This document shows, one piece after another, positions 1 through 64,000 of a stretch of 64,000 nt of DNA (position 1 is the stretch's first letter; each line of letters starts with the position of its first letter). The notes beneath the pieces were generated by a model. The model ran no database searches. It was not told where the DNA came from and saw nothing but the letters and a program-made list of their open reading frames with translations. Where the stretch lies: contig NZ_CP062983.1 in NCBI RefSeq assembly GCF_015500095.1, positions 5,084,001 to 5,148,000 of the forward strand, in the 5' to 3' direction. Origin of the DNA: Phototrophicus methaneseepsis (lineage in GTDB: Bacteria > Chloroflexota > Anaerolineae > Aggregatilineales > Phototrophicaceae). A program made the position numbers and the translations under genes.

Positions 1-12
1 TCTAGCCGAGAC

Positions 13-846
13 ATGATACAAGACCCTGCCCATCACCTTGCTGCGATTCATGCCGCGGCAACAGCCCTACTCATGCATGCAGAGCCGCTCGATGCCCAAC
101 AACGCACCTTTATCGAGCATATCGCCCGCACGAGTGCACAACTAGAGACTTTAGTCGCAGGTTTGCCGCCTACAGAGGCCGCATGGCAGCAGGTCATCCC
201 CGTCCTGGGGGAAACGTTCAGCAAGCCACAGGCGGCGCTCTTCGGCTATGCGCGGATGCTGCTGGAACATCCGGCTCAGTTTGGCAGTGCGCCCCCTACG
301 GAGTGGCAGCAAGCCCAACTAGAGACGATCTACCAGCACGGTATCGCCCTGGCACAAACCACTGAAACGCTCAAGCAAAATGCCTTCGCCGCGCGGCAGG
401 CCCGCCGACAACAACCCGCTGCCGCCTTCGACCTGGTGAGCTTACTTTGGCAGCAGGCCCCGCTTTATCAATTCTGGCTCAAACCTTACCCGGTGCGGCT
501 GCATTTCGGCCTGGATGCGATGCTGCCCCCCGCCTATGGACGGCCCTATCACGTGGATGAGCTGATCCGGCATACGCTGGTGACGATGGCGAGTGAACTT
601 GTCGAATATGGTGATCTACGGCTGGGGGTAGAGGCTGATATGATCCAGAAGCACGTTTCTGTATCCATCTTCTGCACAGGCATTCAGCTTACTTCGCAGG
701 AAATCGCGACCCTGTATCAGAAGCAGGGGCGACACCTATACGAGAAGCACTTACAAGAAGATGGCGGCAGTCTGGACTATCAACGAGAAGCGGGTCATGG
801 TGCCAGCGTGATTGTGCATCTACAGGTCGCCTATCCCGCGCTATAA
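13..846 (+). CDS. Degenerate histidine-kinase-like protein
   Basis: 277 aa. Residues about 63-130 resemble a HisKA dimerisation helix: the segment ending GYARMLL lines up with the usual S-H-E-L-R-T-P...GYxEMLL. The position of the phospho-accepting His is a Glu (GETFSKP), so autophosphorylation is not expected. The C-terminal 100 residues look like a worn HATPase domain: a QEDGGSLDY...GHGASVIVHL ending recalls the G-box and last strands, but no clear N-box Asn or DxGxG motif is seen. There is no membrane segment. The window begins 12 bases before this ATG, so an upstream start cannot be excluded. It may be a scaffold or phosphorelay modulator; an unrelated helical protein is the alternative. 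The family call is inference from motif alignment by eye. Confidence 0.55.
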   Translation: MIQDPAHHLAAIHAAATALLMHAEPLDAQQRTFIEHIARTSAQLETLVAGLPPTEAAWQQVIPVLGETFSKPQAALFGYARMLLEHPAQFGSAPPTEWQQAQLETIYQHGIALAQTTETLKQNAFAARQARRQQPAAAFDLVSLLWQQAPLYQFWLKPYPVRLHFGLDAMLPPAYGRPYHVDELIRHTLVTMASELVEYGDLRLGVEADMIQKHVSVSIFCTGIQLTSQEIATLYQKQGRHLYEKHLQEDGGSLDYQREAGHGASVIVHLQVAYPAL

Positions 847-898
847 TGCCGCTGCGATCATCGCCTATCTTTAGACACATCATCAACTGGATAACCTC

Positions 899-1663
899 GT
901 GGGTGGAACCCTCCTGAATATCGTCACCGTCGCTATTGGCAGCCTGATTGGCATGAGCATTGGCAATCGCCTGCCGGAGCGCATCCAGAAATCCGTATTA
1001 ACGGGCCTGGGCCTAATCACACTGGTCGTCGGCTTCCAGAATGCGAACCTGACTGGCAATATCATCATTCCGCTGCTCTCAACGGTGATTGGCGTCATCA
1101 TTGGGGAGTGGCTGCGCATTGATGCGGCCCTGGAGCGCTTGGGAGGTTACCTGCAAGAGCGCTTTGGCAGCGCTGAATCAGGCGATGCCGCCAGCACACG
1201 CGAGCGCTTCATCACGGGCTTTGTGACGGCCAGCCTCGTCTTCTGCGTGGGGCCGCTGACCTTCGTCGGTGCCATACAGGATGGCATGGGGCTAGCGAGC
1301 GGCTTCCAATTCCTGGCGATTAAGAGCGTGCTGGACGGCTTCGCGGCGATGGCATTCGCGGCAAGCTTCGGCCTGGGAGTATTGTTCACAATCATCACGG
1401 TGCTGGTCGTTCAGGGTGGGCTGGCGTTGATTGGCAGTGTGCTTGTGCAAATGATGACCACACCCGGTATGACCGATGCCCTGGCACAGGACCCAGCAAT
1501 CATCGAAATGACAGCCGTCGGGGGCATTTTGCTGCTGGGGCTGGCGCTCGTCCTGCTGGATGTGCAAAAGCCACGCATTGCGAACTTTTTACCGGCTCTG
1601 CTGGTCGCGCCCTTGCTGGTAACCATCGCGGGCATGCTGAATATCGCTATTTACCCGCTGTAA
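899..1663 (+). CDS. DUF554 family membrane protein
   Basis: 254 aa with a GTG start. The N-terminus (GGTLLNIVTVAIGSLIG, then GLGLITLVVGFQNA) is typical of DUF554 (YdfK/YqgA-type) inner-membrane proteins. About six or seven hydrophobic segments run through the protein, and the conserved middle FCVGPLTFVGAIQDG is present. Length is normal for the family (about 230-260). The physiological role of the family is not established; transport has been suggested. It stands between a kinase-like gene and a lipoprotein gene on the same strand, with short gaps (52 and 26 bases), so co-transcription is possible. Confidence 0.9.
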   Translation: MGGTLLNIVTVAIGSLIGMSIGNRLPERIQKSVLTGLGLITLVVGFQNANLTGNIIIPLLSTVIGVIIGEWLRIDAALERLGGYLQERFGSAESGDAASTRERFITGFVTASLVFCVGPLTFVGAIQDGMGLASGFQFLAIKSVLDGFAAMAFAASFGLGVLFTIITVLVVQGGLALIGSVLVQMMTTPGMTDALAQDPAIIEMTAVGGILLLGLALVLLDVQKPRIANFLPALLVAPLLVTIAGMLNIAIYPL

Positions 1664-1689
1664 AGTAACATAGATTCAAAGGCCATTTT

Positions 1690-2364
1690 ATGTGCTTTTC
1701 ACGTTTTTTTAGCGGGTTGTTGATGCTGCTGCCCTTCTTTGCCCTGGCCGCCTGCGATCAGGCTGCTGTACATGGTAGCGGTAACTATGTGACGCAAACA
1801 CACAATATCATCGATTTTACGAGCCTGCGCGTCGAAACCACAGGCGAAATCCACATCACCATAGGCGAATCCCCCACACTGAGCGTTGCCGCCTACGAGA
1901 ATATCCTGCCGCTGCTCACCTTCTCGGTTGAAGATGGTGTGCTGGTGCTCAACCAGGCAGAAGGCACAGGTTACGTCACAGACCAGCCTATTGCGATGAC
2001 GATCACCGTGCCGACGTTAGAATCAATCGAAGTGGCTGGAACCGCCAATATCGCCATCGACAACCTGAGCGGGGACATGTTCACAGCAGACATCCGCAGC
2101 CCGGGCAACCTGACAACCCATGGCAGCGTGACAGAGCAAACCGTGACCGTGAGCGGCACAGGCCACTATTATGGCTTTGGCCTGCAAACAGTCACCACAG
2201 CCATTACAATCTCCGGTGCTGGTGAAGCACAGATCACGGCCAGCGACACGCTTATAGCAACCCTCAGCGGCGAAGGTGGCGTCATCTACCAGGGCGAACC
2301 AGACGTGACGGAGTACATCACAGGTACTGGCCACATCCAGCCAGCCCCTACCCCAGAGCAATAA
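1690..2364 (+). CDS. Head-GIN domain lipoprotein (DUF2807-like)
   Basis: 224 aa. The N-terminus is a lipoprotein signal: a hydrophobic run ending LALAAC, with the lipidated Cys at residue 22. The mature part follows the head-GIN/putative auto-transporter adhesin pattern (GSGNYVTQTHNIIDFTSLRVETTGEIHITIGE) and then a Gly/Thr-rich beta-helix with repeated short strands (SGTGHYYGFG, SGAGEAQITAS, SGEGGVIYQG). Such proteins are exported and sit at the cell surface. Their ligands are generally unknown. It overlaps nothing and ends 3 bases before the convergent gene at 2368-3642. Confidence 0.85.
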   Translation: MCFSRFFSGLLMLLPFFALAACDQAAVHGSGNYVTQTHNIIDFTSLRVETTGEIHITIGESPTLSVAAYENILPLLTFSVEDGVLVLNQAEGTGYVTDQPIAMTITVPTLESIEVAGTANIAIDNLSGDMFTADIRSPGNLTTHGSVTEQTVTVSGTGHYYGFGLQTVTTAITISGAGEAQITASDTLIATLSGEGGVIYQGEPDVTEYITGTGHIQPAPTPEQ

Positions 2365-2367
2365 CTG

Positions 2368-3642
2368 TTATTCAGATTCAGACGCGGGAAGTTCCTCTGT
2401 AGGGAGTTCACCCATTATGAGGATGGCATAACTGCCCCTGGTGCTGTGGCTGCGGCTTTCCAGGCGGAGCTGCTGCACTTCCAGGCGATCCAGTTCCAGC
2501 ATGACACCGGCATCAAAACGCTGGCCCACAATTGCGGCTGTCTCCTCGCCCAATGACAGCGTCAGGCTCTTATCTTCGATACTCGGCATATCGTCACAAT
2601 CGCCTCGTCCAGCATCATCACACTGATCAAAGACCGTATCAGCTTCGTTCAGCAGCGTCAGATAAGGATCGAAACGCAGTGATGTCGCAATCATATAAAT
2701 GCTGGTGGGGGCATTGCGCGCCAGTGGACCACGCCGAATATTGAGCCAATCCACATCTTCACGATCTTCCAGGGACATCCCCTCAACCAGAGCGATATAG
2801 CGGCCTGATTGGCTGTCCTTACTCCCAATCGTGACCTGTAAGCCTTCCAACGCCCAGGGAAGCTGATCCTGGGTGACAACAGCCTCGACGATATGCTCAG
2901 CATCCGGGCCACCATCAGGCGCTAACCCCGGCAGATCATACGCATAGCCTTCATGGGATGCCGGTGGCAGATCATAACATACGGGGTCGTTATCCAAACT
3001 CTGGAGGCGTATCAACGGTTGGAAATCATCCAACCCGATGACCGTTATACGCAAGCGCGCCTGATCATTAAAGGGCAAGCTTTCTTCCAGGGGGCGAAAT
3101 TCATCAGCCGGCTCGAAGAAAAGCGCCGTCGTTACCAGGTCTTCTCCACAACGGAATTCAACCGGGATACGGTCATTTTCTCGCTCAGGGACGCGGAAAG
3201 CGAGCGAAACCACGAGGGAGTAGCTCCCTGTGCTGGTGCCTTCCAGGTTACCTGCTCGTGTCGCTACGAGGGTATATTCGCCATCGGAAGGTACTTCATA
3301 AGTCACCGCAGCGACATCATTAGCGACAGGCGTGGCTTCCATATCGCTGCGTGCCATCAGCTCACGGTCTGGGTTCAGGATACCAATCAAAGGTTCCAGG
3401 CCATCGCTGGCCGCCATCTGCACTTCTATCTGATCGCCCTCGACCAGTTCAATCGTCCACCAGTCGAAGATGGCCCGCTCGCTGATGGTATCTGATACAG
3501 GCTCATCAAAATCAATCGGCAAAATCAGGGGTTCATCCAGTGATTCATCGGAGCTGTCGTCCGTTGCCGGGGCATCCTGCGCATAGATCGGCACAGCAAA
3601 AGAGATGACGGCCAGCAAAAGAAGCAATTGTTTTTTTAGCAT
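2368..3642 (-). CDS. Secreted protein with PPC-like beta domains
   Basis: 424 aa from the ATG at 3642, chosen because GAGG lies about 8 bases upstream and the protein then begins with a clean signal peptide (MLKKQLLLLLAV...YAQD). A longer in-frame start exists at 3711 but puts a charged tail ahead of the signal. The mature protein contains segments like the pre-peptidase C-terminal (PPC) fold: 'W(W)TIELVEGDQIEVQM', 'LIGILNPDRELMARSD', 'DGEYTLVATRAG', and a second and third set further on. No catalytic domain is present, so it is probably a surface or extracellular binding protein. Exact function is unknown. Confidence 0.7.
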   Translation of the reverse strand: MLKKQLLLLLAVISFAVPIYAQDAPATDDSSDESLDEPLILPIDFDEPVSDTISERAIFDWWTIELVEGDQIEVQMAASDGLEPLIGILNPDRELMARSDMEATPVANDVAAVTYEVPSDGEYTLVATRAGNLEGTSTGSYSLVVSLAFRVPERENDRIPVEFRCGEDLVTTALFFEPADEFRPLEESLPFNDQARLRITVIGLDDFQPLIRLQSLDNDPVCYDLPPASHEGYAYDLPGLAPDGGPDAEHIVEAVVTQDQLPWALEGLQVTIGSKDSQSGRYIALVEGMSLEDREDVDWLNIRRGPLARNAPTSIYMIATSLRFDPYLTLLNEADTVFDQCDDAGRGDCDDMPSIEDKSLTLSLGEETAAIVGQRFDAGVMLELDRLEVQQLRLESRSHSTRGSYAILIMGELPTEELPASESE

Positions 3643-3806
3643 GAACTTATCCTCATGACGTGCGCGTATGATTCTATGAACGACCCAAACAAGGACGCTG
3701 CTTGTTCTCATGATGCGTAGTCATTATAGGGCATTCAGCGTATTCCTGAGGCTATAGCAAAAGCATTAAGACAAACCCATATCGTTGGGCACAAGTCCAT
3801 TAACGC

Positions 3807-3836
3807 AAAAAGCAGCCGGGGATACCGACTGCTTTT
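3807..3836 (-). terminator. Rho-independent terminator of rplJ-rplL
   Basis: On the minus strand, AGCAGTCGG and CCCGGCTGCT form a stem around a short loop, followed by a T run. It lies about 30 bases past the rplL stop codon and separates the stalk operon from the next gene. An A run on the other flank could also make it work in the other direction. Confidence 0.8.
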
Positions 3837-3865
3837 TGAATCGCGGGTCAAGCGATGTTTGGATG

Positions 3866-4261
3866 TTATTTCAAGTCGACAGCAGCGCCGGCTTCTTCCA
3901 GCTTCTTCTTGGCGTCTTCGGCAATGTCCTTGCCAACTTCTTCCATGACGTTGCTGGGAGCACCTTCGACGAGGTCCTTGGCTTCCTTCAGGCCGAGGCT
4001 GGTCAGTGCACGCACGACCTTGATGACCTCGATCTTCTTGGGGCCAGCTTCCTTCAGGACGACGGTGAATTCAGTCTGTTCTTCTTCTTCTTCAGCAGGA
4101 GCAGCAGCGCCACCGGCAGGCATTGCGCCCATCGGCATCATCATGCCACCACCAACAGCGGCTTCTACACCGAGTTTTTCTTCGAGAGCGGTCTTCAGTT
4201 CGCTAGCTTCTAGCAGGGTCAGACCAGCAATTTCTTCTACGAGCTTTGCAACATCAGCCAT
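3866..4261 (-). CDS. rplL: 50S ribosomal protein L7/L12
   Basis: 131 aa, the multi-copy stalk protein that recruits translation factors to the ribosome. The N-terminal dimerisation segment ([26 protein letters not shown]) is followed by an Ala/Gly/Met-rich hinge with an acidic patch (EEEEEQ) and the C-terminal factor-binding domain ([38 protein letters not shown]). Length is standard. The upstream sequence GAACGAAAGGAACCTCACA before the ATG holds an AGGAA ribosome-binding site. It follows rplJ as the second gene of the operon and is presumably controlled by the same leader. Confidence 0.98.
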
Positions 4262-4387
4262 TGTGAGGTTCCTTTCGTTCGATCATTTTTACGGGCAATT
4301 TGCCCAAAAACCAGAATTGACGAGATGATAAATACGTGACGCGATAAGGTGTCTTTAAAGCAGTCTCTGCTTGATGCAGGGGTTGCT

Positions 4388-4972
4388 TTATGCAGCACCT
4401 TCTTGTTCGCGCTTTTGCAGCCAGGCTTGCAATACGTTGAGTACCTGCGTATCAGCCGCCTGCAGCACGTTGACAATACCACCATTGGCGGCATGCAGCA
4501 CGCTGACGAGGTTCTGAGCAGGTTGTACCAGCAGACCCAGGATTTGCGCCTGGAGTTCTGGTAGGGTCGGCATGTTGGAGATAGCTTCAACGCGATCTGC
4601 GCCGAAGATATCCGAACCGCCCAGGACACCACCTGAGAGAGAGAACTGCTCTTCCGGCAGGTCTACATCTTTGATGTGCCCCAGGATGGCCTTTACCACA
4701 CCAGGGAAATTATCTTTACCAAAAACAATGCCTGTCGGGCCTGCGAGCAATTCTTCTGGGACGATCCAGCCTTTTTGCTCCATAGCCTTGGTGATAAGCG
4801 TGTTTTTAGCAACAACGTATTGCCCGCCAGCGTCGAGAATGACTTTGCGTAATGTTTGAACACGGGGCACAGACATCCCCTGCGTGCGAACAATGGAAAT
4901 ACCATTACTCGCCTCGAGCAGGTCTACGTACTGTGCAACCAGGTCTTCTTTACGACTACGACTGATTGCCAA
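4388..4972 (-). CDS. rplJ: 50S ribosomal protein L10
   Basis: 194 aa from a TTG start at 4972. AGGAG sits 7 bases upstream, and this start gives the usual L10 N-terminus (AISRSRKEDLVAQYVDLLEAS). No ATG offers a comparable length, and extending upstream would read into the leader RNA. The core motifs (TLRKVILDAGGQYVVAKNTLITKAM, GPTGIVFG) and the C-terminal helix that binds L7/L12 dimers (VLQAWLQKREQEGAA) are present. L10 anchors the stalk on 23S rRNA and is normally the autoregulator of its own operon through its leader. The neighbours are atypical: rplK-rplA are not upstream and rpoB is not downstream. Confidence 0.97.
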   Translation of the reverse strand: MAISRSRKEDLVAQYVDLLEASNGISIVRTQGMSVPRVQTLRKVILDAGGQYVVAKNTLITKAMEQKGWIVPEELLAGPTGIVFGKDNFPGVVKAILGHIKDVDLPEEQFSLSGGVLGGSDIFGADRVEAISNMPTLPELQAQILGLLVQPAQNLVSVLHAANGGIVNVLQAADTQVLNVLQAWLQKREQEGAA

Positions 4973-5061
4973 CGGACACTCCTTTCTGGTTAGCCAGTTC
5001 CCTATCGACAAGCCCTTAAGAGCTGTGGATAGAGGTCGCCTGAGATAACATCCAAACAATA

Positions 5062-5193
5062 AAAAAAGCGACCCGCACATGCCGAGGTCGCCCATAGTAT
5101 CTATGGTCGCTTTTGGCTCGTCCTCGGCAGGGTAGTTATTAAGGGCTTACGCCCCCCGGCTGTCTCTGGAAGAGAAAACCTATCACTTTTGCG
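5062..5193 (-). ncRNA. Ribosomal protein L10-type leader with attenuator hairpin
   Basis: The 5' untranslated region before rplJ, read on the minus strand. It carries the L10-leader signature near its 5' end (AGACAGCCGG, then AAGCCCTTAATA...CTGCCGAGGA). Two mutually exclusive pairings are visible. CCTCGGC (5122-5128) can pair with GCCGAGG (5081-5087). GGTCGCT (5105-5111) can pair with AGCGACC (5067-5073), and the latter is followed directly by a T run, making a Rho-independent terminator. The known model for this family is that the L10-(L12)4 complex shifts the leader towards termination. Boundaries are approximate. Confidence 0.8.
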
Positions 5194-5199
5194 CGGATC

Positions 5200-5227
5200 A
5201 TTATACGGACATAGGTTGCCAAGTCAA
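5200..5227 (-). promoter_or_regulatory. Promoter of rplJ-rplL
   Basis: On the minus strand TTGACT (5222-5227), a 16-base spacer and a perfect TATAAT (5200-5205) give a strong housekeeping-sigma promoter. Transcription should begin near 5193, so a leader of about 220 bases precedes rplJ. The promoter sits just downstream of the rfbA-like gene's stop, showing that the stalk genes are transcribed on their own. Confidence 0.8.
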
Positions 5228-5245
5228 GGTACAACTCCGGCAGGC

Positions 5246-5995
5246 TCAGGACTCCACAGAAGCCATCGCCGCAGCTTTATCAGCATAATACCGGGATGAT
5301 GCATGCAGCGATTCAAAGGTCCCCGCATCGCTCCAAAAGCCCTTGAGTTCATGCCAGCGCAACTGCCCTGCTTCAATGTAGAAGTTATTGACCTGGGTAA
5401 TTTCCAGCTCGTTGCGGCCAGCATAGCCAGGGTCACACTGGGCGATATAGTCGAATACGGCGTTATCGTATAGATAGACCCCGGCGACAGCATAATTCGA
5501 TTTCGGGTTCTGGGGCTTCTCTTCAATGCCGATAATGCGCGTGGTGTCGTTCGGGTCAATTTCCGCCACGCCGAAGCGCTCCGGGTCCTGTACTTCTTGT
5601 AAGAAGACAAAAGCCCCTTCTTTGAAATTAGCAACCGCTTCGGAAATATCAGCATCGGTGGTGTTATCACCCAGGATCACGGCAATTGGCCCGCCATCTG
5701 CGAAGTCTTTCGCCAGGGCCAGCGCATCCGCGATGCCACCATCTGGCGTTTCCTGGTAAGCATATTCCAGGTGTTTGACGCCCAGCTCCTTACCGTTCTT
5801 CAACACGCCCAGGAAGTGCCCGACGTGCGGCCCGCTGGTGACGATCAGAATATCCGTAATACCTGCTTTCACCAGCGTATCAATCGGATAGAAAATCATG
5901 GGTTTGTCATAAACAGGCAGCAAGTGCTTATTGGTCACATGGGTCAATGGGTACAAGCGCGTCCCTAATCCCCCTGCGAGGACAACACCTTTCAT
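5246..5995 (-). CDS. Sugar-1-phosphate nucleotidyltransferase (RmlA-like, short form)
   Basis: 249 aa. The N-terminal nucleotide-binding loop GGLGTRLYPLT (8-18) and the KHLLPVYDKPMI motif are those of glucose-1-phosphate thymidylyltransferases. The LGDNTTDAD metal site, GVAEID and IGIEEKPQNPKSNYAVAGVYLYD segments complete the nucleotidyltransferase fold, and EITQVNNFYIEAG and FWSDAGTFESL are the family's sugar-site motifs. It would make dTDP- or UDP-glucose-type sugars for cell-surface glycans. It is about 40 residues shorter than classical RmlA, lacking the C-terminal helical extension. It is preceded, 9 bases away, by the translin-family gene on the same strand. No rmlB/C/D genes are near. 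Confidence 0.88.
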   Translation of the reverse strand: MKGVVLAGGLGTRLYPLTHVTNKHLLPVYDKPMIFYPIDTLVKAGITDILIVTSGPHVGHFLGVLKNGKELGVKHLEYAYQETPDGGIADALALAKDFADGGPIAVILGDNTTDADISEAVANFKEGAFVFLQEVQDPERFGVAEIDPNDTTRIIGIEEKPQNPKSNYAVAGVYLYDNAVFDYIAQCDPGYAGRNELEITQVNNFYIEAGQLRWHELKGFWSDAGTFESLHASSRYYADKAAAMASVES

Positions 5996-6004
5996 AAAAA
6001 GCTC

Positions 6005-6667
6005 CTAGTCTTCTTTTTGCGTGCTAGCCACAAATTTCGCCTCAAACTGAGCCAAGGCTTCTTGCATGCGCTGCTGGCGAATGCTCTGCGTCATATCGCC
6101 GCGCGTGCGCTCCAGGACACTGCGCACAATATCCGTCTGGCGGCGCAGGCCATGCGTCAGCGCATCGGGGAAGTCGAAAGTCACCAGTTGATCGTAAATG
6201 TCATCCATCCACGTCAGCAGGCGCTCGGCTTCGTCCATATCGCCATGTTCACGCCGTAGAATATCCAGGATAAAGCGGCGCAGCTCAGTCGCGGCTTCTG
6301 CCAGGCCCAACAAATAGGTTGAACTCTCGACCTGTAGGGTTTTGGGCATGGTCAGGGGGCCATCTTTGATAATGGCATATGTCGCGTGAGCCTCGACCAT
6401 TTCTTTAAAGCCATCCTGTGTATAGCCTGTGTGGTAAAGCTCAGGGTATGGCAAGACGACAGCGCGCAGCTCAGCGGCCTTATTATCGACTTCGGCCATT
6501 TGTTCATCTGCCCGGTCCCATTCCCGGCGATGAATCGCCCGGATCGTCTGGGAACAGTAACGAATAAGCTCGCGAGAGAGCGCGATGGCCTTATCGCGAG
6601 CCTCGTTCTTCTCCGTAAAATCAGTGCGGATGCTATCCGCAATATCATTGAGACTACCCGTCTGCAT
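6005..6667 (-). CDS. Translin-family nucleic-acid-binding protein
   Basis: 220 aa, predicted all-helical and cytoplasmic. Motifs match the translin family (COG2178 type): ALSRELIRYCSQTIRAIHR near the N-terminus, LYHTGYTQDGFKEMVEAHATYAI, the LLGLAEAATELRRFILDIL stretch and the C-terminal DFPDALTHGLRRQTDIVRSVLE with TRGDMTQSIR. Translins are octameric RNA/ssDNA-binding proteins, well known in eukaryotes and archaea and less often reported in bacteria. The ATG at 6667 was chosen because GAGG lies about 10 bases upstream and it overlaps the preceding gene by 14 bases, typical of translational coupling; in-frame starts a few codons upstream exist. The next gene is the nucleotidyltransferase. Confidence 0.85.
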   Translation of the reverse strand: MQTGSLNDIADSIRTDFTEKNEARDKAIALSRELIRYCSQTIRAIHRREWDRADEQMAEVDNKAAELRAVVLPYPELYHTGYTQDGFKEMVEAHATYAIIKDGPLTMPKTLQVESSTYLLGLAEAATELRRFILDILRREHGDMDEAERLLTWMDDIYDQLVTFDFPDALTHGLRRQTDIVRSVLERTRGDMTQSIRQQRMQEALAQFEAKFVASTQKED

Positions 6668-7022
6668 CACCATTATCCTCGTCATCTGAATCATCACTTT
6701 CCGGACCTACCACACCTCGGAAAAGCTGGTCGGCCAGGGAGGCTGACGATTGGGGCACTTCGATTTCGCCATGATTGGCCTCGAAGCGTTCAATATTCTG
6801 TCGCAACGCGTTCAAGAACATCTTAGCATGCATCGGCGTCATCACGATACGGTTCTGAATGCGAGCACGTGGATCGTTCGGCATCACCTGCATAAAGTCA
6901 AAAATGACTTCTGTATGGGTGGCGCTGTTGCTAATCATGACCGCATTGGCATAAGACGCGGGATCTTTGGGCATTTCAATACGGAGCTGCCGCCGCTTAG
7001 GATTAGGATTTTTTGGCTGCAT
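6654..7022 (-). CDS. DUF3467 family protein
   Basis: 122 aa, soluble. The core IEMPKDPASYANAVMISNSATHTEVIFDFM, then IQNRIVMTPMHAKMFLNALRQNIERFE, is the DUF3467 pattern. This is a small alpha/beta family of unknown function, widespread in bacteria and archaea. The C-terminal tail is strongly acidic (SDDSDDEDNGD). Its end overlaps the start of the translin-family gene by 14 bases, so the two are very likely translated as a pair. A TATAAT hexamer (7075-7080, minus strand) about 50 bases upstream of the start is a possible -10 element. Confidence 0.85.
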   Translation of the reverse strand: MQPKNPNPKRRQLRIEMPKDPASYANAVMISNSATHTEVIFDFMQVMPNDPRARIQNRIVMTPMHAKMFLNALRQNIERFEANHGEIEVPQSSASLADQLFRGVVGPESDDSDDEDNGDADG

Positions 7023-7094
7023 AGGACCACTTCCAACCTTTTCAGCATTTCGGTATCAGTGTTTGTAATAGAGATTATAACCAATGCCATGCCC

Positions 7095-7123
7095 TTGCCG
7101 TAGGGTGGGCCACTATCTATACT
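7095..7123 (+). promoter_or_regulatory. Promoter for the DUF983 gene
   Basis: TTGCCG (7095-7100), a 17-base spacer and TATACT (7118-7123) form a good sigma-70-type promoter, predicting a start near 7130, about 33 bases before the coding region. It overlaps the region that would serve the divergent DUF3467-translin genes. Confidence 0.6.
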
Positions 7124-7162
7124 TGTCAATTTAACGACTCCAATACAGTGAGGCAATAAAAG

Positions 7163-7528
7163 ATGATGTGGCGTACCTTATGGGCCGGGTTCCGTTTGCG
7201 CTGCCCCAATTGCAAACAAGGACACATTAGCCGCGGCATATTCAGCGTTCAGCAGCAGTGCGAAGTGTGCGGCGTCTACTTTGAGCGGAAATCGGGAGAA
7301 TCTGCCGGGGCCAGTATCATCTGGATATCCATCCTCCCCTTCCTGGCGTTAATGCTCTTCTTCGTGCTGCATCGTCTATGGCCGGATGCCTCATTGGTGA
7401 TTTTGTTGGGCGTTCCGGTGGGCCTGTTACTCATTGTTGGCGCGGTTTTCTACCGAAATGTGCGCGGCTTATGGATCGCCATCGTGCATCTGACGGATGG
7501 TCTAAAAGGCGATAATCCACAAGTCTGA
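7163..7528 (+). CDS. DUF983 zinc-ribbon membrane protein
   Basis: 121 aa. The N-terminus has two CxxC pairs (RLRCPNCKQGHI and QQCEVCGVYFERKSGE), a zinc ribbon characteristic of DUF983. Two transmembrane helices follow (about residues 50-68 and 75-97), and then a short cytoplasmic end (NVRGLWIAIVHL). Length is normal for the family. The role is not established; members are common near cytochrome oxidase genes in other phyla, but no such genes are here. Confidence 0.9.
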   Translation: MMWRTLWAGFRLRCPNCKQGHISRGIFSVQQQCEVCGVYFERKSGESAGASIIWISILPFLALMLFFVLHRLWPDASLVILLGVPVGLLLIVGAVFYRNVRGLWIAIVHLTDGLKGDNPQV

Positions 7529-7633
7529 TTCGTAATAGACTTGATAATAAGCGTAAAAATAACTTGCGCTGTATTTATATTCACCTTAGTATGGAAAGAA
7601 ATATTTTTATCAATCAAACTTAGGTGATGGTAT

Positions 7634-8062
7634 ATGCCCATAACAATGCAGTGGCTCAATGGACGCGACAATATCCTTGTGACGACCTTCACCGGTGAGT
7701 GGACAATTGAAGATTTTTACGAAAATATCGATCAAGCAGATAAAGCATTGAGCGAAGTTCACCATCCCTTCGTTGCCATTGTTGATTTTACGGATAATGC
7801 AGCACCACCCCGTAAAATATTGACGATTGGGCGGCGCGTGCGCAGTGTTACCAGCCCTTACCGTGTCGGATTGATCTTCGTCAATTTTGGCACGCTGGCG
7901 CAGATGATCTACCGCACGCTGACGCGAATCGAGCCATCAACCTTTGGGGAATGGCATCACGCCCCTTCTATGAAAGAAGCCGTCCACATGGCGGATAAAA
8001 TTCTGCAATCTAAAAAAAAGGATGACCCACGCGACAATGGGTCTAACGGGGCCTTTCATTAA
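7634..8062 (+). CDS. Small STAS/SpoIIAA-like protein
   Basis: 142 aa, soluble. An AGGTGATGG ribosome-binding site precedes the ATG. The pattern of a beta strand (NILVTTFTGEWTIEDFYENI), a helix, then FVAIVDFTDNAAPP and YRVGLIFVNFG resembles SpoIIAA-like/STAS folds that report on or bind partner proteins. The family match is weak and based on secondary-structure pattern only. It is flanked by unrelated genes and converges on the ABC exporter genes, from which it is separated by a hairpin terminator. Confidence 0.5.
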   Translation: MPITMQWLNGRDNILVTTFTGEWTIEDFYENIDQADKALSEVHHPFVAIVDFTDNAAPPRKILTIGRRVRSVTSPYRVGLIFVNFGTLAQMIYRTLTRIEPSTFGEWHHAPSMKEAVHMADKILQSKKKDDPRDNGSNGAFH

Positions 8063-8117
8063 AGCAGCCAAAAAACGCGGCAACGCGCAGCCTATAGGCA
8101 CACCGATTTCATCAACA

Positions 8118-8148
8118 AAAACGGGACCGCTCATTGCGATCCCGTTTT
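8118..8148. terminator. Bidirectional terminator
   Basis: AAAACGGGA and TCCCGTTTT flank a loop of about 13 bases, with T runs reading outwards on both strands. It sits between the 3' ends of the convergent STAS-like and ABC exporter genes and can serve both. Confidence 0.8.
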
Positions 8149-8180
8149 GATTCTCTCTTGATTTATCAGCCAGAAAGCTC

Positions 8181-9977
8181 CTAAGCGAGCATTTCCTCCG
8201 CAAATTGGCGATGATACAACTGCGCATACATGCCATTCTGGGCCAGCAGTTCATCGTGGGAGCCTTGCTCCACAATTTGTCCCTGGCTCATCACCACAAT
8301 GCGGTCCGCATCGCGCACTGTGCTGAGGCGGTGGGCGATGATAATCGCTGTACGCCCTTCCAGGATGCGATCCATCGCTTCTTGAATATAGACTTCCGTC
8401 TCAGTATCAATGTTACTCGTCGCCTCATCCAGCACGAGGATGCTCTCCGGGCTATGGATGAGCGCACGAGCCAGCGCCAATAACTGGCGTTCACCCTGCG
8501 AAAGATTGCCACCGCCGGGGAGCAGTTCGTAATCGTATTTCCCTGGCAGGCGATCTATAAAGCGGTTTGCGCACGAAGTCTCCGCAGCCGATTCCATCTG
8601 TTCCAGGGTAATATCCGACTTGAACAGGCGTAAGTTATCCGCAACCGTACCGTTAAAGCAGTACGGGTTCTGCGGCACAATCGAGATATAGTGGCGCAAA
8701 TCTTCAAAACTCAGGTCGCGGATGTCCGTCCCGGAAACGAGGATACGCCCGGAATCAATGTCATAGTAGCGCCCTAACAACTTCACGAGCGTGGTTTTAC
8801 CTGCACCTGTCGCGCCAACAATGGCGATTTTCTGGCCCGGTTCAACCGTCAGATTGATGCCCCGAATGATGTCATGGCCTTTTTCATAGCCGAAGCACAC
8901 ATTATCGAACACAATCGACTGATCGAAATGATCAATGGCTTTGGTCTGGGGCCGCTGCTGAACTTGCGGTTCGACCATCAACATGCGCGCGATACGTTCA
9001 CCCGCGCTGAATGCCGATTGAATCTGCGCGAATTGTTCTGAAAGCTGCAAAATCGGGTCGAAGCTGTCACGCGTATACTGGATAAAAGCGACAAGCATAC
9101 CAATCGTAGCCCACTCTGCCAGCACACCGTAACCACCCCCATAGAGGACAATCGCCATACCAACAGTGGTCAGGAATTGCAGCAAAGACCCATAGTAGGT
9201 GTAAATATCACGCTGAGTGATATGAGCGTTCAGGTAATCCTGGTTAACTTTGTCGAAGTCCTTGCGCGTCTGCTGCTGACGATTAAAGAGCTGCACAATC
9301 AACATGCCGTTGAACTGCTCATTCAGGTAAGCCTGATATTCCGCCATCACACGGTGAAAATGTGACGATACCACGCGGATCTTCGCTCGGAAGTAAGCGC
9401 TCGCAGCGATCATGATCGGCATAACGCTAAAGCTGATGAGCGCCAGACGCCAATTTAAGGCCAGCATCACGATCACAAGGCCAATCAGCGTCACACCACT
9501 GCTAATGACCATCACGATACTGGTGCTGAGCAGTTCTGTCAGCGCTTCAATATCGTTGCTCATACGGCTGATGATCTTACCAACAGGCGTCTTGCTGAAG
9601 TAAGCCATATCCTGCTTGATGATATGTTCATACAGGCGCTGACGCAGATTAAGGAGCGCATTCTGACCAATCGTTTGCAGCCAGTAGGTATAGGCAAAGC
9701 GCATCGCGAACAACGCCACAACCGCGACGAGATAACCCACACCAATCGGGATCAACCCGTTCATGTCGCCATCTGTAATTGGGCCATCAATCGCCAATTT
9801 GATCAGGTAAGGCAGCAGCACCGTTATGCCGCTCACAGCGAATAGCAGGACCATCACGCCCACAAGCTGCCATTTATAAGGACTGAGGAATTCCCACAGC
9901 ATCCCGGTCAGGTAGCTATCGCTGAGACTGACCTCAATATTCTCATCTTCGTCCAGTAGTGCGGTATTAACGGCCAT
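8181..9977 (-). CDS. ABC exporter half-transporter (catalytic-Glu subunit)
   Basis: 599 aa from ATG 9977, which has AAGGAG upstream and overlaps the preceding ABC gene by 11 bases; an open frame continues upstream but lies inside that gene. An N-terminal six-helix exporter domain is followed by an ATPase domain: Walker A GATGAGKT near residue 386, signature LSQGERQ near 489, Walker B ILVLDEATSNID near 507. The Walker B Glu is present, while the signature departs from LSGGQ. In heterodimeric exporters (TM287/288, LmrCD type) the subunit with the catalytic Glu carries the variant signature, which is what is seen here. The substrate (drug, lipid or peptide) cannot be told from sequence. Confidence 0.92.
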   Translation of the reverse strand: MAVNTALLDEDENIEVSLSDSYLTGMLWEFLSPYKWQLVGVMVLLFAVSGITVLLPYLIKLAIDGPITDGDMNGLIPIGVGYLVAVVALFAMRFAYTYWLQTIGQNALLNLRQRLYEHIIKQDMAYFSKTPVGKIISRMSNDIEALTELLSTSIVMVISSGVTLIGLVIVMLALNWRLALISFSVMPIMIAASAYFRAKIRVVSSHFHRVMAEYQAYLNEQFNGMLIVQLFNRQQQTRKDFDKVNQDYLNAHITQRDIYTYYGSLLQFLTTVGMAIVLYGGGYGVLAEWATIGMLVAFIQYTRDSFDPILQLSEQFAQIQSAFSAGERIARMLMVEPQVQQRPQTKAIDHFDQSIVFDNVCFGYEKGHDIIRGINLTVEPGQKIAIVGATGAGKTTLVKLLGRYYDIDSGRILVSGTDIRDLSFEDLRHYISIVPQNPYCFNGTVADNLRLFKSDITLEQMESAAETSCANRFIDRLPGKYDYELLPGGGNLSQGERQLLALARALIHSPESILVLDEATSNIDTETEVYIQEAMDRILEGRTAIIIAHRLSTVRDADRIVVMSQGQIVEQGSHDELLAQNGMYAQLYHRQFAEEMLA

Positions 9978-11784
9978 GGGATTGTGGCTCCTTGCCTGAT
10001 TCGCGTGCTTCTTCTTGCGCTTCTTCCGCCAGTTCGCGCTCAACCATACGCGCGTAGAGCCCATCCTGGGCAATCAATTCATCGTGAGTGCCCTGTTCGA
10101 CGATGCTGCCCTTCTCCATCACAATGATGCGATCCGCATTTTTCACGGTGGCGATGCGATGCGCAATGATGATGCTGGTACGCGTCGAGAGGACCTGACG
10201 CATATCGTTCAGGATGTCAGCAGCGGTCTGTGTGTCGACGCTACTTAAGGCATCGTCCAACACCAGGATAGCCGGGTCGCGGGCAATCGCGCGAGCAATC
10301 GCCACACGCTGCTTTTGCCCACCGCTGAGCATGACGCCACGCTCGCCAACCAGCGTTTCGAGGCCGTGCGGCATATGTGGCAGATCGTTACTCAGGCGAG
10401 AAATATGAACAGCACGCTCCAGCTCAACTTCCTGCAAATCCGGCTTCCCCATACGGACGTTCTCATGCAGCGGCTGGCTAAACAGGAACGTCGCCTGGGG
10501 CACATAAGCTACTGCGGAGCGTAAATCATCCAATTTGAGATGGCGCACATCGTGGCCGTCAATGATGACGTTCCCGGTTGTGGGGTCCATCACGCGAGCC
10601 AACAGGTTCACTAGCATGGTCTTACCGCAGCCCGTCGCGCCGACCAACCCCACTACACTACCAGCAGGAATATCCAGGTCAATATCACGCAGCAGCCAGT
10701 CATTGCCGATACGGTAGTTGACGTTCTCCATTTTGATGTCGCCACGCGCTTCAGTCAGCGTGATAGCATCAATGCTGTCGTCGATTTTGGGTGCTTGCAG
10801 CAGCGGCGTAATACGCTCCATGGCACCACGGACCTGCAAACCACGCTGATAGATGGTACCCAATTGGAGCATCACCTGGCGGATCAGGCCGAGGTACAGC
10901 AAAAACTGAGCGAAGTTACCCAGTGTGATCTGCCCTTCTACGGCCATCGCGCCACCCAGGAGAACGACCAGACCTGTCGTAAGCTGGATCATCATCTGAG
11001 GCAGCATACCAACTGGCTCATTGCGGCGTTTAAAGTACAACCAGATACGGCGATATTCACGATTTTCCCGCATGAAGGCTTCCGCAGCGCCGGCTTCTCG
11101 CCCAAAGGATTTGATTGTCTCGATGCCAGTCGCGGTATCCTGCACCAGCGCACTAACGACGCCTGCCTGATCCTGCACATCTTCAGAGATCGGGATCAGG
11201 AACAAGCCCGCGCGAATCTGAAGAAATGTGTTGAAAGCCAGCGTCACGAAGACCACAATCGTCAGGGGTAAGTTGACGGTCGCTAGGAGGAAGAAGGCCA
11301 GGATCGCCACAACAAAGGCGCTACCCGCCCGATTGAACACCAGGGCCAATAACCGCCACACCCAATTGAGGTCGCTAAACATACGAGAGATGAGATCCCC
11401 CGTAGCGAAGCGCTTATAGAAGTCATCATCCAGCGTAACCATATTATCGAATACAGCTTTGCGGATGTCGAAGTGGACAGCATAGGCCACAACGCCGCTA
11501 TAATGACGCTGCCCAAAGAATGCAATGACAGAAATGACCGATAAGCCCAACAGCAGCAGCACATCCCGTGTGATGAGGTCCATATCCACACTGGTACGGA
11601 TGTTATCAATGATGAAGCCGATGAGGTACGGTTCTAAGGCTGTTGTGATGCCACCAAGGACACCGAATAATAATGACGCAATCGCCGCAAATCGGTGTTG
11701 CTGCACAAAGCTGAAGAGCCAACGCATGTTGGCTTCCCGGCTCTGTGGAACACGCGGCATGCGCGATGGAGATACAGTTGTCAA
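9967..11784 (-). CDS. ABC exporter half-transporter (degenerate Walker B subunit)
   Basis: 605 aa from a TTG start at 11784 with GAGGTGA just upstream. Six transmembrane helices (first about residues 35-60) precede an ATPase domain with Walker A GATGCGKT near residue 380 and a canonical signature LSGGQKQRVAIARA near 484. Walker B (ILVLDDALSSVD, near 504) has Asp in place of the catalytic Glu. That makes one of the two ATP sites in the complex non-hydrolytic. The gene overlaps its partner at 8181-9977 by 11 bases, so the two form a co-translated heterodimer. Confidence 0.92.
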   Translation of the reverse strand: MTTVSPSRMPRVPQSREANMRWLFSFVQQHRFAAIASLLFGVLGGITTALEPYLIGFIIDNIRTSVDMDLITRDVLLLLGLSVISVIAFFGQRHYSGVVAYAVHFDIRKAVFDNMVTLDDDFYKRFATGDLISRMFSDLNWVWRLLALVFNRAGSAFVVAILAFFLLATVNLPLTIVVFVTLAFNTFLQIRAGLFLIPISEDVQDQAGVVSALVQDTATGIETIKSFGREAGAAEAFMRENREYRRIWLYFKRRNEPVGMLPQMMIQLTTGLVVLLGGAMAVEGQITLGNFAQFLLYLGLIRQVMLQLGTIYQRGLQVRGAMERITPLLQAPKIDDSIDAITLTEARGDIKMENVNYRIGNDWLLRDIDLDIPAGSVVGLVGATGCGKTMLVNLLARVMDPTTGNVIIDGHDVRHLKLDDLRSAVAYVPQATFLFSQPLHENVRMGKPDLQEVELERAVHISRLSNDLPHMPHGLETLVGERGVMLSGGQKQRVAIARAIARDPAILVLDDALSSVDTQTAADILNDMRQVLSTRTSIIIAHRIATVKNADRIIVMEKGSIVEQGTHDELIAQDGLYARMVERELAEEAQEEARESGKEPQSHGR

Positions 11785-12037
11785 GCGTCACCTCTACCTA
11801 AAGAAAATTGACTAATGTATGCGAAATACGATGCTAGCAACTTCAGAATAGACCGTATAGTGCCAATTGGTCATAAGGTTTATTATCGACTAAGAGGAAC
11901 TTAGAAAAAGGTTAAGGCTTTACAAGCAGGAGGCTAAGGCAGCCTGAGCGAACCTTAAATTATCGCCTTATATCGAGGAAATAGCGGCTATCTACAAATA
12001 TGAGAAGTTGATGACTAAAGACGATTTCGTAATCTGT

Positions 12038-13336
12038 TTACGGCGTTCTCGGTTCTGACCACAGCCTTTTCGCCATGCTCTGCCATACAAAACCAATGAT
12101 GATCAGGACAAGCCCAACAAGCCATATTTGAGGCTCTACCCAGAAAGCCAGTCCCAGGCAACCAACCAAACCCGCAGCCGATATAGCCACCGGGTAAAGG
12201 CGTTCCTGCGGCGGCAGACGTAACGCCGATAAATTCGTGAGGGAATAATACATCAGGACCGTAAAGGCGCTAAAAGACCACGTGGTATGCACATTGCCGA
12301 TCAACACCAGCCCAAAAACGACAACTCCCATGATGATAACGGCCATTGTTGGCGTGGTACCGGCCTGGTTAAGCATCGCAACCGCTGGTGGCATATCGCC
12401 ACGCCGCCCCATCGCCAGCAGCACACGAGACAACCCTAATAGCAAATTGATCAACACGCCGAGCATGGCTGTCATCGCTCCGATAGTCACCAGCCAGCTC
12501 AGGGGCGGTATGTTAAACGTCGCCGCTGCTGCTTCTAAGGGCGCTGCCGTCGTGTCAGCCGCATTTGCTAATCCAGGTGCGCCCAGCACGCCAACACCCA
12601 CAAACGCCACCGAGATATACAGCACCATCGTGACGAGCAGCGTTGCAAGGATCGCACGCGGGATTGTGCGCTGTGGATCACGAACTTCTTCGCCCAGCGT
12701 CGCAACACGCCCATAGCCTGTATAGGCAACGAACATCAAGGCAGAGGCTTGTAAGAGCGCAGGCAGCGTTCCGGCCTCACCCTCCACAAAGAAGGGCATC
12801 AGGTTCTCAGGGACAATATGAGTTAGCCCAACAGCAACAAAAGCAATGAGGGCCAATAAGGTCAGGCTAACAATGGCAATATTGACAGCATTCGAACGGC
12901 GAATACCACCCAGGACAACCAGGGTAAAAAGGGCAACCGTCAATAAAGCGAGCGGAACCAACCAAGTATCCGTATCAACGTGCAAAGCATCGAGCAAATA
13001 ACCGCTAAAACCGAGAGCCGCTGTCGCAGCGGAAGCACTTTTGGCGAGCAGAAACAACCATCCAGCAATGAAACCCAGTCGCGGCGTCAGATAGCGATAA
13101 CCATACTCATACGTGCCGCCGCTGACAGGATGATTGGCAGCTAGTTGGGCACTGCTAAGGCCATTACACGTTGCTACCCCTGCTGCGATAACAATTGCAA
13201 GCAGCACTGCCGGACCAGCAACCCCGGCGCCGATGCCGACACTAACAAAAATGCCCGTCCCGACAATCGAGCCAAGGCCCATCATCACCGCGCCCAAGAC
13301 ACCTAATTCTCGTTTTAGCTGGCCGGATTGTGCCAT
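12038..13336 (-). CDS. APC-family amino acid permease
   Basis: 432 aa with about 12 transmembrane helices. The first helix carries the family's unwound substrate motif (GLGSIVGTGIFVSVGIGAG). The segment YEYGYRYLTPRLGFIAGWLFL is the usual APC helix-3 entry. EEVRDPQRTIPRAI in the middle is a conserved APC cytoplasmic motif. The ATG at 13336 is preferred because GAGGTGG lies just before it; a GTG two codons earlier is part of that site. It probably imports an amino acid by cation symport; the substrate is unknown. It is monocistronic. Confidence 0.9.
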   Translation of the reverse strand: MAQSGQLKRELGVLGAVMMGLGSIVGTGIFVSVGIGAGVAGPAVLLAIVIAAGVATCNGLSSAQLAANHPVSGGTYEYGYRYLTPRLGFIAGWLFLLAKSASAATAALGFSGYLLDALHVDTDTWLVPLALLTVALFTLVVLGGIRRSNAVNIAIVSLTLLALIAFVAVGLTHIVPENLMPFFVEGEAGTLPALLQASALMFVAYTGYGRVATLGEEVRDPQRTIPRAILATLLVTMVLYISVAFVGVGVLGAPGLANAADTTAAPLEAAAATFNIPPLSWLVTIGAMTAMLGVLINLLLGLSRVLLAMGRRGDMPPAVAMLNQAGTTPTMAVIIMGVVVFGLVLIGNVHTTWSFSAFTVLMYYSLTNLSALRLPPQERLYPVAISAAGLVGCLGLAFWVEPQIWLVGLVLIIIGFVWQSMAKRLWSEPRTP

Positions 13337-13528
13337 TGCCACCTCTGATAGTCACTGCTGACAAAATGAACCGTCACTATAAAACGGTTGCATTAAGAAA
13401 GCTCGCAAATTTGGGATTGAATTCTAAGTTCATATGCTCGGCCATAGAGGCTTTGACGATATCGTACAGTAGCCATGTCAGGTTAACATGCCCATGAGAT
13501 GGCGAACCTACACAGGGTACCAGGCAAA

Positions 13529-13566
13529 CAAAAAGGCGAGCAACAGAAGCGTTACTCGCCTTTTTA
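13529..13566. terminator. Terminator downstream of ssb
   Basis: AAAAAGGCGAG...CTCGCCTTTTT, a 6-bp GC stem with A/T extensions on both sides and a 14-base loop. It lies 34 bases after the ssb stop codon (minus strand) and could work in both directions. Confidence 0.75.
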
Positions 13567-13599
13567 TGGTCTTTCTCACGAACTTAGAGAAATAATGAC

Positions 13600-14028
13600 T
13601 TAGAACGGGATGTCGTCAATGTTCTGTGGGGGCGGCGCGTTATAGTCATCATCGTAGTTATAATTGCTGCCACCACCGTTATCCATATTGTCGTTGCGGC
13701 TACCCAATAGCTGGAAGTTATCCGCACGCAGATCCAACGATGCACGTGATTCACCACCTTGATCAGACCAGGCGCGGGCGGTCACAGTGCCAACCACCAT
13801 AATTTGCGTGCCCTTACGAACATACTGGTTCGCAACTTCGGCCAGTCGCCCCCAACAGGAGACGCTGTACCAGTTGGTCTTTTCACGGCGTTCATTCGTC
13901 TGACGATCTGTCCAGCGGGTGGTTACAGCCACACTGAACCCGGTAACGGCGGCCCCACTCTGTGTATAACGCAGTTCAGGATCGCGCCCTACATTGCCTA
14001 CAACAATTGTTTGCTCATAGCCTGCCAT
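13600..14028 (-). CDS. ssb: Single-stranded DNA-binding protein
   Basis: 142 aa. The OB fold is clear (QTIVVGNVGRDPELRYTQSGAAVTGFSVAV, KTNWYSVSCWGRLAEVANQYVRKGTQIMVVGTVTARAW). A Gly/Asn/Tyr/Asp-rich linker follows, and the protein ends in the canonical acidic tip DDIPF that recruits replication and repair partners. Length is slightly short compared with E. coli SSB (178) but normal for this phylum. A strong GAGGAGGT ribosome-binding site lies 8 bases before the ATG. It is alone, not in an rpsF-ssb-rpsR operon. Confidence 0.97.
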   Translation of the reverse strand: MAGYEQTIVVGNVGRDPELRYTQSGAAVTGFSVAVTTRWTDRQTNERREKTNWYSVSCWGRLAEVANQYVRKGTQIMVVGTVTARAWSDQGGESRASLDLRADNFQLLGSRNDNMDNGGGSNYNYDDDYNAPPPQNIDDIPF

Positions 14029-14314
14029 CGTGATTTACCTCCTCGCACTCGGCAAAGGCGTGTACCCATAATGGGTTTTAACCCTTCTCGAAGAAGTCCT
14101 GCCTATTTGCTGTAAAATTGGCATTTGGCTTTGACTCTTGGAACATACATTCTACCATATTCCAACTTATTTGCATATAGTAATTCAGCATTTTTATACA
14201 TCCTTTTCTATATATGCAGGGGTTTTATACAGGTAGGGCACCGTACGCGATACAATCAAATGAGCGAGATATTTCGCATACTGAGACCTCTGATAGAGAG
14301 CTACCTGGCATACC

Positions 14315-14665
14315 ATGAGCGAGATGAATAGCCCTATGAACGTCAATACAGGAAATGAGCCACAAGCGATTGTAGGAAACGATATGGCGTGCCGGGTCGG
14401 CTGTGGAGCCTGCTGCATCGCCCCTTCGATCTCCTCGCCGATCCCCGGCATGCCAGACGGTAAACCCGCTGGTATGCGCTGTGTGCAGCTTACGGAAGAC
14501 AATCGGTGTCAGATCTTCGGCAAGCCGGAGCGACCCGCTATCTGTGTGCGGCTGCGGCCTAATATGGAAATGTGCGGGACCACATCGACAGAAGCCATGA
14601 TCTATCTCACAGAATTGGAAGTGCTGACGCGGCCCGATATCGCGCCGGGTCCTGCGTCCGAGTAA
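14315..14665 (+). CDS. YkgJ-type cysteine-cluster protein
   Basis: 116 aa. The metal-binding cluster [12 protein letters not shown], followed by [28 protein letters not shown], matches the YkgJ/Fe-S cluster-like Zn- or Fe-coordinating family (UPF0153 type). The family's precise function is not known; members are small cytoplasmic proteins. The start is uncertain because ATGs at residues 1, 4 and 8 are all possible and no strong ribosome-binding site decides among them. Confidence 0.85.
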
Positions 14666-14758
14666 GTCCATTACATTGGTAAGAGAATGAGGTTTATGCC
14701 AAACTACCTTTCGTTGAATTCCTCTCCGCATCAATGACACTCCAGAAGGGGCTTTGCT

Positions 14759-16159
14759 ATGGCAACAGAACCAAAAGATGCACCAATCCAAGACGCAGTC
14801 GACTTTATTCATCATCACCGCGAAGAAATCCTGGAAGGGTATTTCAAGCTGCTAAGCTTCCCTTCCATCAGCGCGGACCCAGCCTACGCTGGCGACGTCA
14901 AAAAATGTGCTGAGTGGATTGTCGGCGAGTTGAAGCGCATCGGCTTTGAAAATGCGAAGGTCATCGAAACCGAGGGGCACCCGGTCGTCTATGCTGATTG
15001 GCTGCACGCGGGCGACGATAAGCCGACCGTGCTAGTTTACGATCACTATGACGTCCAGCCCGTTGATCCGCTGCATTTGTGGAAATCAGAACCGTTCGAA
15101 GCGGAAATCCGCGATGGCAAGCTATATGCACGTGGTGCCAGCGACAACAAAGCAGGCGTATGGGGCAACCTCAAAGTGCTGGAATCGATGCTTTCCGCCG
15201 ATGGCAAGCTGCCACTGAACGTGAAGATCATGTTTGAAGGCGAAGAAGAATCCGGCTCCCCCAGTATGGAACCCTTCGTCGCAGCGAACAAAGAATTGTT
15301 ACAGGCCGATATCATGCTCAACTGTGATGGCGGCTTCGATATGCATAACCCGCAGCTTGCTTACGCTGGGCGCGGCATCATTAGCGCAGAAGTCACGGTT
15401 AAGGGGCCAAGAGCAGACCTGCACTCCGGCGGCTTCGGCGGCGTGGTCCGCAACCCGCTGCACGTCGCGGCTGAGATTATCGCATCGCTGCATGATGAAG
15501 ATGGCCGTGTCACGCTCCCTGGCTACTATGACCGCGTCAGAGAAATTGACGAAACGGAACGCGCGCGCATCACCGCCGGATGGGAAGCAGAAACCGAGAA
15601 GAATAAGAAGACGGCTGGTGTCGACTTCACATGGGGGCGCTCGATCGCGCCGGATGCTGAACGCGCGACCGTCCTACCAACGCTGGACGTCAACGGCATG
15701 TGGGGCGGTTACCAGGGCCCCGGCAGCAAGACGATTATCCCGGCAGAAGCCAGTTTTAAAGTGACAATGCGCCTCGTGCCGGACCAGCAGCCGCCAGAAA
15801 TCGCGCAAATCTTCAAAGAATATGTCGAAGGTTTTGCCACTGATACGATCACAATTGACGTCCTCGTCCGCCAGGAAGGCTGGCCCTTCTTGCTGGAAAC
15901 AGACGGCGATTATCTAGCCGCTGTACAGGCCGCGACAGAAGCGACTATCGGCAAACCTGCACAACTCGTGCGCACAGGTGGCTCTATTCCGATTTTGGGC
16001 ATGTTCAACCGTCTGATGGATATGCCGATTACAGGCTTCGGCTATGGCGATGGCGAAAATATCCACTCACCCAATGAATATATCGACGTGGAGCACTTCT
16101 TCCTGGCATTGCAAGCCGGCCTGCGGATGTACCACAACCTGGGCGCTGTCGAAAAATAG
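14759..16159 (+). CDS. M20-family dipeptidase
   Basis: 466 aa, cytoplasmic zinc peptidase of the M20 (CNDP/PepV-like) group. Metal ligands can be placed: His96 and Asp98 in DHYDVQP, bridging Asp129 in ARGASDNKAG, catalytic Glu162 and metal Glu163 in EGEEESGSP, an Asp in NCDGG, and the C-terminal His in GENIHSPNEY. The inserted lid domain carries the HSGGFGG motif. Length is typical (about 450-470). AAGGGG precedes the ATG. It would release amino acids from di- or tripeptides. It is followed by its own terminator. Confidence 0.95.
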   Translation: MATEPKDAPIQDAVDFIHHHREEILEGYFKLLSFPSISADPAYAGDVKKCAEWIVGELKRIGFENAKVIETEGHPVVYADWLHAGDDKPTVLVYDHYDVQPVDPLHLWKSEPFEAEIRDGKLYARGASDNKAGVWGNLKVLESMLSADGKLPLNVKIMFEGEEESGSPSMEPFVAANKELLQADIMLNCDGGFDMHNPQLAYAGRGIISAEVTVKGPRADLHSGGFGGVVRNPLHVAAEIIASLHDEDGRVTLPGYYDRVREIDETERARITAGWEAETEKNKKTAGVDFTWGRSIAPDAERATVLPTLDVNGMWGGYQGPGSKTIIPAEASFKVTMRLVPDQQPPEIAQIFKEYVEGFATDTITIDVLVRQEGWPFLLETDGDYLAAVQAATEATIGKPAQLVRTGGSIPILGMFNRLMDMPITGFGYGDGENIHSPNEYIDVEHFFLALQAGLRMYHNLGAVEK

Positions 16160-16189
16160 CCAGATCAAGGCACCATTCCATATCAAATC

Positions 16190-16223
16190 AAAAGAGGCTG
16201 CATCGATAAGCAGCCTCTTTTTC
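16190..16223 (+). terminator. Terminator after the M20 dipeptidase
   Basis: AAAGAGGCTGC and GCAGCCTCTTT form a long stem with a short loop (ATCGATAA region), followed by a T run, 31 bases past the stop codon. Confidence 0.85.
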
Positions 16224-16243
16224 ATGTAGCTATCAATAGACGA

Positions 16244-16714
16244 CTAGATATACAAAATCGTCAATAGCGATTCATCTGGTTCCAACGGGTCAATGAGAAT
16301 ATCGAGCGTATTACGCGATGGCCGCCATTTGGGGTTGATGTAGACTGTTTTTTCGTAAACCTTACCCAGGTACTCAAAACGATAGCGCAGCACGCGCTGG
16401 CGATGATGCCCTCGCCCTGTGTCTTCCAACTCAACCACGCAGGCCTGCCCGACAATGCCGCGCGTCCACTTTTGCTGGATATAGTGCATCTGCCGGGGTA
16501 ACCGCCACGCAAGCACGATCACACTGACCATAAGAAGGCCCAGAATCAGCGTGAAGAACTGCCACAGAAAGCCTCTTTCCTGCTCCTGTGCAATCTGGAA
16601 GAAAAACGCTACAGCACTAATCAACAAGACAACGGAAAAAAGTGCAGCAAGCGATGTCAGCATGTCCTGGCTGGCGACGCGAATAATGTTTGGAGACGAT
16701 GGTTTTTTAGGCAT
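16244..16714 (-). CDS. Two-helix membrane protein, DUF3592-like tail
   Basis: 156 aa. Two transmembrane helices (about 20-40 and 49-70) are followed by a soluble part with the pattern IVGQACVVELED..., VLRYRFEYLGKVYEKTVYINPKWRPS and a closing ILIDPLEPDESLL. This layout recalls DUF3592 proteins (a beta-rich segment ending in 'the bound of a P-x-x-P-x-x-S' type loop) but the match is weak. No function can be assigned. It converges on the dipeptidase gene and shares the intervening terminator. Confidence 0.55.
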   Translation of the reverse strand: MPKKPSSPNIIRVASQDMLTSLAALFSVVLLISAVAFFFQIAQEQERGFLWQFFTLILGLLMVSVIVLAWRLPRQMHYIQQKWTRGIVGQACVVELEDTGRGHHRQRVLRYRFEYLGKVYEKTVYINPKWRPSRNTLDILIDPLEPDESLLTILYI

Positions 16715-17031
16715 CAGCCGCTCGCGTTTCTATATGTGTATGGGATTTACCAAACCTGAAATGTCACTTCGAAACGTATCCTTAATGTAGCAACGCCACA
16801 CCCAGCCAATATGAAAAATTCCTGAAAAACACATAAATAAAAAAGCCACCCATGGGGCAGCCTTTCGTTGCCATAACGTCGGCTCAAAATCCATAACTCA
16901 GGCACTCAAGCAGGTAAGGAGGGCTTTCTGCCAGAAATAGAACTTTGCCTCATCATGAATTCGGAGGCGACAGAGATAGGGTTTGAAATCAAACACCCAT
17001 CCCTATGCGAAATTGTCACATGTAGATAGCT
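16715..17031. other. Intergenic region between gatB and the 16244-16714 gene
   Basis: 317 bases with no convincing gene. It holds the probable gatB terminator at 16838-16861 and, on its left side, the upstream region of the minus-strand membrane protein gene. An imperfect ATAGGG...CCCTAT hairpin around 16976-17005 was seen; nothing else stands out. Confidence 0.5.
16838..16861 (-). terminator. Terminator of gatB
   Basis: On the minus strand GCTGCCC and GGGTGGC pair (two G-U wobbles) around a CAT loop, with a T run directly after. It is about 170 bases past the gatB stop codon, a rather long 3' end. Confidence 0.6.
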
Positions 17032-18489
17032 CTAAGCCTTCATAGCCTGGAGTTTTTCCAGCAGGACCTGGCGCACAACTGCCGGGTCACCTTTGCCCTT
17101 GAGCGCGCCCATCGTGCGACCAAACAGCGCGTTAATGACTTTCTCGTTGCCATCCAGATATTTGGCGACCATATCGGCGTTGCCATCAATCGCTTCCTGG
17201 ACTTTATCCGCAATCAGGGTTGGGTCGCTGATCTGGGCGAGGCCCTTCTCCTGCACGATGGTATTTGCATCCTGGCCGGATTCTAGCATGAGGGGCAGCA
17301 CATCTTTGCGCGCTGTAGCCGCATTGATAATCCCATCATCAACTACTTTGATGAGGCCCGCAAAATGACTCGCCGTGAGGGGCGTCTCGTTGATGTTGTC
17401 ACGGTCGACATTGGCTTCGTTCAACACCCGGAATAAGTCGCCCGTCATCCAGTTTGCAGCAGCTTTGGCATCCGCCCCGGCAGCGACAACATCATCAAAG
17501 TATTTTGCAACCGACTGTTCCAACGTCAGCACATGGGCATCATAGGGCGTAATACCCAGTTCTTCAATGTAACGCGCACGTTTGGCGTCTGGCAGCTCCG
17601 GCAGGGTCGCACGGATACGCGCTACCCATTCACGGCTGACCTCCACAATCGGCAGGTCTGGCTCCGGGAAGTAGCGATATTCATCAGGACGTTCTTTATA
17701 GCGCTGGATGATGATCTTGCCCGCGTTTTCATCCCAACCGAGGGTAGCCTGCTTAACGCCTTCCCCGCTCTCCCAGAGCTTGATCTGACGTTTGACTTCC
17801 TTGTCGATGGCGCGCACCATGCTGCGAATGCTGTTGAGATTCTTGATTTCCGTACGCGTGCGGAATTCTGTGTCATCTTTGTGCATGACGCTGACATTCG
17901 CCTCGAAGCGCAGCACACCTTTGCTCATATCACCATGATTGACGCCCAGATACTGCAAAATAGCCCGCAGTTTACGCGCATAGGCTTCTGCCTCCGCGCT
18001 GCTGCGAATATCCGGCTCGCTGACGATTTCCAGCAAGGGCACGCCGGCACGGTTGTAATCCACGAGGCTGCCGCCGCTGATGTGGGTCAGCTTGCCAGTA
18101 TCTTCTTCCATATGTGCGCGGGTAACGCCAATGCGCTTGGTAGTGCCATCTTCCAGTTCAATATCCAGGTAGCCATTCGTAGCCAGCGGGTGCTCATACT
18201 GGCTGATCTGGTAGCCCTTAGGCAGATCAGGATAGAAATAGTTCTTACGCGCGAATTGGTTAAAAGCCGGGATCTCACAATTCAGGGCGAGGCCAACCAT
18301 CATGCCCATATCCATTGCCTTCATGTTGATGACAGGCAAGGTACCGGGCATCCCCAGCGAAAGGGGATCAACGGCGGTATTGGGCGGGGCGGTGACGCTA
18401 TCGACCACCGGGCAGGCGCTGAACATTTTGGTTTCGGTAAGCATCTCGGCGTGGACTTCCAGACCGACGATGGTCATCCATTCGCTCAT
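17032..18489 (-). CDS. gatB: Aspartyl/glutamyl-tRNA amidotransferase subunit B
   Basis: 485 aa, full length. GatB binds the mischarged tRNA and houses the kinase/transamidation chamber of GatCAB, making Gln-tRNA(Gln) or Asn-tRNA(Asn). Signature motifs include GLEVHAEMLTETKMFSACP, LPKGYQISQYEHPL, the RAHMEEDTGKLTH motif, DYNRAGVPLLEIVSEPD and EIKNLNSIRSMVRAIDKE; the C-terminal YqeY-like tail (GRTMGALKGKGDP) is present. AGGAC precedes the ATG. gatA and gatC are not adjacent. Presence of GatB suggests the indirect pathway for Gln-tRNA, of interest given the tRNA-Gln gene at 58.8 kb. Confidence 0.98.
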   Translation of the reverse strand: MSEWMTIVGLEVHAEMLTETKMFSACPVVDSVTAPPNTAVDPLSLGMPGTLPVINMKAMDMGMMVGLALNCEIPAFNQFARKNYFYPDLPKGYQISQYEHPLATNGYLDIELEDGTTKRIGVTRAHMEEDTGKLTHISGGSLVDYNRAGVPLLEIVSEPDIRSSAEAEAYARKLRAILQYLGVNHGDMSKGVLRFEANVSVMHKDDTEFRTRTEIKNLNSIRSMVRAIDKEVKRQIKLWESGEGVKQATLGWDENAGKIIIQRYKERPDEYRYFPEPDLPIVEVSREWVARIRATLPELPDAKRARYIEELGITPYDAHVLTLEQSVAKYFDDVVAAGADAKAAANWMTGDLFRVLNEANVDRDNINETPLTASHFAGLIKVVDDGIINAATARKDVLPLMLESGQDANTIVQEKGLAQISDPTLIADKVQEAIDGNADMVAKYLDGNEKVINALFGRTMGALKGKGDPAVVRQVLLEKLQAMKA

Positions 18490-18734
18490 GGGTGTGTCCT
18501 GTGTGGTGTAAAGTGGCTGTTCATCAGGCGATTATAACACAACAGCAAGTCGTCAGTCGCCCGTTCCTGCATTTTCATCTGGCTGATGAGGAGCGACTTT
18601 TCGTGATAGCTTTCTAAAGAATCTGTCCCTGGCGCTTGCGTTAGACCAAATGTTCGCATATGCTCAATAAATAGGTAGAAAAATAGGCAACATTTCCACG
18701 TCGTTTGGCCGCATACAGGGGAGCACATCACACA

Positions 18735-19226
18735 ATGAATGCAGATGCTTTTCGCCATTTTTACAACTATCACTTTGGTATGAACCGCTATATCTGGAAT
18801 ACGTTCATCATGCCGCTGCCACAGGAACAATATGTCCAGGAAGTTGCATATTCGGTGGGATCAGTGCGCAATCAGGTTGTGCATATGGCGAATGTGGATG
18901 AAACGTGGTTCCGGCAGCTACATAACCTTGATTTCATCAATTGGCGTGAGCCGAGTGCGTTCGATGACCGCGACAAACTGCGCGCCGAGTGGGATCAGAT
19001 CGAGCAGATGATGCGCGGCTATCTGGCCGATTTGCGCGACGATATGCTGTTCACAAAACCGTTCCCTGACCATGACGAAGACAAGGACCTGATCCTATGG
19101 CAGGTGCTGCTGCATGTGGTCAATCACGGCACGGACCATCGGGCACAGCTACTGAGGCTGCTGAACGACCTGGGCGTCAAGACAGTGCCACAGGATTACG
19201 TCTTTTACGCGTACGATCATCCCTGA
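18735..19226 (+). CDS. DinB-family protein
   Basis: 163 aa, four-helix bundle. The ATG at 18735 is chosen because GGGGAG lies upstream and the protein then starts at the first bundle helix (FRHFYNYHFGMNRYIWN). The metal-binding His residues typical of DinB are seen in VRNQVVHMANVDETWF and LLHVVNHGTDHRAQLLRLLNDLG. DinB proteins include thiol-dependent transferases, but individual roles are mostly unknown. A second, distant paralogue lies at 20582-21076 on the other strand. Confidence 0.88.
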   Translation: MNADAFRHFYNYHFGMNRYIWNTFIMPLPQEQYVQEVAYSVGSVRNQVVHMANVDETWFRQLHNLDFINWREPSAFDDRDKLRAEWDQIEQMMRGYLADLRDDMLFTKPFPDHDEDKDLILWQVLLHVVNHGTDHRAQLLRLLNDLGVKTVPQDYVFYAYDHP

Positions 19227-19293
19227 TTCACCATCGACAAGGCCCTATCCACTCATCATTAAATTTATCAAGCATTCAAAAGTGAGGTACCAC

Positions 19294-19683
19294 ATGATTT
19301 CTAAGATTGATGCAACGGTATTAATTGTGAAGGATTTAGAGGCGTGCAGGGCTTTTTATGGCGATACGCTGGGGCTAGAAGTCGCTTTTACGGATGATGT
19401 TTCCACAGGGTACAAAATGCAAGGGCACGACTTCCTGGTACTGCAAGAAACAGCCGCGGCAGAAATGATGAGCGCGGAGGTAGTCGGCATCGGCAAAGCA
19501 GGCAGCCACAGGGTGCTGTTATGTGCGGAAGTGGCAGATGTTGATGCAGTTTATCAAACGCTGCTCGACAAAGGCGTTAACGGCCTGAAGGGCCCTAAAG
19601 ATCAGGCATGGGGCCGCCGGACAGCCTACTTCGCGGACCCAGAAGGCAATCTGTGGGAGCTTTTCCAGCATTTGTCCGATTAG
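19294..19683 (+). CDS. VOC-family (glyoxalase-like) protein
   Basis: 129 aa from ATG 19294, with GAGG about 9 bases upstream. Two beta-alpha-beta-beta-beta modules are visible: IDATVLIVKDLEACRAFYGDTLGLEV...FTDD and HRVLLCAEVADVDAVYQTLLDKGV...GRRTAYFADPEGNLWELFQ. The DPEGNLWEL ending supplies the usual metal-binding Glu. Families with this fold include glyoxalases, dioxygenases and antibiotic-resistance proteins; the substrate is not evident. It ends 8 bases before the convergent TPR gene. Confidence 0.88.
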   Translation: MISKIDATVLIVKDLEACRAFYGDTLGLEVAFTDDVSTGYKMQGHDFLVLQETAAAEMMSAEVVGIGKAGSHRVLLCAEVADVDAVYQTLLDKGVNGLKGPKDQAWGRRTAYFADPEGNLWELFQHLSD

Positions 19684-19690
19684 CTATGCC

Positions 19691-20500
19691 TTACAAGCCC
19701 ATCACACCCTGGGCGATAGCCTGATAGGCTTCATGCGCCAGCGTCAGCCGCATTTCATCCTGGAGTGCGGCCCTGGCGCGCTGATAGGCGCTCCGGCATT
19801 GGTCAATAGCAGCCTGGGTGTTCCCTTCCGCAGCGAGCAATAAGCCCAGGTTAAAATCAATCGTCGGATCATCCGGGTAAATGGCCTTTGCCGCCAGATA
19901 ATAATCGCGAGCCGCATCCGTCTGGCCCATTCGACGGTAACACTCCGCGCGAGCCAACACCACACGCCCACCGATAGCCCGCACATGATCGCTCTCGCCC
20001 AATTCGTTTAGTTGAGCCAGTACCAGCCCATAGCGCGCTGAGGCGAGCACATCGTTTCCTAGCATCACCAGAATATCCGCTTCCCACTGCAACCAGCGCC
20101 AGTTGCGCGCCTGTGACCGGACAACATCCAAAGCCGCCTCTAAATTGCCATGGGCGATCTCTAGCTGGACGAGCCGCTCAGTCGTGCGCTCATCATCTGG
20201 CTGGTGCTGAAGTGCTGTCTGCATCATCTCTACTGCTTGTGTCAGTTCGCCCTGCCGTTCCAGAATGATCGAGCGCTGCACCCAATCATCAGCGGTTGGT
20301 ATGGTGATATGCTCCAGGTCAGCCAATGCCCGTTTGAGATGTTCCGGCGTACCCAACCGCAGCAAAACTGCTGCCCGCATCCGCAGCACAGCATCATCAG
20401 CCGGGTGCACAGCGAGATGGTCATCCAGGGCAGCCAGTGCGTCGTCGAGTTCGCCCGTTTTCATGAAGGCTTCTGCGAGTTGTAGGGGCGTATAGGGCAT
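19691..20500 (-). CDS. Tetratricopeptide-repeat protein
   Basis: 269 aa, soluble, built of about seven TPR-like helical pairs: LAEAFMKTGELDDALAALDD, HPADDAVLRMRAAVLLRLG, QRSIILERQGELTQAVEMM, ARAECYRRMGQTDAARDYY, DFNLGLLLAAEGNTQAAI. There is no signal peptide or enzymatic domain, so it is probably a protein-protein scaffold. AGGAGC precedes the ATG. It is transcribed alone and converges on the VOC gene. Confidence 0.85.
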   Translation of the reverse strand: MPYTPLQLAEAFMKTGELDDALAALDDHLAVHPADDAVLRMRAAVLLRLGTPEHLKRALADLEHITIPTADDWVQRSIILERQGELTQAVEMMQTALQHQPDDERTTERLVQLEIAHGNLEAALDVVRSQARNWRWLQWEADILVMLGNDVLASARYGLVLAQLNELGESDHVRAIGGRVVLARAECYRRMGQTDAARDYYLAAKAIYPDDPTIDFNLGLLLAAEGNTQAAIDQCRSAYQRARAALQDEMRLTLAHEAYQAIAQGVMGL

Positions 20501-20550
20501 ATGGGCAGCTCCTGAAGTACACGTTCATGGAAGGATGCCTTATGATACAC

Positions 20551-20574
20551 AAAAGCCCGACGAAAGGCCGGGCT
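20551..20574 (-). terminator. Terminator of the second DinB gene
   Basis: Minus strand: AGCCCGG and TCGGGCTT form a stem around CCTTTCG, followed by TTTG. It lies 7 bases after the stop of the DinB gene at 20582. Confidence 0.65.
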
Positions 20575-20581
20575 AAACCGC

Positions 20582-21076
20582 TTACTGGCGCGGATGATTA
20601 TTTAAATAGAGGGTGAAATCCAGGTCACCCGGTGAATAGCCAAAGTTCGTCAGCATCGCAGCGCACTCGCTGCGGTGCTGCATACCATGATTGACAACAT
20701 GCCATAAGCAATGCCACAGAACCCGCTCACGGGGGACATCACCTTGATAACGAATGACCGTCTCCATGTCCTCATCCGTAAGGCTATCCAGATAAGCTTG
20801 CATATCGCTTTCTTCGGCAGTCCAACGCGCCCGAATGGCTGCAACATCCGGGAAATCTTCGTTCTTTAGCACAGGCGTAGGAAAACCTTTTTGGATAAGT
20901 ATACGCCAGCCAAATTCAGTATCCATATTATGGACAAGGGTTCCGCCCAGGCTGCCCCAACTCACTGACTGTGGCATCCATAACTGTTCCAGCGTGACCT
21001 GCTCCGCCATATCCAGAATGAGGTGATTAGCCCAAACGTTGTAATCAAACATCAGCTTTATGTCGTCGATTTTCAT
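20582..21076 (-). CDS. DinB-family protein
   Basis: 164 aa from ATG 21076; an ATG six codons earlier (21094, with AGGG upstream) is equally possible. First helix IKLMFDYNVWANHLILDMAEQV, then VSWGSLGGTLVHNMDTEFGWRILI and LWHVVNHGMQHRSECAAMLTNFG provide the three His positions of the DinB metal site. The HVVNHGxxHR element is shared with the DinB protein at 18735-19226. The substrate is unknown. Confidence 0.88.
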   Translation of the reverse strand: MKIDDIKLMFDYNVWANHLILDMAEQVTLEQLWMPQSVSWGSLGGTLVHNMDTEFGWRILIQKGFPTPVLKNEDFPDVAAIRARWTAEESDMQAYLDSLTDEDMETVIRYQGDVPRERVLWHCLWHVVNHGMQHRSECAAMLTNFGYSPGDLDFTLYLNNHPRQ

Positions 21077-21166
21077 CAGCACCCATCCCATCATGAACCC
21101 TATAAGTCCTGCTTATTATAACACGCCCTGGAACATATGTTCACTAGCGCGCAGCACTATAACGAC

Positions 21167-21193
21167 AAAAGCCCGGCCATAGACCGGGCTTTG
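21167..21193 (-). terminator. Terminator between the aminotransferase and DinB genes
   Basis: AAAAGCCCGG and CCGGGCTTT pair around CCATAGA. Placed 86 bases past the aminotransferase stop, in the gap before the next gene on the same strand. Confidence 0.6.
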
Positions 21194-21278
21194 TGACATA
21201 AAAATGGAAAAAGGATGTAAGTGTTAAAAATCAAAGGCTTTAAGTGTGCAGGCAATAAGTATCAAGGTGATCACGCAG

Positions 21279-22472
21279 CTAAATGATCGCTTGCATTGCC
21301 GCCTGGGCAAGCAAGCCATGATTCTGCATAAAATGCGTCAGGCGCTCCAGAGCGCGTTCGATATTCTCCATGCTGGAGGCATAACTCGCCCGGACGAAGC
21401 CGCTGCCACTCTGACCAAAGGCACTCCCTGGGATGACAGCCAAACGTTCTTCCAGCAAGAGGCGCTCACAAAATTCATCATCGCTCATGCCTGTGCTGGC
21501 AATGGACGGAAAGGTATAAAAAGCGCCGCGCGGTTCGAAGCAAGTAAGCCCCAGGGAATTGAAGCCATCCACCAGCACGCGGCGGCGGCGATCATATTCC
21601 TGGCGCATGGCTTCGACATCGTCTTCGCCATGTTGTAGCGCTTGAATTGCAGCGACCTGCCCGGTTGTGGGCGCAGACATAATCAGATATTGGTGCAGCT
21701 TGCTCATGGCGCCAATAATCGGCGTGGGACCTGTGGCATAGCCAATACGCCAACCTGTCATAGCGTAGGATTTACTCATCCCACTGAGTGTAACCGTGCG
21801 TTCCATCATATTGGGCAGTGTCGCAAAGTTGATATGCTCCACACCATAGACGAGGCGCTCGTAAATTTCATCACTGATGACCAGCAGATCGTATTTTTCA
21901 GCAACCTGGGCCACTTGCAGCATATGCTCACGGGTGAGGATGGCACCCGTCGGGTTGTTCGGGTAACTGATGAAGATCGCTTTGGTGCGTGGTGTGATCT
22001 TCGCCTCAAGTTCCGCGCCTGTAACCTGGAAGTCATGCTCCGGGGAGGTCCCTACGGAAACAGCAACGCCACCTGCCATATGCACAGCGGCTTCATTGGC
22101 GACGAAACACGGTTCAACGATGAGGACCTCATCACCGGGCTCAAGGATAGCCTTCATCAGCAAAAATAAGGCCTCGCTAACGCCCACCGTGACCAGAACC
22201 TGGTTCACAGGATCATAACTCGCACCATAGAGCCGCTCGATGTGAGCGCTAATAGCTCGCCGCAGTGCCAATGTACCGGCGTTGGCCGTGTAACCTGTGT
22301 CCCCGGCTTGCAGGCTATCAATGCCAGCTTGCGTAATATGTTGAGGGGTTGGGAAATCAGGCTGACCAATGCCCAGGGTTACAACATCTTCCATCTGGTT
22401 AGCGATGTCGAAATACTTCCGTATCCCTGAAGCGCGCATGGTGGTAACGGTACTGGCGACGAAGTTACGCAT
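21279..22472 (-). CDS. PLP-dependent class I aminotransferase
   Basis: 397 aa from ATG 22472, where the family alignment begins (MRASGIRKYFDIANQME) and GGAG lies 12 bases upstream. Cofactor residues are recognisable: SYPNNPTGA, ISDEIYERLVYG, the Schiff-base Lys in TLSGMSKSYAMTGWRIGY, and the C-terminal Arg in GSGFVRASYASSM that binds the substrate carboxylate. Length is standard for the AspC/PatA/DapL-like fold type I group; the amino-acid specificity (aspartate, aromatic or N-succinyl-DAP) is not resolvable here. It is monocistronic. Confidence 0.93.
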   Translation of the reverse strand: MRNFVASTVTTMRASGIRKYFDIANQMEDVVTLGIGQPDFPTPQHITQAGIDSLQAGDTGYTANAGTLALRRAISAHIERLYGASYDPVNQVLVTVGVSEALFLLMKAILEPGDEVLIVEPCFVANEAAVHMAGGVAVSVGTSPEHDFQVTGAELEAKITPRTKAIFISYPNNPTGAILTREHMLQVAQVAEKYDLLVISDEIYERLVYGVEHINFATLPNMMERTVTLSGMSKSYAMTGWRIGYATGPTPIIGAMSKLHQYLIMSAPTTGQVAAIQALQHGEDDVEAMRQEYDRRRRVLVDGFNSLGLTCFEPRGAFYTFPSIASTGMSDDEFCERLLLEERLAVIPGSAFGQSGSGFVRASYASSMENIERALERLTHFMQNHGLLAQAAMQAII

Positions 22473-22904
22473 TCTTGAAAACGACTCCTTTATGAAAACC
22501 AGCATCGTTATATCATTGATCTGCCTCATAAACATACAGCGCTTAGTTGGAAATCGCTCCATAAAAATCAGACACAATGTCGGAACAATCCAGAAGATAA
22601 CGCCCAGGAACCCGTTTTTATTGCTACATCATGCCGCAAACATCATTTTACACAGATGCAAGCCCTCTGTTTCCTATCTAACGACGGATGTAAACACGCC
22701 GACGCTCTCTCCTACTGCCAGGTACAAATGATGCACGCGAGCTATCAAAGCGATAAATCTATGAGTCCTTTAATAGTATTTTCATCTGATTTAGGGGTGC
22801 GAAACGTTATTTTCTACTTGGCTTATGCACAAACTGGTATACTGGGAAGTGCATCAGCAGTCTGTACTATCCTCGACTAATCACGAATGATATGATATCT
22901 CTTT
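22473..22904. other. Divergent intergenic region, aminotransferase / ECF sigma
   Basis: 432 bases between two divergent genes. No credible coding frame. It contains the aminotransferase ribosome-binding site at its left edge and the extended -10 promoter for the sigma gene at 22835-22843. Confidence 0.5.
22835..22843 (+). promoter_or_regulatory. Extended -10 promoter for the ECF sigma gene
   Basis: TGGTATACT has the TGn extension and a good -10 hexamer. No convincing -35 is seen at 17 bases. Start predicted near 22850, about 55 bases upstream of the sigma gene. Confidence 0.4.
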
Positions 22905-23495
22905 ATGACAAATGTGCGTCAGAATATAATGTCTGCTTCTATGCCCCCTGATGAAATCGCGCTCATGAAGCGCATCAAGGCGCAGGATGAAAATGCCTTA
23001 TCGGAGTTATATGACCTATACGGTAGTTACGTATATGGTATGGCGATGCGCGTTTTGCAAAACGTCTCCCTCGCTGAAGAAGCCACACAAGATACCTTTA
23101 TGAAGGTGTGGCGCGAGGCCAACAGTTGGGACCCCAACCGAGGCAAGCTTGTTTCCTGGCTGATGACGATCGCACGTTATACAGCGATCGACCACCTACG
23201 GCGCGAAAAAAGGCTCCAGCCAGATCAATCTGTGGCGATGGAAGATATGCTCAATTTATTGGGTACACCAGGCATGCGCGACCGCAACGATTTACACGAT
23301 AGCGCCCTGTTAAAGAACTTAATGCAGGAACTCCCCCCACAGCAAATCGAAGCTATTGAACTAGCATTCTTCCAGGGGATGACACATCAGGACATAGCAG
23401 ACCATTTAAGCGAACCATTAGGTACAATAAAGAGCCGTATTCGTTATGGCTTGCAGACGTTGCGGGGTAAGTGGTTACAGGCCACCAGTGAATAG
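22905..23495 (+). CDS. ECF sigma-70 factor (SigK/RpoE-like)
   Basis: 196 aa. Region 2 (ALSELYDLYGSYVYGMAMRVLQ...LAEEATQDTFMKVWREA, then KLVSWLMTIARYTAIDHLRREKR) and region 4 (LPPQQIEAIELAFFQGMTHQDIADHLSEPLGTIKSRIRYGLQTLR) are both intact. There are no C-terminal extensions. ATGs at residues 9 and 13 are also possible starts; no ribosome-binding site decides. The next gene, 132 bases on, is a membrane anti-sigma factor with an RskA domain, the usual arrangement for signal-released ECF sigmas. Confidence 0.93.
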   Translation: MTNVRQNIMSASMPPDEIALMKRIKAQDENALSELYDLYGSYVYGMAMRVLQNVSLAEEATQDTFMKVWREANSWDPNRGKLVSWLMTIARYTAIDHLRREKRLQPDQSVAMEDMLNLLGTPGMRDRNDLHDSALLKNLMQELPPQQIEAIELAFFQGMTHQDIADHLSEPLGTIKSRIRYGLQTLRGKWLQATSE

Positions 23496-23627
23496 GCTAT
23501 GAGATGGTAGCTGTTAGATGCCTGTTAGATGAGCGGAGAAATTTGAATCTAAACCACATGGTATTGACGTAATTCATTGTAAGAACATCATGATAGCAAA
23601 TGGGTCAAGCCATTTTCGGGAAGTATT

Positions 23628-24620
23628 ATGAGTCAGTATCGATCAGGTCATTCAACGGTCAAAACAGATTGCGATGAACTGCGCGACTTATTGCCAGCTT
23701 ATAGCATTGGTGCCACCACGCCAGAAGAAACAGCGCGCGTGCAAGAACTCTTGCCCAGGTGCCCTGATGTCGCGGAAGAGATGGCCGATTTTGTCGCGCT
23801 AGCTGAGGATATGGCCCTAACTGTTGAGCCAGTACAGCCTGCACCGCATCTACACGATAAACTTATGGCTGCTGCTATAGCGGAAAAAGCCGCTAACAAG
23901 CCACAATCAGAGTCCGCTGGCAAAGCGACCTCTAGCAGCCAAACTATTCCATTCCCAACGACTGAAGCCACAGGGCCGCAGATGCTGCCCCGTTCACGCT
24001 GGACAGCCTGGCTGATCGCCGCTGCTGCGTCCATTCTCCTTATCGCTTCGAACGCTTTCTGGGTTTACCAGTTTAGCGAGACCAGCGACGAGCTTGTACG
24101 TACCAATCAGGAACTTACACAGGCCAACGAAGAACTGGCCCAGATCAGCGAAAATCTCGTTCAGGCTGAAGGTAGTTATGAACAAGTCAACCAGGACCTG
24201 ACCGTTGCCCAAGCGGACCTCACACAGGTGAGTGAGCAAGTTGCATCAATGACATGGGAGAACAGCACCCTCCTGCGGCTGATCGGTGGCGGCGGTGACG
24301 TGCGTACCTTTGCCTTGCACTCCACAACAGACCAGAGCCACACGGCAACTGTGTTATGGAACCAGCAGCATCATGAGGGCGTGCTTTATACGAACGTGCT
24401 GCCAGAATTAGGTGCTGAACAAGCCTATCAACTCTGGCTGATTAACGATAGCGGTCCGATCAGTGCCGGGGTCTTCCAACCGGGGCAAGATGACGACAGC
24501 TTCTATACCTTCGAATCGGCGGAGGGGCTCAGCGCGTTCAACGCCATTGCCATATCCGTCGAACCTGCTGGCGGGAGCGAAACGCCCACAAGTGATCCCA
24601 TTGCAGTTGGTGAAACATAG
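23628..24620 (+). CDS. Membrane anti-sigma factor with RskA domain
   Basis: 330 aa. A cytoplasmic anti-sigma domain (residues 12-80: CDELRDLLPAYSIGATTPEETARVQELL) lacks the HxxxCxxC zinc motif. One transmembrane helix (about 124-148) follows, then a Gln/Asn-rich coiled coil (about 150-215; TNQELTQANEELAQISENL...) and an RskA-type extracytoplasmic domain (about 222-330; RTFALHSTTDQSHTATVLWN, LPELGAEQAYQLWLINDSGPISAGVF). It should hold the sigma factor at 22905-23495 at the membrane until released by proteolysis. The long coiled coil between membrane and RskA domain is unusual compared with the short linker in mycobacterial RskA. Confidence 0.92.
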   Translation: MSQYRSGHSTVKTDCDELRDLLPAYSIGATTPEETARVQELLPRCPDVAEEMADFVALAEDMALTVEPVQPAPHLHDKLMAAAIAEKAANKPQSESAGKATSSSQTIPFPTTEATGPQMLPRSRWTAWLIAAAASILLIASNAFWVYQFSETSDELVRTNQELTQANEELAQISENLVQAEGSYEQVNQDLTVAQADLTQVSEQVASMTWENSTLLRLIGGGGDVRTFALHSTTDQSHTATVLWNQQHHEGVLYTNVLPELGAEQAYQLWLINDSGPISAGVFQPGQDDDSFYTFESAEGLSAFNAIAISVEPAGGSETPTSDPIAVGET

Positions 24621-24684
24621 ACTATATTCTAAAGTAGTATACTGAAAGCGATCATAAGCCTGTAATCAGGAGAGCTTTCACACT

Positions 24685-25191
24685 ATGCCGGACCTATCTA
24701 CGCCGGAACTTGTCGTTGTGTTGGCCTTCGCCTGTACAGGCGTGGTTGTCATCGGGGCTTTCATCTGGATTTTTATCTTTGGGCGGTCTTTTAGCGCGAT
24801 TGTCATGATGATCGTCGGTATCATCATGAACGCCAATGACGAAAAATCCATCGACGAAAATGCCCCTATTGAAATGTCTGATGAGCATTCCCTTGGGCAG
24901 GTCATGACCCGGCGCACGCGCGATATTCCTTTCGAGGCGCAGGTGCCCAATGTCCATGTCAAGGAGTCGCTTGCATCACAGCAGATGCAGCCCCGGGGAC
25001 CAATCAACCAGATACATCCGCAAACCAATCCTCATACACCCACCCATGCACAAAACGCGGAAGACACTGCCGGAGAAGCTTATGACCTTTCAGAAGCAGA
25101 ACCGGCGGATCCGCGAGGCTTTTTGCATGAACGGCTGCGTCCAAGCGATGCCCAGGCAGACCAGGACGCGCCACAAAACAACCAGGAGTAG
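24685..25191 (+). CDS. Membrane protein of unknown function, paralogue A
   Basis: 168 aa. Two hydrophobic segments (about residues 10-31 and 33-50) anchor an otherwise hydrophilic protein, with an acidic and Gln/His/Pro-rich tail. AGGAGAG precedes the ATG. Its cytoplasmic part has RRTRDIPFEAQV (about 75-86), a motif echoed in the next gene (ADEFEAQVRQRL). No known domain recognised. It follows the sigma/anti-sigma pair by 65 bases, on the same strand, and precedes its partner by 7 bases, so it may belong to the sigma regulon or operon. Confidence 0.6.
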   Translation: MPDLSTPELVVVLAFACTGVVVIGAFIWIFIFGRSFSAIVMMIVGIIMNANDEKSIDENAPIEMSDEHSLGQVMTRRTRDIPFEAQVPNVHVKESLASQQMQPRGPINQIHPQTNPHTPTHAQNAEDTAGEAYDLSEAEPADPRGFLHERLRPSDAQADQDAPQNNQE

Positions 25192-25198
25192 ATAAGCC

Positions 25199-25657
25199 AT
25201 GGATATAGGCATTCTCGCGCTTGTAGGCTGTATTCTATCCGTCATCTGTATCGGCCTGCTGGCGATTGTTGCATATTTTGGCGTTCGCTTTTTAGGGGGC
25301 ACAGCGAGCAACATCATCCGAGACGTGGTGGATTCTTCACAAGGAGAAGATGCCCCTGTTTACAGCACAGGTGCACCCCGTAAACGGGCTGTAGGCCCGA
25401 CAAGAGGCCGTGCGGTGCCAGCGGATGAATTCGAGGCACAGGTGCGGCAGCGCCTGCAAAATGACAATTTGCTAGAACCAAAGGGCCTATCCCGGCATCA
25501 TGGCAGCGCGCTCTCTGCCGCGCAGGATGAAGACCCACTTGGGCCGACCCCCCAAGGCGACCTTCGCAGCCAGCGCACGCGTCGGCGTGACCACGACCAG
25601 GAACCCTACTTTGATGATTGGGATATGGATGGCGAGTGGGACATCTTCGAAGAATAA
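25199..25657 (+). CDS. Membrane protein of unknown function, paralogue B
   Basis: 152 aa. One N-terminal transmembrane helix (about residues 6-32) and a soluble part with the FEAQVRQRLQ motif, then a charged tail ending DDWDMDGEWDIFEE. It starts 7 bases after the previous gene, and AGGAG lies upstream, so the two are almost certainly co-translated. The shared FEAQV motif at a similar distance from the membrane suggests the pair is paralogous or binds a common partner. No function is known to me. It converges closely on the 25672 gene (14-base gap). Confidence 0.6.
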   Translation: MDIGILALVGCILSVICIGLLAIVAYFGVRFLGGTASNIIRDVVDSSQGEDAPVYSTGAPRKRAVGPTRGRAVPADEFEAQVRQRLQNDNLLEPKGLSRHHGSALSAAQDEDPLGPTPQGDLRSQRTRRRDHDQEPYFDDWDMDGEWDIFEE

Positions 25658-25671
25658 GCCGCTCTGGCCTG

Positions 25672-26217
25672 CTATGTGCTGGGGCCATCCTGTAATCCAT
25701 CTTGCCAGCGCGCAATGACCTCTTGAATCTGCTGACGGATGGTAAGCCGATTCACAGGTTCATAGGTGACCTGATAGAGGATCTGGTTGCCCTGGGGTGG
25801 CTGACCATCATCCTGGTAATAGGTGTTGTAATCGCGCTTGATGAGCTTCCAGAAGGCTTCTGCGGTATATACCGGGGCCGTGTAGACCAGGTCCCGCATA
25901 CCGATAATCAGCTCAGGTGAGGTGCCCTGCTCTAAAGCCCATATGCCAAACAAATGCAATTCTTTATATGGCATGATGCCTTTATGCATCCACCACACGA
26001 CCACACGCACGCTGTGAGTCGTCTTTTTCGTAGTTGGGCCATAACACAAAATGGGTAAATGCCGCCGCCGTGCAAACTGCTCTAATGGCTCGACGACATT
26101 CAAAGCATTGAGGATTTCAGCGAGAGAAGACGCAACCTGTTCACCGCGCCGCTTCGCCTGCTGCTGCGCAATACGCCGCATAATCTCTTCATAACGTTGG
26201 TCGGCATCGTCGGGCAT
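25672..26217 (-). CDS. Hypothetical soluble protein
   Basis: 181 aa, no signal or membrane segment. Sequence features: a charged N-terminal helix (YEEIMRRIAQQQAKRRGE), then LNALNVVEPLEQFARRRHLPILCYGP, WALEQGTSPELIIGMRDLVY and a C-terminal QVTYEPVNRLTIRQQIQEVIARW. I recognise no family. It lies 19 bases after the single-domain response regulator on the same strand, so it may be in the same transcription unit and act in that pathway. Start ATG 26217 has no obvious ribosome-binding site. Confidence 0.6.
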   Translation of the reverse strand: MPDDADQRYEEIMRRIAQQQAKRRGEQVASSLAEILNALNVVEPLEQFARRRHLPILCYGPTTKKTTHSVRVVVWWMHKGIMPYKELHLFGIWALEQGTSPELIIGMRDLVYTAPVYTAEAFWKLIKRDYNTYYQDDGQPPQGNQILYQVTYEPVNRLTIRQQIQEVIARWQDGLQDGPST

Positions 26218-26236
26218 GGATGCGCTATCCCAACAA

Positions 26237-26632
26237 TCAGTCTTTCAAATCCAGCACTTCTCGTACTGTCGCCATGAGATCCTGCGGCGGGAACGGCTTG
26301 ATCATGTATTTGTGGACATTTTGCAGCTTACCAACGAGGCGATTGGCGCTGTCGCTGTAGGCGCTCGTAATGATAATGGGGATGGTGTTATCGTCCCCGT
26401 AAACGCTCTTGAGGTGTTTTAAGACATCCCAGCCACTTTTGCCGGGTAAATTCAAATCTAACAAAATGAGATCTGGGCGTTGTTCGTTGATAAAATCAAT
26501 CGCTTCATCTGCTGTCAGAGCATGGACAGCTTCGACCCCAATGCGACTCAGGATGTGCATTGTCATCTGTGCAAAGTCGAGCGTGTCTTCAACGATGAGA
26601 ATGACTGGTTGCGACTGTGCTACATGTACCAT
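26237..26632 (-). CDS. Stand-alone receiver domain (response regulator)
   Basis: 131 aa, a single CheY-like receiver without an output domain. The acidic pocket is VEDTLDF, the phospho-acceptor Asp sits in LLDLNLPGKSGW, the conserved Thr/Ser in ITSAYSD and the Lys in YMIKPFPP. GGGAG lies upstream of the ATG. Such proteins act in phosphorelays or by direct protein binding. The next gene downstream (25672-26217) is a candidate partner. The kinase partner is not known. Confidence 0.93.
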   Translation of the reverse strand: MVHVAQSQPVILIVEDTLDFAQMTMHILSRIGVEAVHALTADEAIDFINEQRPDLILLDLNLPGKSGWDVLKHLKSVYGDDNTIPIIITSAYSDSANRLVGKLQNVHKYMIKPFPPQDLMATVREVLDLKD

Positions 26633-26852
26633 ACTGTAAAACTCCCAGGGATAGTTTTATCACGCCACCCTATCTCCATGTCGGGTTCAAATGCGGGATT
26701 TTGCACAGGAACCTAATTATAGTTTAGCACAATACTCAGAGCGCCTTGTGTAAGAGAGTTGCTCAAATCCCGTAATTTTCCCCTATGTTTTGCCTATTGA
26801 CTGTTTACTAGAATGCCCTACATGGCACGCTCAGGCACTTCGCAGCGTCGTT

Positions 26853-26888
26853 TCGCCTAAGCCGGAGCCACAACCCCGGCTTAGGTGA
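26853..26888. repeat. Long intergenic palindrome
   Basis: TTCGCCTAAGCCGG and CCGGCTTAGGTGAA form a 14-bp stem (one G-T wobble) around a 10-base loop, between mscL and the response regulator. No T run follows on either strand, so it is not a classic terminator; it may be a mRNA-stabilising or protein-binding element. Confidence 0.6.
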
Positions 26889-26919
26889 AGTCACAGCGAG
26901 ATGCAAGATAAAGCTGTCA

Positions 26920-27324
26920 TCAGACCTGTTGTCGATCCAGGTACGTATTGAGCTTTTCAATGGCGACGAGCAGCTTTTCATCGGTTGTAGGTTCTGCTGG
27001 GGCGGCTTCTTCCGCCGCTTTCTCCTCTTCCTGTTGGCGCGTCAGGCGGTTCGCCACGCGGACAATCATAAAGAGGACGAAGCCCACTATGAGGAAGTTA
27101 ATCACCGCGTTGATGAAATTGCCGAGATTGATTGAAGCTTCCCCGGTGAGTGGGATAACGACTTCGCTAAAATCAATGCCACCAGTGAGAACCCCAATGA
27201 GCGGACTGATAATATCTTCGACAACGGAGTTCACAATCGTGGTGAAGGCCGCGCCGATGATAATACCAACGGCCAGATCCAACACATTACCACGCATCAG
27301 GAATTCACGAAATTCTTTAAGCAT
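26920..27324 (-). CDS. mscL: Large-conductance mechanosensitive channel
   Basis: 134 aa. The N-terminal amphipathic start and pore helix (EFREFLMRGNVLDLAVGIIIGAAFTTIVNSVVEDIISPLIG) are diagnostic. A short periplasmic loop, a second helix (FINAVINFLIVGFVLFMIVRVANRL) and a charged cytoplasmic bundle with KLLVAIEKLNTYLDRQQ complete the protein. It opens under membrane tension to release solutes in osmotic downshock. AAGGAAG lies upstream of the ATG. It is transcribed alone. Confidence 0.97.
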   Translation of the reverse strand: MLKEFREFLMRGNVLDLAVGIIIGAAFTTIVNSVVEDIISPLIGVLTGGIDFSEVVIPLTGEASINLGNFINAVINFLIVGFVLFMIVRVANRLTRQQEEEKAAEEAAPAEPTTDEKLLVAIEKLNTYLDRQQV

Positions 27325-27517
27325 GATTTCTTCCTTCTATAACTGAATGAAAGACCGCGATAGAGCAACCATTCCGCAGCACTTAGCCGCCCCGGCCTCT
27401 GCGCGATGCGGTGACACACACGTCATGGCACAAACGCCACACAATAAGTTGAAAATAGCATACTCGCATTAAATTAACCAAACTTTCGTATGAGAGGCAG
27501 ATAGATAGCCTTGTGTG

Positions 27518-28549
27518 CTAATCAGCACGACGGCTCGTCTCAAGTTGCAAAAGACGACGCACATCATCATGAGGGAGTGCATAAAGTGTATTGCCTTCGC
27601 GGCCTGTGATCGTCGTGGCTGCCAGCAAGGCGTTATAAACCGCATTTTCGACACAATCCACCACAGCGCTAAAAAGTGGGTCCATTATGACATGATCAAG
27701 CTGGATAGTCTGGGCGCGCTGTGTGCTGAACGCAATCACAAAATCGCCACTGCCATGGTGGCATGCCGTCCCGGTACGCCCCAGGCCAAAAGCAGCCCGC
27801 TTGGCAAGCCGCTGCAACTGGCGAGCCGTGAGCGGTGCATCTGTGGCTAAGATAATCATGACTGAGCCAGGGCCAGGGGCTTTGCCAGCCTTATACTGGT
27901 CCCGCAGATGCCAGCCAACCGGGATGCCGTTCATACGTAGTTCTTCCCGACTGCCAAAGTTCGTCTGCAACAGCGCCCCAACGGTATATTCGCCAACAAC
28001 GCGTGAACTGGTGCCGATGCCGCCTTTAAAACCGTAACAACTCGTTCCTGTGCCAGCGCCGACGCAACCCTCCGTTACGGGACCATCTGATGCACTATCG
28101 AGGGCCGCAAAGGCATCTTCCGGGGTGATGACGCGTGCCTTAATGTCATTGAGGTAGCTATCGTTACACTCGCCGACAACGGGGTTCACCGTCCAGATAT
28201 CGGGGGATTGCCGCAGCATATACGTGACGAGGGCATCCGCAGCGCGCCATGTACTGAGCGTGTTCGTCAGCAAGATAGGCGTCTCAAGAATGCCAAGTTC
28301 CCGCACCTGCTCAAAGCCAACCGCTTTACCGAAGCCGTTAATTGTATAAACGGCTGCCGTCACCGGGTCATGATACAGGTGACCTGTATGCGGCAAAATC
28401 GCTGTCACGCCGGTACGTGTGTCATCGCCTTCAATCCGCGTCTTATGGCCGACATGCACCCCTGCAACATCTGTGATAGCGTTGAGGGGGCCGCTTTCCA
28501 GCGTGCCAACAGAGAGATCAAAAGCGTGGGAACGATGATTATATGACAT
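27518..28549 (-). CDS. P1-family peptidase (DmpA-like, Ntn hydrolase)
   Basis: 343 aa. N-terminal NAITDVAGVHVGHKT and the central HGTGTSCYGFKGGIGTSSRV-like stretch are typical of the P1 family (DmpA L-aminopeptidase, NylC). These enzymes activate themselves by cleaving before a Ser that then becomes the N-terminal nucleophile; here the likely site is Gly228-Ser229 in APGPGSVMIILATDAPL. The Ser to Thr/Cys variation of the group is not seen. Substrate may be a peptide amide, D-amino-acid peptide or an omega-amino amide; not resolvable. Length is typical (about 350). Confidence 0.92.
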   Translation of the reverse strand: MSYNHRSHAFDLSVGTLESGPLNAITDVAGVHVGHKTRIEGDDTRTGVTAILPHTGHLYHDPVTAAVYTINGFGKAVGFEQVRELGILETPILLTNTLSTWRAADALVTYMLRQSPDIWTVNPVVGECNDSYLNDIKARVITPEDAFAALDSASDGPVTEGCVGAGTGTSCYGFKGGIGTSSRVVGEYTVGALLQTNFGSREELRMNGIPVGWHLRDQYKAGKAPGPGSVMIILATDAPLTARQLQRLAKRAAFGLGRTGTACHHGSGDFVIAFSTQRAQTIQLDHVIMDPLFSAVVDCVENAVYNALLAATTITGREGNTLYALPHDDVRRLLQLETSRRAD

Positions 28550-28883
28550 TTGTCTTCAACCTCTGCAAGAAAGCATGATATAATAGAACTATAAAGCACC
28601 ATTATGAACCCGGCGTGCAACCGTACGCCTTTTTATTACGTATATTGTTCTCAGTTTTCGTCGTTTGTCTTAGCCACAGTCTCTTCATGATGGCTCTTCG
28701 CCATCGTGAGCTACCAAGTTCGCTTGCACAAGACTTTAGAATGCATGAGCGGATGCTAGCCGATAAGCACCGCAAATGCGTTTATCCTATCCCAGGTCAG
28801 TGGGCGAAATTGCAAGCATCATGAGGCACCAGCAAGACAAATCACTAAAAAGAATTTATTCGTCAGTAGAAAGATAACGCAAG
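28550..28883 (+). other. Long intergenic / leader region upstream of greA
   Basis: 334 bases between the divergent peptidase and greA. A TATAAT at 28579-28584 is a likely -10; a -35 is weak. This gives a leader of about 290 bases before greA. A 69-codon frame (28615-28824, GTG start) lies inside but has no ribosome-binding site and no recognisable homology, so it is not called as a gene. Confidence 0.4.
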
Positions 28884-29357
28884 ATGGCAGAAGAACAAAC
28901 AACACTCACGCAGGCTGGTTATGATAGATTAGCCAACGAACTGGCGAATCTACAACAGGAACTCCGTGAGGTCATCGAAGAATTGGGAGATACCCATGAT
29001 GATGAAGGCGTGGGCGATAGCGCCCAATACTCGCTGGCGACTGAACGGGAACGTTTGCAAGAACGTATTGACTATCTGAAACATGTGCTGGAAACAGCCC
29101 AAGTCATCGAACGTGCCGAAACAGACACGGTCAGCGTTGGCAATCGCATCACTGTGTTGGAAGGCGACGAGGAGTTTTCATTCAACCTCATCAGCCAGGC
29201 AGAGGTGATTAATGGGCAGCGTGGTATCTCGAACGAGTCACCTGTTGGTAAAGCATTGATTGGGCACAAAGTGGGCGACAAAGTGAAAGTAGAAACGCCT
29301 GACGGCATAGTTCAGTATACGATTCGCTCAATCGAAAATATCCCGGATAACGACTAG
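28884..29357 (+). CDS. greA: Transcription elongation factor GreA
   Basis: 157 aa. N-terminal antiparallel coiled coil (LTQAGYDRLANELANLQQELREVIEELGDTHDDEGVGDSAQYSLATERERLQERIDYL as separate motifs) with the tip acidic residues GDTHDDEGVG, followed by the C-terminal FKBP-like domain (NRITVLEGDEEFSF...GEV-like QRGISNESPVGKALIGHKVGDKV). It rescues backtracked RNA polymerase by stimulating transcript cleavage. Length is standard. It is followed by its own terminator. Confidence 0.97.
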   Translation: MAEEQTTLTQAGYDRLANELANLQQELREVIEELGDTHDDEGVGDSAQYSLATERERLQERIDYLKHVLETAQVIERAETDTVSVGNRITVLEGDEEFSFNLISQAEVINGQRGISNESPVGKALIGHKVGDKVKVETPDGIVQYTIRSIENIPDND

Positions 29358-29391
29358 CAACGAGCAGATGAATCTGCCTGCAAAAATACAA

Positions 29392-29426
29392 AAAAACGGG
29401 GCATCCAATGTGGGTGCCCCGTTTCA
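29392..29426. terminator. Terminator downstream of greA
   Basis: AACGGGGCATCC and GGGTGCCCCGTT form a long stem around AATGT, followed by TTCATT. An A run on the other flank makes it likely bidirectional, shared with the convergent repeat protein at 29451. Confidence 0.8.
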
Positions 29427-29450
29427 TTCTTGATAGATCGACCTGGCTCT

Positions 29451-31196
29451 TTAGCTCAATGTGGGGTCGTTCAACCAGACATCTGTTGAGAAGAGCGTCG
29501 CACCTTCTATGAGGAGATTCTGGCTGTAGCCATAGGGTAACTCATAGATATTGTGATCATTCGCCACACCAATCGGCGCGACTTCAAAGCCGGTGCTGTT
29601 ATCAAAGACGCGCGTAACGGGTTCACAATCAATCTGGGTACTATCGGAGCAAATATCCAGCGTGACCTGTGCAACACCCCGATCCGGGAATTGTTCAATG
29701 TAATTGACGCGTACATTATTCCAGCCAACCTGTTCTTTACCGCCCTGGACGACTTGATCAGGGGCAATTGTTGCAGGCGGTGTCGCGCCCGTGATGATCT
29801 GGAGCAGCGGGCCGCTGCCAGTCGGCGTGGGTGTGGGCGCAGGCCCATTACACCATGTGGCATCACAGAAGGTCAGGGGTTGGACCCCTTCCATAGAAGG
29901 CAGAGACATAAAGGTTTCTTCAGAGAGCGTCGTCCAACGGCGATCAAGATAAACGGCAAAGTCATCGCCGCTGACGAACATCATGGTTGAATCGCTGTAA
30001 TTGCGATACCAGGCGCGGATTTCCGTACCCCATGGGACAGGCCCCATGTACTGGGTCGCTGCCAGGTCCAGGTAAGCAAACGCATTACGAGATTCCGCCA
30101 CATAGCGCTGATCAATCGCCTGGGCGACATCCTCCTCCGCAGGGGGGTTCTGCGCGGAGAAGCTGGCAGCAATATAAACTTCATTACAATAAGCCGAGCC
30201 CATAGCATCGCTGATAGGCAGTTCAAAGCCATAGACAAAATCAACAAGCTGCACTAGGCCCTGTAAATCCGTATTACAACGCGCCAGGGGGAGCTCTACG
30301 CCCTGCCAGCCACGTGGGCGCACCCCGACACCAAGCGTCACATCTGCAAGCACCTCAAGATCGTGGCGTAAGTTCCGGACCGCACTTAAATCACTGGTGC
30401 TGATGCTGGCATAAAATTCATCCGGGCGGTTACTCGGCCCCAGGATGTCATCCGATAGCAGGATCAGGTCATTGAGGTTATCCGTCAGCAGGGTGGGCGA
30501 GTTGATGTCTTTATTGCCCATCCAACCCTGTGGGCGCGTGTTCAGGCCCAGCAATTCATCCGCCAGACGTTCCAGATCACCGCGAACAGCCAGGTTCATT
30601 TCATCAATTTCAGCATCTGAGGGGGAACCCGTGTTACGCCCTTCCAGGTAATCACTCTGGATTTCCTGGCGCAAGGCACCACAGTAATTGGATACAGCCG
30701 GGTCCGTGACAAACTCAACACCGTAAGCGCTTTGCAGCATATAGGCCAAATTCATCAGATTACGGTCGCACAGAGCTAAGGGGTCTGTCGCACCGACCCA
30801 GCTATCCGGGCGAAGCCCTTCGCCGATTAAGTTATCAGCGGAAATTTCAACGTCATGGCGTACGTTGCGTGCCACAACCACCGGGTTTGCACTCGCCGCC
30901 CCGGTCCAATCATCTGGACGGATGCCCGAGCCGAAGACCGCATCAGCGACCAACTCATTATCAAACCACAAATCGGCCAGAATATTGGGGGTGTCGGTAT
31001 CGGCATTGCCGGTCCACATTTCTGGACGTGTGCCACCGCCAAAAGCGCGATCAGCCAGGGTTTCAATATCCAGGCGCAAGCCAATAAGCTGCGTCTGCGA
31101 TATGCCTTCCTGGTTTTGTGAATACACGATCACACTGCCGACCAATAATACTAAGGCACCTATCGCCATCCAACCGATACGGCTCAAGCGCTCCAT
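29451..31196 (-). CDS. Secreted protein with 36-residue RPxxW repeats
   Basis: 581 aa from ATG 31196, chosen because AAGGGGC lies upstream and the protein then starts with a signal anchor (about 8-25: WMAIGALVLLVGSVIVYS). The motif RPxxW/F recurs at residues 57, 93, 129, then 221, 257, 293, that is two blocks of three with an exact 36-residue step. Each block is followed by a matching Cys-containing module (Cys143/172 and Cys307/337). The C-terminal half has no such repeats but carries a Pro/Thr/Gly linker (PTPTPTGSGP) typical of this phylum's exoproteins, then a beta-rich end. No known domain is recognised; function unknown. Confidence 0.75.
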   Translation of the reverse strand: MERLSRIGWMAIGALVLLVGSVIVYSQNQEGISQTQLIGLRLDIETLADRAFGGGTRPEMWTGNADTDTPNILADLWFDNELVADAVFGSGIRPDDWTGAASANPVVVARNVRHDVEISADNLIGEGLRPDSWVGATDPLALCDRNLMNLAYMLQSAYGVEFVTDPAVSNYCGALRQEIQSDYLEGRNTGSPSDAEIDEMNLAVRGDLERLADELLGLNTRPQGWMGNKDINSPTLLTDNLNDLILLSDDILGPSNRPDEFYASISTSDLSAVRNLRHDLEVLADVTLGVGVRPRGWQGVELPLARCNTDLQGLVQLVDFVYGFELPISDAMGSAYCNEVYIAASFSAQNPPAEEDVAQAIDQRYVAESRNAFAYLDLAATQYMGPVPWGTEIRAWYRNYSDSTMMFVSGDDFAVYLDRRWTTLSEETFMSLPSMEGVQPLTFCDATWCNGPAPTPTPTGSGPLLQIITGATPPATIAPDQVVQGGKEQVGWNNVRVNYIEQFPDRGVAQVTLDICSDSTQIDCEPVTRVFDNSTGFEVAPIGVANDHNIYELPYGYSQNLLIEGATLFSTDVWLNDPTLS

Positions 31197-31615
31197 AACA
31201 GCCCCTTCTTTGGTGTGCTTCCGCCTGCGCACGGACCATCGTCGCCTACATCGCAGTCTATTTTGTAGTTCTTACACTGGCACAACGGACCCACAATCTC
31301 ACGGCAGCTTGCCCTCTACAGGAGGTAAGCTGTGTCTGTCGCATCGCCCTGGTATGATACTACGGTTTGATTATACATGCTGCACGGTATCTGCACAGCA
31401 ACGAGAGCATGGTGATTTCTTCCTACGTTTGGGCTAGTGGCATTTTGGCTACGAAACGGCTTTAACGCCACGTTTAAGCCAACCATGAAGAGCCTCATCA
31501 ATTCATCCAAACAAATTCATTCAAAATCACCCATCTTCTCATCCAATTTTTATGTTACATTGCCAGAGGAGTCAAGTGAACATCGTAACTGAGTGAAACA
31601 TTCTGAGGTTGTCCT
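31197..31615. other. Divergent intergenic region with imperfect palindrome
   Basis: 419 bases between the repeat protein and the divergent membrane protein. It holds GGCTTTAACG...CGTTTAAGCC at 31458-31480, a 10-bp inverted repeat with one mismatch, and no convincing open frame. Confidence 0.5.
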
Positions 31616-31963
31616 ATGCTAGGCATTATCATCATCGCCGTAATCCTGTCGGTCTTTGGCACAGTCGAACTCATTGGCAGTTGCTACGATCCAGCCTGGT
31701 ATCGTAAATGGTCCGGTTCGTATGAGCGCCTGATGTTGGGCGATAAAACAGTCCGCAGCATGGGGTTCGTCATGGGCGCACTCTTTACGGCGATTGGGCT
31801 TAGCCTGGGAATTGGCGTCGTTATCGAAGTTGGGCATAACTGGGCAGGCATCCTGGGGCTTAGCATAACCCTGGTCTTCGCACAAATCACCTACACCATC
31901 AGTGGTGCGACGCTCTTTGCAGCGCCAAAGGCCCGTCTGGCTTATCGCCGTAACAAACGCTAA
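31616..31963 (+). CDS. Small membrane protein of unknown function
   Basis: 115 aa. Three hydrophobic segments (about residues 1-22, 48-66 and 72-98), with a short soluble loop (YDPAWYRKWSGSYERLML) between the first and second. GAGG precedes the ATG by 8 bases. I recognise no family. It is monocistronic and ends at a hairpin terminator. Confidence 0.6.
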   Translation: MLGIIIIAVILSVFGTVELIGSCYDPAWYRKWSGSYERLMLGDKTVRSMGFVMGALFTAIGLSLGIGVVIEVGHNWAGILGLSITLVFAQITYTISGATLFAAPKARLAYRRNKR

Positions 31964-31989
31964 CCCATCTTCTCACGCCACATTTGGAT

Positions 31990-32026
31990 AAAAAAAAGAG
32001 GATATCTATTCGGACATCCTCTTTTT
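31990..32026. terminator. Bidirectional terminator
   Basis: AAAAAGAGGAT and ATCCTCTTTTT flank a short loop. It sits between the convergent 31616-31963 and 32063-33490 genes, with T runs in both directions. Confidence 0.8.
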
Positions 32027-32062
32027 GCTGCCTATATGTTGCTATTCAAAGGCGAATAGCTG

Positions 32063-33490
32063 TTATTCCATTTCTGCGACTTCTGGCACCATCGCTGCGA
32101 AGACCACATTGCCATTGACCGTTACAGGCAGATCCGCGCCTTCAACTTCGCCGAACTCGTATTCACCCGCTTCGCCAGTGTCATAGTGCAACATGGGGTA
32201 CAGAGTATCTGTCATCATGCTTTCGTTCAGCTCAATGCTGATGTGGTGGTTCACACCAGGATATACCTGCGCCTGACCAATCACGGCACCAAAAGATCCT
32301 TCGCCATTATCTGCGTGAATGACAAGCCAGCCCGGAGCGTCGATCAAGGCCTGATCCATTGTCAGTGTGGTCCCATCCAGGGTGCCGTCATAAACAATAG
32401 ACGGCGCAGCAGCAATGGGGAACGTCACGACACTACCATCAATCACAACAGGGCCATCCGCACCTTCGACAGTCCCGAATTCATAGGTACCGATTTCGTT
32501 GGTATCCACATGGAGCATGGGGTACACAATCGGGGTTGCGACGCCATCCAGTTCAACGGTCACAGATTCGTTATAGCCATCTTCAACCGCGGCCACACCA
32601 ATCACCTCACCAAAAGTCAGGCTACCATCATCGGCATTTGTGGCGGCATGGATCACCAGGAAGCCAGGGCCATCACTCAGGACACTACCCATCACAGAGC
32701 CGCCCATCATATCCATACCATCGCCAGGGAGCACGATCTGATCTGCAACGCGGATATGCGGCACGGTCCAGATCGGCATGGTTGCCACGCTCGTACCTAC
32801 AGCCACCGGGCCATCTGCACCTTCAACAGTGCCAAACTCATACTCACCCGCTTCGCCGGTATCGTAGTGGAGCATCGGCCACAGAACGTCGGTCATTTCG
32901 CCATCCAGCTCAACAGTGACATCTGTCGTTGTGCCAGCGCTCACCTGTGTAAAGCCCAGGACTTCGCCGAAGCTCTCTGCGTCACCCGCATGGACCACGA
33001 CCCAACCATCTTCTGAGATGGTCACGGCGTCAATCGTTATGCTGTTCATATCAACAGTCTGATCATGAGCAGAAACGACTTCCGCCATAAAGGTGGGGGT
33101 GACTACTTCGCCGTCTACAGATACGGGGCCATCTGCACCTTCAACTTCGCCGAACTCGTATGTACCCACTTCGCCGGTGTCTTCGTGCAACATCGCGTAG
33201 AGGGTGCTGGTTGCGCGGCTGGTATCAATATCGACGACAACATTATAGTTGGCACCCGGATAAACGGGAGCATGACCAATAACTTCACCAAAAGAATCAC
33301 CATCTGCGGCGTGAATGACGATAAACCCACGGTCGGCACTATTCACCTGCTCAACCGTCACAGTGCCATCTGTAGAAACCTGATCAGAGACCGTGACTGC
33401 CGGATTAAAGTGATCTGCCATGACCAGAGAGCCGCTGAGTAAAGCCAGCGCCGCCACAACCATGCCAACAACAAAGCGTCTAATAATCAT
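32063..33490 (-). CDS. Secreted protein with four DUF7282-like domains
   Basis: 475 aa with signal peptide (residues about 1-25, ...SLVMADHFNP) and GGAGGAC before the ATG. Four tandem units of about 105-120 residues each have the pattern 'GFIVIHA...SFGEVIG...VTVELDG...YPMLHxDTGExGxYEFGxVEGADGPV', with VEGAD at residues 116, 222, 341 and 449. This is the DUF7282 module, known from secreted proteins of haloarchaea and some bacteria, probably a beta-sandwich. The third unit has an extra loop (DGMDMMGGSVMG). Function is unknown; exposure at the cell surface is likely. Confidence 0.82.
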   Translation of the reverse strand: MIIRRFVVGMVVAALALLSGSLVMADHFNPAVTVSDQVSTDGTVTVEQVNSADRGFIVIHAADGDSFGEVIGHAPVYPGANYNVVVDIDTSRATSTLYAMLHEDTGEVGTYEFGEVEGADGPVSVDGEVVTPTFMAEVVSAHDQTVDMNSITIDAVTISEDGWVVVHAGDAESFGEVLGFTQVSAGTTTDVTVELDGEMTDVLWPMLHYDTGEAGEYEFGTVEGADGPVAVGTSVATMPIWTVPHIRVADQIVLPGDGMDMMGGSVMGSVLSDGPGFLVIHAATNADDGSLTFGEVIGVAAVEDGYNESVTVELDGVATPIVYPMLHVDTNEIGTYEFGTVEGADGPVVIDGSVVTFPIAAAPSIVYDGTLDGTTLTMDQALIDAPGWLVIHADNGEGSFGAVIGQAQVYPGVNHHISIELNESMMTDTLYPMLHYDTGEAGEYEFGEVEGADLPVTVNGNVVFAAMVPEVAEME

Positions 33491-33677
33491 ATTTTGTCCT
33501 CCAAGTTCGTTTGAATAAGGGTGTTACACCCACCTATCGCGCAAAGGAGAACATGTAGATGTATATTGCAGACTTTTATTATCTTCTACTAATTTAGACG
33601 CCGAAAAACGCCTTTTAGATGAGTCGCAGATAAATTTACGAGGAAAAACAGGGGGTTTATGAGAAACACAACGTATC

Positions 33678-33709
33678 GAAGCAAACCTCACATTTGCCAG
33701 GTTTGCTTC
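33678..33709. repeat. Perfect inverted repeat after the anti-sigma gene
   Basis: GAAGCAAACCT and AGGTTTGCTTC pair over 11 bp around a 10-base loop. It lies 35 bases past the stop of the minus-strand gene at 33745. No T run follows, so it may be a stabiliser or weak terminator. Confidence 0.5.
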
Positions 33710-33744
33710 TATAAAAATTTACCCATCGCGCTAGTCAGGCGGCC

Positions 33745-34401
33745 TTAACGGCCTGAGAGGCGGCTGATGCGGTCATCATCTTCGTCGTCATCAGGTACAG
33801 ATGGCGCTGTATTTTGCAGGGCCTCTAAATGGCGATCAATCTGGCGTATATTGTCCAGATGATCAGCATCTTCCAGATAATTCAACATAGCCGTCATAAT
33901 CGTCGGCATTAGCGAGAGCGCGACGGGAGCCATTCTGGGGTCTTCTTTGACGAGCGCTTCCATTTCATCAATCAGGACGCCCATGCCGTCAATCATCATC
34001 ACCATGAGCATGACAGTGCGGTTGACCGCATTCGAAAGTGCCTTGGGGCGGGCCTGGGCATTCAAAACCATATAACTAGATGCCAGCAGAACCGGAGTCA
34101 TCTGTAAGATCACGAGGTTCATGGCCAGCAAGAGCGCTTGTTTTACTTCTTCCGGTAATTCTTGTCGTTCGGCCTGTTCCTGTACAGCCCGGGCCAAACG
34201 CGCCATGATCGTCGCTGCCAGACGGCTGGGTGCACGTTCCAGCGGGGCACGTACCAACATGTCATGGACCGCTTCTAAGCTGGCATTCTGCTCGGCTGCC
34301 TCCGGTGCTTGCTGCAAATGCCTTAACAATTCGGCTTCGCGCTGCGCATCCAGGTTTCCATCGAGGCGTTCTTGCATCATTTCGCTATAGTACTCGGTCA
34401 T
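33745..34401 (-). CDS. Probable anti-sigma factor
   Basis: 218 aa. N-terminal YSEMMQERLDGNLDAQREAELLRHLQQAPEAAE looks like the zf-HC2/anti-sigma helix pair but lacks the Cys residues. The middle has two weakly hydrophobic helices (about 88-112, LLLAMNLVILQMTPVLLASSYMVL, and 122-148) that may span the membrane. The C-terminus is acidic (PDDDEDDDRI). It lies downstream of the ECF sigma gene at 34643 on the same strand, separated by 241 bases, and is therefore a good candidate for its antagonist. Confidence 0.7.
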   Translation of the reverse strand: MTEYYSEMMQERLDGNLDAQREAELLRHLQQAPEAAEQNASLEAVHDMLVRAPLERAPSRLAATIMARLARAVQEQAERQELPEEVKQALLLAMNLVILQMTPVLLASSYMVLNAQARPKALSNAVNRTVMLMVMMIDGMGVLIDEMEALVKEDPRMAPVALSLMPTIMTAMLNYLEDADHLDNIRQIDRHLEALQNTAPSVPDDDEDDDRISRLSGR

Positions 34402-34596
34402 AACGACACCCTCTTGCTGTGTGCAGTGGCAAGCCAGAGCTTGCGCGCGTCATTGTATACGGGTCCTATCATCGCAGGCCAAGCCCACTGTGGGTTCTTA
34501 GTTTTACCGTAATACTGCCAACCTTGCATCCTGCTTGCCTTATCACATCATGACATCATTCTGAACAACACCATTCTGGGCCATTTCATCTTAAAT

Positions 34597-34655
34597 CATT
34601 CTTGCAGCTTGATTCATGCAGCTTGGTTCATGCAGGCATTCATCATTCTTGCAGC
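34597..34655. repeat. Short direct repeats near the ECF sigma stop
   Basis: ATTCTTGCAGC occurs twice and TTGATTCATGCAG/TTGGTTCATGCAG alternate between the two copies, over about 60 bases that include the last codons of the sigma gene. Possibly a local slippage tract. Confidence 0.35.
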
Positions 34656-35359
34656 AACCGTGGATTAATAGGCCGATCATCATCAGCGGGGATATTCAGC
34701 CCTTGCTGATAGAGATCCGCCAACAAACGGCGTGCCCGAAACAGCCGACTTTTAATGGCACTTTCAGTCGTCTCCAGCATGTCTGCAATTTCCGCGTAGG
34801 AATAGTCGTACCAATAGCGGTAGACTACAGCAGCCCGGTCATCCGGCTTGAGTTCATTCAGCAAGAGTTGAATATGCTGACCCCGCTCATTGTCGATAGC
34901 CGCTTGTTCCGGGCCAGGTTCGTCACTGCTGAGCGCTAAGGCCATCCCAGAGGGCAGCGGTTCGTCGAGCGAAAGGTACTGCATCCGACGCTTACGCAGT
35001 CTATCAATGCAATGATTTGATGTAATGGATAAAAGCCAGGTCTTAAAAGAACGGGCAACATCATAGCGATGCAAATTATTGTAGGCGCGGATGAACGCCT
35101 CCTGGGTCGCATCTTCGGCTTCTGTGCCTTCACCCAACATACGATAGCAAAGGTTGTATACAGCATCCTGAAAACTATAAACGATCTCAGCGAAGGCATC
35201 CTGGTTGCCTTCTAAAGCCAACATAATCCATTCGTTTAATTTCGCATCCGGTTCAGTCACTACCTCCCCCTGCGATTCCTCACAGCCGAGCGTGGCCGTG
35301 CTAGCATTGGCATGGAGCCGAACAGAGCTGTTCTTGTTCATCACAACGGAACTCCGCAT
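34643..35359 (-). CDS. ECF sigma-70 factor (RpoE-like)
   Basis: 238 aa. Region 2 (AFAEIVYSFQDAVYNLCYRMLG, EDATQEAFIRAYNNLHRYD, FKTWLLSITSNHCIDRLRKRR) and region 4 (LNELKPDDRAAVVYRYWYDYSYAEIADMLETTESAIKSRLFRARRLLA) are intact. A linker of about 30 residues between them is acidic. The N-terminal 40 residues are extra relative to typical ECF factors, so the true start may be the ATG at 35341 or further in. It diverges from the gene at 35474. A downstream probable anti-sigma gene completes the pair. Confidence 0.92.
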   Translation of the reverse strand: MRSSVVMNKNSSVRLHANASTATLGCEESQGEVVTEPDAKLNEWIMLALEGNQDAFAEIVYSFQDAVYNLCYRMLGEGTEAEDATQEAFIRAYNNLHRYDVARSFKTWLLSITSNHCIDRLRKRRMQYLSLDEPLPSGMALALSSDEPGPEQAAIDNERGQHIQLLLNELKPDDRAAVVYRYWYDYSYAEIADMLETTESAIKSRLFRARRLLADLYQQGLNIPADDDRPINPRLLQE

Positions 35360-35473
35360 AATGACCCTGTTTCGGTCTTAAATCATCCCTATTATACCTT
35401 GTGTAAAGGCGCAGTATTAGCCCTTTACAGGTCCCTGAGCGAGCAATTTAATGCGCACTTAATAGGAAACCCC

Positions 35474-36565
35474 ATGCCAGAGTTAGAAATAAACGCGGAA
35501 CGCATCACACGCCACGCCAATATGATCGAATATTTATCCGCGCTCTATGATGTTCCCCTCTACCAACGCGGTGATACTCGTTACCCTGTATACGTACAAG
35601 AACCCGATTCGTCGCAGATTACAGATATTGACAGCGTTTGCGGCCCTATGCCGACAGAGCCAAAGCCCCAACCATTCGAAATCTATAATCATGCCCACCT
35701 GAGCAACCTGCAAAACAGTGGCCGGAATTTGTTCAATGGCGTCACGTATGCCCTGCGCCGCATCCGCACAAGGCCCCTACAGATCGAAGCCTATATAGGG
35801 CGCTACTTTGATATGCTGGCGACGTGTGACGCGCTCAAGCGTGAATTGTATGATGCCGCCTACCGCCGCTATATCCGGCTGCCCCTGCGAGCACAATATC
35901 ATCGCAGCATGGGCCCGGTCGAGAGCCTGACGAACGGCATGGGCCGCAGTGCGGCGATTGGCGGCGCGACACTGGTGGTCTTCAATCGTCAGGGGACGTA
36001 TCAAGCGATGCTGGCACAGCGCAGCCGCCAAAATGCCACAGACCCCGGCTTTTACCATACGGTGCCCGCTTTTATCTATCAGCCGCGGCAGGTACCTTTC
36101 CATGCTGATGAATGGCGCATTTCGTATCATATCTACCGGGAATACCTGGAAGAACTCTTTGGTATGCCTGAGGTCAACGATTCCGCACCTTATGATCATT
36201 TTTATCAACACCCGGCCCTATTAGATTTACAAGCCATGCTAGCCAACGGCGAAGCAGGCCTGTACCTCACAGGCATCGTCCACGACCTGACGATGCTGCG
36301 CCCGGAAATCACAGCGTTGCTCTTAATCCATGATGAAGCTTGGTATGAGCGCGTGACCGCACCCGATAGTCCCATTCCACTCAATGCCCATGCAGAAACA
36401 GACGATGGGCAGTTGCTGACCTTCCCCATAGAGCAAGATGAGCGCATCTACGAGGCCGTACCCAATCCACATCTCTCGATGCCGCCGCAGGGAGCCGTCG
36501 CGATGTGGTTGGGCATTGAGATGGCACGAAAACAAATCCAGGCGTACAAGGCAAAGAACGCATAA
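35474..36565 (+). CDS. Hypothetical protein with possible Nudix-like domain
   Basis: 363 aa from ATG 35474 (AGGAAA 6 bases upstream). A longer frame starts at 35312 but would overlap the divergent sigma gene. The middle has GGATLVVFNRQGTYQAMLAQRSRQN and FYHTVPAFIYQP, and then YREYLEELFG, reminiscent of a Nudix box REYxEExG, but the invariant first Gly-x5-Glu is not in register, so activity is doubtful. The N-terminal half (ERITRHANMIEYLSALY...) is unrecognised, helical. No membrane segment. Function unknown. Confidence 0.5.
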   Translation: MPELEINAERITRHANMIEYLSALYDVPLYQRGDTRYPVYVQEPDSSQITDIDSVCGPMPTEPKPQPFEIYNHAHLSNLQNSGRNLFNGVTYALRRIRTRPLQIEAYIGRYFDMLATCDALKRELYDAAYRRYIRLPLRAQYHRSMGPVESLTNGMGRSAAIGGATLVVFNRQGTYQAMLAQRSRQNATDPGFYHTVPAFIYQPRQVPFHADEWRISYHIYREYLEELFGMPEVNDSAPYDHFYQHPALLDLQAMLANGEAGLYLTGIVHDLTMLRPEITALLLIHDEAWYERVTAPDSPIPLNAHAETDDGQLLTFPIEQDERIYEAVPNPHLSMPPQGAVAMWLGIEMARKQIQAYKAKNA

Positions 36566-36647
36566 AGATCATAACGGCACATGAGAATTGCGCTAGTGTG
36601 ACCATATCTCTAGGGTTCTACAGCACATTCTCCATCAAAATAAGGCT

Positions 36648-37703
36648 ATGTATGCTTATGATCATCATTCCACGCCCCAAAATCCGATAACCTTGCTGCC
36701 CGATGAGGTCCGCCCACCCTATAACACCGTGGCGGAACATGCCTTGCAAGCGGCTATTAACGCTTACCGTCGCAAAGACTGGGGCGATGCCCTGCTGCTA
36801 TTGGGTGAAGCGGTAGAAGCAGACCCACGTTTGCAGCAGGATGCTTATGCAATCCAATTAGCAGGCCGCCTGACAGGGAGTGACCCTACCAAGGCGCTCA
36901 GTTTGCTCGCCCATCCGGCGGAGCGCTCCCAGCTCATCGCAATGCTGCAACGTCGGCGCGCGCATTATCTGCCTGCTATCAATACCATCACCATGGTCTT
37001 CATCAGCATAGGGATTGCATTGGCTGGTTTATACGCTCTCTCGGCGTGGTTGCCCCATATCCAATCCGTCATCGCTGAAGTGAACACTCCGCCGCAGGTG
37101 GAAGTCTACACGCAAATGGTTGGTGATGTGGCATTTGACGTCTACGTGCCGGAAGGCCAACCTAGCGACCCCGGCTGGCCGATGCTTGTCCTATTAGGCG
37201 ACCCTATGCTCTCCGGTAATGATCTGCTGCCGCATTTCCTGGTTGCCAATGATCGCAGTGTCGTCTATGTGATCCCACATTTACCCAAGCAGCCAACGGA
37301 AATGTCTCTGTCGATCTTACATGAAATGATCGCCAAGACAGAAAATATCTACCCCACAGCGCTCGACAGCGTGGTGTTGTACGGCTTCGGCGAAGGCGGC
37401 GACCTGGCAACGCTCTATGCGCGACGTTACCCCAATATCGCGGCAGGGGCCGTCACCAGCGGCTCAACGCTGGTGCATGCGCCTGCACCCAATGGTGCGA
37501 AATTACTGGTCATGCTTGGTGATCAGGACAGCCTGTATACGAGCAGCGGGGATGGTCAGTCTTTCTCTTTCCTGGATGCAAATGAATGGCAAGACTCACT
37601 GCCTTATTTGCTGCTAGAAGGCATTGGTCACGAAATTGACCCTCAGCAGGTCGATTTCGCCTTAGAGTTCGTCAGCGATATTCACGCCGATGCGCTAGAA
37701 TAA
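36648..37703 (+). CDS. TPR-membrane-alpha/beta-hydrolase-like fusion
   Basis: 351 aa. N-terminal cytoplasmic TPR-like part (residues 28-90, AEHALQAAINAYRRKDWGDALLLLGEAVEADPRL), one transmembrane helix (about 112-134), then an extracytoplasmic alpha/beta-hydrolase-like domain (about 158-345; FDVYVPEG, WPMLVLLGDP, VVYVIPH, VVLYGFGEGGDLATLYARRYP). The nucleophile elbow reads G-F-G-E-G-G, with Glu249 where an esterase has Ser; the acid (GDQD, 291-294) and His (GIGHE, His328) positions look intact. It is therefore probably not a classical esterase. It precedes homoserine dehydrogenase by 47 bases but functional linkage is unclear. Confidence 0.65.
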   Translation: MYAYDHHSTPQNPITLLPDEVRPPYNTVAEHALQAAINAYRRKDWGDALLLLGEAVEADPRLQQDAYAIQLAGRLTGSDPTKALSLLAHPAERSQLIAMLQRRRAHYLPAINTITMVFISIGIALAGLYALSAWLPHIQSVIAEVNTPPQVEVYTQMVGDVAFDVYVPEGQPSDPGWPMLVLLGDPMLSGNDLLPHFLVANDRSVVYVIPHLPKQPTEMSLSILHEMIAKTENIYPTALDSVVLYGFGEGGDLATLYARRYPNIAAGAVTSGSTLVHAPAPNGAKLLVMLGDQDSLYTSSGDGQSFSFLDANEWQDSLPYLLLEGIGHEIDPQQVDFALEFVSDIHADALE

Positions 37704-37750
37704 CGACCAGATTCACGAACTAACCATCTTCCAAAATAGGCACCTATATT

Positions 37751-38773
37751 ATGAAGATCGCATTGATCGGCTTTGGCACTGTGGGCCAGGGCTTCATCGA
37801 CATCCTACAGGAAAAAAGCGACATCCTGCGCACAATCTACGGATTTGAGCCGACCATCGTCGCTGTTGCGACACGCTCCAGGGGCAGCTTGATGCACCCC
37901 AACGGCCTCGATAAAACGGCCCTCCTCACAGCCATTGAACAGGGACACCTTAACAATTACCCGGATACAGACGGCCTGCAACGCGACCTCCCCGTTCTAG
38001 ACCTGATTGACCAGTGCGGCGCTGACGTGATGTTAGAAGCAAGCTGGACCAACCTGGACACCGCCCAGCCAGCAACGGATCACTGCTTGCGTGCCTTCCA
38101 GAATGGGCAGCACGTCGTGCTGGTAAATAAAGGGCCTGTCGCGCTGCACTATGATCTGTTGCAGGCAGCCGCCCAACAGACTAACCGGCAACTTCGCTAT
38201 GAAGGGACGGTAATGGCGGGTACCCCTTCTCTCACTTTAGCCCGCGAATCACTGGCAGGCTGTACGATTACATCGGCACGGGGCATCCTCAACGGGACGA
38301 CAAATTACATGCTGACCCAGATGGAACAGGGTGTTTCTTATGAGGCTGTGCTGGCTGATGCCCAGGCAAAAGGCTATGCAGAAGCCGACCCTACGGCAGA
38401 TGTTGGCGGATGGGATGCGGCTGCAAAAGCACTCATCCTGGCGAGAGGCCTCTTTGGCGCGAACCTCACATTAGAAGACCTGGACGTGACGGGCATTACG
38501 GACATCACACTAGATGACATTGAAGCAGCACGTCAGGCTGGCGAGCGCTATAAGTTGATTGCAGAAGTAACGGCAGAAGGTGGCAGCGTACGCCCGGTGC
38601 GCTTGCCCTTAGCGGACCCCCTAGCTGGTGTGAGCGGCAGCAGCAACGCCATCACTTACGAAACAGATTTGCTCGGTGGCGTCACTTTATCCGGCCCCGG
38701 TGCCGGAAAACACGAAACAGGGTTCGCTATGTTAGCCGATTTACTAGCAATAATGCGTTACAAGCCGTTATGA
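37751..38773 (+). CDS. hom: Homoserine dehydrogenase
   Basis: 340 aa. NAD(P)-binding start MKIALIGFGTVGQGF, then the substrate-domain motifs NKGPVALHYDLL, YEGTVMAGTPSL, ILNGTTNYMLTQME, and DAQAKGYAEADPTADVGGWDAAAKALILA. It reduces aspartate semialdehyde to homoserine for threonine and methionine synthesis. It lacks the C-terminal ACT domain found in the longer (about 430 aa) feedback-regulated form. The FYE/TSG-like tail closes at LLGGVTLSGPGAGKHETGFAMLADLL. No asd, thrB or thrC neighbours. Confidence 0.95.
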   Translation: MKIALIGFGTVGQGFIDILQEKSDILRTIYGFEPTIVAVATRSRGSLMHPNGLDKTALLTAIEQGHLNNYPDTDGLQRDLPVLDLIDQCGADVMLEASWTNLDTAQPATDHCLRAFQNGQHVVLVNKGPVALHYDLLQAAAQQTNRQLRYEGTVMAGTPSLTLARESLAGCTITSARGILNGTTNYMLTQMEQGVSYEAVLADAQAKGYAEADPTADVGGWDAAAKALILARGLFGANLTLEDLDVTGITDITLDDIEAARQAGERYKLIAEVTAEGGSVRPVRLPLADPLAGVSGSSNAITYETDLLGGVTLSGPGAGKHETGFAMLADLLAIMRYKPL

Positions 38774-38914
38774 ACGCTTGACCAAACCAACCGGGTGGTC
38801 TTTAATTGTCATTAAGTAACAGATTGTAGAAGTGGCTTTATACTAAGTAACATCACGGACTTGAGTTCCAAGGTCCTCAATCACCACATCCAGTCTAATT
38901 ATAGGTTTGTAGGC

Positions 38915-40117
38915 ATGCCGGGTATGAGCGAACGAAAGACAGTCCTTGTTGTCGAAGACGAAATCCATTTACTGTATGGTATCCGCGACATCCTAGAATA
39001 CGAAGAATACGATGTGCTCATCGCACAAAATGGCCTGGAAGGGTTGGAAGTGCTGCAAAGCGATCCATTTAACCCGCCGGATATTATCGTATCGGATGTG
39101 ATGATGCCCCATATGGACGGCTTCACATTCTTAGAGCATGTGCGTAAAGAAGACAACTGGATTACGGTTCCGTTCATCTTCCTGACGGCTAAGGACCAGC
39201 AATCGGATCGCTTCCGCGGTGGTGACCTGGGTGCAGATGTTTATCTGACCAAGCCCTTCGCCGCAGAAGAGCTGTTACACGCCGTCAAAAACCAGATTAA
39301 ACGGCAGAGCAATATCAAGCGCGTGCAGAAGGAACAGGAATCCAACCTCAAGCGCGAAATCCTCAAGCTGTTCAATCATGAGTTCCGCACGCCGATGTCC
39401 CTGGTTGTCGGCTATTCGGAGATGCTCAAAGGCTACGAAAAACGCCTCATCGACGAAGAAGATGTGATGGACTTCCTCAAAGGCGTGAACAGTGGTGCGA
39501 ATCGCCTGCGCCGCTTAGTGGAAAATTTCATCCTCCTGCTGGAAATTCAAGAAGGCGATGCACTCAACTCCTACAAATTACGCCGCCGCCCCATCGCAGA
39601 AATTGACGCCATCGTCCGTGATGCCGTACGCGGAGCGAATCACTTTGAAGAAGCCCCTAATGTCCATATCGAAATCGAAAAGGACATGCCCCTCTTCGTC
39701 GCAGATGTGCAGCATCTCACGGCTTGCCTGAGGGAACTCATCGACAATGCCATCAAATTTTCAGACGATGAAGCGGCGCGGGTTGAGGTCAAGGTCACCC
39801 ATGAAGACAAAATGATCGTCTTCCGCGTCAAGGATTGGGGGCGCGGCATCCCGGCGCACGAATATGACAATATCTGGAAAGAACTCTACCAGATTGACCG
39901 CGAACACTTTGAAGATCAGGGCAGCGGCTGTGGGCTGGCGATTGTCGATGGCATGGTGAAGATTCATGGCGGCACGCGCGAAGTCACCAGCAGCGATAAA
40001 GGCAGCATCTTCACAATTCGCATCCCCATCACCCCACCGGATAACCCAAACCTGTTCGATTCCATCGAAGGCATTGCCTCCGCAATGGCAACAACCGATG
40101 TAGCTTCTTCAGAATAA
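38915..40117 (+). CDS. Receiver-histidine kinase hybrid protein
   Basis: 400 aa from ATG 38915; ATG 38924 and a TTG further upstream are alternatives. An N-terminal receiver (VLVVEDEIHLLYGIRDILEYEEYDV, phospho-Asp in IIVSDVMMPHMDGF, Lys in VYLTKPF) is joined to HisKA (phospho-His in LFNHEFRTPMSLVVGYSEML) and HATPase domains (N box LRELIDNAIKFSDD, G1 VKDWGRGIP, G2 GSGCGLAIVDGM). No membrane segment, so it is a cytoplasmic relay protein. The order receiver first, kinase second, is the reverse of the usual hybrid kinase. It is transcribed alone and followed by a terminator. Confidence 0.93.
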   Translation: MPGMSERKTVLVVEDEIHLLYGIRDILEYEEYDVLIAQNGLEGLEVLQSDPFNPPDIIVSDVMMPHMDGFTFLEHVRKEDNWITVPFIFLTAKDQQSDRFRGGDLGADVYLTKPFAAEELLHAVKNQIKRQSNIKRVQKEQESNLKREILKLFNHEFRTPMSLVVGYSEMLKGYEKRLIDEEDVMDFLKGVNSGANRLRRLVENFILLLEIQEGDALNSYKLRRRPIAEIDAIVRDAVRGANHFEEAPNVHIEIEKDMPLFVADVQHLTACLRELIDNAIKFSDDEAARVEVKVTHEDKMIVFRVKDWGRGIPAHEYDNIWKELYQIDREHFEDQGSGCGLAIVDGMVKIHGGTREVTSSDKGSIFTIRIPITPPDNPNLFDSIEGIASAMATTDVASSE

Positions 40118-40205
40118 GGTATTGGCGAAGCGTGGGTCGGCGCACGCTATGCAACTTGATAAAATGAAACGCCCCCACGACATGAAACGAACATGAACGT
40201 CTACG

Positions 40206-40234
40206 ATGTGCCCTGCAACGAACGGGCACATTTT
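40206..40234 (+). terminator. Terminator after the hybrid kinase
   Basis: ATGTGCCC and GGGCACAT pair around TGCAACGAAC, followed by TTTT, about 90 bases past the stop codon. Confidence 0.75.
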
Positions 40235-40290
40235 GCGTATATTTAGGCAGTAACCAGGTTAAGCGCAGGTTATCAGTCACTTTTATGGCT

Positions 40291-40320
40291 TTGCCGAGAC
40301 GTCTGTTCTCATGATATACT
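40291..40320 (+). promoter_or_regulatory. Promoter for the PspA-family gene
   Basis: TTGCCG (40291-40296), an 18-base spacer and TATACT (40315-40320) predict a start near 40327, about 90 bases before the coding region. The -35 deviates from consensus at two positions. Confidence 0.55.
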
Positions 40321-40415
40321 GCCTTGTATATGTAGATCCCATAAAAGGGTTGACAGTCTGACCGCTTAGTATCGTCATTCAACGGCAAAACACCACGATA
40401 GGGAGCCGCTAAACA

Positions 40416-41099
40416 ATGCCATCTATATTTGAGAAGATTAACACGCTCATCAATGCCAATATGCATGCTCTGGTCGACCGTGCTCTAGAAGGCAACTCCA
40501 TCAAGGTTATGGATGAGTACATCCGCCAGGTGGAACGTAATCTGGAAGCCCTGGAAGACTCCGCCGCTACGGTTGGTGGGACAGTACGTACGCTGAAGCG
40601 GAAGTACGAAGACTTCGCCAATGCGGCTGAAAAGCTGGATCGCGATATTGATACACTCATCCTTAAAGGCAAAGATGACCTCGCCGCCGCCGCCCAGGCC
40701 GAACTCAACACCAAGCAAGAACTGGCCCAGGAATATTATGAGCAGTGGCAGGCACAGGAACAACAGTACCAGCGCATGTTAGATATGCGCCTCAAGCTGG
40801 AAGGCCGCCTGACGACCATCAAACAAGAGCGTGAGCGCCTGCGTGCTTTGATCGAACTGGCGGAAACAAAGAAGGTGATGACCAAGACGGTCAAGAGCCT
40901 GGACGATCTGGCAGATACGGGCGATGCAGAAATCACAAGCCTGACCGAACAGATCCGCGCCCGCCTGGACCGCGAAGATGCCCGCCTGGAAATGGCGACG
41001 CGCACAATTGGCGACCAGATCGAAGAAGCAGTGGGTGTGGGCGAAGTCGAACGGCAGTTAGAAGAACGCCGCCGCCGTTTGCTCAGTGGCAGCGAATAA
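40416..41099 (+). CDS. PspA/IM30-family protein
   Basis: 227 aa, almost entirely helical. Motifs: IFEKINTLINANMHALVDRALE, MDEYIRQVERNLEALEDSAATVGGTVRTLKRKYEDF and a long coiled coil to about residue 180, with the ESCRT-III-like helical hairpin typical of PspA/Vipp1. PspA binds damaged membranes and dampens proton leak; in other phyla it also holds a transcriptional activator. The next gene (41522) encodes a membrane protein with a coiled coil and is a possible partner. No PspB/PspC/PspF genes are here. Confidence 0.9.
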   Translation: MPSIFEKINTLINANMHALVDRALEGNSIKVMDEYIRQVERNLEALEDSAATVGGTVRTLKRKYEDFANAAEKLDRDIDTLILKGKDDLAAAAQAELNTKQELAQEYYEQWQAQEQQYQRMLDMRLKLEGRLTTIKQERERLRALIELAETKKVMTKTVKSLDDLADTGDAEITSLTEQIRARLDREDARLEMATRTIGDQIEEAVGVGEVERQLEERRRRLLSGSE

Positions 41100-41521
41100 G
41101 CCCCCACAGCACGACACAGCTAGCGCAATGCTATGGCGCTGCACCCAAATTATGCCGGTGAACGGGGTCTTTGTCTTGTACAGGCCCCGTTTTACTTCCT
41201 GGGATGCTCACAATCGGCAGGATTCGCTGGCGCTTCTTATGAATTGCTGACGTCATAGAACCGTAGATTTGATACAATTGATATGGTAAAAGGCTGTTGT
41301 AGCTTTGCAGCGTGCATCCCGGTGAAAGATGGCTTTGAGACTTTCAAGGTCATCACAACGTAAAATGTATGAAATGCTGTGCGCAGATGACGCACACAAG
41401 AGCCGAACATATAAACCGAGTTACACAAATCAATTATAAAATTCAACGCAGTCAACAATGAGCGTGATGTGGCCAGACAAGCCAGAAGAATCACAAGCCA
41501 TCATGAGAGGATATAGACCCT
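41100..41521. other. Intergenic region between pspA and the membrane coiled-coil gene
   Basis: 422 bases. The left half holds the terminator at 41161-41195. The right half (41200-41521) has no gene or convincing structure; it presumably contains the next gene's promoter, with a GAGAGG ribosome-binding site at its end. Confidence 0.5.
41161..41195 (+). terminator. Terminator after the PspA-family gene
   Basis: AACGGGG and CCCCGTT pair over a 20-base loop, followed by TTAC. About 60 bases past the stop codon. Confidence 0.65.
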
Positions 41522-42340
41522 ATGCGCGATGAAGTCCGGCAGCGGGTTTTTAGTACGTTACTGATGAATGCCCTGTTACGCTGGGAGAGCGTCGTTACCC
41601 TGATGGTGACGATGATCCTCTTCTTGTTCGTCAATGACATCAGCGTGCTGGGGGTAGAATGGCAGCCGTGGTTCTGGCTGGTCCTGGGTGGCCTGGTTGA
41701 AGGCGCACTGGTTGCTTCCACCATTTCTGACCCGAATGAAGCCCAGGAAGCCATGGCCCGTGAGTTCGAAAGCCAATATGACCTGAGCCACATCCGGCAG
41801 GAATCATCGCGCGAGCAACTGCGCAAAGCGCTGGAATATCGCCGTGATATGCTCAAGCTGGCAAAACGCCATCAGGGGGCGATGAAAACCAATCTGCGGC
41901 AAACAGTCGATGACATCAATGACTGGATCGCCCATATGTATGACCTGGCAACGCATATTGACGCTTTCAGCAATAATGAAATCGTGCGGCGTGACCAGAA
42001 AGATGTGCCGATCAAAATTCAGCGCACGATTGACCGCATCCAACACGAGAGCGACCCTCTGGTTAAGCAAGAGTTGGAGCGACAGCTCAAACAGCTGGAG
42101 CAGCAGCGCGTCAACCTGGAAGCCACGCGTAACAGCGTCAAACGGGCAGAAATCCAGCTAGAGAGCACCCTTGCTTCGCTGGGGACGGTCTATGCGCAGA
42201 TGTCGCTGCTCGGCACAAAGGAAGTCGACAGCGCACGTGCGCAGCGCCTGCGCCTGGAAATTCAGGATGAAGTGGCAAGCTTGCAAGATACGCTCGATGC
42301 GATGGATGAAGTCCAGATGCAGCATTTGCGGCTGCAATAG
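41522..42340 (+). CDS. Membrane-anchored coiled-coil protein
   Basis: 272 aa. Two transmembrane helices (about residues 22-38, VVTLMVTMILFLFV, and 47-66, WFWLVLGGLVEGALVAST) are followed by a long, charged coiled coil (about 80-270; e.g. KQELERQLKQLEQQRVNLEATRNSVKRAEIQLES). GAGAGG precedes the ATG. No known family. Its position beside the PspA gene, with both being helical and membrane-facing, suggests (inference) a membrane-stress partner, though each gene has its own terminator. Confidence 0.65.
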   Translation: MRDEVRQRVFSTLLMNALLRWESVVTLMVTMILFLFVNDISVLGVEWQPWFWLVLGGLVEGALVASTISDPNEAQEAMAREFESQYDLSHIRQESSREQLRKALEYRRDMLKLAKRHQGAMKTNLRQTVDDINDWIAHMYDLATHIDAFSNNEIVRRDQKDVPIKIQRTIDRIQHESDPLVKQELERQLKQLEQQRVNLEATRNSVKRAEIQLESTLASLGTVYAQMSLLGTKEVDSARAQRLRLEIQDEVASLQDTLDAMDEVQMQHLRLQ

Positions 42341-42673
42341 ACAGCGTCTAGCCTTCACAGCCATATCTCCTTATACAACGTGAAAGCCCACATGATGTGG
42401 GCTTTTTTCGTTGAACGTATATTTTGCAAATCAGGGGATAGAAAGGCTCATTTTGCCTGTCTGAAGGGCAAATGCCGTCATTTGGCCGAGTTATTACGCA
42501 CTTATAACGCATATCGGCCAAGTGTAAACACACTGTTTGCTTGCAGGTAACATTCTTTTTACAGCTTGTTTATATGGTTCATACATCGAGCGAGCACCAT
42601 ATAAGTGTGTTCCATTTGAACAATTCCGAACAAATCACACAGCAATTATTCATCTTCACGGAGGTGAGCAAAA
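42341..42673. other. Intergenic region upstream of the HtrA gene
   Basis: 333 bases. It holds the terminator at 42383-42409, then an AT-rich stretch with no gene or clear operator up to the HtrA ribosome-binding site (GGAGGTGAG). Confidence 0.5.
42383..42409 (+). terminator. Terminator after the coiled-coil gene
   Basis: AAAGCCCACAT and ATGTGGGCTTT form a perfect stem with a G/A loop, followed by a T run; 43 bases after the stop codon. Confidence 0.85.
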
Positions 42674-43756
42674 ATGAAGTCCTTTAGTAAGTGGCTTATC
42701 GTCCTGATCAGCGCAATCGCAGTTGGCGCGTTCGCATTCGCCCCAGCCCTGGCCCAGAGTGGGTTAGCTCCTAACGCTGATACGACCGTCGAAGCCCAGG
42801 TATTCCAGCAGGTTAGTCCGTCCGTGGTGTCGATTATGGTCTATGCGTCACAGGGGCAGGGACAGGGTTCCGGCTTCGTCATTGACGAACAGGGCCATAT
42901 CGTAACCAATAATCATGTTGTTGAAGGCGCCGAATTCATTGAAGTTGAATTCATTGATGGCACACTGGCAGAGGGTACGATTATCGGCCTCGACCCAGAC
43001 AGCGATCTTGCCGTCATTCAGGTCGATCTACCTGAAGAAAAGCTGATCCCGCTAGCATTTGGTGATTCCAGCAGCCTCTATATCGGGCAGCCAGTTGTCG
43101 CCATTGGTAGCCCCTTCGGCCAGGAATTCACCCTGACGACGGGTATCGTTAGCGCAACAGAACGCAGCATCGCTGGCCTGACCGGTTACAGCATTGGTGG
43201 CGCTATCCAGACGGACGCCGCAATCAACCCTGGTAACAGTGGTGGCCCGCTGCTGAACCTGAATGGTGAGGTCATTGGTGTGAACTCCCAAATCTTGAGC
43301 AGCAGCCGCAGCAACAGTGGTGTCGGCTTCGCGATCCCTTCTAATTTGACGCAGCGCGTCGCCCAGGAACTGATCGAGAATGGCTTCGTGGAATACAGCT
43401 ACCTCGGCATTAGCGGTGGTGAAGTCAACCTGCGCACGATTGACGCGCTGAACCTGCCGAATGATCTGCGTGGCGTGATTGTCGGCTCCGCTGTACCGGG
43501 TGGTCCATCCGCTCGTGCTGGCCTGCAAGATGCCCAGACCCTCCAGAACAACATGGGCGTAGAAGAACTGGTCAACGCAGACATCATCACAGCCATCAAT
43601 GGTGAAGAAATCACCAGTATGGAAGAACTCGTTAGCTACCTGGCTCGTGAGACGAAGCCTGGTGATACAGTCACACTGACAGTCTACCGTGACGGTGAAT
43701 ACATCACGCTGGACGTCCGCCTGACGCCGCGCCCCTCTACCAGTCAGATTAGCTAA
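42674..43756 (+). CDS. Secreted trypsin-like protease with PDZ domain (HtrA/DegP-like)
   Basis: 360 aa with a signal peptide (cleavage after ALAQ, about residue 28). The catalytic triad is complete: His81 (IVTNNHVVEG), Asp111 (DPDSDLAVIQ), Ser189 (INPGNSGGPL). One PDZ domain covers the C-terminal 100 residues (GVIVGSAVPGGPSARAGLQ, ADIITAINGEEI). A Pro/Ser-rich tail ends the protein. GGAGGTGAG precedes the ATG. It probably degrades or refolds envelope proteins. It is single-copy in the window and terminated by its own hairpin. Confidence 0.95.
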   Translation: MKSFSKWLIVLISAIAVGAFAFAPALAQSGLAPNADTTVEAQVFQQVSPSVVSIMVYASQGQGQGSGFVIDEQGHIVTNNHVVEGAEFIEVEFIDGTLAEGTIIGLDPDSDLAVIQVDLPEEKLIPLAFGDSSSLYIGQPVVAIGSPFGQEFTLTTGIVSATERSIAGLTGYSIGGAIQTDAAINPGNSGGPLLNLNGEVIGVNSQILSSSRSNSGVGFAIPSNLTQRVAQELIENGFVEYSYLGISGGEVNLRTIDALNLPNDLRGVIVGSAVPGGPSARAGLQDAQTLQNNMGVEELVNADIITAINGEEITSMEELVSYLARETKPGDTVTLTVYRDGEYITLDVRLTPRPSTSQIS

Positions 43757-43787
43757 GCACGCTTCATAGGTATAAAGCTCCTTGTAA

Positions 43788-43824
43788 CAAAAAAGCCCTG
43801 GCATATAGTCAGGGCTTTTTTGTA
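43788..43824. terminator. Bidirectional terminator
   Basis: AAAAAAGCCCTGG and CAGGGCTTTTTT flank a short loop, with T runs on both strands. It lies between the convergent HtrA and 2OG dioxygenase genes. Confidence 0.85.
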
Positions 43825-43843
43825 TCCCCTTATGGCAGGGTCC

Positions 43844-44596
43844 CTACTCCGGGCGTTGCAGCTCCGGCTTGTAGTGGTAATCAAAGGTGAGGATGCCGCG
43901 TTGAGCAGGGTTCACACCATCACGCGAGGTAATCGGCGTGACACCATGCCACAAGATTGCATCTTCGAAAAGGTAGCTATCCAAAATATGATGAAGTTGG
44001 AAGCTCTCTAATGGCTGCTTATCGTCATCGTAAACCGTCACGAGGCCACCATCTGCATTCTCTAGCTGTGCCAGATGCACCGTTACAAATGCAGCCCCAT
44101 CACGATGAACGCCTTCCGGCGTCGGATGGCTGATTTCTTCAGGCTGAGCGACGACGTGAATCTGGTGAACATCGACCTGCCACGTGCCATAACGCTGTTC
44201 CGAGTCACGCAGGGGGAAGTTCGCAAAATCAAAGCGAATTAGTTCCCGCAAGAATGGATTCACGATGGTTTCTGGCGTCAGCGGCTCAAAGGTTCGCACG
44301 ATACCCCCTGTCACGGCATTAATGTCCGTATCCTGGAAGTAATTGCGATGCGGCAGCAACCGTAGTTCGCCCGTCTCTGGTTGGAAGTAAAAGCTGTCGT
44401 AGCGACGAGAACGATATTTGCCCCCACCCGGCAAGAAGTTATCCGCTGGTAAGCTGGCATATTCTGCGCGGATGGCCTCCCAGCCGGACTGCATCTCCTC
44501 AGAAAGCGGGATTTCTTCAGCCGTCACCAGAGAATAGCCCTGCTGAGCAATCTCCTGACGGATATTGTGTGTTGTTTTGATGGGCGTTGCCAACAT
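43844..44596 (-). CDS. 2OG-Fe(II) dioxygenase-family protein
   Basis: 250 aa from ATG 44596 (TTAGGAGGGGTGATT upstream). Iron ligands can be placed: His164 and Asp166 in PTPEGVHRDGAAF, and the distal His217 in DAILWHGVTPI; Arg at 235-240 (RDGVNPAQRGILTFDY) is the likely 2-oxoglutarate contact. Resembles the PF10014 group that includes IDO, the L-isoleucine 4-hydroxylase. Substrate may be a free amino acid. It is monocistronic, with a T-tract inverted repeat upstream. Confidence 0.82.
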   Translation of the reverse strand: MLATPIKTTHNIRQEIAQQGYSLVTAEEIPLSEEMQSGWEAIRAEYASLPADNFLPGGGKYRSRRYDSFYFQPETGELRLLPHRNYFQDTDINAVTGGIVRTFEPLTPETIVNPFLRELIRFDFANFPLRDSEQRYGTWQVDVHQIHVVAQPEEISHPTPEGVHRDGAAFVTVHLAQLENADGGLVTVYDDDKQPLESFQLHHILDSYLFEDAILWHGVTPITSRDGVNPAQRGILTFDYHYKPELQRPE

Positions 44597-44650
44597 AATC
44601 ACCCCTCCTAATGGATCTATTTTTAGTACTATTTTACAACAAAATATCCT

Positions 44651-44679
44651 TATTTTTTGTTAGTTTTTGACAAAAAATA
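44651..44679. promoter_or_regulatory. AT-rich inverted repeat upstream of the 2OG dioxygenase
   Basis: TATTTTTTGT and ACAAAAAATA form a perfect 10-bp inverted repeat around a 9-base spacer, 55-83 bases upstream of the minus-strand start. Operator-like by position, but no partner regulator is in sight. Confidence 0.4.
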
Positions 44680-44850
44680 ATGATTTCCACAGATAACATC
44701 ATTTCACGGCAAAATATCGTGTTACGGCATCGGTTGCTGCATCCGTAGGGTGCCTATGGGTTAAATTGACAATTCATGGAAAGTGCCACACGCGGAAATA
44801 CGGTATACTGATGAGCGTTATCTAGCGTGTTATGTGGGAAGGAACGCCCT

Positions 44851-47052
44851 GTGTACCGTCGCCTGTGCTTCGTGATTTTGAGCTGCTTTTTATTCACCAT
44901 GCCGCTGCATGCACAGGACGGCATTGACCTGCCCGCGGATTTGTACCTGCTGCTGAACGAAGGCGTGGTGCAGCGCGTCGGCCTGGGGCGAAGCGGCATC
45001 CAGAATGTGACGCCAGAGAGCGACTTTGTGCTGGATTTCAGCGTTGCGCCGGATGGCAACTGGCTAGCTTATCGCACGCAGCAAGGCATCACCCTCACCA
45101 ACATGTATAGCAATTCCCTGCCACAATCCATTGAAGACGAACGCGCCAGTGTGCCTTATATCCGTGGGCGTGGCGCGACGATGGCCTGGTCGCCAGATAG
45201 TAATAATCTGGCCTATACGACGCTCTATGGTGGGCGTGTGTGGTTCCGTCAGGGGCAATATACCGACCTGGAAACGCCCAACCTCGTCAACTTGGTGTGG
45301 TCAATAGAAGGTGGTTATTTAGCAGCAGAAGCTGAAGGTGACGTCTGGTGGATTTATCGGCGGGACCCTGAAGCCATGACGCTCGTCAGTGCGATACCTT
45401 CTTCTAAAGGCATCACCTGGGTCAATAACAGTACGCTGGCCTTTGCCCCACCAGAAGGCGGCCTCATCCTGATGGATATGGCCCAGGGCAATATTCAGAC
45501 ACCCTTGCTGGCCCCAGAAGCAGTTTATTACCTGCCGAACTATATCGATGGCGCGATTGAAGTGTATCGCAGCACCACCGTTGAAGAAGCTATCCCCACA
45601 GGCCGCTTACTGCGCGTGGCACTGGATGGCACGATTGAGCCTATCAGCGAACTGGATGTCGAACTCCGTGCCCTGCGTTGGGCACCGGCTGGCGACTGGT
45701 TGATTGCTTTCCAGGGGAGTGTGCTGGCGCTGGTTAACCCGCTTAACGGCCAGGGCTTTACACTGCCCTTTGGCGGCATTTCTACCTACGATTGGGGCAT
45801 CATCCCGGCCCCGGATACAGATACATTCACCCTGCCCGCCCCGGCGACGTTTACAGCTATCAGCAATGTAACCGGTGTCGTCCAGGTGTGGCGGATGCGC
45901 TCCGGCGAGCTACCCGCTACGATCACCCCTGCTGTCGTCGACATCAGCGAATATACGATCTCTTTTAATGGCGAACGCGTCGCTTACGTCAGCAATAGCA
46001 GCTTGTGGCTGCACACAATTGGCAGCAGTGCCCCGCCGCTGGAATTGGTGCGCCTGGGTACGGACCGCGACATCAACCCGGCATTCAGCGCGGATGGGTT
46101 GAGCATCTACTATCGTGATGAGCAAGAAAACGGCAGCGGCATCTGGCATCTGGATATTAGCACCATCGAAATGCCAACACCGGCCCCGCCCACACCAACA
46201 ACCGAACCCGCTACAGCGACGATCACGCCGGAGCCAGATAGTGAGGCGACCGATGTACCCGAAGCAGAAGGCACAACTGGCCCTATCCTCACGCCATTCA
46301 TTGTGCCAACTGTAGCTTTTGCGTCGACATTGCCCGCGACATTAGTCGCCACACCGACGCCTGACGCGACATCAGAGGCTGAAGAAGCGGATGCCCTGCC
46401 CACAGCCCTACCCACAAATACACCTTCTGCTGAACTGGATAATACGCCACTCGCTACGCCAGATTATGCACCAGAGCTGGTATTGGCAGATACAGAGGCA
46501 GCGGCATATTTGAAGGCTGTACCCGCTGGGGGCGTGGCAGCCTTGCTGGTGAGCAGCATCAGCGACGGGCAATCTTTCTATGAGCTTTATGACCCGACCA
46601 GCGGCACATTACAGCGCATTGGCAGCTTTACAGAAGCTCACTGGTTGCGCGGCACCAATCTCATCGTACGGGGCCGCCTGGGTGAGACAGCGCTACCCGG
46701 CCTGCACATCATCGACGTCAATACACTGACCACACCACCCAGGACGCGCCTCTCGTTGCTGGAAGGCTGGGATGTGCTCGATATGATCGAACGATCAGAT
46801 GGCGGCCTGCGCGTCTTGATCCGTCAGCAGACGCCGGGGACCGTCGCCGTGATGGACGTCCCACCGGAAGACGGCGCACAAATCACAGTTGAGGATATTG
46901 GCTATATCACAGAGCCGCGACTATCGCCGGATGGCAGCATCGTCATTGGCTTGACGCACCCTGGTGGCATGCTTGTGCGCATTGATTTGCGCAATATGAG
47001 TCGTTCTCAGCTGCGTGGCATCGAAGGGAGCAACGATTTTCGTTGGGGCTAA
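44851..47052 (+). CDS. Secreted beta-propeller protein with Pro/Thr-rich linker
   Basis: 733 aa from GTG 44851 (AAGGAA 7 bases upstream), which gives a clean signal peptide (MYRRLCFVILSCFLFTMPLHAQ); a GTG at 44827 is alternative. The first about 430 residues are TolB/WD40-like (SPDSNNLAYTTLYG, WSIEGGYLAAEAEG, FSADGLSIYYRDEQ). A long PT/A-rich linker follows (TPAPPTPTTEPATATITPEPD and similar), and then a shorter propeller end (SPDGSIVIGLTHPGGM). It is probably a periplasmic or surface scaffold. No enzymatic site is seen. Ended by a terminator; separate from the following two-component system. Confidence 0.78.
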   Translation: MYRRLCFVILSCFLFTMPLHAQDGIDLPADLYLLLNEGVVQRVGLGRSGIQNVTPESDFVLDFSVAPDGNWLAYRTQQGITLTNMYSNSLPQSIEDERASVPYIRGRGATMAWSPDSNNLAYTTLYGGRVWFRQGQYTDLETPNLVNLVWSIEGGYLAAEAEGDVWWIYRRDPEAMTLVSAIPSSKGITWVNNSTLAFAPPEGGLILMDMAQGNIQTPLLAPEAVYYLPNYIDGAIEVYRSTTVEEAIPTGRLLRVALDGTIEPISELDVELRALRWAPAGDWLIAFQGSVLALVNPLNGQGFTLPFGGISTYDWGIIPAPDTDTFTLPAPATFTAISNVTGVVQVWRMRSGELPATITPAVVDISEYTISFNGERVAYVSNSSLWLHTIGSSAPPLELVRLGTDRDINPAFSADGLSIYYRDEQENGSGIWHLDISTIEMPTPAPPTPTTEPATATITPEPDSEATDVPEAEGTTGPILTPFIVPTVAFASTLPATLVATPTPDATSEAEEADALPTALPTNTPSAELDNTPLATPDYAPELVLADTEAAAYLKAVPAGGVAALLVSSISDGQSFYELYDPTSGTLQRIGSFTEAHWLRGTNLIVRGRLGETALPGLHIIDVNTLTTPPRTRLSLLEGWDVLDMIERSDGGLRVLIRQQTPGTVAVMDVPPEDGAQITVEDIGYITEPRLSPDGSIVIGLTHPGGMLVRIDLRNMSRSQLRGIEGSNDFRWG

Positions 47053-47126
47053 ACAAACGGCTCAGGTCAGTCTGCTAAGCGACTCATCATCTATACCCGC
47101 TTTGCGCTCACAAACTACTCATGCTT

Positions 47127-47150
47127 CACCGCTATGATAAGCGGTGTTTT
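47127..47150 (+). terminator. Terminator after the beta-propeller gene
   Basis: CACCGCT and AGCGGTG pair around ATGATA, followed by TTTTGATT, 75 bases past the stop codon. Confidence 0.8.
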
Positions 47151-47198
47151 GATTGTCTCAGACTGATTTTATTGTTGGGCGTTCTGTAAGGGGGACAT

Positions 47199-47879
47199 AT
47201 GTCTGGTGAACGCATTCTCATCATTGAAGATGAAGCTCGCATTGCACAGTTTGTTGAGCGTGGGCTGATTTACGAAGGTTATCGTGTGAATGTCGCTCGT
47301 GATGGCCAATCTGGTTTACAAATTGCACGTGATAACCCACCTGATCTCGTCATCCTGGACTGGATGTTACCGGGGTTGGATGGGCTGGAAGTTTGTAAAC
47401 GACTGCGTGCTGCCAGCGATGTGCCGATTGTGATGCTGACGGCAAAAGACGATGTGAAAGACCGCGTCGTCGGCTTGGATGCTGGTGCCGATGATTACCT
47501 GGTCAAGCCTTTTTCCATTGATGAACTGATGGCCCGTGTCCGTGCCCAGTTCCGCCGTGTTACGCCGACCTCTCGCCCAGAGGTGCTGCGCTTCGCTGAT
47601 TTGACACTCGATACAGGGACACATCGCGCGCATCGGGGCGAACGTGCCATTGACCTGACGGCCAAAGAATATGAACTGCTGGAACTGTTCATGCGCAACC
47701 CCCGCCAGGTGCTCACCCGTGATGTCATCTTCGACCGTGTTTGGGGTTATGACTTTGGCGGAGAGAGCAATATTATCGAAGTATACGTCCGTTACCTGCG
47801 CCAAAAGACGGAACAAGATGGCGAAAGTCGCCTGATCCATACTGTACGCGGCGTTGGATATGTTTTGCGTGAAGAATAG
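47199..47879 (+). CDS. OmpR-family response regulator
   Basis: 226 aa. N-terminal receiver ([21 protein letters not shown], phospho-Asp in [12 protein letters not shown], Lys in [11 protein letters not shown]) and a C-terminal winged helix ([51 protein letters not shown]). GGGGGA lies upstream of the ATG. It is followed 5 bases later by its kinase, so they form a two-component pair. No target operator was found. Confidence 0.97.
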
Positions 47880-47884
47880 ACCTT

Positions 47885-49342
47885 ATGACGATTCGTACGC
47901 GGCTGGCCCTGGCATATAGTGGCCTGCTTATTGCAGTCATCCTGGTTTTTGGGCTGACCATCGTCACCATTAGCCGAGTTACCATTCTGGATACTATTGA
48001 TGATGTGCTGGATCGCACGGCGAGAGACGTCATCGCAAGTATTAGCGTGTCTGATGCGACTGAATTCGACAGCATGGGCCAACGTGTTGAATTCGAGACG
48101 GATGAAATCTTCAGCGCGGCAGGTATTGCGATCCAGGTCTGGCATACCTATGATGGCGATGGGGCCCTGGAAACGCCGATCCTGCTGCGTAGCTCACAAA
48201 ATATCACCGGACGCGCCGATCCGCTCGATACAGAGGCCCTTTACACCACGGAACACCTCCATAGCAGCCAGATTCACACCAAAGTCACCGAGCGCGTCGT
48301 GACGCATCCCCTGTTCCATCTGGGGCGGCAAATTGGCGTTGTACAGGTGGCATCCTATATTCAGCCGCTAGAAGACGCAAACGAAACCCTGCTGGGCGTA
48401 ACGGTTATTGCCGCCGCTGTCTCGATTGCCGTCTCCATATTGTTGAATATGTGGCTATCGAACCAGACGTTGAAGCCAATTAATCGCATTACGCGGGCTG
48501 CGGCTAGCATCGCAGAAGCGGAAGACCTTTCGACACGGTTGACGTGGGATGGCCCGATAGACGAATTAGGCCGCCTGACAGAAGTGTTCAATCATATGAT
48601 GGTGCGGCTAGAGCGCCTGTTTGCTGTACAGCAGCGTTTTGTGGGCGATGTCTCTCATGAACTACGAACGCCACTAACGTCTATCCTGGGCAATGTCGAA
48701 CTAATGATGCGGTACGGAGCCGATGAAGAATCGCTCGAAGCCGTGCACCGAGAAGCCAACCGTATGTCGCGCATGGTCAATGATTTGTTGATGCTGGCCC
48801 GGGCAGACTATGGCGAACTCAAGGTCGACCTGGAACCAACGGACCTGGAAGCGATTACGCTTGAGGTTTATGAGCACATTACGATGCTCACCCAAAAGCG
48901 CAGCCTGAAGATTAAGCTGGAACGGTTGGAATCAGCCCGTATCAGCGGCAATGGCGACCGTCTACGACAGCTCATGCTGAACCTGGTAAACAACGCGATC
49001 AAATTCACGCCCGATGGCGGCACAATCAAACTCGCAACGTATAGCGAAGGTGACCAGGCCGTACTCACCGTGACAGATACGGGCATTGGCATCTCCGAAA
49101 AAGATCAGCAGCATATTTTTGATCGCTTCTTCCAGGCGGATAACTCTCGGACACAGCGCACAGAGGATGATGGCGCTGGCTTGGGCCTTTCAATTGCATT
49201 GTGGATCGTCAAATCTCATAACGGCAAAATCACTGTCGAGAGCGCAGAAGGCGAAGGCACCACTTTCCGTGTCACGTTCCCGCTGCTGCCAAAAGCACAA
49301 ACCACGACAACCATGAATCATAAGCAGCTGCCCATGTTCTGA
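47885..49342 (+). CDS. Sensor histidine kinase (BaeS/EnvZ-like)
   Basis: 485 aa. Two transmembrane helices (about 11-33 and 166-188) bracket a periplasmic sensor domain of about 130 residues. A HAMP domain follows (KPINRITRAAASIAEAEDLSTRL), and then HisKA (FVGDVSHELRTPLTSILGNVEL) and HATPase (N box NLVNNAIKFTPDGG, G1 VTDTGIGISEKDQ, G2 DGAGLGLSIALWIVKSH). Start ATG 5 bases after the response regulator stop. The signal is not known. The periplasmic part shows no known sensor domain. Confidence 0.95.
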   Translation: MTIRTRLALAYSGLLIAVILVFGLTIVTISRVTILDTIDDVLDRTARDVIASISVSDATEFDSMGQRVEFETDEIFSAAGIAIQVWHTYDGDGALETPILLRSSQNITGRADPLDTEALYTTEHLHSSQIHTKVTERVVTHPLFHLGRQIGVVQVASYIQPLEDANETLLGVTVIAAAVSIAVSILLNMWLSNQTLKPINRITRAAASIAEAEDLSTRLTWDGPIDELGRLTEVFNHMMVRLERLFAVQQRFVGDVSHELRTPLTSILGNVELMMRYGADEESLEAVHREANRMSRMVNDLLMLARADYGELKVDLEPTDLEAITLEVYEHITMLTQKRSLKIKLERLESARISGNGDRLRQLMLNLVNNAIKFTPDGGTIKLATYSEGDQAVLTVTDTGIGISEKDQQHIFDRFFQADNSRTQRTEDDGAGLGLSIALWIVKSHNGKITVESAEGEGTTFRVTFPLLPKAQTTTTMNHKQLPMF

Positions 49343-49377
49343 TGATGGAACAAGGCAGGCAAATAAAGCTCTCCATA

Positions 49378-49402
49378 AAGGCGACCTCCGGGCCGTCTTT
49401 TT
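49378..49402 (+). terminator. Terminator after the two-component system
   Basis: AAGGCGACC and GGCCGTCTT pair with one mismatch and one wobble around TCCG, followed by TTTATA, 36 bases past the stop codon. Confidence 0.6.
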
Positions 49403-49527
49403 ATATGCGAATTAATGCGCAATGCCAAACAATCAGTGGCAGATTTGGCCTGACTGGTGTTAACTTGATGGCTTCATCAGATTGATGAGACATTGGCGAC
49501 CGTACTTCACCCCTGAGAGAGCACCTT

Positions 49528-50793
49528 ATGAACATCGGCGGCAAGGGTAGCAAACTTTATTATGGCTGGGTCATCACACTAACCCTGGCAATCACGGAGA
49601 CTATCTCCTGGGGGATTGTCCATTATGCCTTTACCGTATTCATCACACCTATGGAAGCTGAACTAGGTTGGTCACGCGGAGAGATTACAGCCGGATTTTC
49701 CTTATCGCTGCTGGTCATGGGTGCGATGGCCTTCCCAGTAGGTCACTGGGTGGATAAACACGGTGCCCGCTTGCTGATGACGGCTGGCTCGGTTGCAGCA
49801 AGCTTGCTGGTGGTGGCATGGTCACAGGTAACCAACCTGATGCTCTTCTATGTGATATGGGCCGGGTTGGGGGCGTGCGCAGCGGCAATCCTCTATGAAC
49901 CTGCTTTCGCCGTCATCGCAACGTGGTTTGTCCGGCGTAGAGGTGCGGCCCTCACAATTGTGACCTTCGCCGCCGGGCTAGCCAGTACGATCTTTGTGCC
50001 CCTTTCAGATTTACTGCTGAATACGCTCGGCTGGCGCGAGGCTATACTCACACTGGGCATCTTCCTGGGCGTCACGACCATTCCGCTGCATATCATCCTC
50101 CTGAGGCATCGTCCGCATGACATGGGTTTGCTGCCGGATGGCGACGTTCAACACGAGGATCAACCTGTAAAAGCCACTCAAAGCGTCTCACTTTCTGGCG
50201 CTCTGCACAGCCCCTTCTTCTGGATGCTGACATTTGCTTTCAGCCTTTCGTATCTCTCCGCAGCGGCGATACGTGTGCACTTTATCCCCTTCCTGATTGA
50301 TGTGGGCATTGATGCCAGCACGGCTGCTGTTGCAAGTGGTGCCATCGGTTTGATGCAGGTCATTGGGCGGGTCATCTTCGCCCCATTAGACAGTCGGGTT
50401 TCTGGGCAAGCTATGGTTTCAGGCGTCTTTGGGCTGCAATCTGTGGCGATGGCACTGCTTTTGTTGGGCGCGTCACCGCTCGTGATTGGCTTATTTATCG
50501 TCACATTTGGCATGTCTTACGGCGCGCGCACCCTCTCGCGGCCCTCTATCCTGGCGGAACTATTCGGCTCAACGCACTATGGACGCATCTCAAGTGTGAT
50601 GGCGATTTTCTTAACGGCAGCCTCTACCGTGGCACCCGTTGGCGCAGGGCTGATCTATGATCGATTCGGCAGTTACGATGTGGTGCTGTGGCTGATTTTG
50701 CTGCTGGCCGTTGCGGCCACTGTCGTGATGATCTTTTCCAGGCCAGACCCAGCTGAAAAAGCGAAGAACGTCTCTATCACAGCAGGTTCATGA
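49528..50793 (+). CDS. MFS transporter (OFA/monocarboxylate-like)
   Basis: 421 aa with 12 hydrophobic segments. YYGWVITLTLAITETISWGIVHYAFTVF is a helix-1 signature of the oxalate/formate or monocarboxylate MFS group; the A motif GHWVDKHGARLLM and the central loop of about 30 hydrophilic residues are present. GAGAG precedes the ATG. It probably carries an organic acid across the inner membrane. It converges on the GH130 gene and is not obviously part of the sugar cluster, but sits at its edge. Confidence 0.88.
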   Translation: MNIGGKGSKLYYGWVITLTLAITETISWGIVHYAFTVFITPMEAELGWSRGEITAGFSLSLLVMGAMAFPVGHWVDKHGARLLMTAGSVAASLLVVAWSQVTNLMLFYVIWAGLGACAAAILYEPAFAVIATWFVRRRGAALTIVTFAAGLASTIFVPLSDLLLNTLGWREAILTLGIFLGVTTIPLHIILLRHRPHDMGLLPDGDVQHEDQPVKATQSVSLSGALHSPFFWMLTFAFSLSYLSAAAIRVHFIPFLIDVGIDASTAAVASGAIGLMQVIGRVIFAPLDSRVSGQAMVSGVFGLQSVAMALLLLGASPLVIGLFIVTFGMSYGARTLSRPSILAELFGSTHYGRISSVMAIFLTAASTVAPVGAGLIYDRFGSYDVVLWLILLLAVAATVVMIFSRPDPAEKAKNVSITAGS

Positions 50794-50857
50794 AGATAAA
50801 CGGCCGTACTAGAAATACGGCGCTTTCCGTACAGGCAGCCTAACCCACTTAACAGAC

Positions 50858-50899
50858 AACCACAGGGGAGCGAGACACAAAGCCTCCTCCCCTGTGGTT
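50858..50899. repeat. 13-bp inverted repeat between MFS and GH130 genes
   Basis: AACCACAGGGGAG and CTCCCCTGTGGTT pair perfectly around a 16-base loop, in the gap between two convergent genes. No T run on either strand, so a protein-binding or 3'-end-stabilising role is possible instead of simple termination. Confidence 0.5.
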
Positions 50900-50905
50900 A
50901 TGAGG

Positions 50906-51949
50906 TTAATTGCCCATCACATGGGCGACGAGGTCTTGCAATTTGGCGCTGGCAACGGCTGTATGCTCATCCGCTGTGCCATAATAAACCCATAATTCAT
51001 CGCCACGAACAACAGCCCCGCAGGTAAAGACCACATCGCTGAAGAAGCCGCTGGTTTCATAAGGCGCTTCCGGCGCCATAATCGGCTCTTTACTGCTGGC
51101 GATGATCGTAGTCGGATCGTCTGCGGGCGTGATAAAAGCCCCCAGGCAGTAGCGGTCATTTTTATCAGCAGCGTGGAAGATCGACAACCAACCTGCATCC
51201 GTCAGCACAGGCGGCGCACCACCCCCAACACGGCCATTCATCCAGCCACTTTCGCTTGACGAGAGCAATATACGATGATCCCCCCAACTCACGAGGTCCG
51301 GCGATGTGGCCGACCATATATGCAGGCCGCCAAACATGGGCATCGGGCGGTGATAGCAAACATATTTGCCGTTAACGCGCTGCGGGAAGATGGTCACATC
51401 CCGGTTGGATGACGGGAAAATAAGGCCATGACGCTCAATCGACACAAAATCAGCCGTAGAAACAAGCGCTGTCGTAATGCCAAACATACTGACCGCTGTG
51501 TAATTGATGTAATAGCGGCCTTCTACCTCTGTGATGCGGGCATCTTCAACGCCGTAACCTTCGTATTCCGTTTGAGGCAACAGCCAGGGTTCTGGATCTA
51601 TTTTAAAGGTCGCCCCATCTTTGCTACGCGCCAACCGCAGATGGCTGACGCTCGTCAGGTACATCAAGCTGCTGCGCAGGTGGCGAATTTGGCGCGGGTC
51701 GGATGTATCCCAATCCGGGTCATCACGGCGGATATGCTCAACGACAAGCTCGCCATTGACGTAATGAGGACAAGCAATGACCGATTTATCTTCATTAACG
51801 GGCTTTTCTGCCACGCGGACCAATAAATAAACTTCATTATTAAATGTACAAGCACCTGCATTAAATGTGCCAATAATCTCAAAACCTGGGCGCGACGGTG
51901 TCACGTCGTTAGGGCTGATTAAAGGGTTCGATGGATGACGCGTAAACAT
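50906..51949 (-). CDS. GH130-family protein (mannoside phosphorylase-like) 1
   Basis: 347 aa from ATG 51949 (AGGAAC 6 bases upstream). A five-bladed beta-propeller: FTRHPSNPLISPNDV, GTFNAGACTFNNEVYLLVRVAE, YGVEDARITEVEGRYYINYTA (proton-donor Asp in VEDAR), FPQRVNGKYVCYHRPMP and IFHAADKNDRYCLGAFI. GH130 enzymes phosphorolyse beta-1,2- or beta-1,4-mannosides; some members are hydrolases. Divergent from lacI across an operator-bearing gap. Specificity cannot be fixed from sequence by eye. Confidence 0.87.
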   Translation of the reverse strand: MFTRHPSNPLISPNDVTPSRPGFEIIGTFNAGACTFNNEVYLLVRVAEKPVNEDKSVIACPHYVNGELVVEHIRRDDPDWDTSDPRQIRHLRSSLMYLTSVSHLRLARSKDGATFKIDPEPWLLPQTEYEGYGVEDARITEVEGRYYINYTAVSMFGITTALVSTADFVSIERHGLIFPSSNRDVTIFPQRVNGKYVCYHRPMPMFGGLHIWSATSPDLVSWGDHRILLSSSESGWMNGRVGGGAPPVLTDAGWLSIFHAADKNDRYCLGAFITPADDPTTIIASSKEPIMAPEAPYETSGFFSDVVFTCGAVVRGDELWVYYGTADEHTAVASAKLQDLVAHVMGN

Positions 51950-52057
51950 GAATGTTCCTATCACTTGGATTTCACTTGGATTTGTATACATTGCCCTATT
52001 CTAACCATTCTTACGGCATTTCAGAGCCTTGTAAACGGTCAGCAACCGTGCTACGCT

Positions 52058-52063
52058 ATTATA
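52058..52063 (-). promoter_or_regulatory. Candidate -10 of the GH130 gene
   Basis: Minus-strand TATAAT, about 108 bases upstream of the GH130 start and directly adjacent to the LacI-type operator, which would occupy the -10/-35 spacer. The -35 is poor. Confidence 0.4.
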
Positions 52064-52064
52064 G

Positions 52065-52078
52065 CGTAAGCGCTTACG
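52065..52078. promoter_or_regulatory. LacI-family operator palindrome
   Basis: CGTAAGCGCTTACG is a perfect 14-bp palindrome with the central CG typical of LacI/GalR-family sites (core AAGCGCTT). It lies in the divergent GH130/lacI intergenic region, 56 bases before the lacI start. Overlapping it, TACGCTA-TTA-TAGCGTA (52052-52068) forms a second inverted repeat and ACGGT-CAGCA-ACCGT (52035-52049) a third. The regulator encoded next to it is the obvious candidate to bind. Confidence 0.7.
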
Positions 52079-52133
52079 TTTCACATACGCAAAAAGTACA
52101 TCGTCCTTTTTTTCGAGATGATAGAGTAAGCTG

Positions 52134-53162
52134 ATGCCATCCATCATCCAGCAAATTGCAGAAGATTTAAACGTCTCAAGTGCGTCCGTCTCACGGGCAT
52201 TAAATGATCGTCCTGGCGTAGGGGATGCATTGCGCGCCCGGATATTAGAACGTGCCCGCGAACTCAATTACACCTCCAGCGTCATCGCCCGCGGTTTAGC
52301 CACATCACAAACATTCAGCCTGGGGTTCTTCGTCCGTCAGAAGCCGGGGCTTTCCACCCACAGCGACCCATTCTATGGCGAAATTATGCAAGGCGTTGAA
52401 GAAACATGCGCTCAGTCGGATTATCACGTCACGATTGGCTCGCTGACAGATGATGTCATCGAGAACCCGCAGAGCTTCCGTTTTGTACGAGAAGGCCGCG
52501 TCGATGGCATGATCCTCGCCGGGCCGGATATTCCATCTGGCTTCATCCTGGCGATGCTACAAACAGACCTGCCCGTTGTGCTTGTCGATAACAACTTGCC
52601 AATCTCGCGCGTGCATTGCATCAACGCCAACAGCGAAGAAGGTGCTTATCAGGCGGCTTCTTATTTGTTGGAGTTGGGGCACCGGCGTATTGGCATCCTT
52701 TCAGGGCCTGCCCAATGGCCGAGTAACGCCAAGCGCGTGTGGGGCTATACCCAGGCGCTGCACGAAGCTGGCATCGAGCCAACCATCGTTTATGCGGATG
52801 CAACGACGATAGACTCCGGCCTGGAAACAGCCTCCAAATTACTCAAAGAATCCCCCGACGTGACGGGCATTCTGGCTGTCAATGATTCTATGGCGATTGG
52901 GGCTATCCGCTTCGCCAATGCCGCGGGGTATCATGTTCCGCAAGATCTCTCCGTGATTGGCTTTGATAACATCGCCTGGGCGAGGTTCAACAATCCCCCT
53001 CTCACTACCCTGCATATCCCGAAAAACCAGATGGGCAAAGAAGCCGCAAAGCGCTTGCTTGAACTGTTGGGAGACCCGGACATCCCACCAACAAACCTGA
53101 CAGTCGGCGTCGATCTGGTCAAACGTGCGACATGTGATGTCCCAAATAGAGGAGGTGCATAG
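52134..53162 (+). CDS. LacI-family transcriptional regulator
   Basis: 342 aa. Helix-turn-helix and hinge MPSIIQQIAEDLNVSSASVSRALND...GVGDALRARILERARELNY, then a periplasmic-binding-protein-like sugar domain (FSLGFFVRQKPG, GRVDGMILAGPDI, VLVDNNLPISRVHCINANSEEGAYQAASYLLELGHRRIGIL, AVNDSMAIGAIRFANAAG, SVIGFDNIAWARF). It presumably represses the GH130 and transport genes until an oligosaccharide or its product binds. It is followed after 70 bases by the solute-binding protein gene, possibly co-transcribed. Confidence 0.96.
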   Translation: MPSIIQQIAEDLNVSSASVSRALNDRPGVGDALRARILERARELNYTSSVIARGLATSQTFSLGFFVRQKPGLSTHSDPFYGEIMQGVEETCAQSDYHVTIGSLTDDVIENPQSFRFVREGRVDGMILAGPDIPSGFILAMLQTDLPVVLVDNNLPISRVHCINANSEEGAYQAASYLLELGHRRIGILSGPAQWPSNAKRVWGYTQALHEAGIEPTIVYADATTIDSGLETASKLLKESPDVTGILAVNDSMAIGAIRFANAAGYHVPQDLSVIGFDNIAWARFNNPPLTTLHIPKNQMGKEAAKRLLELLGDPDIPPTNLTVGVDLVKRATCDVPNRGGA

Positions 53163-53232
53163 CGAACGATACTGTTCAAGGCATAACGACCAAAATTGCA
53201 TTAGTAAATGAGTTCGTAAAGGAATCCCTATC

Positions 53233-54519
53233 ATGCGTAAATTCGCATTACTTACCCTATTAACCGCGCTGCTGGTTGGGCTCGTACCCGTCAGCGCGCA
53301 AGATGACGTGACCACAGTGCGCTTCTGGACGGCACCGGATCCTAATCAAGAAGTCTTCTGGGCAGAAGCTGTCGAACAGTGGAATACAGAAAATCCCACC
53401 ATTCAAATTGAATGGCAGCCAATCCCAACTGGCGCAAGTTCAGAAGAAGTGATCCTGAACGCGATTGCAACCGGCACCGCCCCGGATATCAGCAACAACA
53501 TCTTCTCCGGCTTTGCCGCACAGATGGCAGAATCCGGCGCAGCCGTTGCCCTGGATGAGCAGTTTGATGACTTCTGGGATGTCGTCGAAGGTCGTCAGAT
53601 GCGCTCCATCGTCGAAAACGGCTGGAGCCTGAATGATCACTATTATGTGCTGCCGCAGTACAGTAACGCTATGCAGTACTGGTGGAACCTGGACCTCGTC
53701 GAACAAGCTGGCTTCAGTGCGGAGAACCCGCCGCGTACCTACAGCGATGTTGCAGCCGTTGCAGAAGCTATTTCTGATGGTGATACCTATGCAATCGGCT
53801 TCCCTGGCCCTGCTAACTGGTGGGATCGCTGGTTCGGCTTCATCACCCTTTACTATGCCGCTGCCGGCGGCCAGCCGTACCTGGACCTGGCAAATGGCGA
53901 AGTCCTGTTCGATAACGACGCGGGTTACGCAGTTGCCAGCTTCATGGACGAAATGTTCGCCAATGGCTGGGCACCGACCGACACCACCCTGGTTGACCCG
54001 CTGCAAGAAGGCATTGTCGCAGGCTTCGTTATGGGCCCATGGGCGATCGCCAGCACAGCAGAAAATTATCCTGACCTGCGTTACGTCATCACCCCGCCGC
54101 CCGTCCCGGACGACTATCCGGCAGACGAACCCATCTACACCTTCGCAGATGCCAAGGGCTTCGTGATGTATCAGCAATCCGAGGTTAAGGAAGAAGCATG
54201 GCAATTCCTGAAGTGGCTGCTGGGCGATCCTGAACTGGATATGCGCTGGCTAGATCTGACAGGCCTGCCGCCAGTTCGTGAAGACCTGACCACCAACGAA
54301 CTCTTCACAACCTACCTGGAAGCCAACCCTGAAATCGCCACTTACGCCAGCCAGATTCCTTACGCTGTTCCCCCGGCGCTGAGTTCAGCAACTATTCCGA
54401 TTCAGCGTATCATGGGCCGTGAACTGACTGAACCCATCTGGCAGCAGACAATCTTCCCGGATGAAGCTATCGATAACGCCGCAGGCGCGATTGAAGATTA
54501 CTTCGCACTCGGCTCGTAA
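53233..54519 (+). CDS. Sugar ABC transporter solute-binding protein
   Basis: 428 aa, secreted: signal peptide (residues 1-22) with no lipobox Cys. Sugar-type family-1 binding-protein motifs: TVRFWTAPDPNQEVFWAEAVEQWN, ATGTAPDISNNIFSGFAAQMAESG, YYVLPQYSNAMQYWWNLDLVEQAG, GFVMGPWAIASTAENY. Trp-rich, as expected for carbohydrate stacking. AAAGGAATC precedes the ATG. Lack of a lipobox means it is either free in the periplasm or held by another route. It is followed by a strong hairpin before the first permease gene. Confidence 0.93.
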   Translation: MRKFALLTLLTALLVGLVPVSAQDDVTTVRFWTAPDPNQEVFWAEAVEQWNTENPTIQIEWQPIPTGASSEEVILNAIATGTAPDISNNIFSGFAAQMAESGAAVALDEQFDDFWDVVEGRQMRSIVENGWSLNDHYYVLPQYSNAMQYWWNLDLVEQAGFSAENPPRTYSDVAAVAEAISDGDTYAIGFPGPANWWDRWFGFITLYYAAAGGQPYLDLANGEVLFDNDAGYAVASFMDEMFANGWAPTDTTLVDPLQEGIVAGFVMGPWAIASTAENYPDLRYVITPPPVPDDYPADEPIYTFADAKGFVMYQQSEVKEEAWQFLKWLLGDPELDMRWLDLTGLPPVREDLTTNELFTTYLEANPEIATYASQIPYAVPPALSSATIPIQRIMGRELTEPIWQQTIFPDEAIDNAAGAIEDYFALGS

Positions 54520-54542
54520 TAGCACCTCTCTGAGGTCGCTAT

Positions 54543-54582
54543 TCCCAGGCAAGGGGGAGGCCTTACGCCTCCCCTACCTGGG
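54543..54582 (+). promoter_or_regulatory. Intra-operon hairpin after the binding-protein gene
   Basis: CCCAGG...CCTGGG and the inner GGGGAGGC...GCCTCCCC form one extended stem (short internal mismatch) with a small loop, 24 bases past the binding-protein stop. No T run, so it is likely a stabiliser or processing signal that raises binding-protein expression over the permeases, as REP elements do after malE in enterobacteria. Confidence 0.6.
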
Positions 54583-54626
54583 ACCAAGGCAAGTAAGCAA
54601 TAGGCAACTAACAGGAAGGTAATGAA

Positions 54627-55766
54627 ATGGCCGCGGTCAGTAAGACACGTAGGCGCATACAATGGGCTGGCATCCTTCTCGTTGCCCCCTACGTCCTCTA
54701 TATGCTGGTATTTTGGGTTTATCCCTTTATATGGGGCGGCGTCCTCTCGCTGCAAAACTGGGTGCTCCCAGGCGAAGCGCCGGGTAGCTATGTCGCCGCC
54801 ATTTTGAACCCCGATGTCGACCCCGAATTCATCGGGCTGAAAAATTTTAAAGATCTCTTTAGTTTTGAAGCGCCACAAGTCGAGCAGGCTGTTTCTGATG
54901 ATGGCGAACTGCTCTACCGCTGCGGGCGCAGCCGGGTCGCAGAATCCGAATTGGGCGAGTACACAGACGAAACGTGTACACCGCTCTATGCCAATGCGAG
55001 CCGATTACTCTCACTAGGTTACAAAGAACTTTTGCAGATCAATCTATTCGGGAACACTTATGTTATTGGGACGCCCTATCCGCTCTTCTGGAATGCGTTG
55101 TGGGTCACAGTCAAGTTCATGCTGATCTTCATCCCAAGCGTTTTTGTTGGGTCAATGGGCTTAGCAGCGATGCTGCAGCGGATTAAATCATTCCAGGGGC
55201 TGTATATCGCGGGTTATCTCAGTTCCTACGTCGTCTCCGGCGTCGCGTATTCAGCCGTCTTCAAGACGATGTTGGCACGTGATGGCCTTGTAGACCGCAT
55301 CGGCGTAGCGCTTACGGGCACCCATATTGGATTCTTTAGCGATCCAAACTTTGCGCTGATCTCCATTGCGCTGATCGTCTCCTGGAAGTTCATCGGCTAT
55401 TATGGCCTCATTTTCCTCAGCGGCCTGAATAACATCTCCAAAGATATTTATGAAGCAGCCAAGCTCGATGGAGCAAACGTCTTCCAACGCTTTACACGGA
55501 TAACGATCCCGCTGTTGAATCCATCGATTGTGGTTGTCGCCGTGTTCGGTATCATCCTGTCTTTCAACATCTTCACAGAGCCATTCTTGATTACAGGTGG
55601 TACACCAAACGACACAACCAGCACCTTTATGCTGCAAATTTACCGCACGACCTTCGAGGATTTACGCGTCGGATTGGGTGCTGCGATGGCGATTGTCATG
55701 GCCGTTATGAGCTTCCTGACGATGATGTTTGTCCGCCGAGCAATCGAACGGGATGTGTCACTATGA
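54627..55766 (+). CDS. Sugar ABC transporter permease 1
   Basis: 379 aa. Six main transmembrane helices and the permease EAA motif (YEAAKLDGANVFQRFTRITIPLLNPS) that docks the ATPase. TM1 (about 14-38) is followed by an unusually long extracytoplasmic loop of over 110 residues (39-155) with two Cys (99, 117) and an acidic stretch; family members normally have about 30-50 residues there. AGGAAGG precedes the ATG. It overlaps the second permease by 4 bases. Confidence 0.93.
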   Translation: MAAVSKTRRRIQWAGILLVAPYVLYMLVFWVYPFIWGGVLSLQNWVLPGEAPGSYVAAILNPDVDPEFIGLKNFKDLFSFEAPQVEQAVSDDGELLYRCGRSRVAESELGEYTDETCTPLYANASRLLSLGYKELLQINLFGNTYVIGTPYPLFWNALWVTVKFMLIFIPSVFVGSMGLAAMLQRIKSFQGLYIAGYLSSYVVSGVAYSAVFKTMLARDGLVDRIGVALTGTHIGFFSDPNFALISIALIVSWKFIGYYGLIFLSGLNNISKDIYEAAKLDGANVFQRFTRITIPLLNPSIVVVAVFGIILSFNIFTEPFLITGGTPNDTTSTFMLQIYRTTFEDLRVGLGAAMAIVMAVMSFLTMMFVRRAIERDVSL

Positions 55767-56617
55767 GTACCAAGACAAAAGATCGCCTCATTACAGGCCT
55801 GGTTTATGTGGTGCTGACGCTGGGGCTGTTGCTCTGGGTCTATCCGCTGCTGTTTATGGTGTTCGGTTCCATAAAACCGTCTGACCAGATCAACACGCAG
55901 TTCTTCCCAACAGAGATTACGCTAGACCACTATCGGCTCATCTTTGCGGGTGGCACAGGCTTTGATCGCCCATTTGGGCAATCCATCATTAACAGCCTTG
56001 TTGTCTCCCTCGCAGATACCTTCAGCATCGTGATTATCGCGGCCCTGGCAGGCTACGCTCTGACCTTCCTGGAGTTCCCTGGACGTAAGCTGATCTATAA
56101 CGGCATCCTGTTCCAGATGCTGTTCCCAACAGTGCTATTCCTGATTCCGCTGTATCTCCTGGTGAGCGGTATGGGGTTATCTGGGACGCTTGGCGGTATG
56201 ATTATCCGCTTCCTGGCGGATGCAACAGCAGTATTCCTGTACTACCAATCATTTAAATCGCTCCCACAAAGTTTAATCGATGCCGCCCGCGTGGACGGGG
56301 CAACTGAACTACGCATCATCTGGTCCGTTATCCTGCCCCTGAGCACATCTGTAACGGCCTTTATCGTCATGTTTAACTTCATGGCGCGCTGGTCTGAATT
56401 GTTATGGGATTTGATTATCACCAGCGGTAACACACAGTCGATGACGCTATCCGTACTATTGGGTACCTTCGTCGGCGGCGCTGGTTATGGCACGTCACAA
56501 TATCTTGGCGCTCAGTTAGCTGGCGCGACGATTTTGACACTGCCGATCATGATTATGTTTGTGGTCTTCCGTCGCTACTTCCGCGAAGGCATCGCGACGA
56601 CGGGCCTCAAAGGCTAA
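55763..56617 (+). CDS. Sugar ABC transporter permease 2
   Basis: 284 aa with six transmembrane helices and the EAA motif (LIDAARVDGATELRIIWSVILPLSTS). Starts inside the stop of permease 1 (ATGA overlap), so the two are translationally coupled. The transporter ATPase is not encoded here, so the importer probably uses a shared MsmX/UgpC-type ATPase encoded elsewhere. Length is standard for the MalG-like subunit. Confidence 0.95.
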   Translation: MSTKTKDRLITGLVYVVLTLGLLLWVYPLLFMVFGSIKPSDQINTQFFPTEITLDHYRLIFAGGTGFDRPFGQSIINSLVVSLADTFSIVIIAALAGYALTFLEFPGRKLIYNGILFQMLFPTVLFLIPLYLLVSGMGLSGTLGGMIIRFLADATAVFLYYQSFKSLPQSLIDAARVDGATELRIIWSVILPLSTSVTAFIVMFNFMARWSELLWDLIITSGNTQSMTLSVLLGTFVGGAGYGTSQYLGAQLAGATILTLPIMIMFVVFRRYFREGIATTGLKG

Positions 56618-56685
56618 TGCTTGCCGATCATACGACTTTAAACGACACAGTTAAGTGACTCATGTTAAGTAAGAAAGAGAAGCCA

Positions 56686-57564
56686 ATGCGCCTTGTACGC
56701 CACCCTCAAAGCCCATTGATGTACCCGAACCCGTTACATCGCTGGGAAGCAATGAATGTCTTTAATAGCGCGGTGGTCCAGCATAACGGCCTTTTCCATA
56801 TGCTGTATCGCGCGCAGGGCGTGGATTTTATCTCACACATTGGGTATGCCGTCAGCAAAGATGGCCTCAAGTGGAACCGCCTGGAAGAACCCGTTATCTC
56901 GCCACATCTAGGGCGTGATGATTACCGGGGCGTCGAAGACCCACGTGTGACGCCGCTCGATGGCAAGTTCTATATGACGTATACCCTTTATGGCGAGAAC
57001 AGCTTTTATCCGATGATCGCCCAGTCCAATAACCTGATTGATTGGGAAGACATCGGCCCATTGGAAAAAGCCGAGAACAAAGACCACGTCCTGTTCCCAG
57101 AGAAAATGGGTGGCCGCTACGTCATCCTACATCGCCGCCCCAAACACATCTGGATCGGTTACAGCGATGATCTCCTCAACTGGACAGATCACGAAGTCAT
57201 CATGTCACCACGTCCTGATAATGGTTGGGATGCCACCAGCATTGGCTCCAACGGCGTGCCGATCAAGACAGAATATGGCTGGCTGCTGTTCTACCATGGC
57301 TACAATGAGGAGCATGTTTATCGTCAGTCCGTGGCACTGCTGGACCTGGAAGACCCGCGTAAAGTCCTGCATCGGCCCAAAGACATCATCATGGAGCCAG
57401 AAGAAACATGGGAGATCAAAGGCGATGTTCCCAACGTCATCTTTAGCTGCTCCGCCAATGTGGTTGGCGATGATTTATACTTCTACTACGCGGGGGCAGA
57501 TCGCCTGATCGGTCTGGCGACGGCCCCACTCAAAGATGTGATTGACTTTGCCCGATTTGGGTAA
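56686..57564 (+). CDS. GH130-family protein (mannoside phosphorylase-like) 2
   Basis: 292 aa from ATG 56686, preferred for its AGAGAAG upstream; ATG 56662 would add eight residues. Propeller and catalytic motifs: RHPQSPLMYPNPLHRWEAMNVFNSAVVQHNGLFHMLYRAQG, YRGVEDPRVTPLDGKFYMTYTLYG (Asp proton donor), FPEKMGGRYVILHRRPKHIWIGYS and WLLFYHGYNEEHVYRQSVALLD. Only about 30% similar by eye to the first GH130 protein, so the pair may act on different linkages or chain lengths. Last gene of the transporter operon. Confidence 0.87.
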   Translation: MRLVRHPQSPLMYPNPLHRWEAMNVFNSAVVQHNGLFHMLYRAQGVDFISHIGYAVSKDGLKWNRLEEPVISPHLGRDDYRGVEDPRVTPLDGKFYMTYTLYGENSFYPMIAQSNNLIDWEDIGPLEKAENKDHVLFPEKMGGRYVILHRRPKHIWIGYSDDLLNWTDHEVIMSPRPDNGWDATSIGSNGVPIKTEYGWLLFYHGYNEEHVYRQSVALLDLEDPRKVLHRPKDIIMEPEETWEIKGDVPNVIFSCSANVVGDDLYFYYAGADRLIGLATAPLKDVIDFARFG

Positions 57565-57617
57565 ACAGCGTCACGGTTTCCGTTGTTAGTTTGTCTGTCG
57601 CTCCTGTTGTTTGATCG

Positions 57618-57649
57618 AAAACCTCCGGCTAATAGGTCGGAGGTTTTTC
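57618..57649 (+). terminator. Terminator after the second GH130 gene
   Basis: AAAACCTCCG and CGGAGGTTTTT pair around GCTAATAGGT, with a T run, 55 bases past the stop codon. This ends the transporter operon. Confidence 0.8.
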
Positions 57650-57822
57650 GTTTATCAGCTAAGTTGTCTCAGCAATATCTATATGGGTGATTGCCACTCC
57701 AAAGAGAGGCAAAGCCCTGCATCATCCATAGAAGTTTTGGACAATCCTCTGTTATAGTCTGTGCGTTGGAATACGAAAAAGACAATTCAACAATTGCTTA
57801 TACTGATATTCTGGAGCAAGTG

Positions 57823-58707
57823 ATGTTAAAGACGACAGAGATTAATATCCGCGACCCCTTTGTGCTGCCCATGCCATCGGAGCAGCAGTATTATCTTTAC
57901 GGCACAATTGGCACAGAAACCTGGGAGGGCAAGGCCAGCGGTATCGATTATTACACCAGCCAGGACCTGGAAAATTGGGAAGGCCCTTTTGCTGCGTTCC
58001 GGCCCCCGGCGGGCTTCTGGGCTGATCGGAACTTCTGGGCACCAGAAGTGCATGCTTATCTTGGGCGTTATTATATGTTCGCCAGTTTTAAGGCCGAAGG
58101 TGTCAGCCGGGGTACGCAAATCCTGGCCGCTGATACCCCAAAAGGGCCGTTTCTGCCCATCAGCGAGGGCCCGATGACACCCCGCGATTGGGAGTGTCTT
58201 GATGGCACCCTGTACGTAGACGCAGAAAAACAACCATGGATGGTTTTCTGCCATGAATGGGTACAGGTCGGCGATGGTGAAGTTTGCGCGGTACGCCTGA
58301 GCGATGATCTGAGCGCCGCAGTAGGCCAGCCACAGCTATTATTCCACGCTTCCGAAGCACCCTGGGCCCAAGAGATCCATCCCAAAGGAAGAAGCGGCTA
58401 CGTGACAGATGGCCCTTTCATGCACCGGCTGTCAAATGGAGAGCTGATTATGTTGTGGTCCAGCTTCAGCACCGGGGGTTACACGGTCGGTATCGCAAGG
58501 ACGGCATCCGGCGACATTACAGGTCCCTGGGAACAGGATGCAGAACCGTTGTATGCGGGTGATGGCGGCCATTGTATGGTCTTCAGGACGTTTGATGGGC
58601 AGTTGCTGCTAGCGTATCATCGCCCCAATGAAACACCCCAGGAACGCCCCTTCTTCGTCCCACTGCGGGAAGAAGGCTCAACGCTGGTCATCGATCAGAA
58701 CGCATAA
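57823..58707 (+). CDS. GH43-like five-bladed propeller glycosidase
   Basis: 294 aa from ATG 57823 (GGAG 7 bases upstream), cytoplasmic (no signal). Typical GH43/68 features: catalytic base Asp in NIRDPFVLPM, YYTSQDLENWEGP, FWAPEVHAYLGRYYMFASF, and an acidic LDGTLYVDAEKQPWMVFCHEW. Likely trims arabino- or xylo-type side chains or acts as a mannosidase/galactosidase variant; specificity is open. It has its own transcription unit after the transporter operon, but its function fits the same glycan-use cluster. Confidence 0.82.
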   Translation: MLKTTEINIRDPFVLPMPSEQQYYLYGTIGTETWEGKASGIDYYTSQDLENWEGPFAAFRPPAGFWADRNFWAPEVHAYLGRYYMFASFKAEGVSRGTQILAADTPKGPFLPISEGPMTPRDWECLDGTLYVDAEKQPWMVFCHEWVQVGDGEVCAVRLSDDLSAAVGQPQLLFHASEAPWAQEIHPKGRSGYVTDGPFMHRLSNGELIMLWSSFSTGGYTVGIARTASGDITGPWEQDAEPLYAGDGGHCMVFRTFDGQLLLAYHRPNETPQERPFFVPLREEGSTLVIDQNA

Positions 58708-58749
58708 AACCAAATTTCTCATCTCGTAAAACCAACTTATCCAGATAGC

Positions 58750-58780
58750 AAAAAGGCCCGTCAATTGACGGGCCTTTTTG
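58750..58780 (+). terminator. Terminator after the GH43-like gene
   Basis: AAAAAGGCCCGTCAA and TTGACGGGCCTTTTT form a perfect long stem with almost no loop and T runs on both strands; it also ends any read-through into the antisense tRNA gene. Confidence 0.85.
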
Positions 58781-58803
58781 CTCAGACACTGTATGTTATC
58801 CTG

Positions 58804-58876
58804 CTGAGGAGGTAGGACTCGAACCTACAACCTTCGGCTCCAAAGGCCGCCGCTCTGCCGATTGAGCTACTCCTCA
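58804..58876 (-). tRNA. tRNA-Gln (anticodon TTG)
   Basis: Full cloverleaf on the minus strand: acceptor TGAGGAG/CTCCTCA with the U1-A72 pair characteristic of tRNA-Gln, D arm GCTC...GAGC, anticodon loop CTTTGGA giving TTG, T arm GTAGG-TTCGAGT-CCTAC and discriminator G. CCA is not encoded. 73 bases. A strong promoter lies directly upstream. With GatB present, this tRNA is probably charged by GluRS and amidated. Confidence 0.95.
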
Positions 58877-58891
58877 TTATTGCGAGAGGAC

Positions 58892-58919
58892 ATTATACCA
58901 GAGTCGCTTAGAGACTCAA
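58892..58919 (-). promoter_or_regulatory. Promoter of tRNA-Gln
   Basis: TTGAGT, a 16-base spacer and an extended -10 TGGTATAAT, predicting a start about 10 bases before the mature tRNA. Confidence 0.8.
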
Positions 58920-58939
58920 GTCAAAATCTTCAATAACCT

Positions 58940-60457
58940 TTACTGTCCGCCCAATGGGTCCGGGTACGCGTGACCACCACCGTAAGAATAGTTTGGCGTG
59001 GCAGTTGCACGCGCTGGCAGCGGCACATCGTATTCAATCGGCAAGAAGCTAATCGCCGCCCGTGTTTCCAGCGTAAAGAGCGCGACCCAACCTTCTCCAA
59101 GGGCGCTCCGGACCTTAACCCAGGGGCTATAAGGGCTGCGTGCGATCAGTTCAACCTCTGTCCCCAGGGGGAGCGTGGTTAGGGCCGTAAAGCTGGCATC
59201 TGGCGCCGCACGCAAATTACTGCCGAAGTTAACCGCAACAACCCCCGTCGTACCCAATGTGCCGGAGCGTTGAGGTGGTTGTGGGGTCGCCTGATAGACG
59301 ACTTCTACAAAACCGGGCTGCCCTTCCAGTAATTCCGCATACATCCAACCCGTTTCACCATTACCAAGCCGGACGTGGTACCAGTCCCGTTCCGGGTTCT
59401 GCCCCAGGATGCTGACGACTTCCCCAGCGGGGATCTGATAGAGCAAGCGCGCATTCGCATCAGGCTCTGTACGCATGTTGACATTCGCTGCTGTGCGTAG
59501 ATAACCAGGCTGCGGCAGCAATACCGGACGATCTAATGCCGTCACGGGGATATTGGCGATACGGCTTGTTTCCAGGGGTACAGCCGGCGAGGGTACTTCT
59601 GCAGGACTGGCAAATTCAGCATCGTTGTAACGCACATCAAGCTGCTGGCCTGCAAATGCAATTTGTGCCTGCCCAAAGACGATGAAGCGCGCTTGCCCTT
59701 CGATCATGATGAAGTGCGTGACATCATTTTCTGTCTGTACAACCAGTGTGCCATTCAAATCTGTCGAAACGCCATTGATGACCAAGCGAGATGCAACACC
59801 ATATTCACCCTGCACAATAAAGGAGCTGAGCGGCAGCGTGCTGCAATGCGAAGCAGTATGCTGTGTCGTCTTCACCGTGAAGGACTGCCACTGTGGCAAG
59901 TTTAAGTTCTGGTCGGTTACATCACGGACTTCAACATCACCGAGGATGAGGCCGTTCATATGGATGTTTTCTTCCAGGTGCAGCCACATCATGCCGCCGC
60001 TGCCATTTTCAAGGAGTGGCTGGCCGCGTACCCAGGCAATATCACTGGCTGAAACGAGCGACCCCGGCAAAGCAATCGATGCCGTGATCTGCTGTGGCTC
60101 AACCTCCGGCGCGAGGCCACCATTGCACAAATAGCCGCTTGGCTGGCCTAAACAGTCTTCGCCTGCGGCTGTATAGAGCTGCTCCAGGGTCACGGTACAT
60201 TGTGCGCTAAGGGCCGCGACATTCGGCGTACTGCTTGGGATAGGTGTCATGGTGGGCGTCAGCGATGGTGTAATCGGAACAGCCGTGGGAATCGAAGTAG
60301 GCTGTTGTGTCGGCGTCACATAGATGACGTTACGGGTAGCTGTCGGCTGTTGCGCCAGGCTGTCAATAGGTGCGACACCTGTTGCGCGCGGCGCGCACGC
60401 CGAAAGCAGTAACATCAGCCCGACAACACCATAAACTGCTTTACGATCTGACCACGT
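58940..60457 (-). CDS. Lipoprotein with SH3b domains
   Basis: 505 aa from ATG 60457. Lipobox LLLSAC (Cys about 21) after a short hydrophobic start; then a Pro/Thr/Ser-rich linker (PTATRNVIYVTPTQQPTSIPT). A beta-rich middle of unknown type is followed by two SH3b-like modules (TAANVNMRTEPDANARLLYQIPAGEVVSILG and VAVNFGSNLRAAPDASFTALTTLPLGTEVELIA). SH3b domains bind peptidoglycan or peptides. The protein is probably anchored outside the inner membrane and binds the wall or a polysaccharide. A Gly/Tyr-rich tip ends it. Confidence 0.85.
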   Translation of the reverse strand, partial: TWSDRKAVYGVVGLMLLLSACAPRATGVAPIDSLAQQPTATRNVIYVTPTQQPTSIPTAVPITPSLTPTMTPIPSSTPNVAALSAQCTVTLEQLYTAAGEDCLGQPSGYLCNGGLAPEVEPQQITASIALPGSLVSASDIAWVRGQPLLENGSGGMMWLHLEENIHMNGLILGDVEVRDVTDQNLNLPQWQSFTVKTTQHTASHCSTLPLSSFIVQGEYGVASRLVINGVSTDLNGTLVVQTENDVTHFIMIEGQARFIVFGQAQIAFAGQQLDVRYNDAEFASPAEVPSPAVPLETSRIANIPVTALDRPVLLPQPGYLRTAANVNMRTEPDANARLLYQIPAGEVVSILGQNPERDWYHVRLGNGETGWMYAELLEGQPGFVEVVYQATPQPPQRSGTLGTTGVVAVNFGSNLRAAPDASFTALTTLPLGTEVELIARSPYSPWVKVRSALGEGWVALFTLETRAAISFLPIEYDVPLPARATATPNYSYGGGHAYPDPLGGQ

Positions 60458-60648
60458 CATTATCTCGATCACGTTCCCTACCGTTGGCAAAGTCGCGCCA
60501 TTGTACCATCGTTTTCGATGCCTGCCTGTACGACATTGGCAAGGCGTAGGACGAATGAATCAGATACGCCCCAAAAGAAGTATGATACACTGCATCTAAC
60601 AAATTTGTGACACTCAGCCCACACAACGCTATGAGGAACGCCAACCCT

Positions 60649-61101
60649 ATGCAAACGATCAACCCACCTTTACGACTCTTAGCCAGCTTCACAGATGCTT
60701 ACGGTACCACGCCCACCCAGATTTTACAGGTGCCGGGCCGCGATATGTGGATGGCTGCAACTGTCGTGGAAACCGGGAAGATCTGCATTGTCGCGCCAGA
60801 CCTTGAAGCAAGGACGACGTTTGATCGGCGTAGTGCTCGCACTCAGCGCAGCACAACCAATCGCCCGCTGCCAAGATGGGCCACTTACTGTGCTGGCGCA
60901 CTGCTAAAGCTGGCCTATGAGCAAATGGAGCTGCCCGGCGCTAATATCGCGATTGTGGGCGCGGAACCCAGTGGGCCGCGTTATGTCTATACACTGGGAA
61001 TGGCATTTGTAGCCATTGTGCTGAATCATTTTCAGCAGGAGTATGATAGTGACCGCTTGATTGACGTCATCGAGGCTGTGCGCCGCGATTACATCTCCTG
61101 A
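60649..61101 (+). CDS. Small protein resembling a degenerate galactokinase N-domain
   Basis: 150 aa from ATG 60649 (AGGA 13 bases upstream; ATG 60631 also possible). Order of motifs parallels the galactokinase/GHMP start: FTDAYGTTPTQILQVPGRD where 'F...FG..P..v..APGRvNLIGEHTDY' is expected, then PLPRWATYCAGALLKLAYEQMELPGANIAIVGAEPSGPRYVYTLGMAFVAIV in place of 'W..Y..G...L...G..i.G.d..i.GdiP.GaGLSSSAAL'. The sugar- and ATP-contact motifs (GEHTDY, GLSSSA) are gone, so it should not be a kinase. Whether it binds a ligand is unknown. The assignment is by eye and moderate. Confidence 0.5.
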   Translation: MQTINPPLRLLASFTDAYGTTPTQILQVPGRDMWMAATVVETGKICIVAPDLEARTTFDRRSARTQRSTTNRPLPRWATYCAGALLKLAYEQMELPGANIAIVGAEPSGPRYVYTLGMAFVAIVLNHFQQEYDSDRLIDVIEAVRRDYIS

Positions 61102-61154
61102 TGGCATGCCCTCTAACGAGCCCTCCCTGAGGCAAAGATAGCCTCATAAGCATC

Positions 61155-61181
61155 GAAAAAGGGCACAGATTGTGTCCTTTG
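61155..61181 (-). terminator. Terminator of the peroxiredoxin genes
   Basis: Minus strand AAAGGACACA and TGTGCCCTTT pair (one wobble) around ATC, followed by a T run; 44 bases past the stop of the gene at 61225. Confidence 0.7.
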
Positions 61182-61224
61182 TGAAATACCTTCTCATGCA
61201 CCTTGCGATACATCTACGGAACAA

Positions 61225-61686
61225 CTATTTGATGCCAAGCGCTGCTAAGCCCTTCTTGATGCTATTCGCCGGGCTGACTTTGAGCTGTTCATCCAGAACA
61301 ACGCCATTCTCGTCAATGATCCAGTGAGAACGGATGACGCCTTCGTAGGTTTTGCCGTACATGGATTTTTCACCCCAGGCACCCCACGCTTCCAGGATGG
61401 CATGATCTTCATCACTCAGCAGATCGTAAGGCAGATTTTCCGCAATTTTCCATTTTTTGTTATCAGCAGGCTTATCCGGGCTGATGCCCAGTACAACGCT
61501 GTTCACAGCTTCGACCTGCGGGAAAGCGTCGCGGAAGCCACAAGCCTGCGTCGTGCAACCGCTGGTCCCCGCTTTAGGATACGCAAATAAGATGACGCGC
61601 TTGCCACGATAATCACTCAGTTTGACCTGTTCACCTTCCTGATTCGGCAATTCAAAATCAGGGGCCATTTCGCCGACTTTCGGCAT
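61225..61686 (-). CDS. BCP/PrxQ-type peroxiredoxin 1
   Basis: 153 aa, cytoplasmic thiol peroxidase. Peroxidatic Cys44 and resolving Cys49 lie in YPKAGTSGCTTQACGFRD; the usual YPKDNTPGCT has TS instead of TP here. N-terminal [32 protein letters not shown] and central DLLSDEDHAILEAWGAWGEKSMYGKTYEGVIRSHWIIDENG are family-normal. Reduces H2O2 and organic hydroperoxides with thioredoxin. It is the downstream member of a tandem pair (35-base gap). Confidence 0.93.
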   Translation of the reverse strand: MPKVGEMAPDFELPNQEGEQVKLSDYRGKRVILFAYPKAGTSGCTTQACGFRDAFPQVEAVNSVVLGISPDKPADNKKWKIAENLPYDLLSDEDHAILEAWGAWGEKSMYGKTYEGVIRSHWIIDENGVVLDEQLKVSPANSIKKGLAALGIK

Positions 61687-61720
61687 ATCTTTAACTCCTT
61701 ATAGACGACGCAGCGCTGTA

Positions 61721-62191
61721 CTAATCATTCTTGACAGGTGCGTTCACAGCCGCCAACGCCGCTTTCATACTTTCTTCAGGGCCAATGCCCACCTTAGAAT
61801 CGAGAATACGTCCCTCTTCGTCGATAGCCCAATAACTACGATTGGCAACCGGCATCTTGATGGGACCAATCCCCATACCCCAGGCATCCCATGCTTCCAG
61901 AACCTTATGGTCCACATCACTCAGGAGGTCATAGGTCAGGTTCTGCTCTCGCTTGAACTTTTGCAGGTCTTCCTGGTTATCACTGCTGATACCAAAAACA
62001 ACCGCGTTGGCATTCGTCATATCCGGCAGTGCATCACGGAAGCTACATGCCTGTGTGGTGCAACCAGGTGTGCTGGCCTTAGGGAAGGCGAAGATGACCA
62101 CTTTTTGGCCGCGATAATCACTGAGCTTCACAATTTCGCCATCTTGGTTCGGCAGTTCGAAATCAGGTACAAGATCACCCACCTGCAACAT
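61721..62191 (-). CDS. BCP/PrxQ-type peroxiredoxin 2
   Basis: 156 aa. Cys44 and Cys49 in [18 protein letters not shown]. The N-terminal half is nearly the same as that of the neighbour ([18 protein letters not shown]), showing tandem duplication. The central segment is altered: [30 protein letters not shown] differs from the standard GKTYEGVIRSTWIID motif. It is upstream of its copy on the same strand, so the two are likely co-transcribed. Confidence 0.93.
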
Positions 62192-62292
62192 AGGGTTTCT
62201 CCATCATGTAAAGTACAATCGGCTTTGATAATACCTCTTGTGATGGCATCAGCAAATGAAATCATGATGAGAGCTTGGCACTAGACGAGTTT

Positions 62293-63327
62293 TTATTCTG
62301 GCACTTGCCAAAGTCGTACAACACCATTTGTATCGATGGAAGCAATTAAACTCCCATCAGGGCTAAAAGCACAATCAGTAATCCCTGCACCCATATTCTC
62401 TAAATTAGCTAGCTGCCGTTGATCAGATACATCCCAAATGCGCATGGTTTCATCTAACCCACATGTGACTATCAGATCACCTGTTGGATTAAAGTCAACA
62501 CTCCATATCTCGCGACGATGATCTGATAATATACCAACCTCTAAGCCTGTCTCCGTATCCCATAAACGTGCAATCCGATCCTTCCCAACAGTTACTAATA
62601 AAGTACCTGTTGGATTAAAATCAATTTCAGTTATTGCTTCTCCATGATCAAGTGTATAAAGATGGTCTAGGTCTTCTTTCTCGGGTCCCCAAATATATGC
62701 ATGACCATCCCATGTACCTGCTGCAAACAACATATCGTCAGATGCAAACGCAATTCCGTCAACTCCACCGCTCAGTTCTACAGAACGCAACTCATTAGCG
62801 GTACCGGTCTCTAAAAGAGAGGCCACATCCCAAAACACAATGTTTCGATCGTTACCTCCTCCAGCAGTGGCTAATATCTCGCCATTATTGGCGAATTTGA
62901 TGCTGATGATGTCATCGAAATGCCCATTTAAGATGGTAATTTCTTCAAATGTTTCCATACTCCAGATTTTTGCTCGTGCAGTTTCATCCCAGGAACCAGA
63001 AACAAGCAAAGCTCCATCTGGACTAAAAGCAAGTTCTAAAACGCTGCCATCATGCGCAGGAATTTCTTGTACTAATTCAAGTGTTTCCACATCCCATAAG
63101 CGGATAATGCCATCATCTGACCCTGTAGCTAAAAGTGTACTATCAGGGCTAAAAGCTACGGATCTTCCCCAAGGTTCATGAACACTAGAAGAAAAAAATT
63201 CCTGTATACTTTCCACCGTTTCAGCTGTAATAGGTGCTACATTACCTCTATCTTGGGCGCTAATAATAGGAACAAAACATAATAACCCTAAACAAAACAG
63301 TGAAAATTTTAGGTTGTAAAAAGTCAT
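62293..63327 (-). CDS. Secreted WD40-repeat protein
   Basis: 344 aa from ATG 63327 (GGAG 11 bases upstream), with a signal peptide (FSLFCLGLLCFVPIISAQD). Six or seven WD units: GRSVAFSPDSTLLATGSDDGIIRLWDVETLELVQEI, LELAFSPDGALLVSGSWDETARAKIWSMET, SVDFNPTGDLIVTCGLDETMRIWDVSD, DCAFSPDGSLIASIDTNGVVRLWQV. The propeller is complete. Base composition is richer in A/T than the flanks and the codons are A/T-ending, unlike the surrounding genes. It may mediate binding at the cell surface. Confidence 0.88.
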   Translation of the reverse strand: MTFYNLKFSLFCLGLLCFVPIISAQDRGNVAPITAETVESIQEFFSSSVHEPWGRSVAFSPDSTLLATGSDDGIIRLWDVETLELVQEIPAHDGSVLELAFSPDGALLVSGSWDETARAKIWSMETFEEITILNGHFDDIISIKFANNGEILATAGGGNDRNIVFWDVASLLETGTANELRSVELSGGVDGIAFASDDMLFAAGTWDGHAYIWGPEKEDLDHLYTLDHGEAITEIDFNPTGTLLVTVGKDRIARLWDTETGLEVGILSDHRREIWSVDFNPTGDLIVTCGLDETMRIWDVSDQRQLANLENMGAGITDCAFSPDGSLIASIDTNGVVRLWQVPE

Positions 63328-63373
63328 AATACAAATCTCCATGATATGTTAAAGAAAAGAGTAGGACGTGTTT

Positions 63374-63763
63374 TTATCTGCTAGAAGCTGTTCCAGTTGG
63401 CGTCGGTGTATCAAAACAAGAAAGACGAAATGAACACGCTGTACCCGTAACTTGAGGTGTTGTTTCAAAATCAGTATCTCTGATCAAGGTACTTGTAGCT
63501 TGAAGTGTAGGTGTTACCATTCCCGGTATTAAAGTTGGCGATATGGGTACCATAGTCTCTGGGGTTCCTGTTATCACTAAAGGCGGCAAATCGCTATTAA
63601 CTACAATATTAACCGTGATAACAATAGATATTGACAAAGCGAAAAAAAGGCTGAATGCAATTGTAAGCGTTAATACAGGGGACTCTCGCAACTGATCTAG
63701 CAGCCACAAAACAATTTCATGTATACATGGTCTTCCCTGGTTCTTTTTCTTCTTTTCTTCCAT
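63374..63763 (-). CDS. Small membrane protein with Thr/Pro-rich exterior
   Basis: 129 aa. A charged N-terminus (MEEKKKKNQGRP), one transmembrane helix (about residues 30-57, LTLTIAFSLFFALSISIVITVNI) and an exterior rich in Thr/Pro (TGTPETMVPISPTLIPGMVTPT, PTPTGTASS) with two Cys. No family recognised. It lies 46 bases upstream of the WD40 gene on the same strand and shares its low GC, so the two probably arrived or act together. Confidence 0.65.
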   Translation of the reverse strand: MEEKKKKNQGRPCIHEIVLWLLDQLRESPVLTLTIAFSLFFALSISIVITVNIVVNSDLPPLVITGTPETMVPISPTLIPGMVTPTLQATSTLIRDTDFETTPQVTGTACSFRLSCFDTPTPTGTASSR

Positions 63764-63813
63764 GTGTTAATACTCGCCTAAATAAGTAGACTGACAGCAT
63801 TTGAGAAATGAAC

Positions 63814-64000
63814 ATGACTCAACAGAATGTTACTAAATTTTATGACGCATTTGCAAGCGATTATACGGCCATCTTCGCAGATTGGATGGCCTCTGTAACG
63901 CGGCAAGGCAAAAATTTAGCGGATTTGCTGACGCAGATCGGCTATGCACCTGGCAGGTCGCTCCGTGATGTGACCTGTGGCGTAGGCACCCAGACGTTCG
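63814..64000 (+). CDS. Class I SAM-dependent methyltransferase (partial, runs off the window)
   Basis: The first 62 codons are visible, MTQQNVTKFYDAFASDYTAIF and then SLRDVTCGVGTQTF. The latter is motif I of class I methyltransferases (normally LLDVGCGxGxxT). An ATG two codons upstream (63808) is also possible, but GAGAA is better spaced for 63814. The substrate cannot be told from this fragment. Confidence 0.8.
   Translation, partial: MTQQNVTKFYDAFASDYTAIFADWMASVTRQGKNLADLLTQIGYAPGRSLRDVTCGVGTQTF

What the first reader, a model, noticed from the sequence alone, without database searches (positions are those of the whole stretch)
29451..31196. Exact 36-residue RPxxW repeat inside a 164-residue duplication
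In the secreted protein the motif RPxxW/F occurs at residues 57, 93, 129 and again at 221, 257, 293, so the step is exactly 36 residues within each block and the blocks are offset by 164. Each block is followed by a similar module with paired cysteines (143/172 and 307/337). I know of no named repeat with this pattern. It looks like a new solenoid or multivalent binding repeat built by two rounds of duplication.
Basis: seen in the sequence. Interest (0 to 1): 0.65.

Follow-up and report, generated by a model that had tools for sequence, protein, structure and literature searches.

The report
New three-repeat domain in secreted proteins
A probably secreted protein of a deep-sea Chloroflexota bacterium carries a previously unnamed helical domain made of three 36-residue repeats and a cysteine-paired cap, present twice; relatives in one bacterial order carry the same domain once or twice, perhaps as a cell-surface building block whose job is not yet known.

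Summary
The minus-strand gene 29451-31196 encodes 581 aa with RPxxW/F at 57, 93, 129, 221, 257, 293 and Cys pairs 143/172 and 307/337. Self-similarity peaks at lags 164 and 36; the blocks align at E 6e-30. Units triplicated first, the block later.

The 'solenoid/multivalent repeat' reading is only partly supported. In 64 distinct relatives the three-unit, Cys-capped block occurs once (24) or twice (40); a separate unit search of 154 genomes mostly gives multiples of three. An AlphaFold model of block 2 (pLDDT 86, pTM 0.83) has one helix plus one ordered RPxxW loop per unit, unlike two-helix solenoids. No Pfam, NCBIfam or PDB relative was found; apart from two marginal hits, matches lie in two families of one order.

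All 64 carry the next domain, probably SH3b-like (moderate support); 7 of 24 one-block paralogues start with PBP_like_2. I read block plus SH3b-like domain as an envelope attachment/recognition module; function untested.

The parts
29451..31196 (-). gene for the 581-aa two-block RPxxW protein
   Evidence: ORF list; motif and Cys positions; 59 of 98 same-family genomes hold a relative
31116..31196 (-). N-terminal signal peptide-like segment (residues 1-27, inferred)
   Evidence: hydrophobic stretch read from sequence; some paralogues end it in SAQD or AFAQE; no signal-peptide predictor was available
30984..31091 (-). block 1 unit 1 (residues 36-71, RP at 57)
30876..30983 (-). block 1 unit 2 (residues 72-107, RP at 93)
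30768..30875 (-). block 1 unit 3 (residues 108-143, RP at 129)
30681..30770 (-). block 1 cap (Cys143 to Cys172, disulfide inferred)
   Evidence: both Cys kept in 104 of 104 blocks
30492..30599 (-). block 2 unit 1 (residues 200-235, RP at 221)
   Evidence: helix and ordered loop in model
30384..30491 (-). block 2 unit 2 (residues 236-271, RP at 257)
30276..30383 (-). block 2 unit 3 (residues 272-307, RP at 293)
30186..30278 (-). block 2 cap (Cys307 to Cys337, disulfide inferred)
   Evidence: both Cys kept in 104 of 104 blocks; two short helices in model
29850..30104 (-). probable SH3b-like domain ending in C-x4-C (residues 365-449)
   Evidence: present in 64 of 64 relatives; profile-profile hits to this genome's SH3_3 domains; no direct Pfam hit
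29454..29849 (-). PTPTPTG linker and orphan C-terminal domain with Cys516/524 (residues 450-581)
   Evidence: 39 of 40 two-block and 4 of 24 one-block relatives (the exception L155 is cut by a contig end); beta strands in the low-confidence full-length model; no family match of note
31202..31210 (-). Shine-Dalgarno-like AAGAAGGGG before the ATG
   Evidence: sequence read
34643..35359 (-). ECF sigma factor upstream; likely orthologue (64-84% identity) near the gene in 4 of 21 other genomes examined
33745..34401 (-). anti-sigma-factor-like protein paired with the ECF sigma factor
   Evidence: weak NCBIfam matches below their cut-offs; relatives beside the sigma factor

Best explanation
The RPxxW region is a new, fixed-size domain: three 36-residue units, each one alpha helix (R-x-D-L-E-x-L-A-D) followed by an ordered loop (R-P-x-G-W-x-G), closed by a helical cap with a conserved Cys pair. 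The unit was triplicated, then the whole block was duplicated in tandem before the two bacterial families that carry it split. The domain sits in probably exported proteins of one Chloroflexota order and is followed by a probably SH3b-like domain in all 64 relatives kept. I infer that block plus SH3b-like domain is an envelope-attachment and recognition module: the SH3b-like domain associates with the wall, the block(s) bind another surface protein or glycan, and in some paralogues the module positions a PBP_like_2 (phosphate-binding-protein-like) domain at the cell surface. Shown: repeat anatomy, duplication order, unit count and Cys pairs, domain partners, taxonomic range within the samples searched. 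Predicted: the fold. Inferred: export, disulfide bonds, wall association, binding role.
For: Motif, spacing and self-similarity. Of 64 distinct proteins 40 have two blocks and 24 one. RP kept in 295 of 312 units, the aromatic W in 306 of 312, both Cys in 104 of 104 blocks. Equivalent units of the two blocks most alike (mean BLOSUM62 1.90, 1.83, 2.20 against 1.14-1.46 for other pairs, shuffled -1.06); 36 N-blocks and 36 C-blocks each one clade with both families in it. Confident block model, one helix per unit. The domain after the block is found in 64 of 64 relatives, the C-terminal one in 43, so block and middle domain are the constant pair. SH3b-like: profile-profile score 21.0 with all 52 members and 26.3 (probability 51%) with the 20 one-block ones, maxima of 200 column permutations 18.5 and 17.6; two unrelated alignments give 0.1%. 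PBP_like_2 in front in 7 and PPC in 1 of 24 one-block paralogues. Transpeptidase domains in 98 of 98 family genomes, so a wall is likely.
Against: The SH3b assignment fails single-sequence tests: no SH3 hit among 35 members in Pfam and an SH3 HMM scores real and shuffled sequences much alike (best 7.5 against 7.1 bits); only about 32 columns align, and the one-block subset was tried after the weaker all-member result. Transpeptidases occur equally in family genomes without the domain, so there is no phyletic link to the wall. 16 of 24 one-block paralogues have no N-terminal Pfam domain over its cut-off. No neighbour is kept generally. No coordinates were available to see whether RPxxW loops are exposed; invariant residues may be only structural. 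No expression or binding data seen.
Confidence: 0.45

Rival explanations
1. The blocks are rigid structural spacers (a stalk) that hold the SH3b-like and C-terminal domains away from the membrane or wall, with no ligand of their own; the invariant residues only stabilise the fold.
For: The same R, D, E, RP and W positions recur in the units, which fits a structural network; tandem doubling adds length; a PT-rich linker follows the middle domain.
Against: Only one or two blocks occur in the 64 proteins, whereas stalks usually vary in length (general knowledge); block and middle domain stay paired in 64 of 64 although the C-terminal domain is missing in 21.
Confidence: 0.25
2. It belongs to a solute-capture or signalling system: block plus SH3b-like domain is the partner or dimerisation part of an extracellular PBP_like_2 sensor, and the two-block protein is its separate receptor.
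For: PBP_like_2 in front of the block in 7 of 24 one-block paralogues, including this genome's own; in this genome and its congener the paralogue follows a gene read here as FHA-TM-SH3b; ABC-transporter ATPase relatives lie near the paralogue in 3 genomes (own and congener, several kb upstream; L053, directly upstream with a permease-like ORF); 39 of 65 positive genomes have exactly 9 units, as expected for one two-block plus one one-block protein.
Against: 16 of 24 one-block paralogues show no N-terminal Pfam domain over its cut-off; the FHA-TM-SH3b neighbour was seen only within the genus; ABC ATPases are common genes, so 3 genomes may be chance; no neighbour is general.
Confidence: 0.15
3. 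One reading: an extendable solenoid with multivalent peptide or ligand binding along its length.
For: Tandem near-equal units with conserved polar and aromatic residues.
Confidence: 0.08
4. An enzyme of a new kind whose active site uses the conserved Arg, Asp, Glu and Trp.
For: Conserved polar residues; probably secreted; one insignificant hmmsearch hit of the block profile to a muramidase (E 1.3).
Against: The residues recur in each of three to six units, unlike a single active site; no enzyme-family match of note.
Confidence: 0.07

Closest known systems
Two-helix alpha-solenoids (TPR, Sel1-like, HEAT, ARM; unit lengths recalled, 34-40 residues)
   Same: Similar unit length and alpha-helical tandem repetition.
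   Different: One helix plus one ordered loop per unit in the model; three units and a Cys-paired cap; probably extracellular; none among the Pfam hits of 55 blocks.
Bacterial SH3 (SH3_3, PF08239) domains
   Same: The domain after the block matches the centre of this genome's own SH3_3 domains in profile comparison.
   Different: Not detected by Pfam models; aligned over about 32 columns only; ends in an added C-x4-C pair.
PBP_like_2 (PF12849) phosphate-binding-protein-like domains
   Same: Fused in front of the block in this genome's paralogue and 6 others of 24 scanned.
   Different: The window protein has no such domain.
DUF4214 and dockerin-type repeats (recalled, no call compared them)
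   Same: Secreted bacterial repeats with helices and polar loops.
   Different: Motifs and unit lengths differ; neither is among the Pfam hits of 55 blocks at E up to 1.

Membership tests
Two-helix alpha-solenoid repeats (TPR/Sel1/HEAT/ARM) | each unit is a helical hairpin | tested here: not met
   block 2 model has helices 3-25, 45-61 and 78-97, one per 36-residue unit, with ordered loops between; a prediction from 6 sequences, not a solved structure
Two-helix alpha-solenoid repeats (TPR/Sel1/HEAT/ARM) | sequence profile match | tested here: not met
   none among the 5 Pfam families hit by any of 55 blocks at E up to 1
Two-helix alpha-solenoid repeats (TPR/Sel1/HEAT/ARM) | similar fold in the PDB | tested here: inconclusive
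   Foldseek: none at E <= 0.001; VIA-align second look best Z 5.6, which its own notes say may mean only a common arrangement
SH3b / SH3_3 (residues 365-449) | Pfam SH3_3 match over cut-off | tested here: not met
   none for the window protein; SH3_3 not among the 8 families hit by any of 35 domain members
SH3b / SH3_3 (residues 365-449) | profile-profile relationship to SH3_3 domains | tested here: inconclusive
   probability 14.6-51%, no permutation of 200 as high in two tests, unrelated alignments 0.1%, but only about 32 columns aligned
SH3b / SH3_3 (residues 365-449) | SH3 barrel in a structure | tested here: inconclusive
   strands at 394-400, 403-410 and 413-417 in the full-length model, but pLDDT near 30 there
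SH3b / SH3_3 (residues 365-449) | binds cell wall | not testable with these tools
   needs a pull-down
PBP_like_2 | PF12849 match over cut-off in the window protein | tested here: not met
   no Pfam hit; met only in paralogues

The most novel reading that the evidence does not exclude
The block is a new protein fold: a closed three-repeat domain with one helix and one RPxxW loop per repeat, disulfide-capped, invented in one Chloroflexota order and used as a general cell-surface recognition module that can be fused to different sensor or binding domains.
Probability: 0.35. Interest if true: 0.55.

Novelty: new variant of a known kind. Interest (0 to 1): 0.4.

Why it matters
If right, it adds a named, lineage-restricted extracellular domain with a clean duplication history to the cell surface of these Chloroflexota, gives annotators a profile that matches 64 of the 154 genomes of the order searched here, and offers a small Cys-capped repeat domain that could be solved quickly. 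A one-helix-one-loop unit repeated a fixed three times would also interest people who classify repeat folds.

Tried and rejected
Solenoid with variable repeat count: disfavoured by the unit counts. The 64 proteins were found with a three-unit profile, so (single-unit profile) is the fairer test; 14 of its 65 positive genomes have counts that are not multiples of three (1, 5, 7, 8 or 10), which I put down to fragments and degenerate units without checking each.

Conserved operon: around the two-block gene in 22 distinct genomes (L032 is the same genome as L083 and is counted once) no partner is general. A likely orthologous ECF sigma factor (64-84% identity) lies within 1.4 kb upstream on the same strand in 3 (L080, L083, L085), 3.4 kb upstream in the window, and 3.9 kb downstream on the other strand in L095; an anti-sigma relative accompanies it in 4 of these 5. 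More distant sigma relatives (25-33%) lie nearby in 3 others; 14 of 22 show no direct match. This genome has 29 Sigma70_r4_2 matches. Too patchy for an operon claim.

Paralogue neighbourhoods: of 33 loci given, 6 lost the block gene in my greedy ORF choice or because it is cut, and were not read. Nothing was general among the rest.

Phyletic correlates: transpeptidase in 98 of 98 and Photo_RC in 2 of 98 family genomes; neither explains which genomes carry the domain.

Mobile origin: no relative in viral contigs, plasmids or phages.

Fold search: no Foldseek match at E <= 0.001 in PDB or viral models; best VIA-align Z 5.6. No library of predicted cellular structures was on hand, so a relative there is not excluded.

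Weak family hits set aside as chance: Imm35 in one paralogue (19.7 bits, cut-off 27.5; also 1 of 55 blocks), SidE_DUB in 2 of 35 middle domains (best E 7.9e-4) and in one whole paralogue below its cut-off, muramidase E 1.3, sperm acrosome-associated protein 9 E 0.12, LPxTATN sorting signal E 0.074 on the signal-like segment. The class-level hit in G167 (E 3.9e-4) lies in another family; the locus holds a TPTPT-rich ORF, so I take it for low complexity, not proven. G477 (E 0.009) was not followed.

Full-length AlphaFold with 3 sequences was poor (pLDDT 54, pTM 0.29) and was not used for a fold search.

Literature: 'RPxxW' (0 papers), Chloroflexota with helical-repeat or solenoid terms, Chloroflexi with SH3 and surface terms and lineage names (15 of 42 papers listed) showed nothing that I recognised as describing this domain; only these listings were seen. 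Two ZRK33 papers were seen in passages only. The library lacks most subscription papers.

Full report
What was found. The finding's coordinates 29451-31196 hold one ORF on the minus strand. Its ATG start at 31196 follows an AAGAAGGGG run, so the 581-aa form is likelier than the 593-aa GTG form. The genome is one contig of 5,631,885 bases; a passage of PMC8941918 gives exactly that size for Phototrophicus methaneseepsis ZRK33, so I take it to be that strain.

The repeats are real. Against 20,000 shuffles with a mean of 0.09 and a maximum of 4 motifs, six are present; self-similarity peaks at lags 164, 200, 36, 236 and 128, i.e. 164 and its sums and differences with 36. The two blocks align at 38% identity, E 6e-30.

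How it was built. From the loci fetched I kept 64 distinct proteins with the block: 40 with two blocks, 24 with one, none with more. Identical sequences and ORFs cut by a contig end were dropped, except L155, and loci fetched repeat genomes already held and were not added. These are the better or selected matches, not every match in every genome. In the two-block proteins unit 1 of block 1 is most like unit 1 of block 2, and likewise for units 2 and 3 (1.90, 1.83 and 2.20 against 1.14-1.46 for other pairs; shuffled mean -1.06). So the unit was triplicated first and the block duplicated later. In a tree of 104 blocks, 36 N-blocks and 36 C-blocks form separate clades, each with both bacterial families; the 24 one-block paralogues fall in a third group, which also holds both blocks of a second two-block paralogue of family f3, suggesting a second, independent block duplication there. 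The tree rests on 141 columns, 27 inner branches are open, and its root is arbitrary.

What is kept. RP is kept in 295 of 312 units, the aromatic W in 306 of 312 and both Cys in 104 of 104 blocks. The step from unit 1 to 2 is exactly 36 in 93 of 104 blocks, from unit 2 to 3 in 59 of 104. The unit consensus is R-x-D-L-E-x-L-A-D-x3-G-x3-R-P-x-G-W-x-G. Because the blocks were found with a three-unit profile, I also searched 154 genomes of the order with a single-unit profile: 65 have matches, 39 of them exactly nine and 51 a multiple of three, none more than ten (counts totalled). Nine is what one two-block plus one one-block protein would give.

Where it occurs. Relatives of the whole protein: 59 of 98 genomes of the same family; 18 of 396 genomes of the class, of which 15 are in this family, 2 in family f3 and 1 (G167) a weak match that I take for low complexity. 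Relatives of the block: 64 of 154 genomes of the order, 59 in this family and 5 in f3, and 2 of 400 genomes of the phylum, both in this family. A pattern scan of one genome for each of 84,980 species, which finds close relatives only, gave 2 loci, both titled Anaerolineales/Anaerolineae. None in viral contigs, plasmids or phages. The middle and the C-terminal domain each match in 8 of 249 genomes of the class, the same eight. So distant relatives outside the phylum are not excluded.

What the block looks like. With six rows (two blocks each from the window, L032 and L033) AlphaFold2 gives pLDDT 86.4 and pTM 0.83 for block 2: helices at 3-25, 45-61 and 78-97, one per unit, ordered loops with RPxxW between them, then two shorter helices at 118-131 and 143-153; one conserved Cys stands just before the first of these and the other inside the second. 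The low-confidence full-length model shows a similar helix order in block 1. No coordinates are returned by the tool, so I could not see whether the RPxxW loops are buried, nor whether the shape is closed. Foldseek finds nothing at E <= 0.001 in the PDB or in viral models; the VIA second look has a best Z of 5.6, which by its own notes may mean only a common arrangement. Sequence searches of Pfam, NCBIfam and PDB give no relative.

The rest of the protein. Residues 365-449 look like a divergent bacterial SH3 domain. The profile of 52 members against 25 SH3_3 domains of this genome scores 21.0 (probability 14.6%), above all 200 column permutations, whose maximum is 18.5. The 20 one-block members alone, tried afterwards, score 26.3 (51%) against a permutation maximum of 17.6. 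The block and the C-terminal domain, as unrelated alignments, give 0.1%. Against this, SH3 is not among the Pfam hits of 35 members, no PDB chain is hit and single sequences hardly beat shuffled ones. I hold it as probable. This domain is present in 64 of 64 relatives; a PT-rich linker and an orphan C-terminal domain with its own Cys pair follow in 39 of 40 two-block and 4 of 24 one-block proteins, the one exception among the former being cut by a contig end.

Partners. In this genome a paralogue (L034) carries PBP_like_2 (E 1.4e-22), one block and the SH3b-like domain. Of the 24 one-block paralogues kept, 7 have PBP_like_2, 1 has PPC and 16 nothing over a cut-off. In this genome and its congener the paralogue follows a gene that I read as FHA-TM-SH3b; the SH3_3 part is a tool match, the rest is my reading. 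ABC-transporter ATPase relatives lie near the paralogue in 3 genomes. A likely orthologous ECF sigma factor lies near the two-block gene in 5 of 22 distinct genomes including this one.

Mechanism. Shown: anatomy, conservation, duplication history, domain partners. Predicted: the fold. Inferred: export (hydrophobic N-terminus, even number of conserved Cys), disulfide pairing, wall association through the SH3b-like domain, and a recognition role for the block. I prefer an attachment/recognition module because block and middle domain stay together in 64 of 64 while the N-terminal partner changes and the C-terminal domain is absent from 20 of 24 one-block forms. A pure spacer is the main rival. 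Transpeptidases in 98 of 98 family genomes make a wall likely but show no correlation with the domain.

Verdict. Function remains open, so the interest is moderate.

Noticed in passing
whole genome (G000): No Photo_RC (PF00124) match in this genome, though PMC8941918 states that ZRK33 has type II reaction-centre genes (passages seen). The same search finds strong matches in a relative (G037, E 1.8e-82) and in the Synechococcus control, so the absence is worth a check; withheld or masked stretches are not excluded.
   Followed up: partly
32063-33490 (minus): Neighbouring protein made of four DUF7282 domains (E 2.6e-84). It and the 115-aa ORF at 31616-31963 lie between the anti-sigma gene and the RPxxW gene here, but in the congener L080 the anti-sigma relative ends 114 bp upstream of the RPxxW gene.
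   Followed up: partly
whole genome (G000): 72 SH3_3 matches at E <= 0.01 (58 over the cut-off) in one genome, which looks rich in bacterial SH3 domains (my judgement; no comparison genome was counted).
   Followed up: no
L161:1125-3200 (upstream of the paralogue): Gene read as FHA, transmembrane, Ig-like and SH3b regions in one protein: a possible inside-to-outside signalling protein next to the PBP_like_2-block paralogue.
   Followed up: partly
L150, L152, L154, L155 (family f3): A second two-block paralogue whose blocks both group with the one-block proteins, suggesting an independent repeat of the block duplication.
   Followed up: partly
29394-29424: Hairpin of 14 pairs between the converging GreA-like gene and the RPxxW gene, possibly a shared terminator; the scan found 3 terminator-like sites against 2.1 expected.
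   Followed up: no
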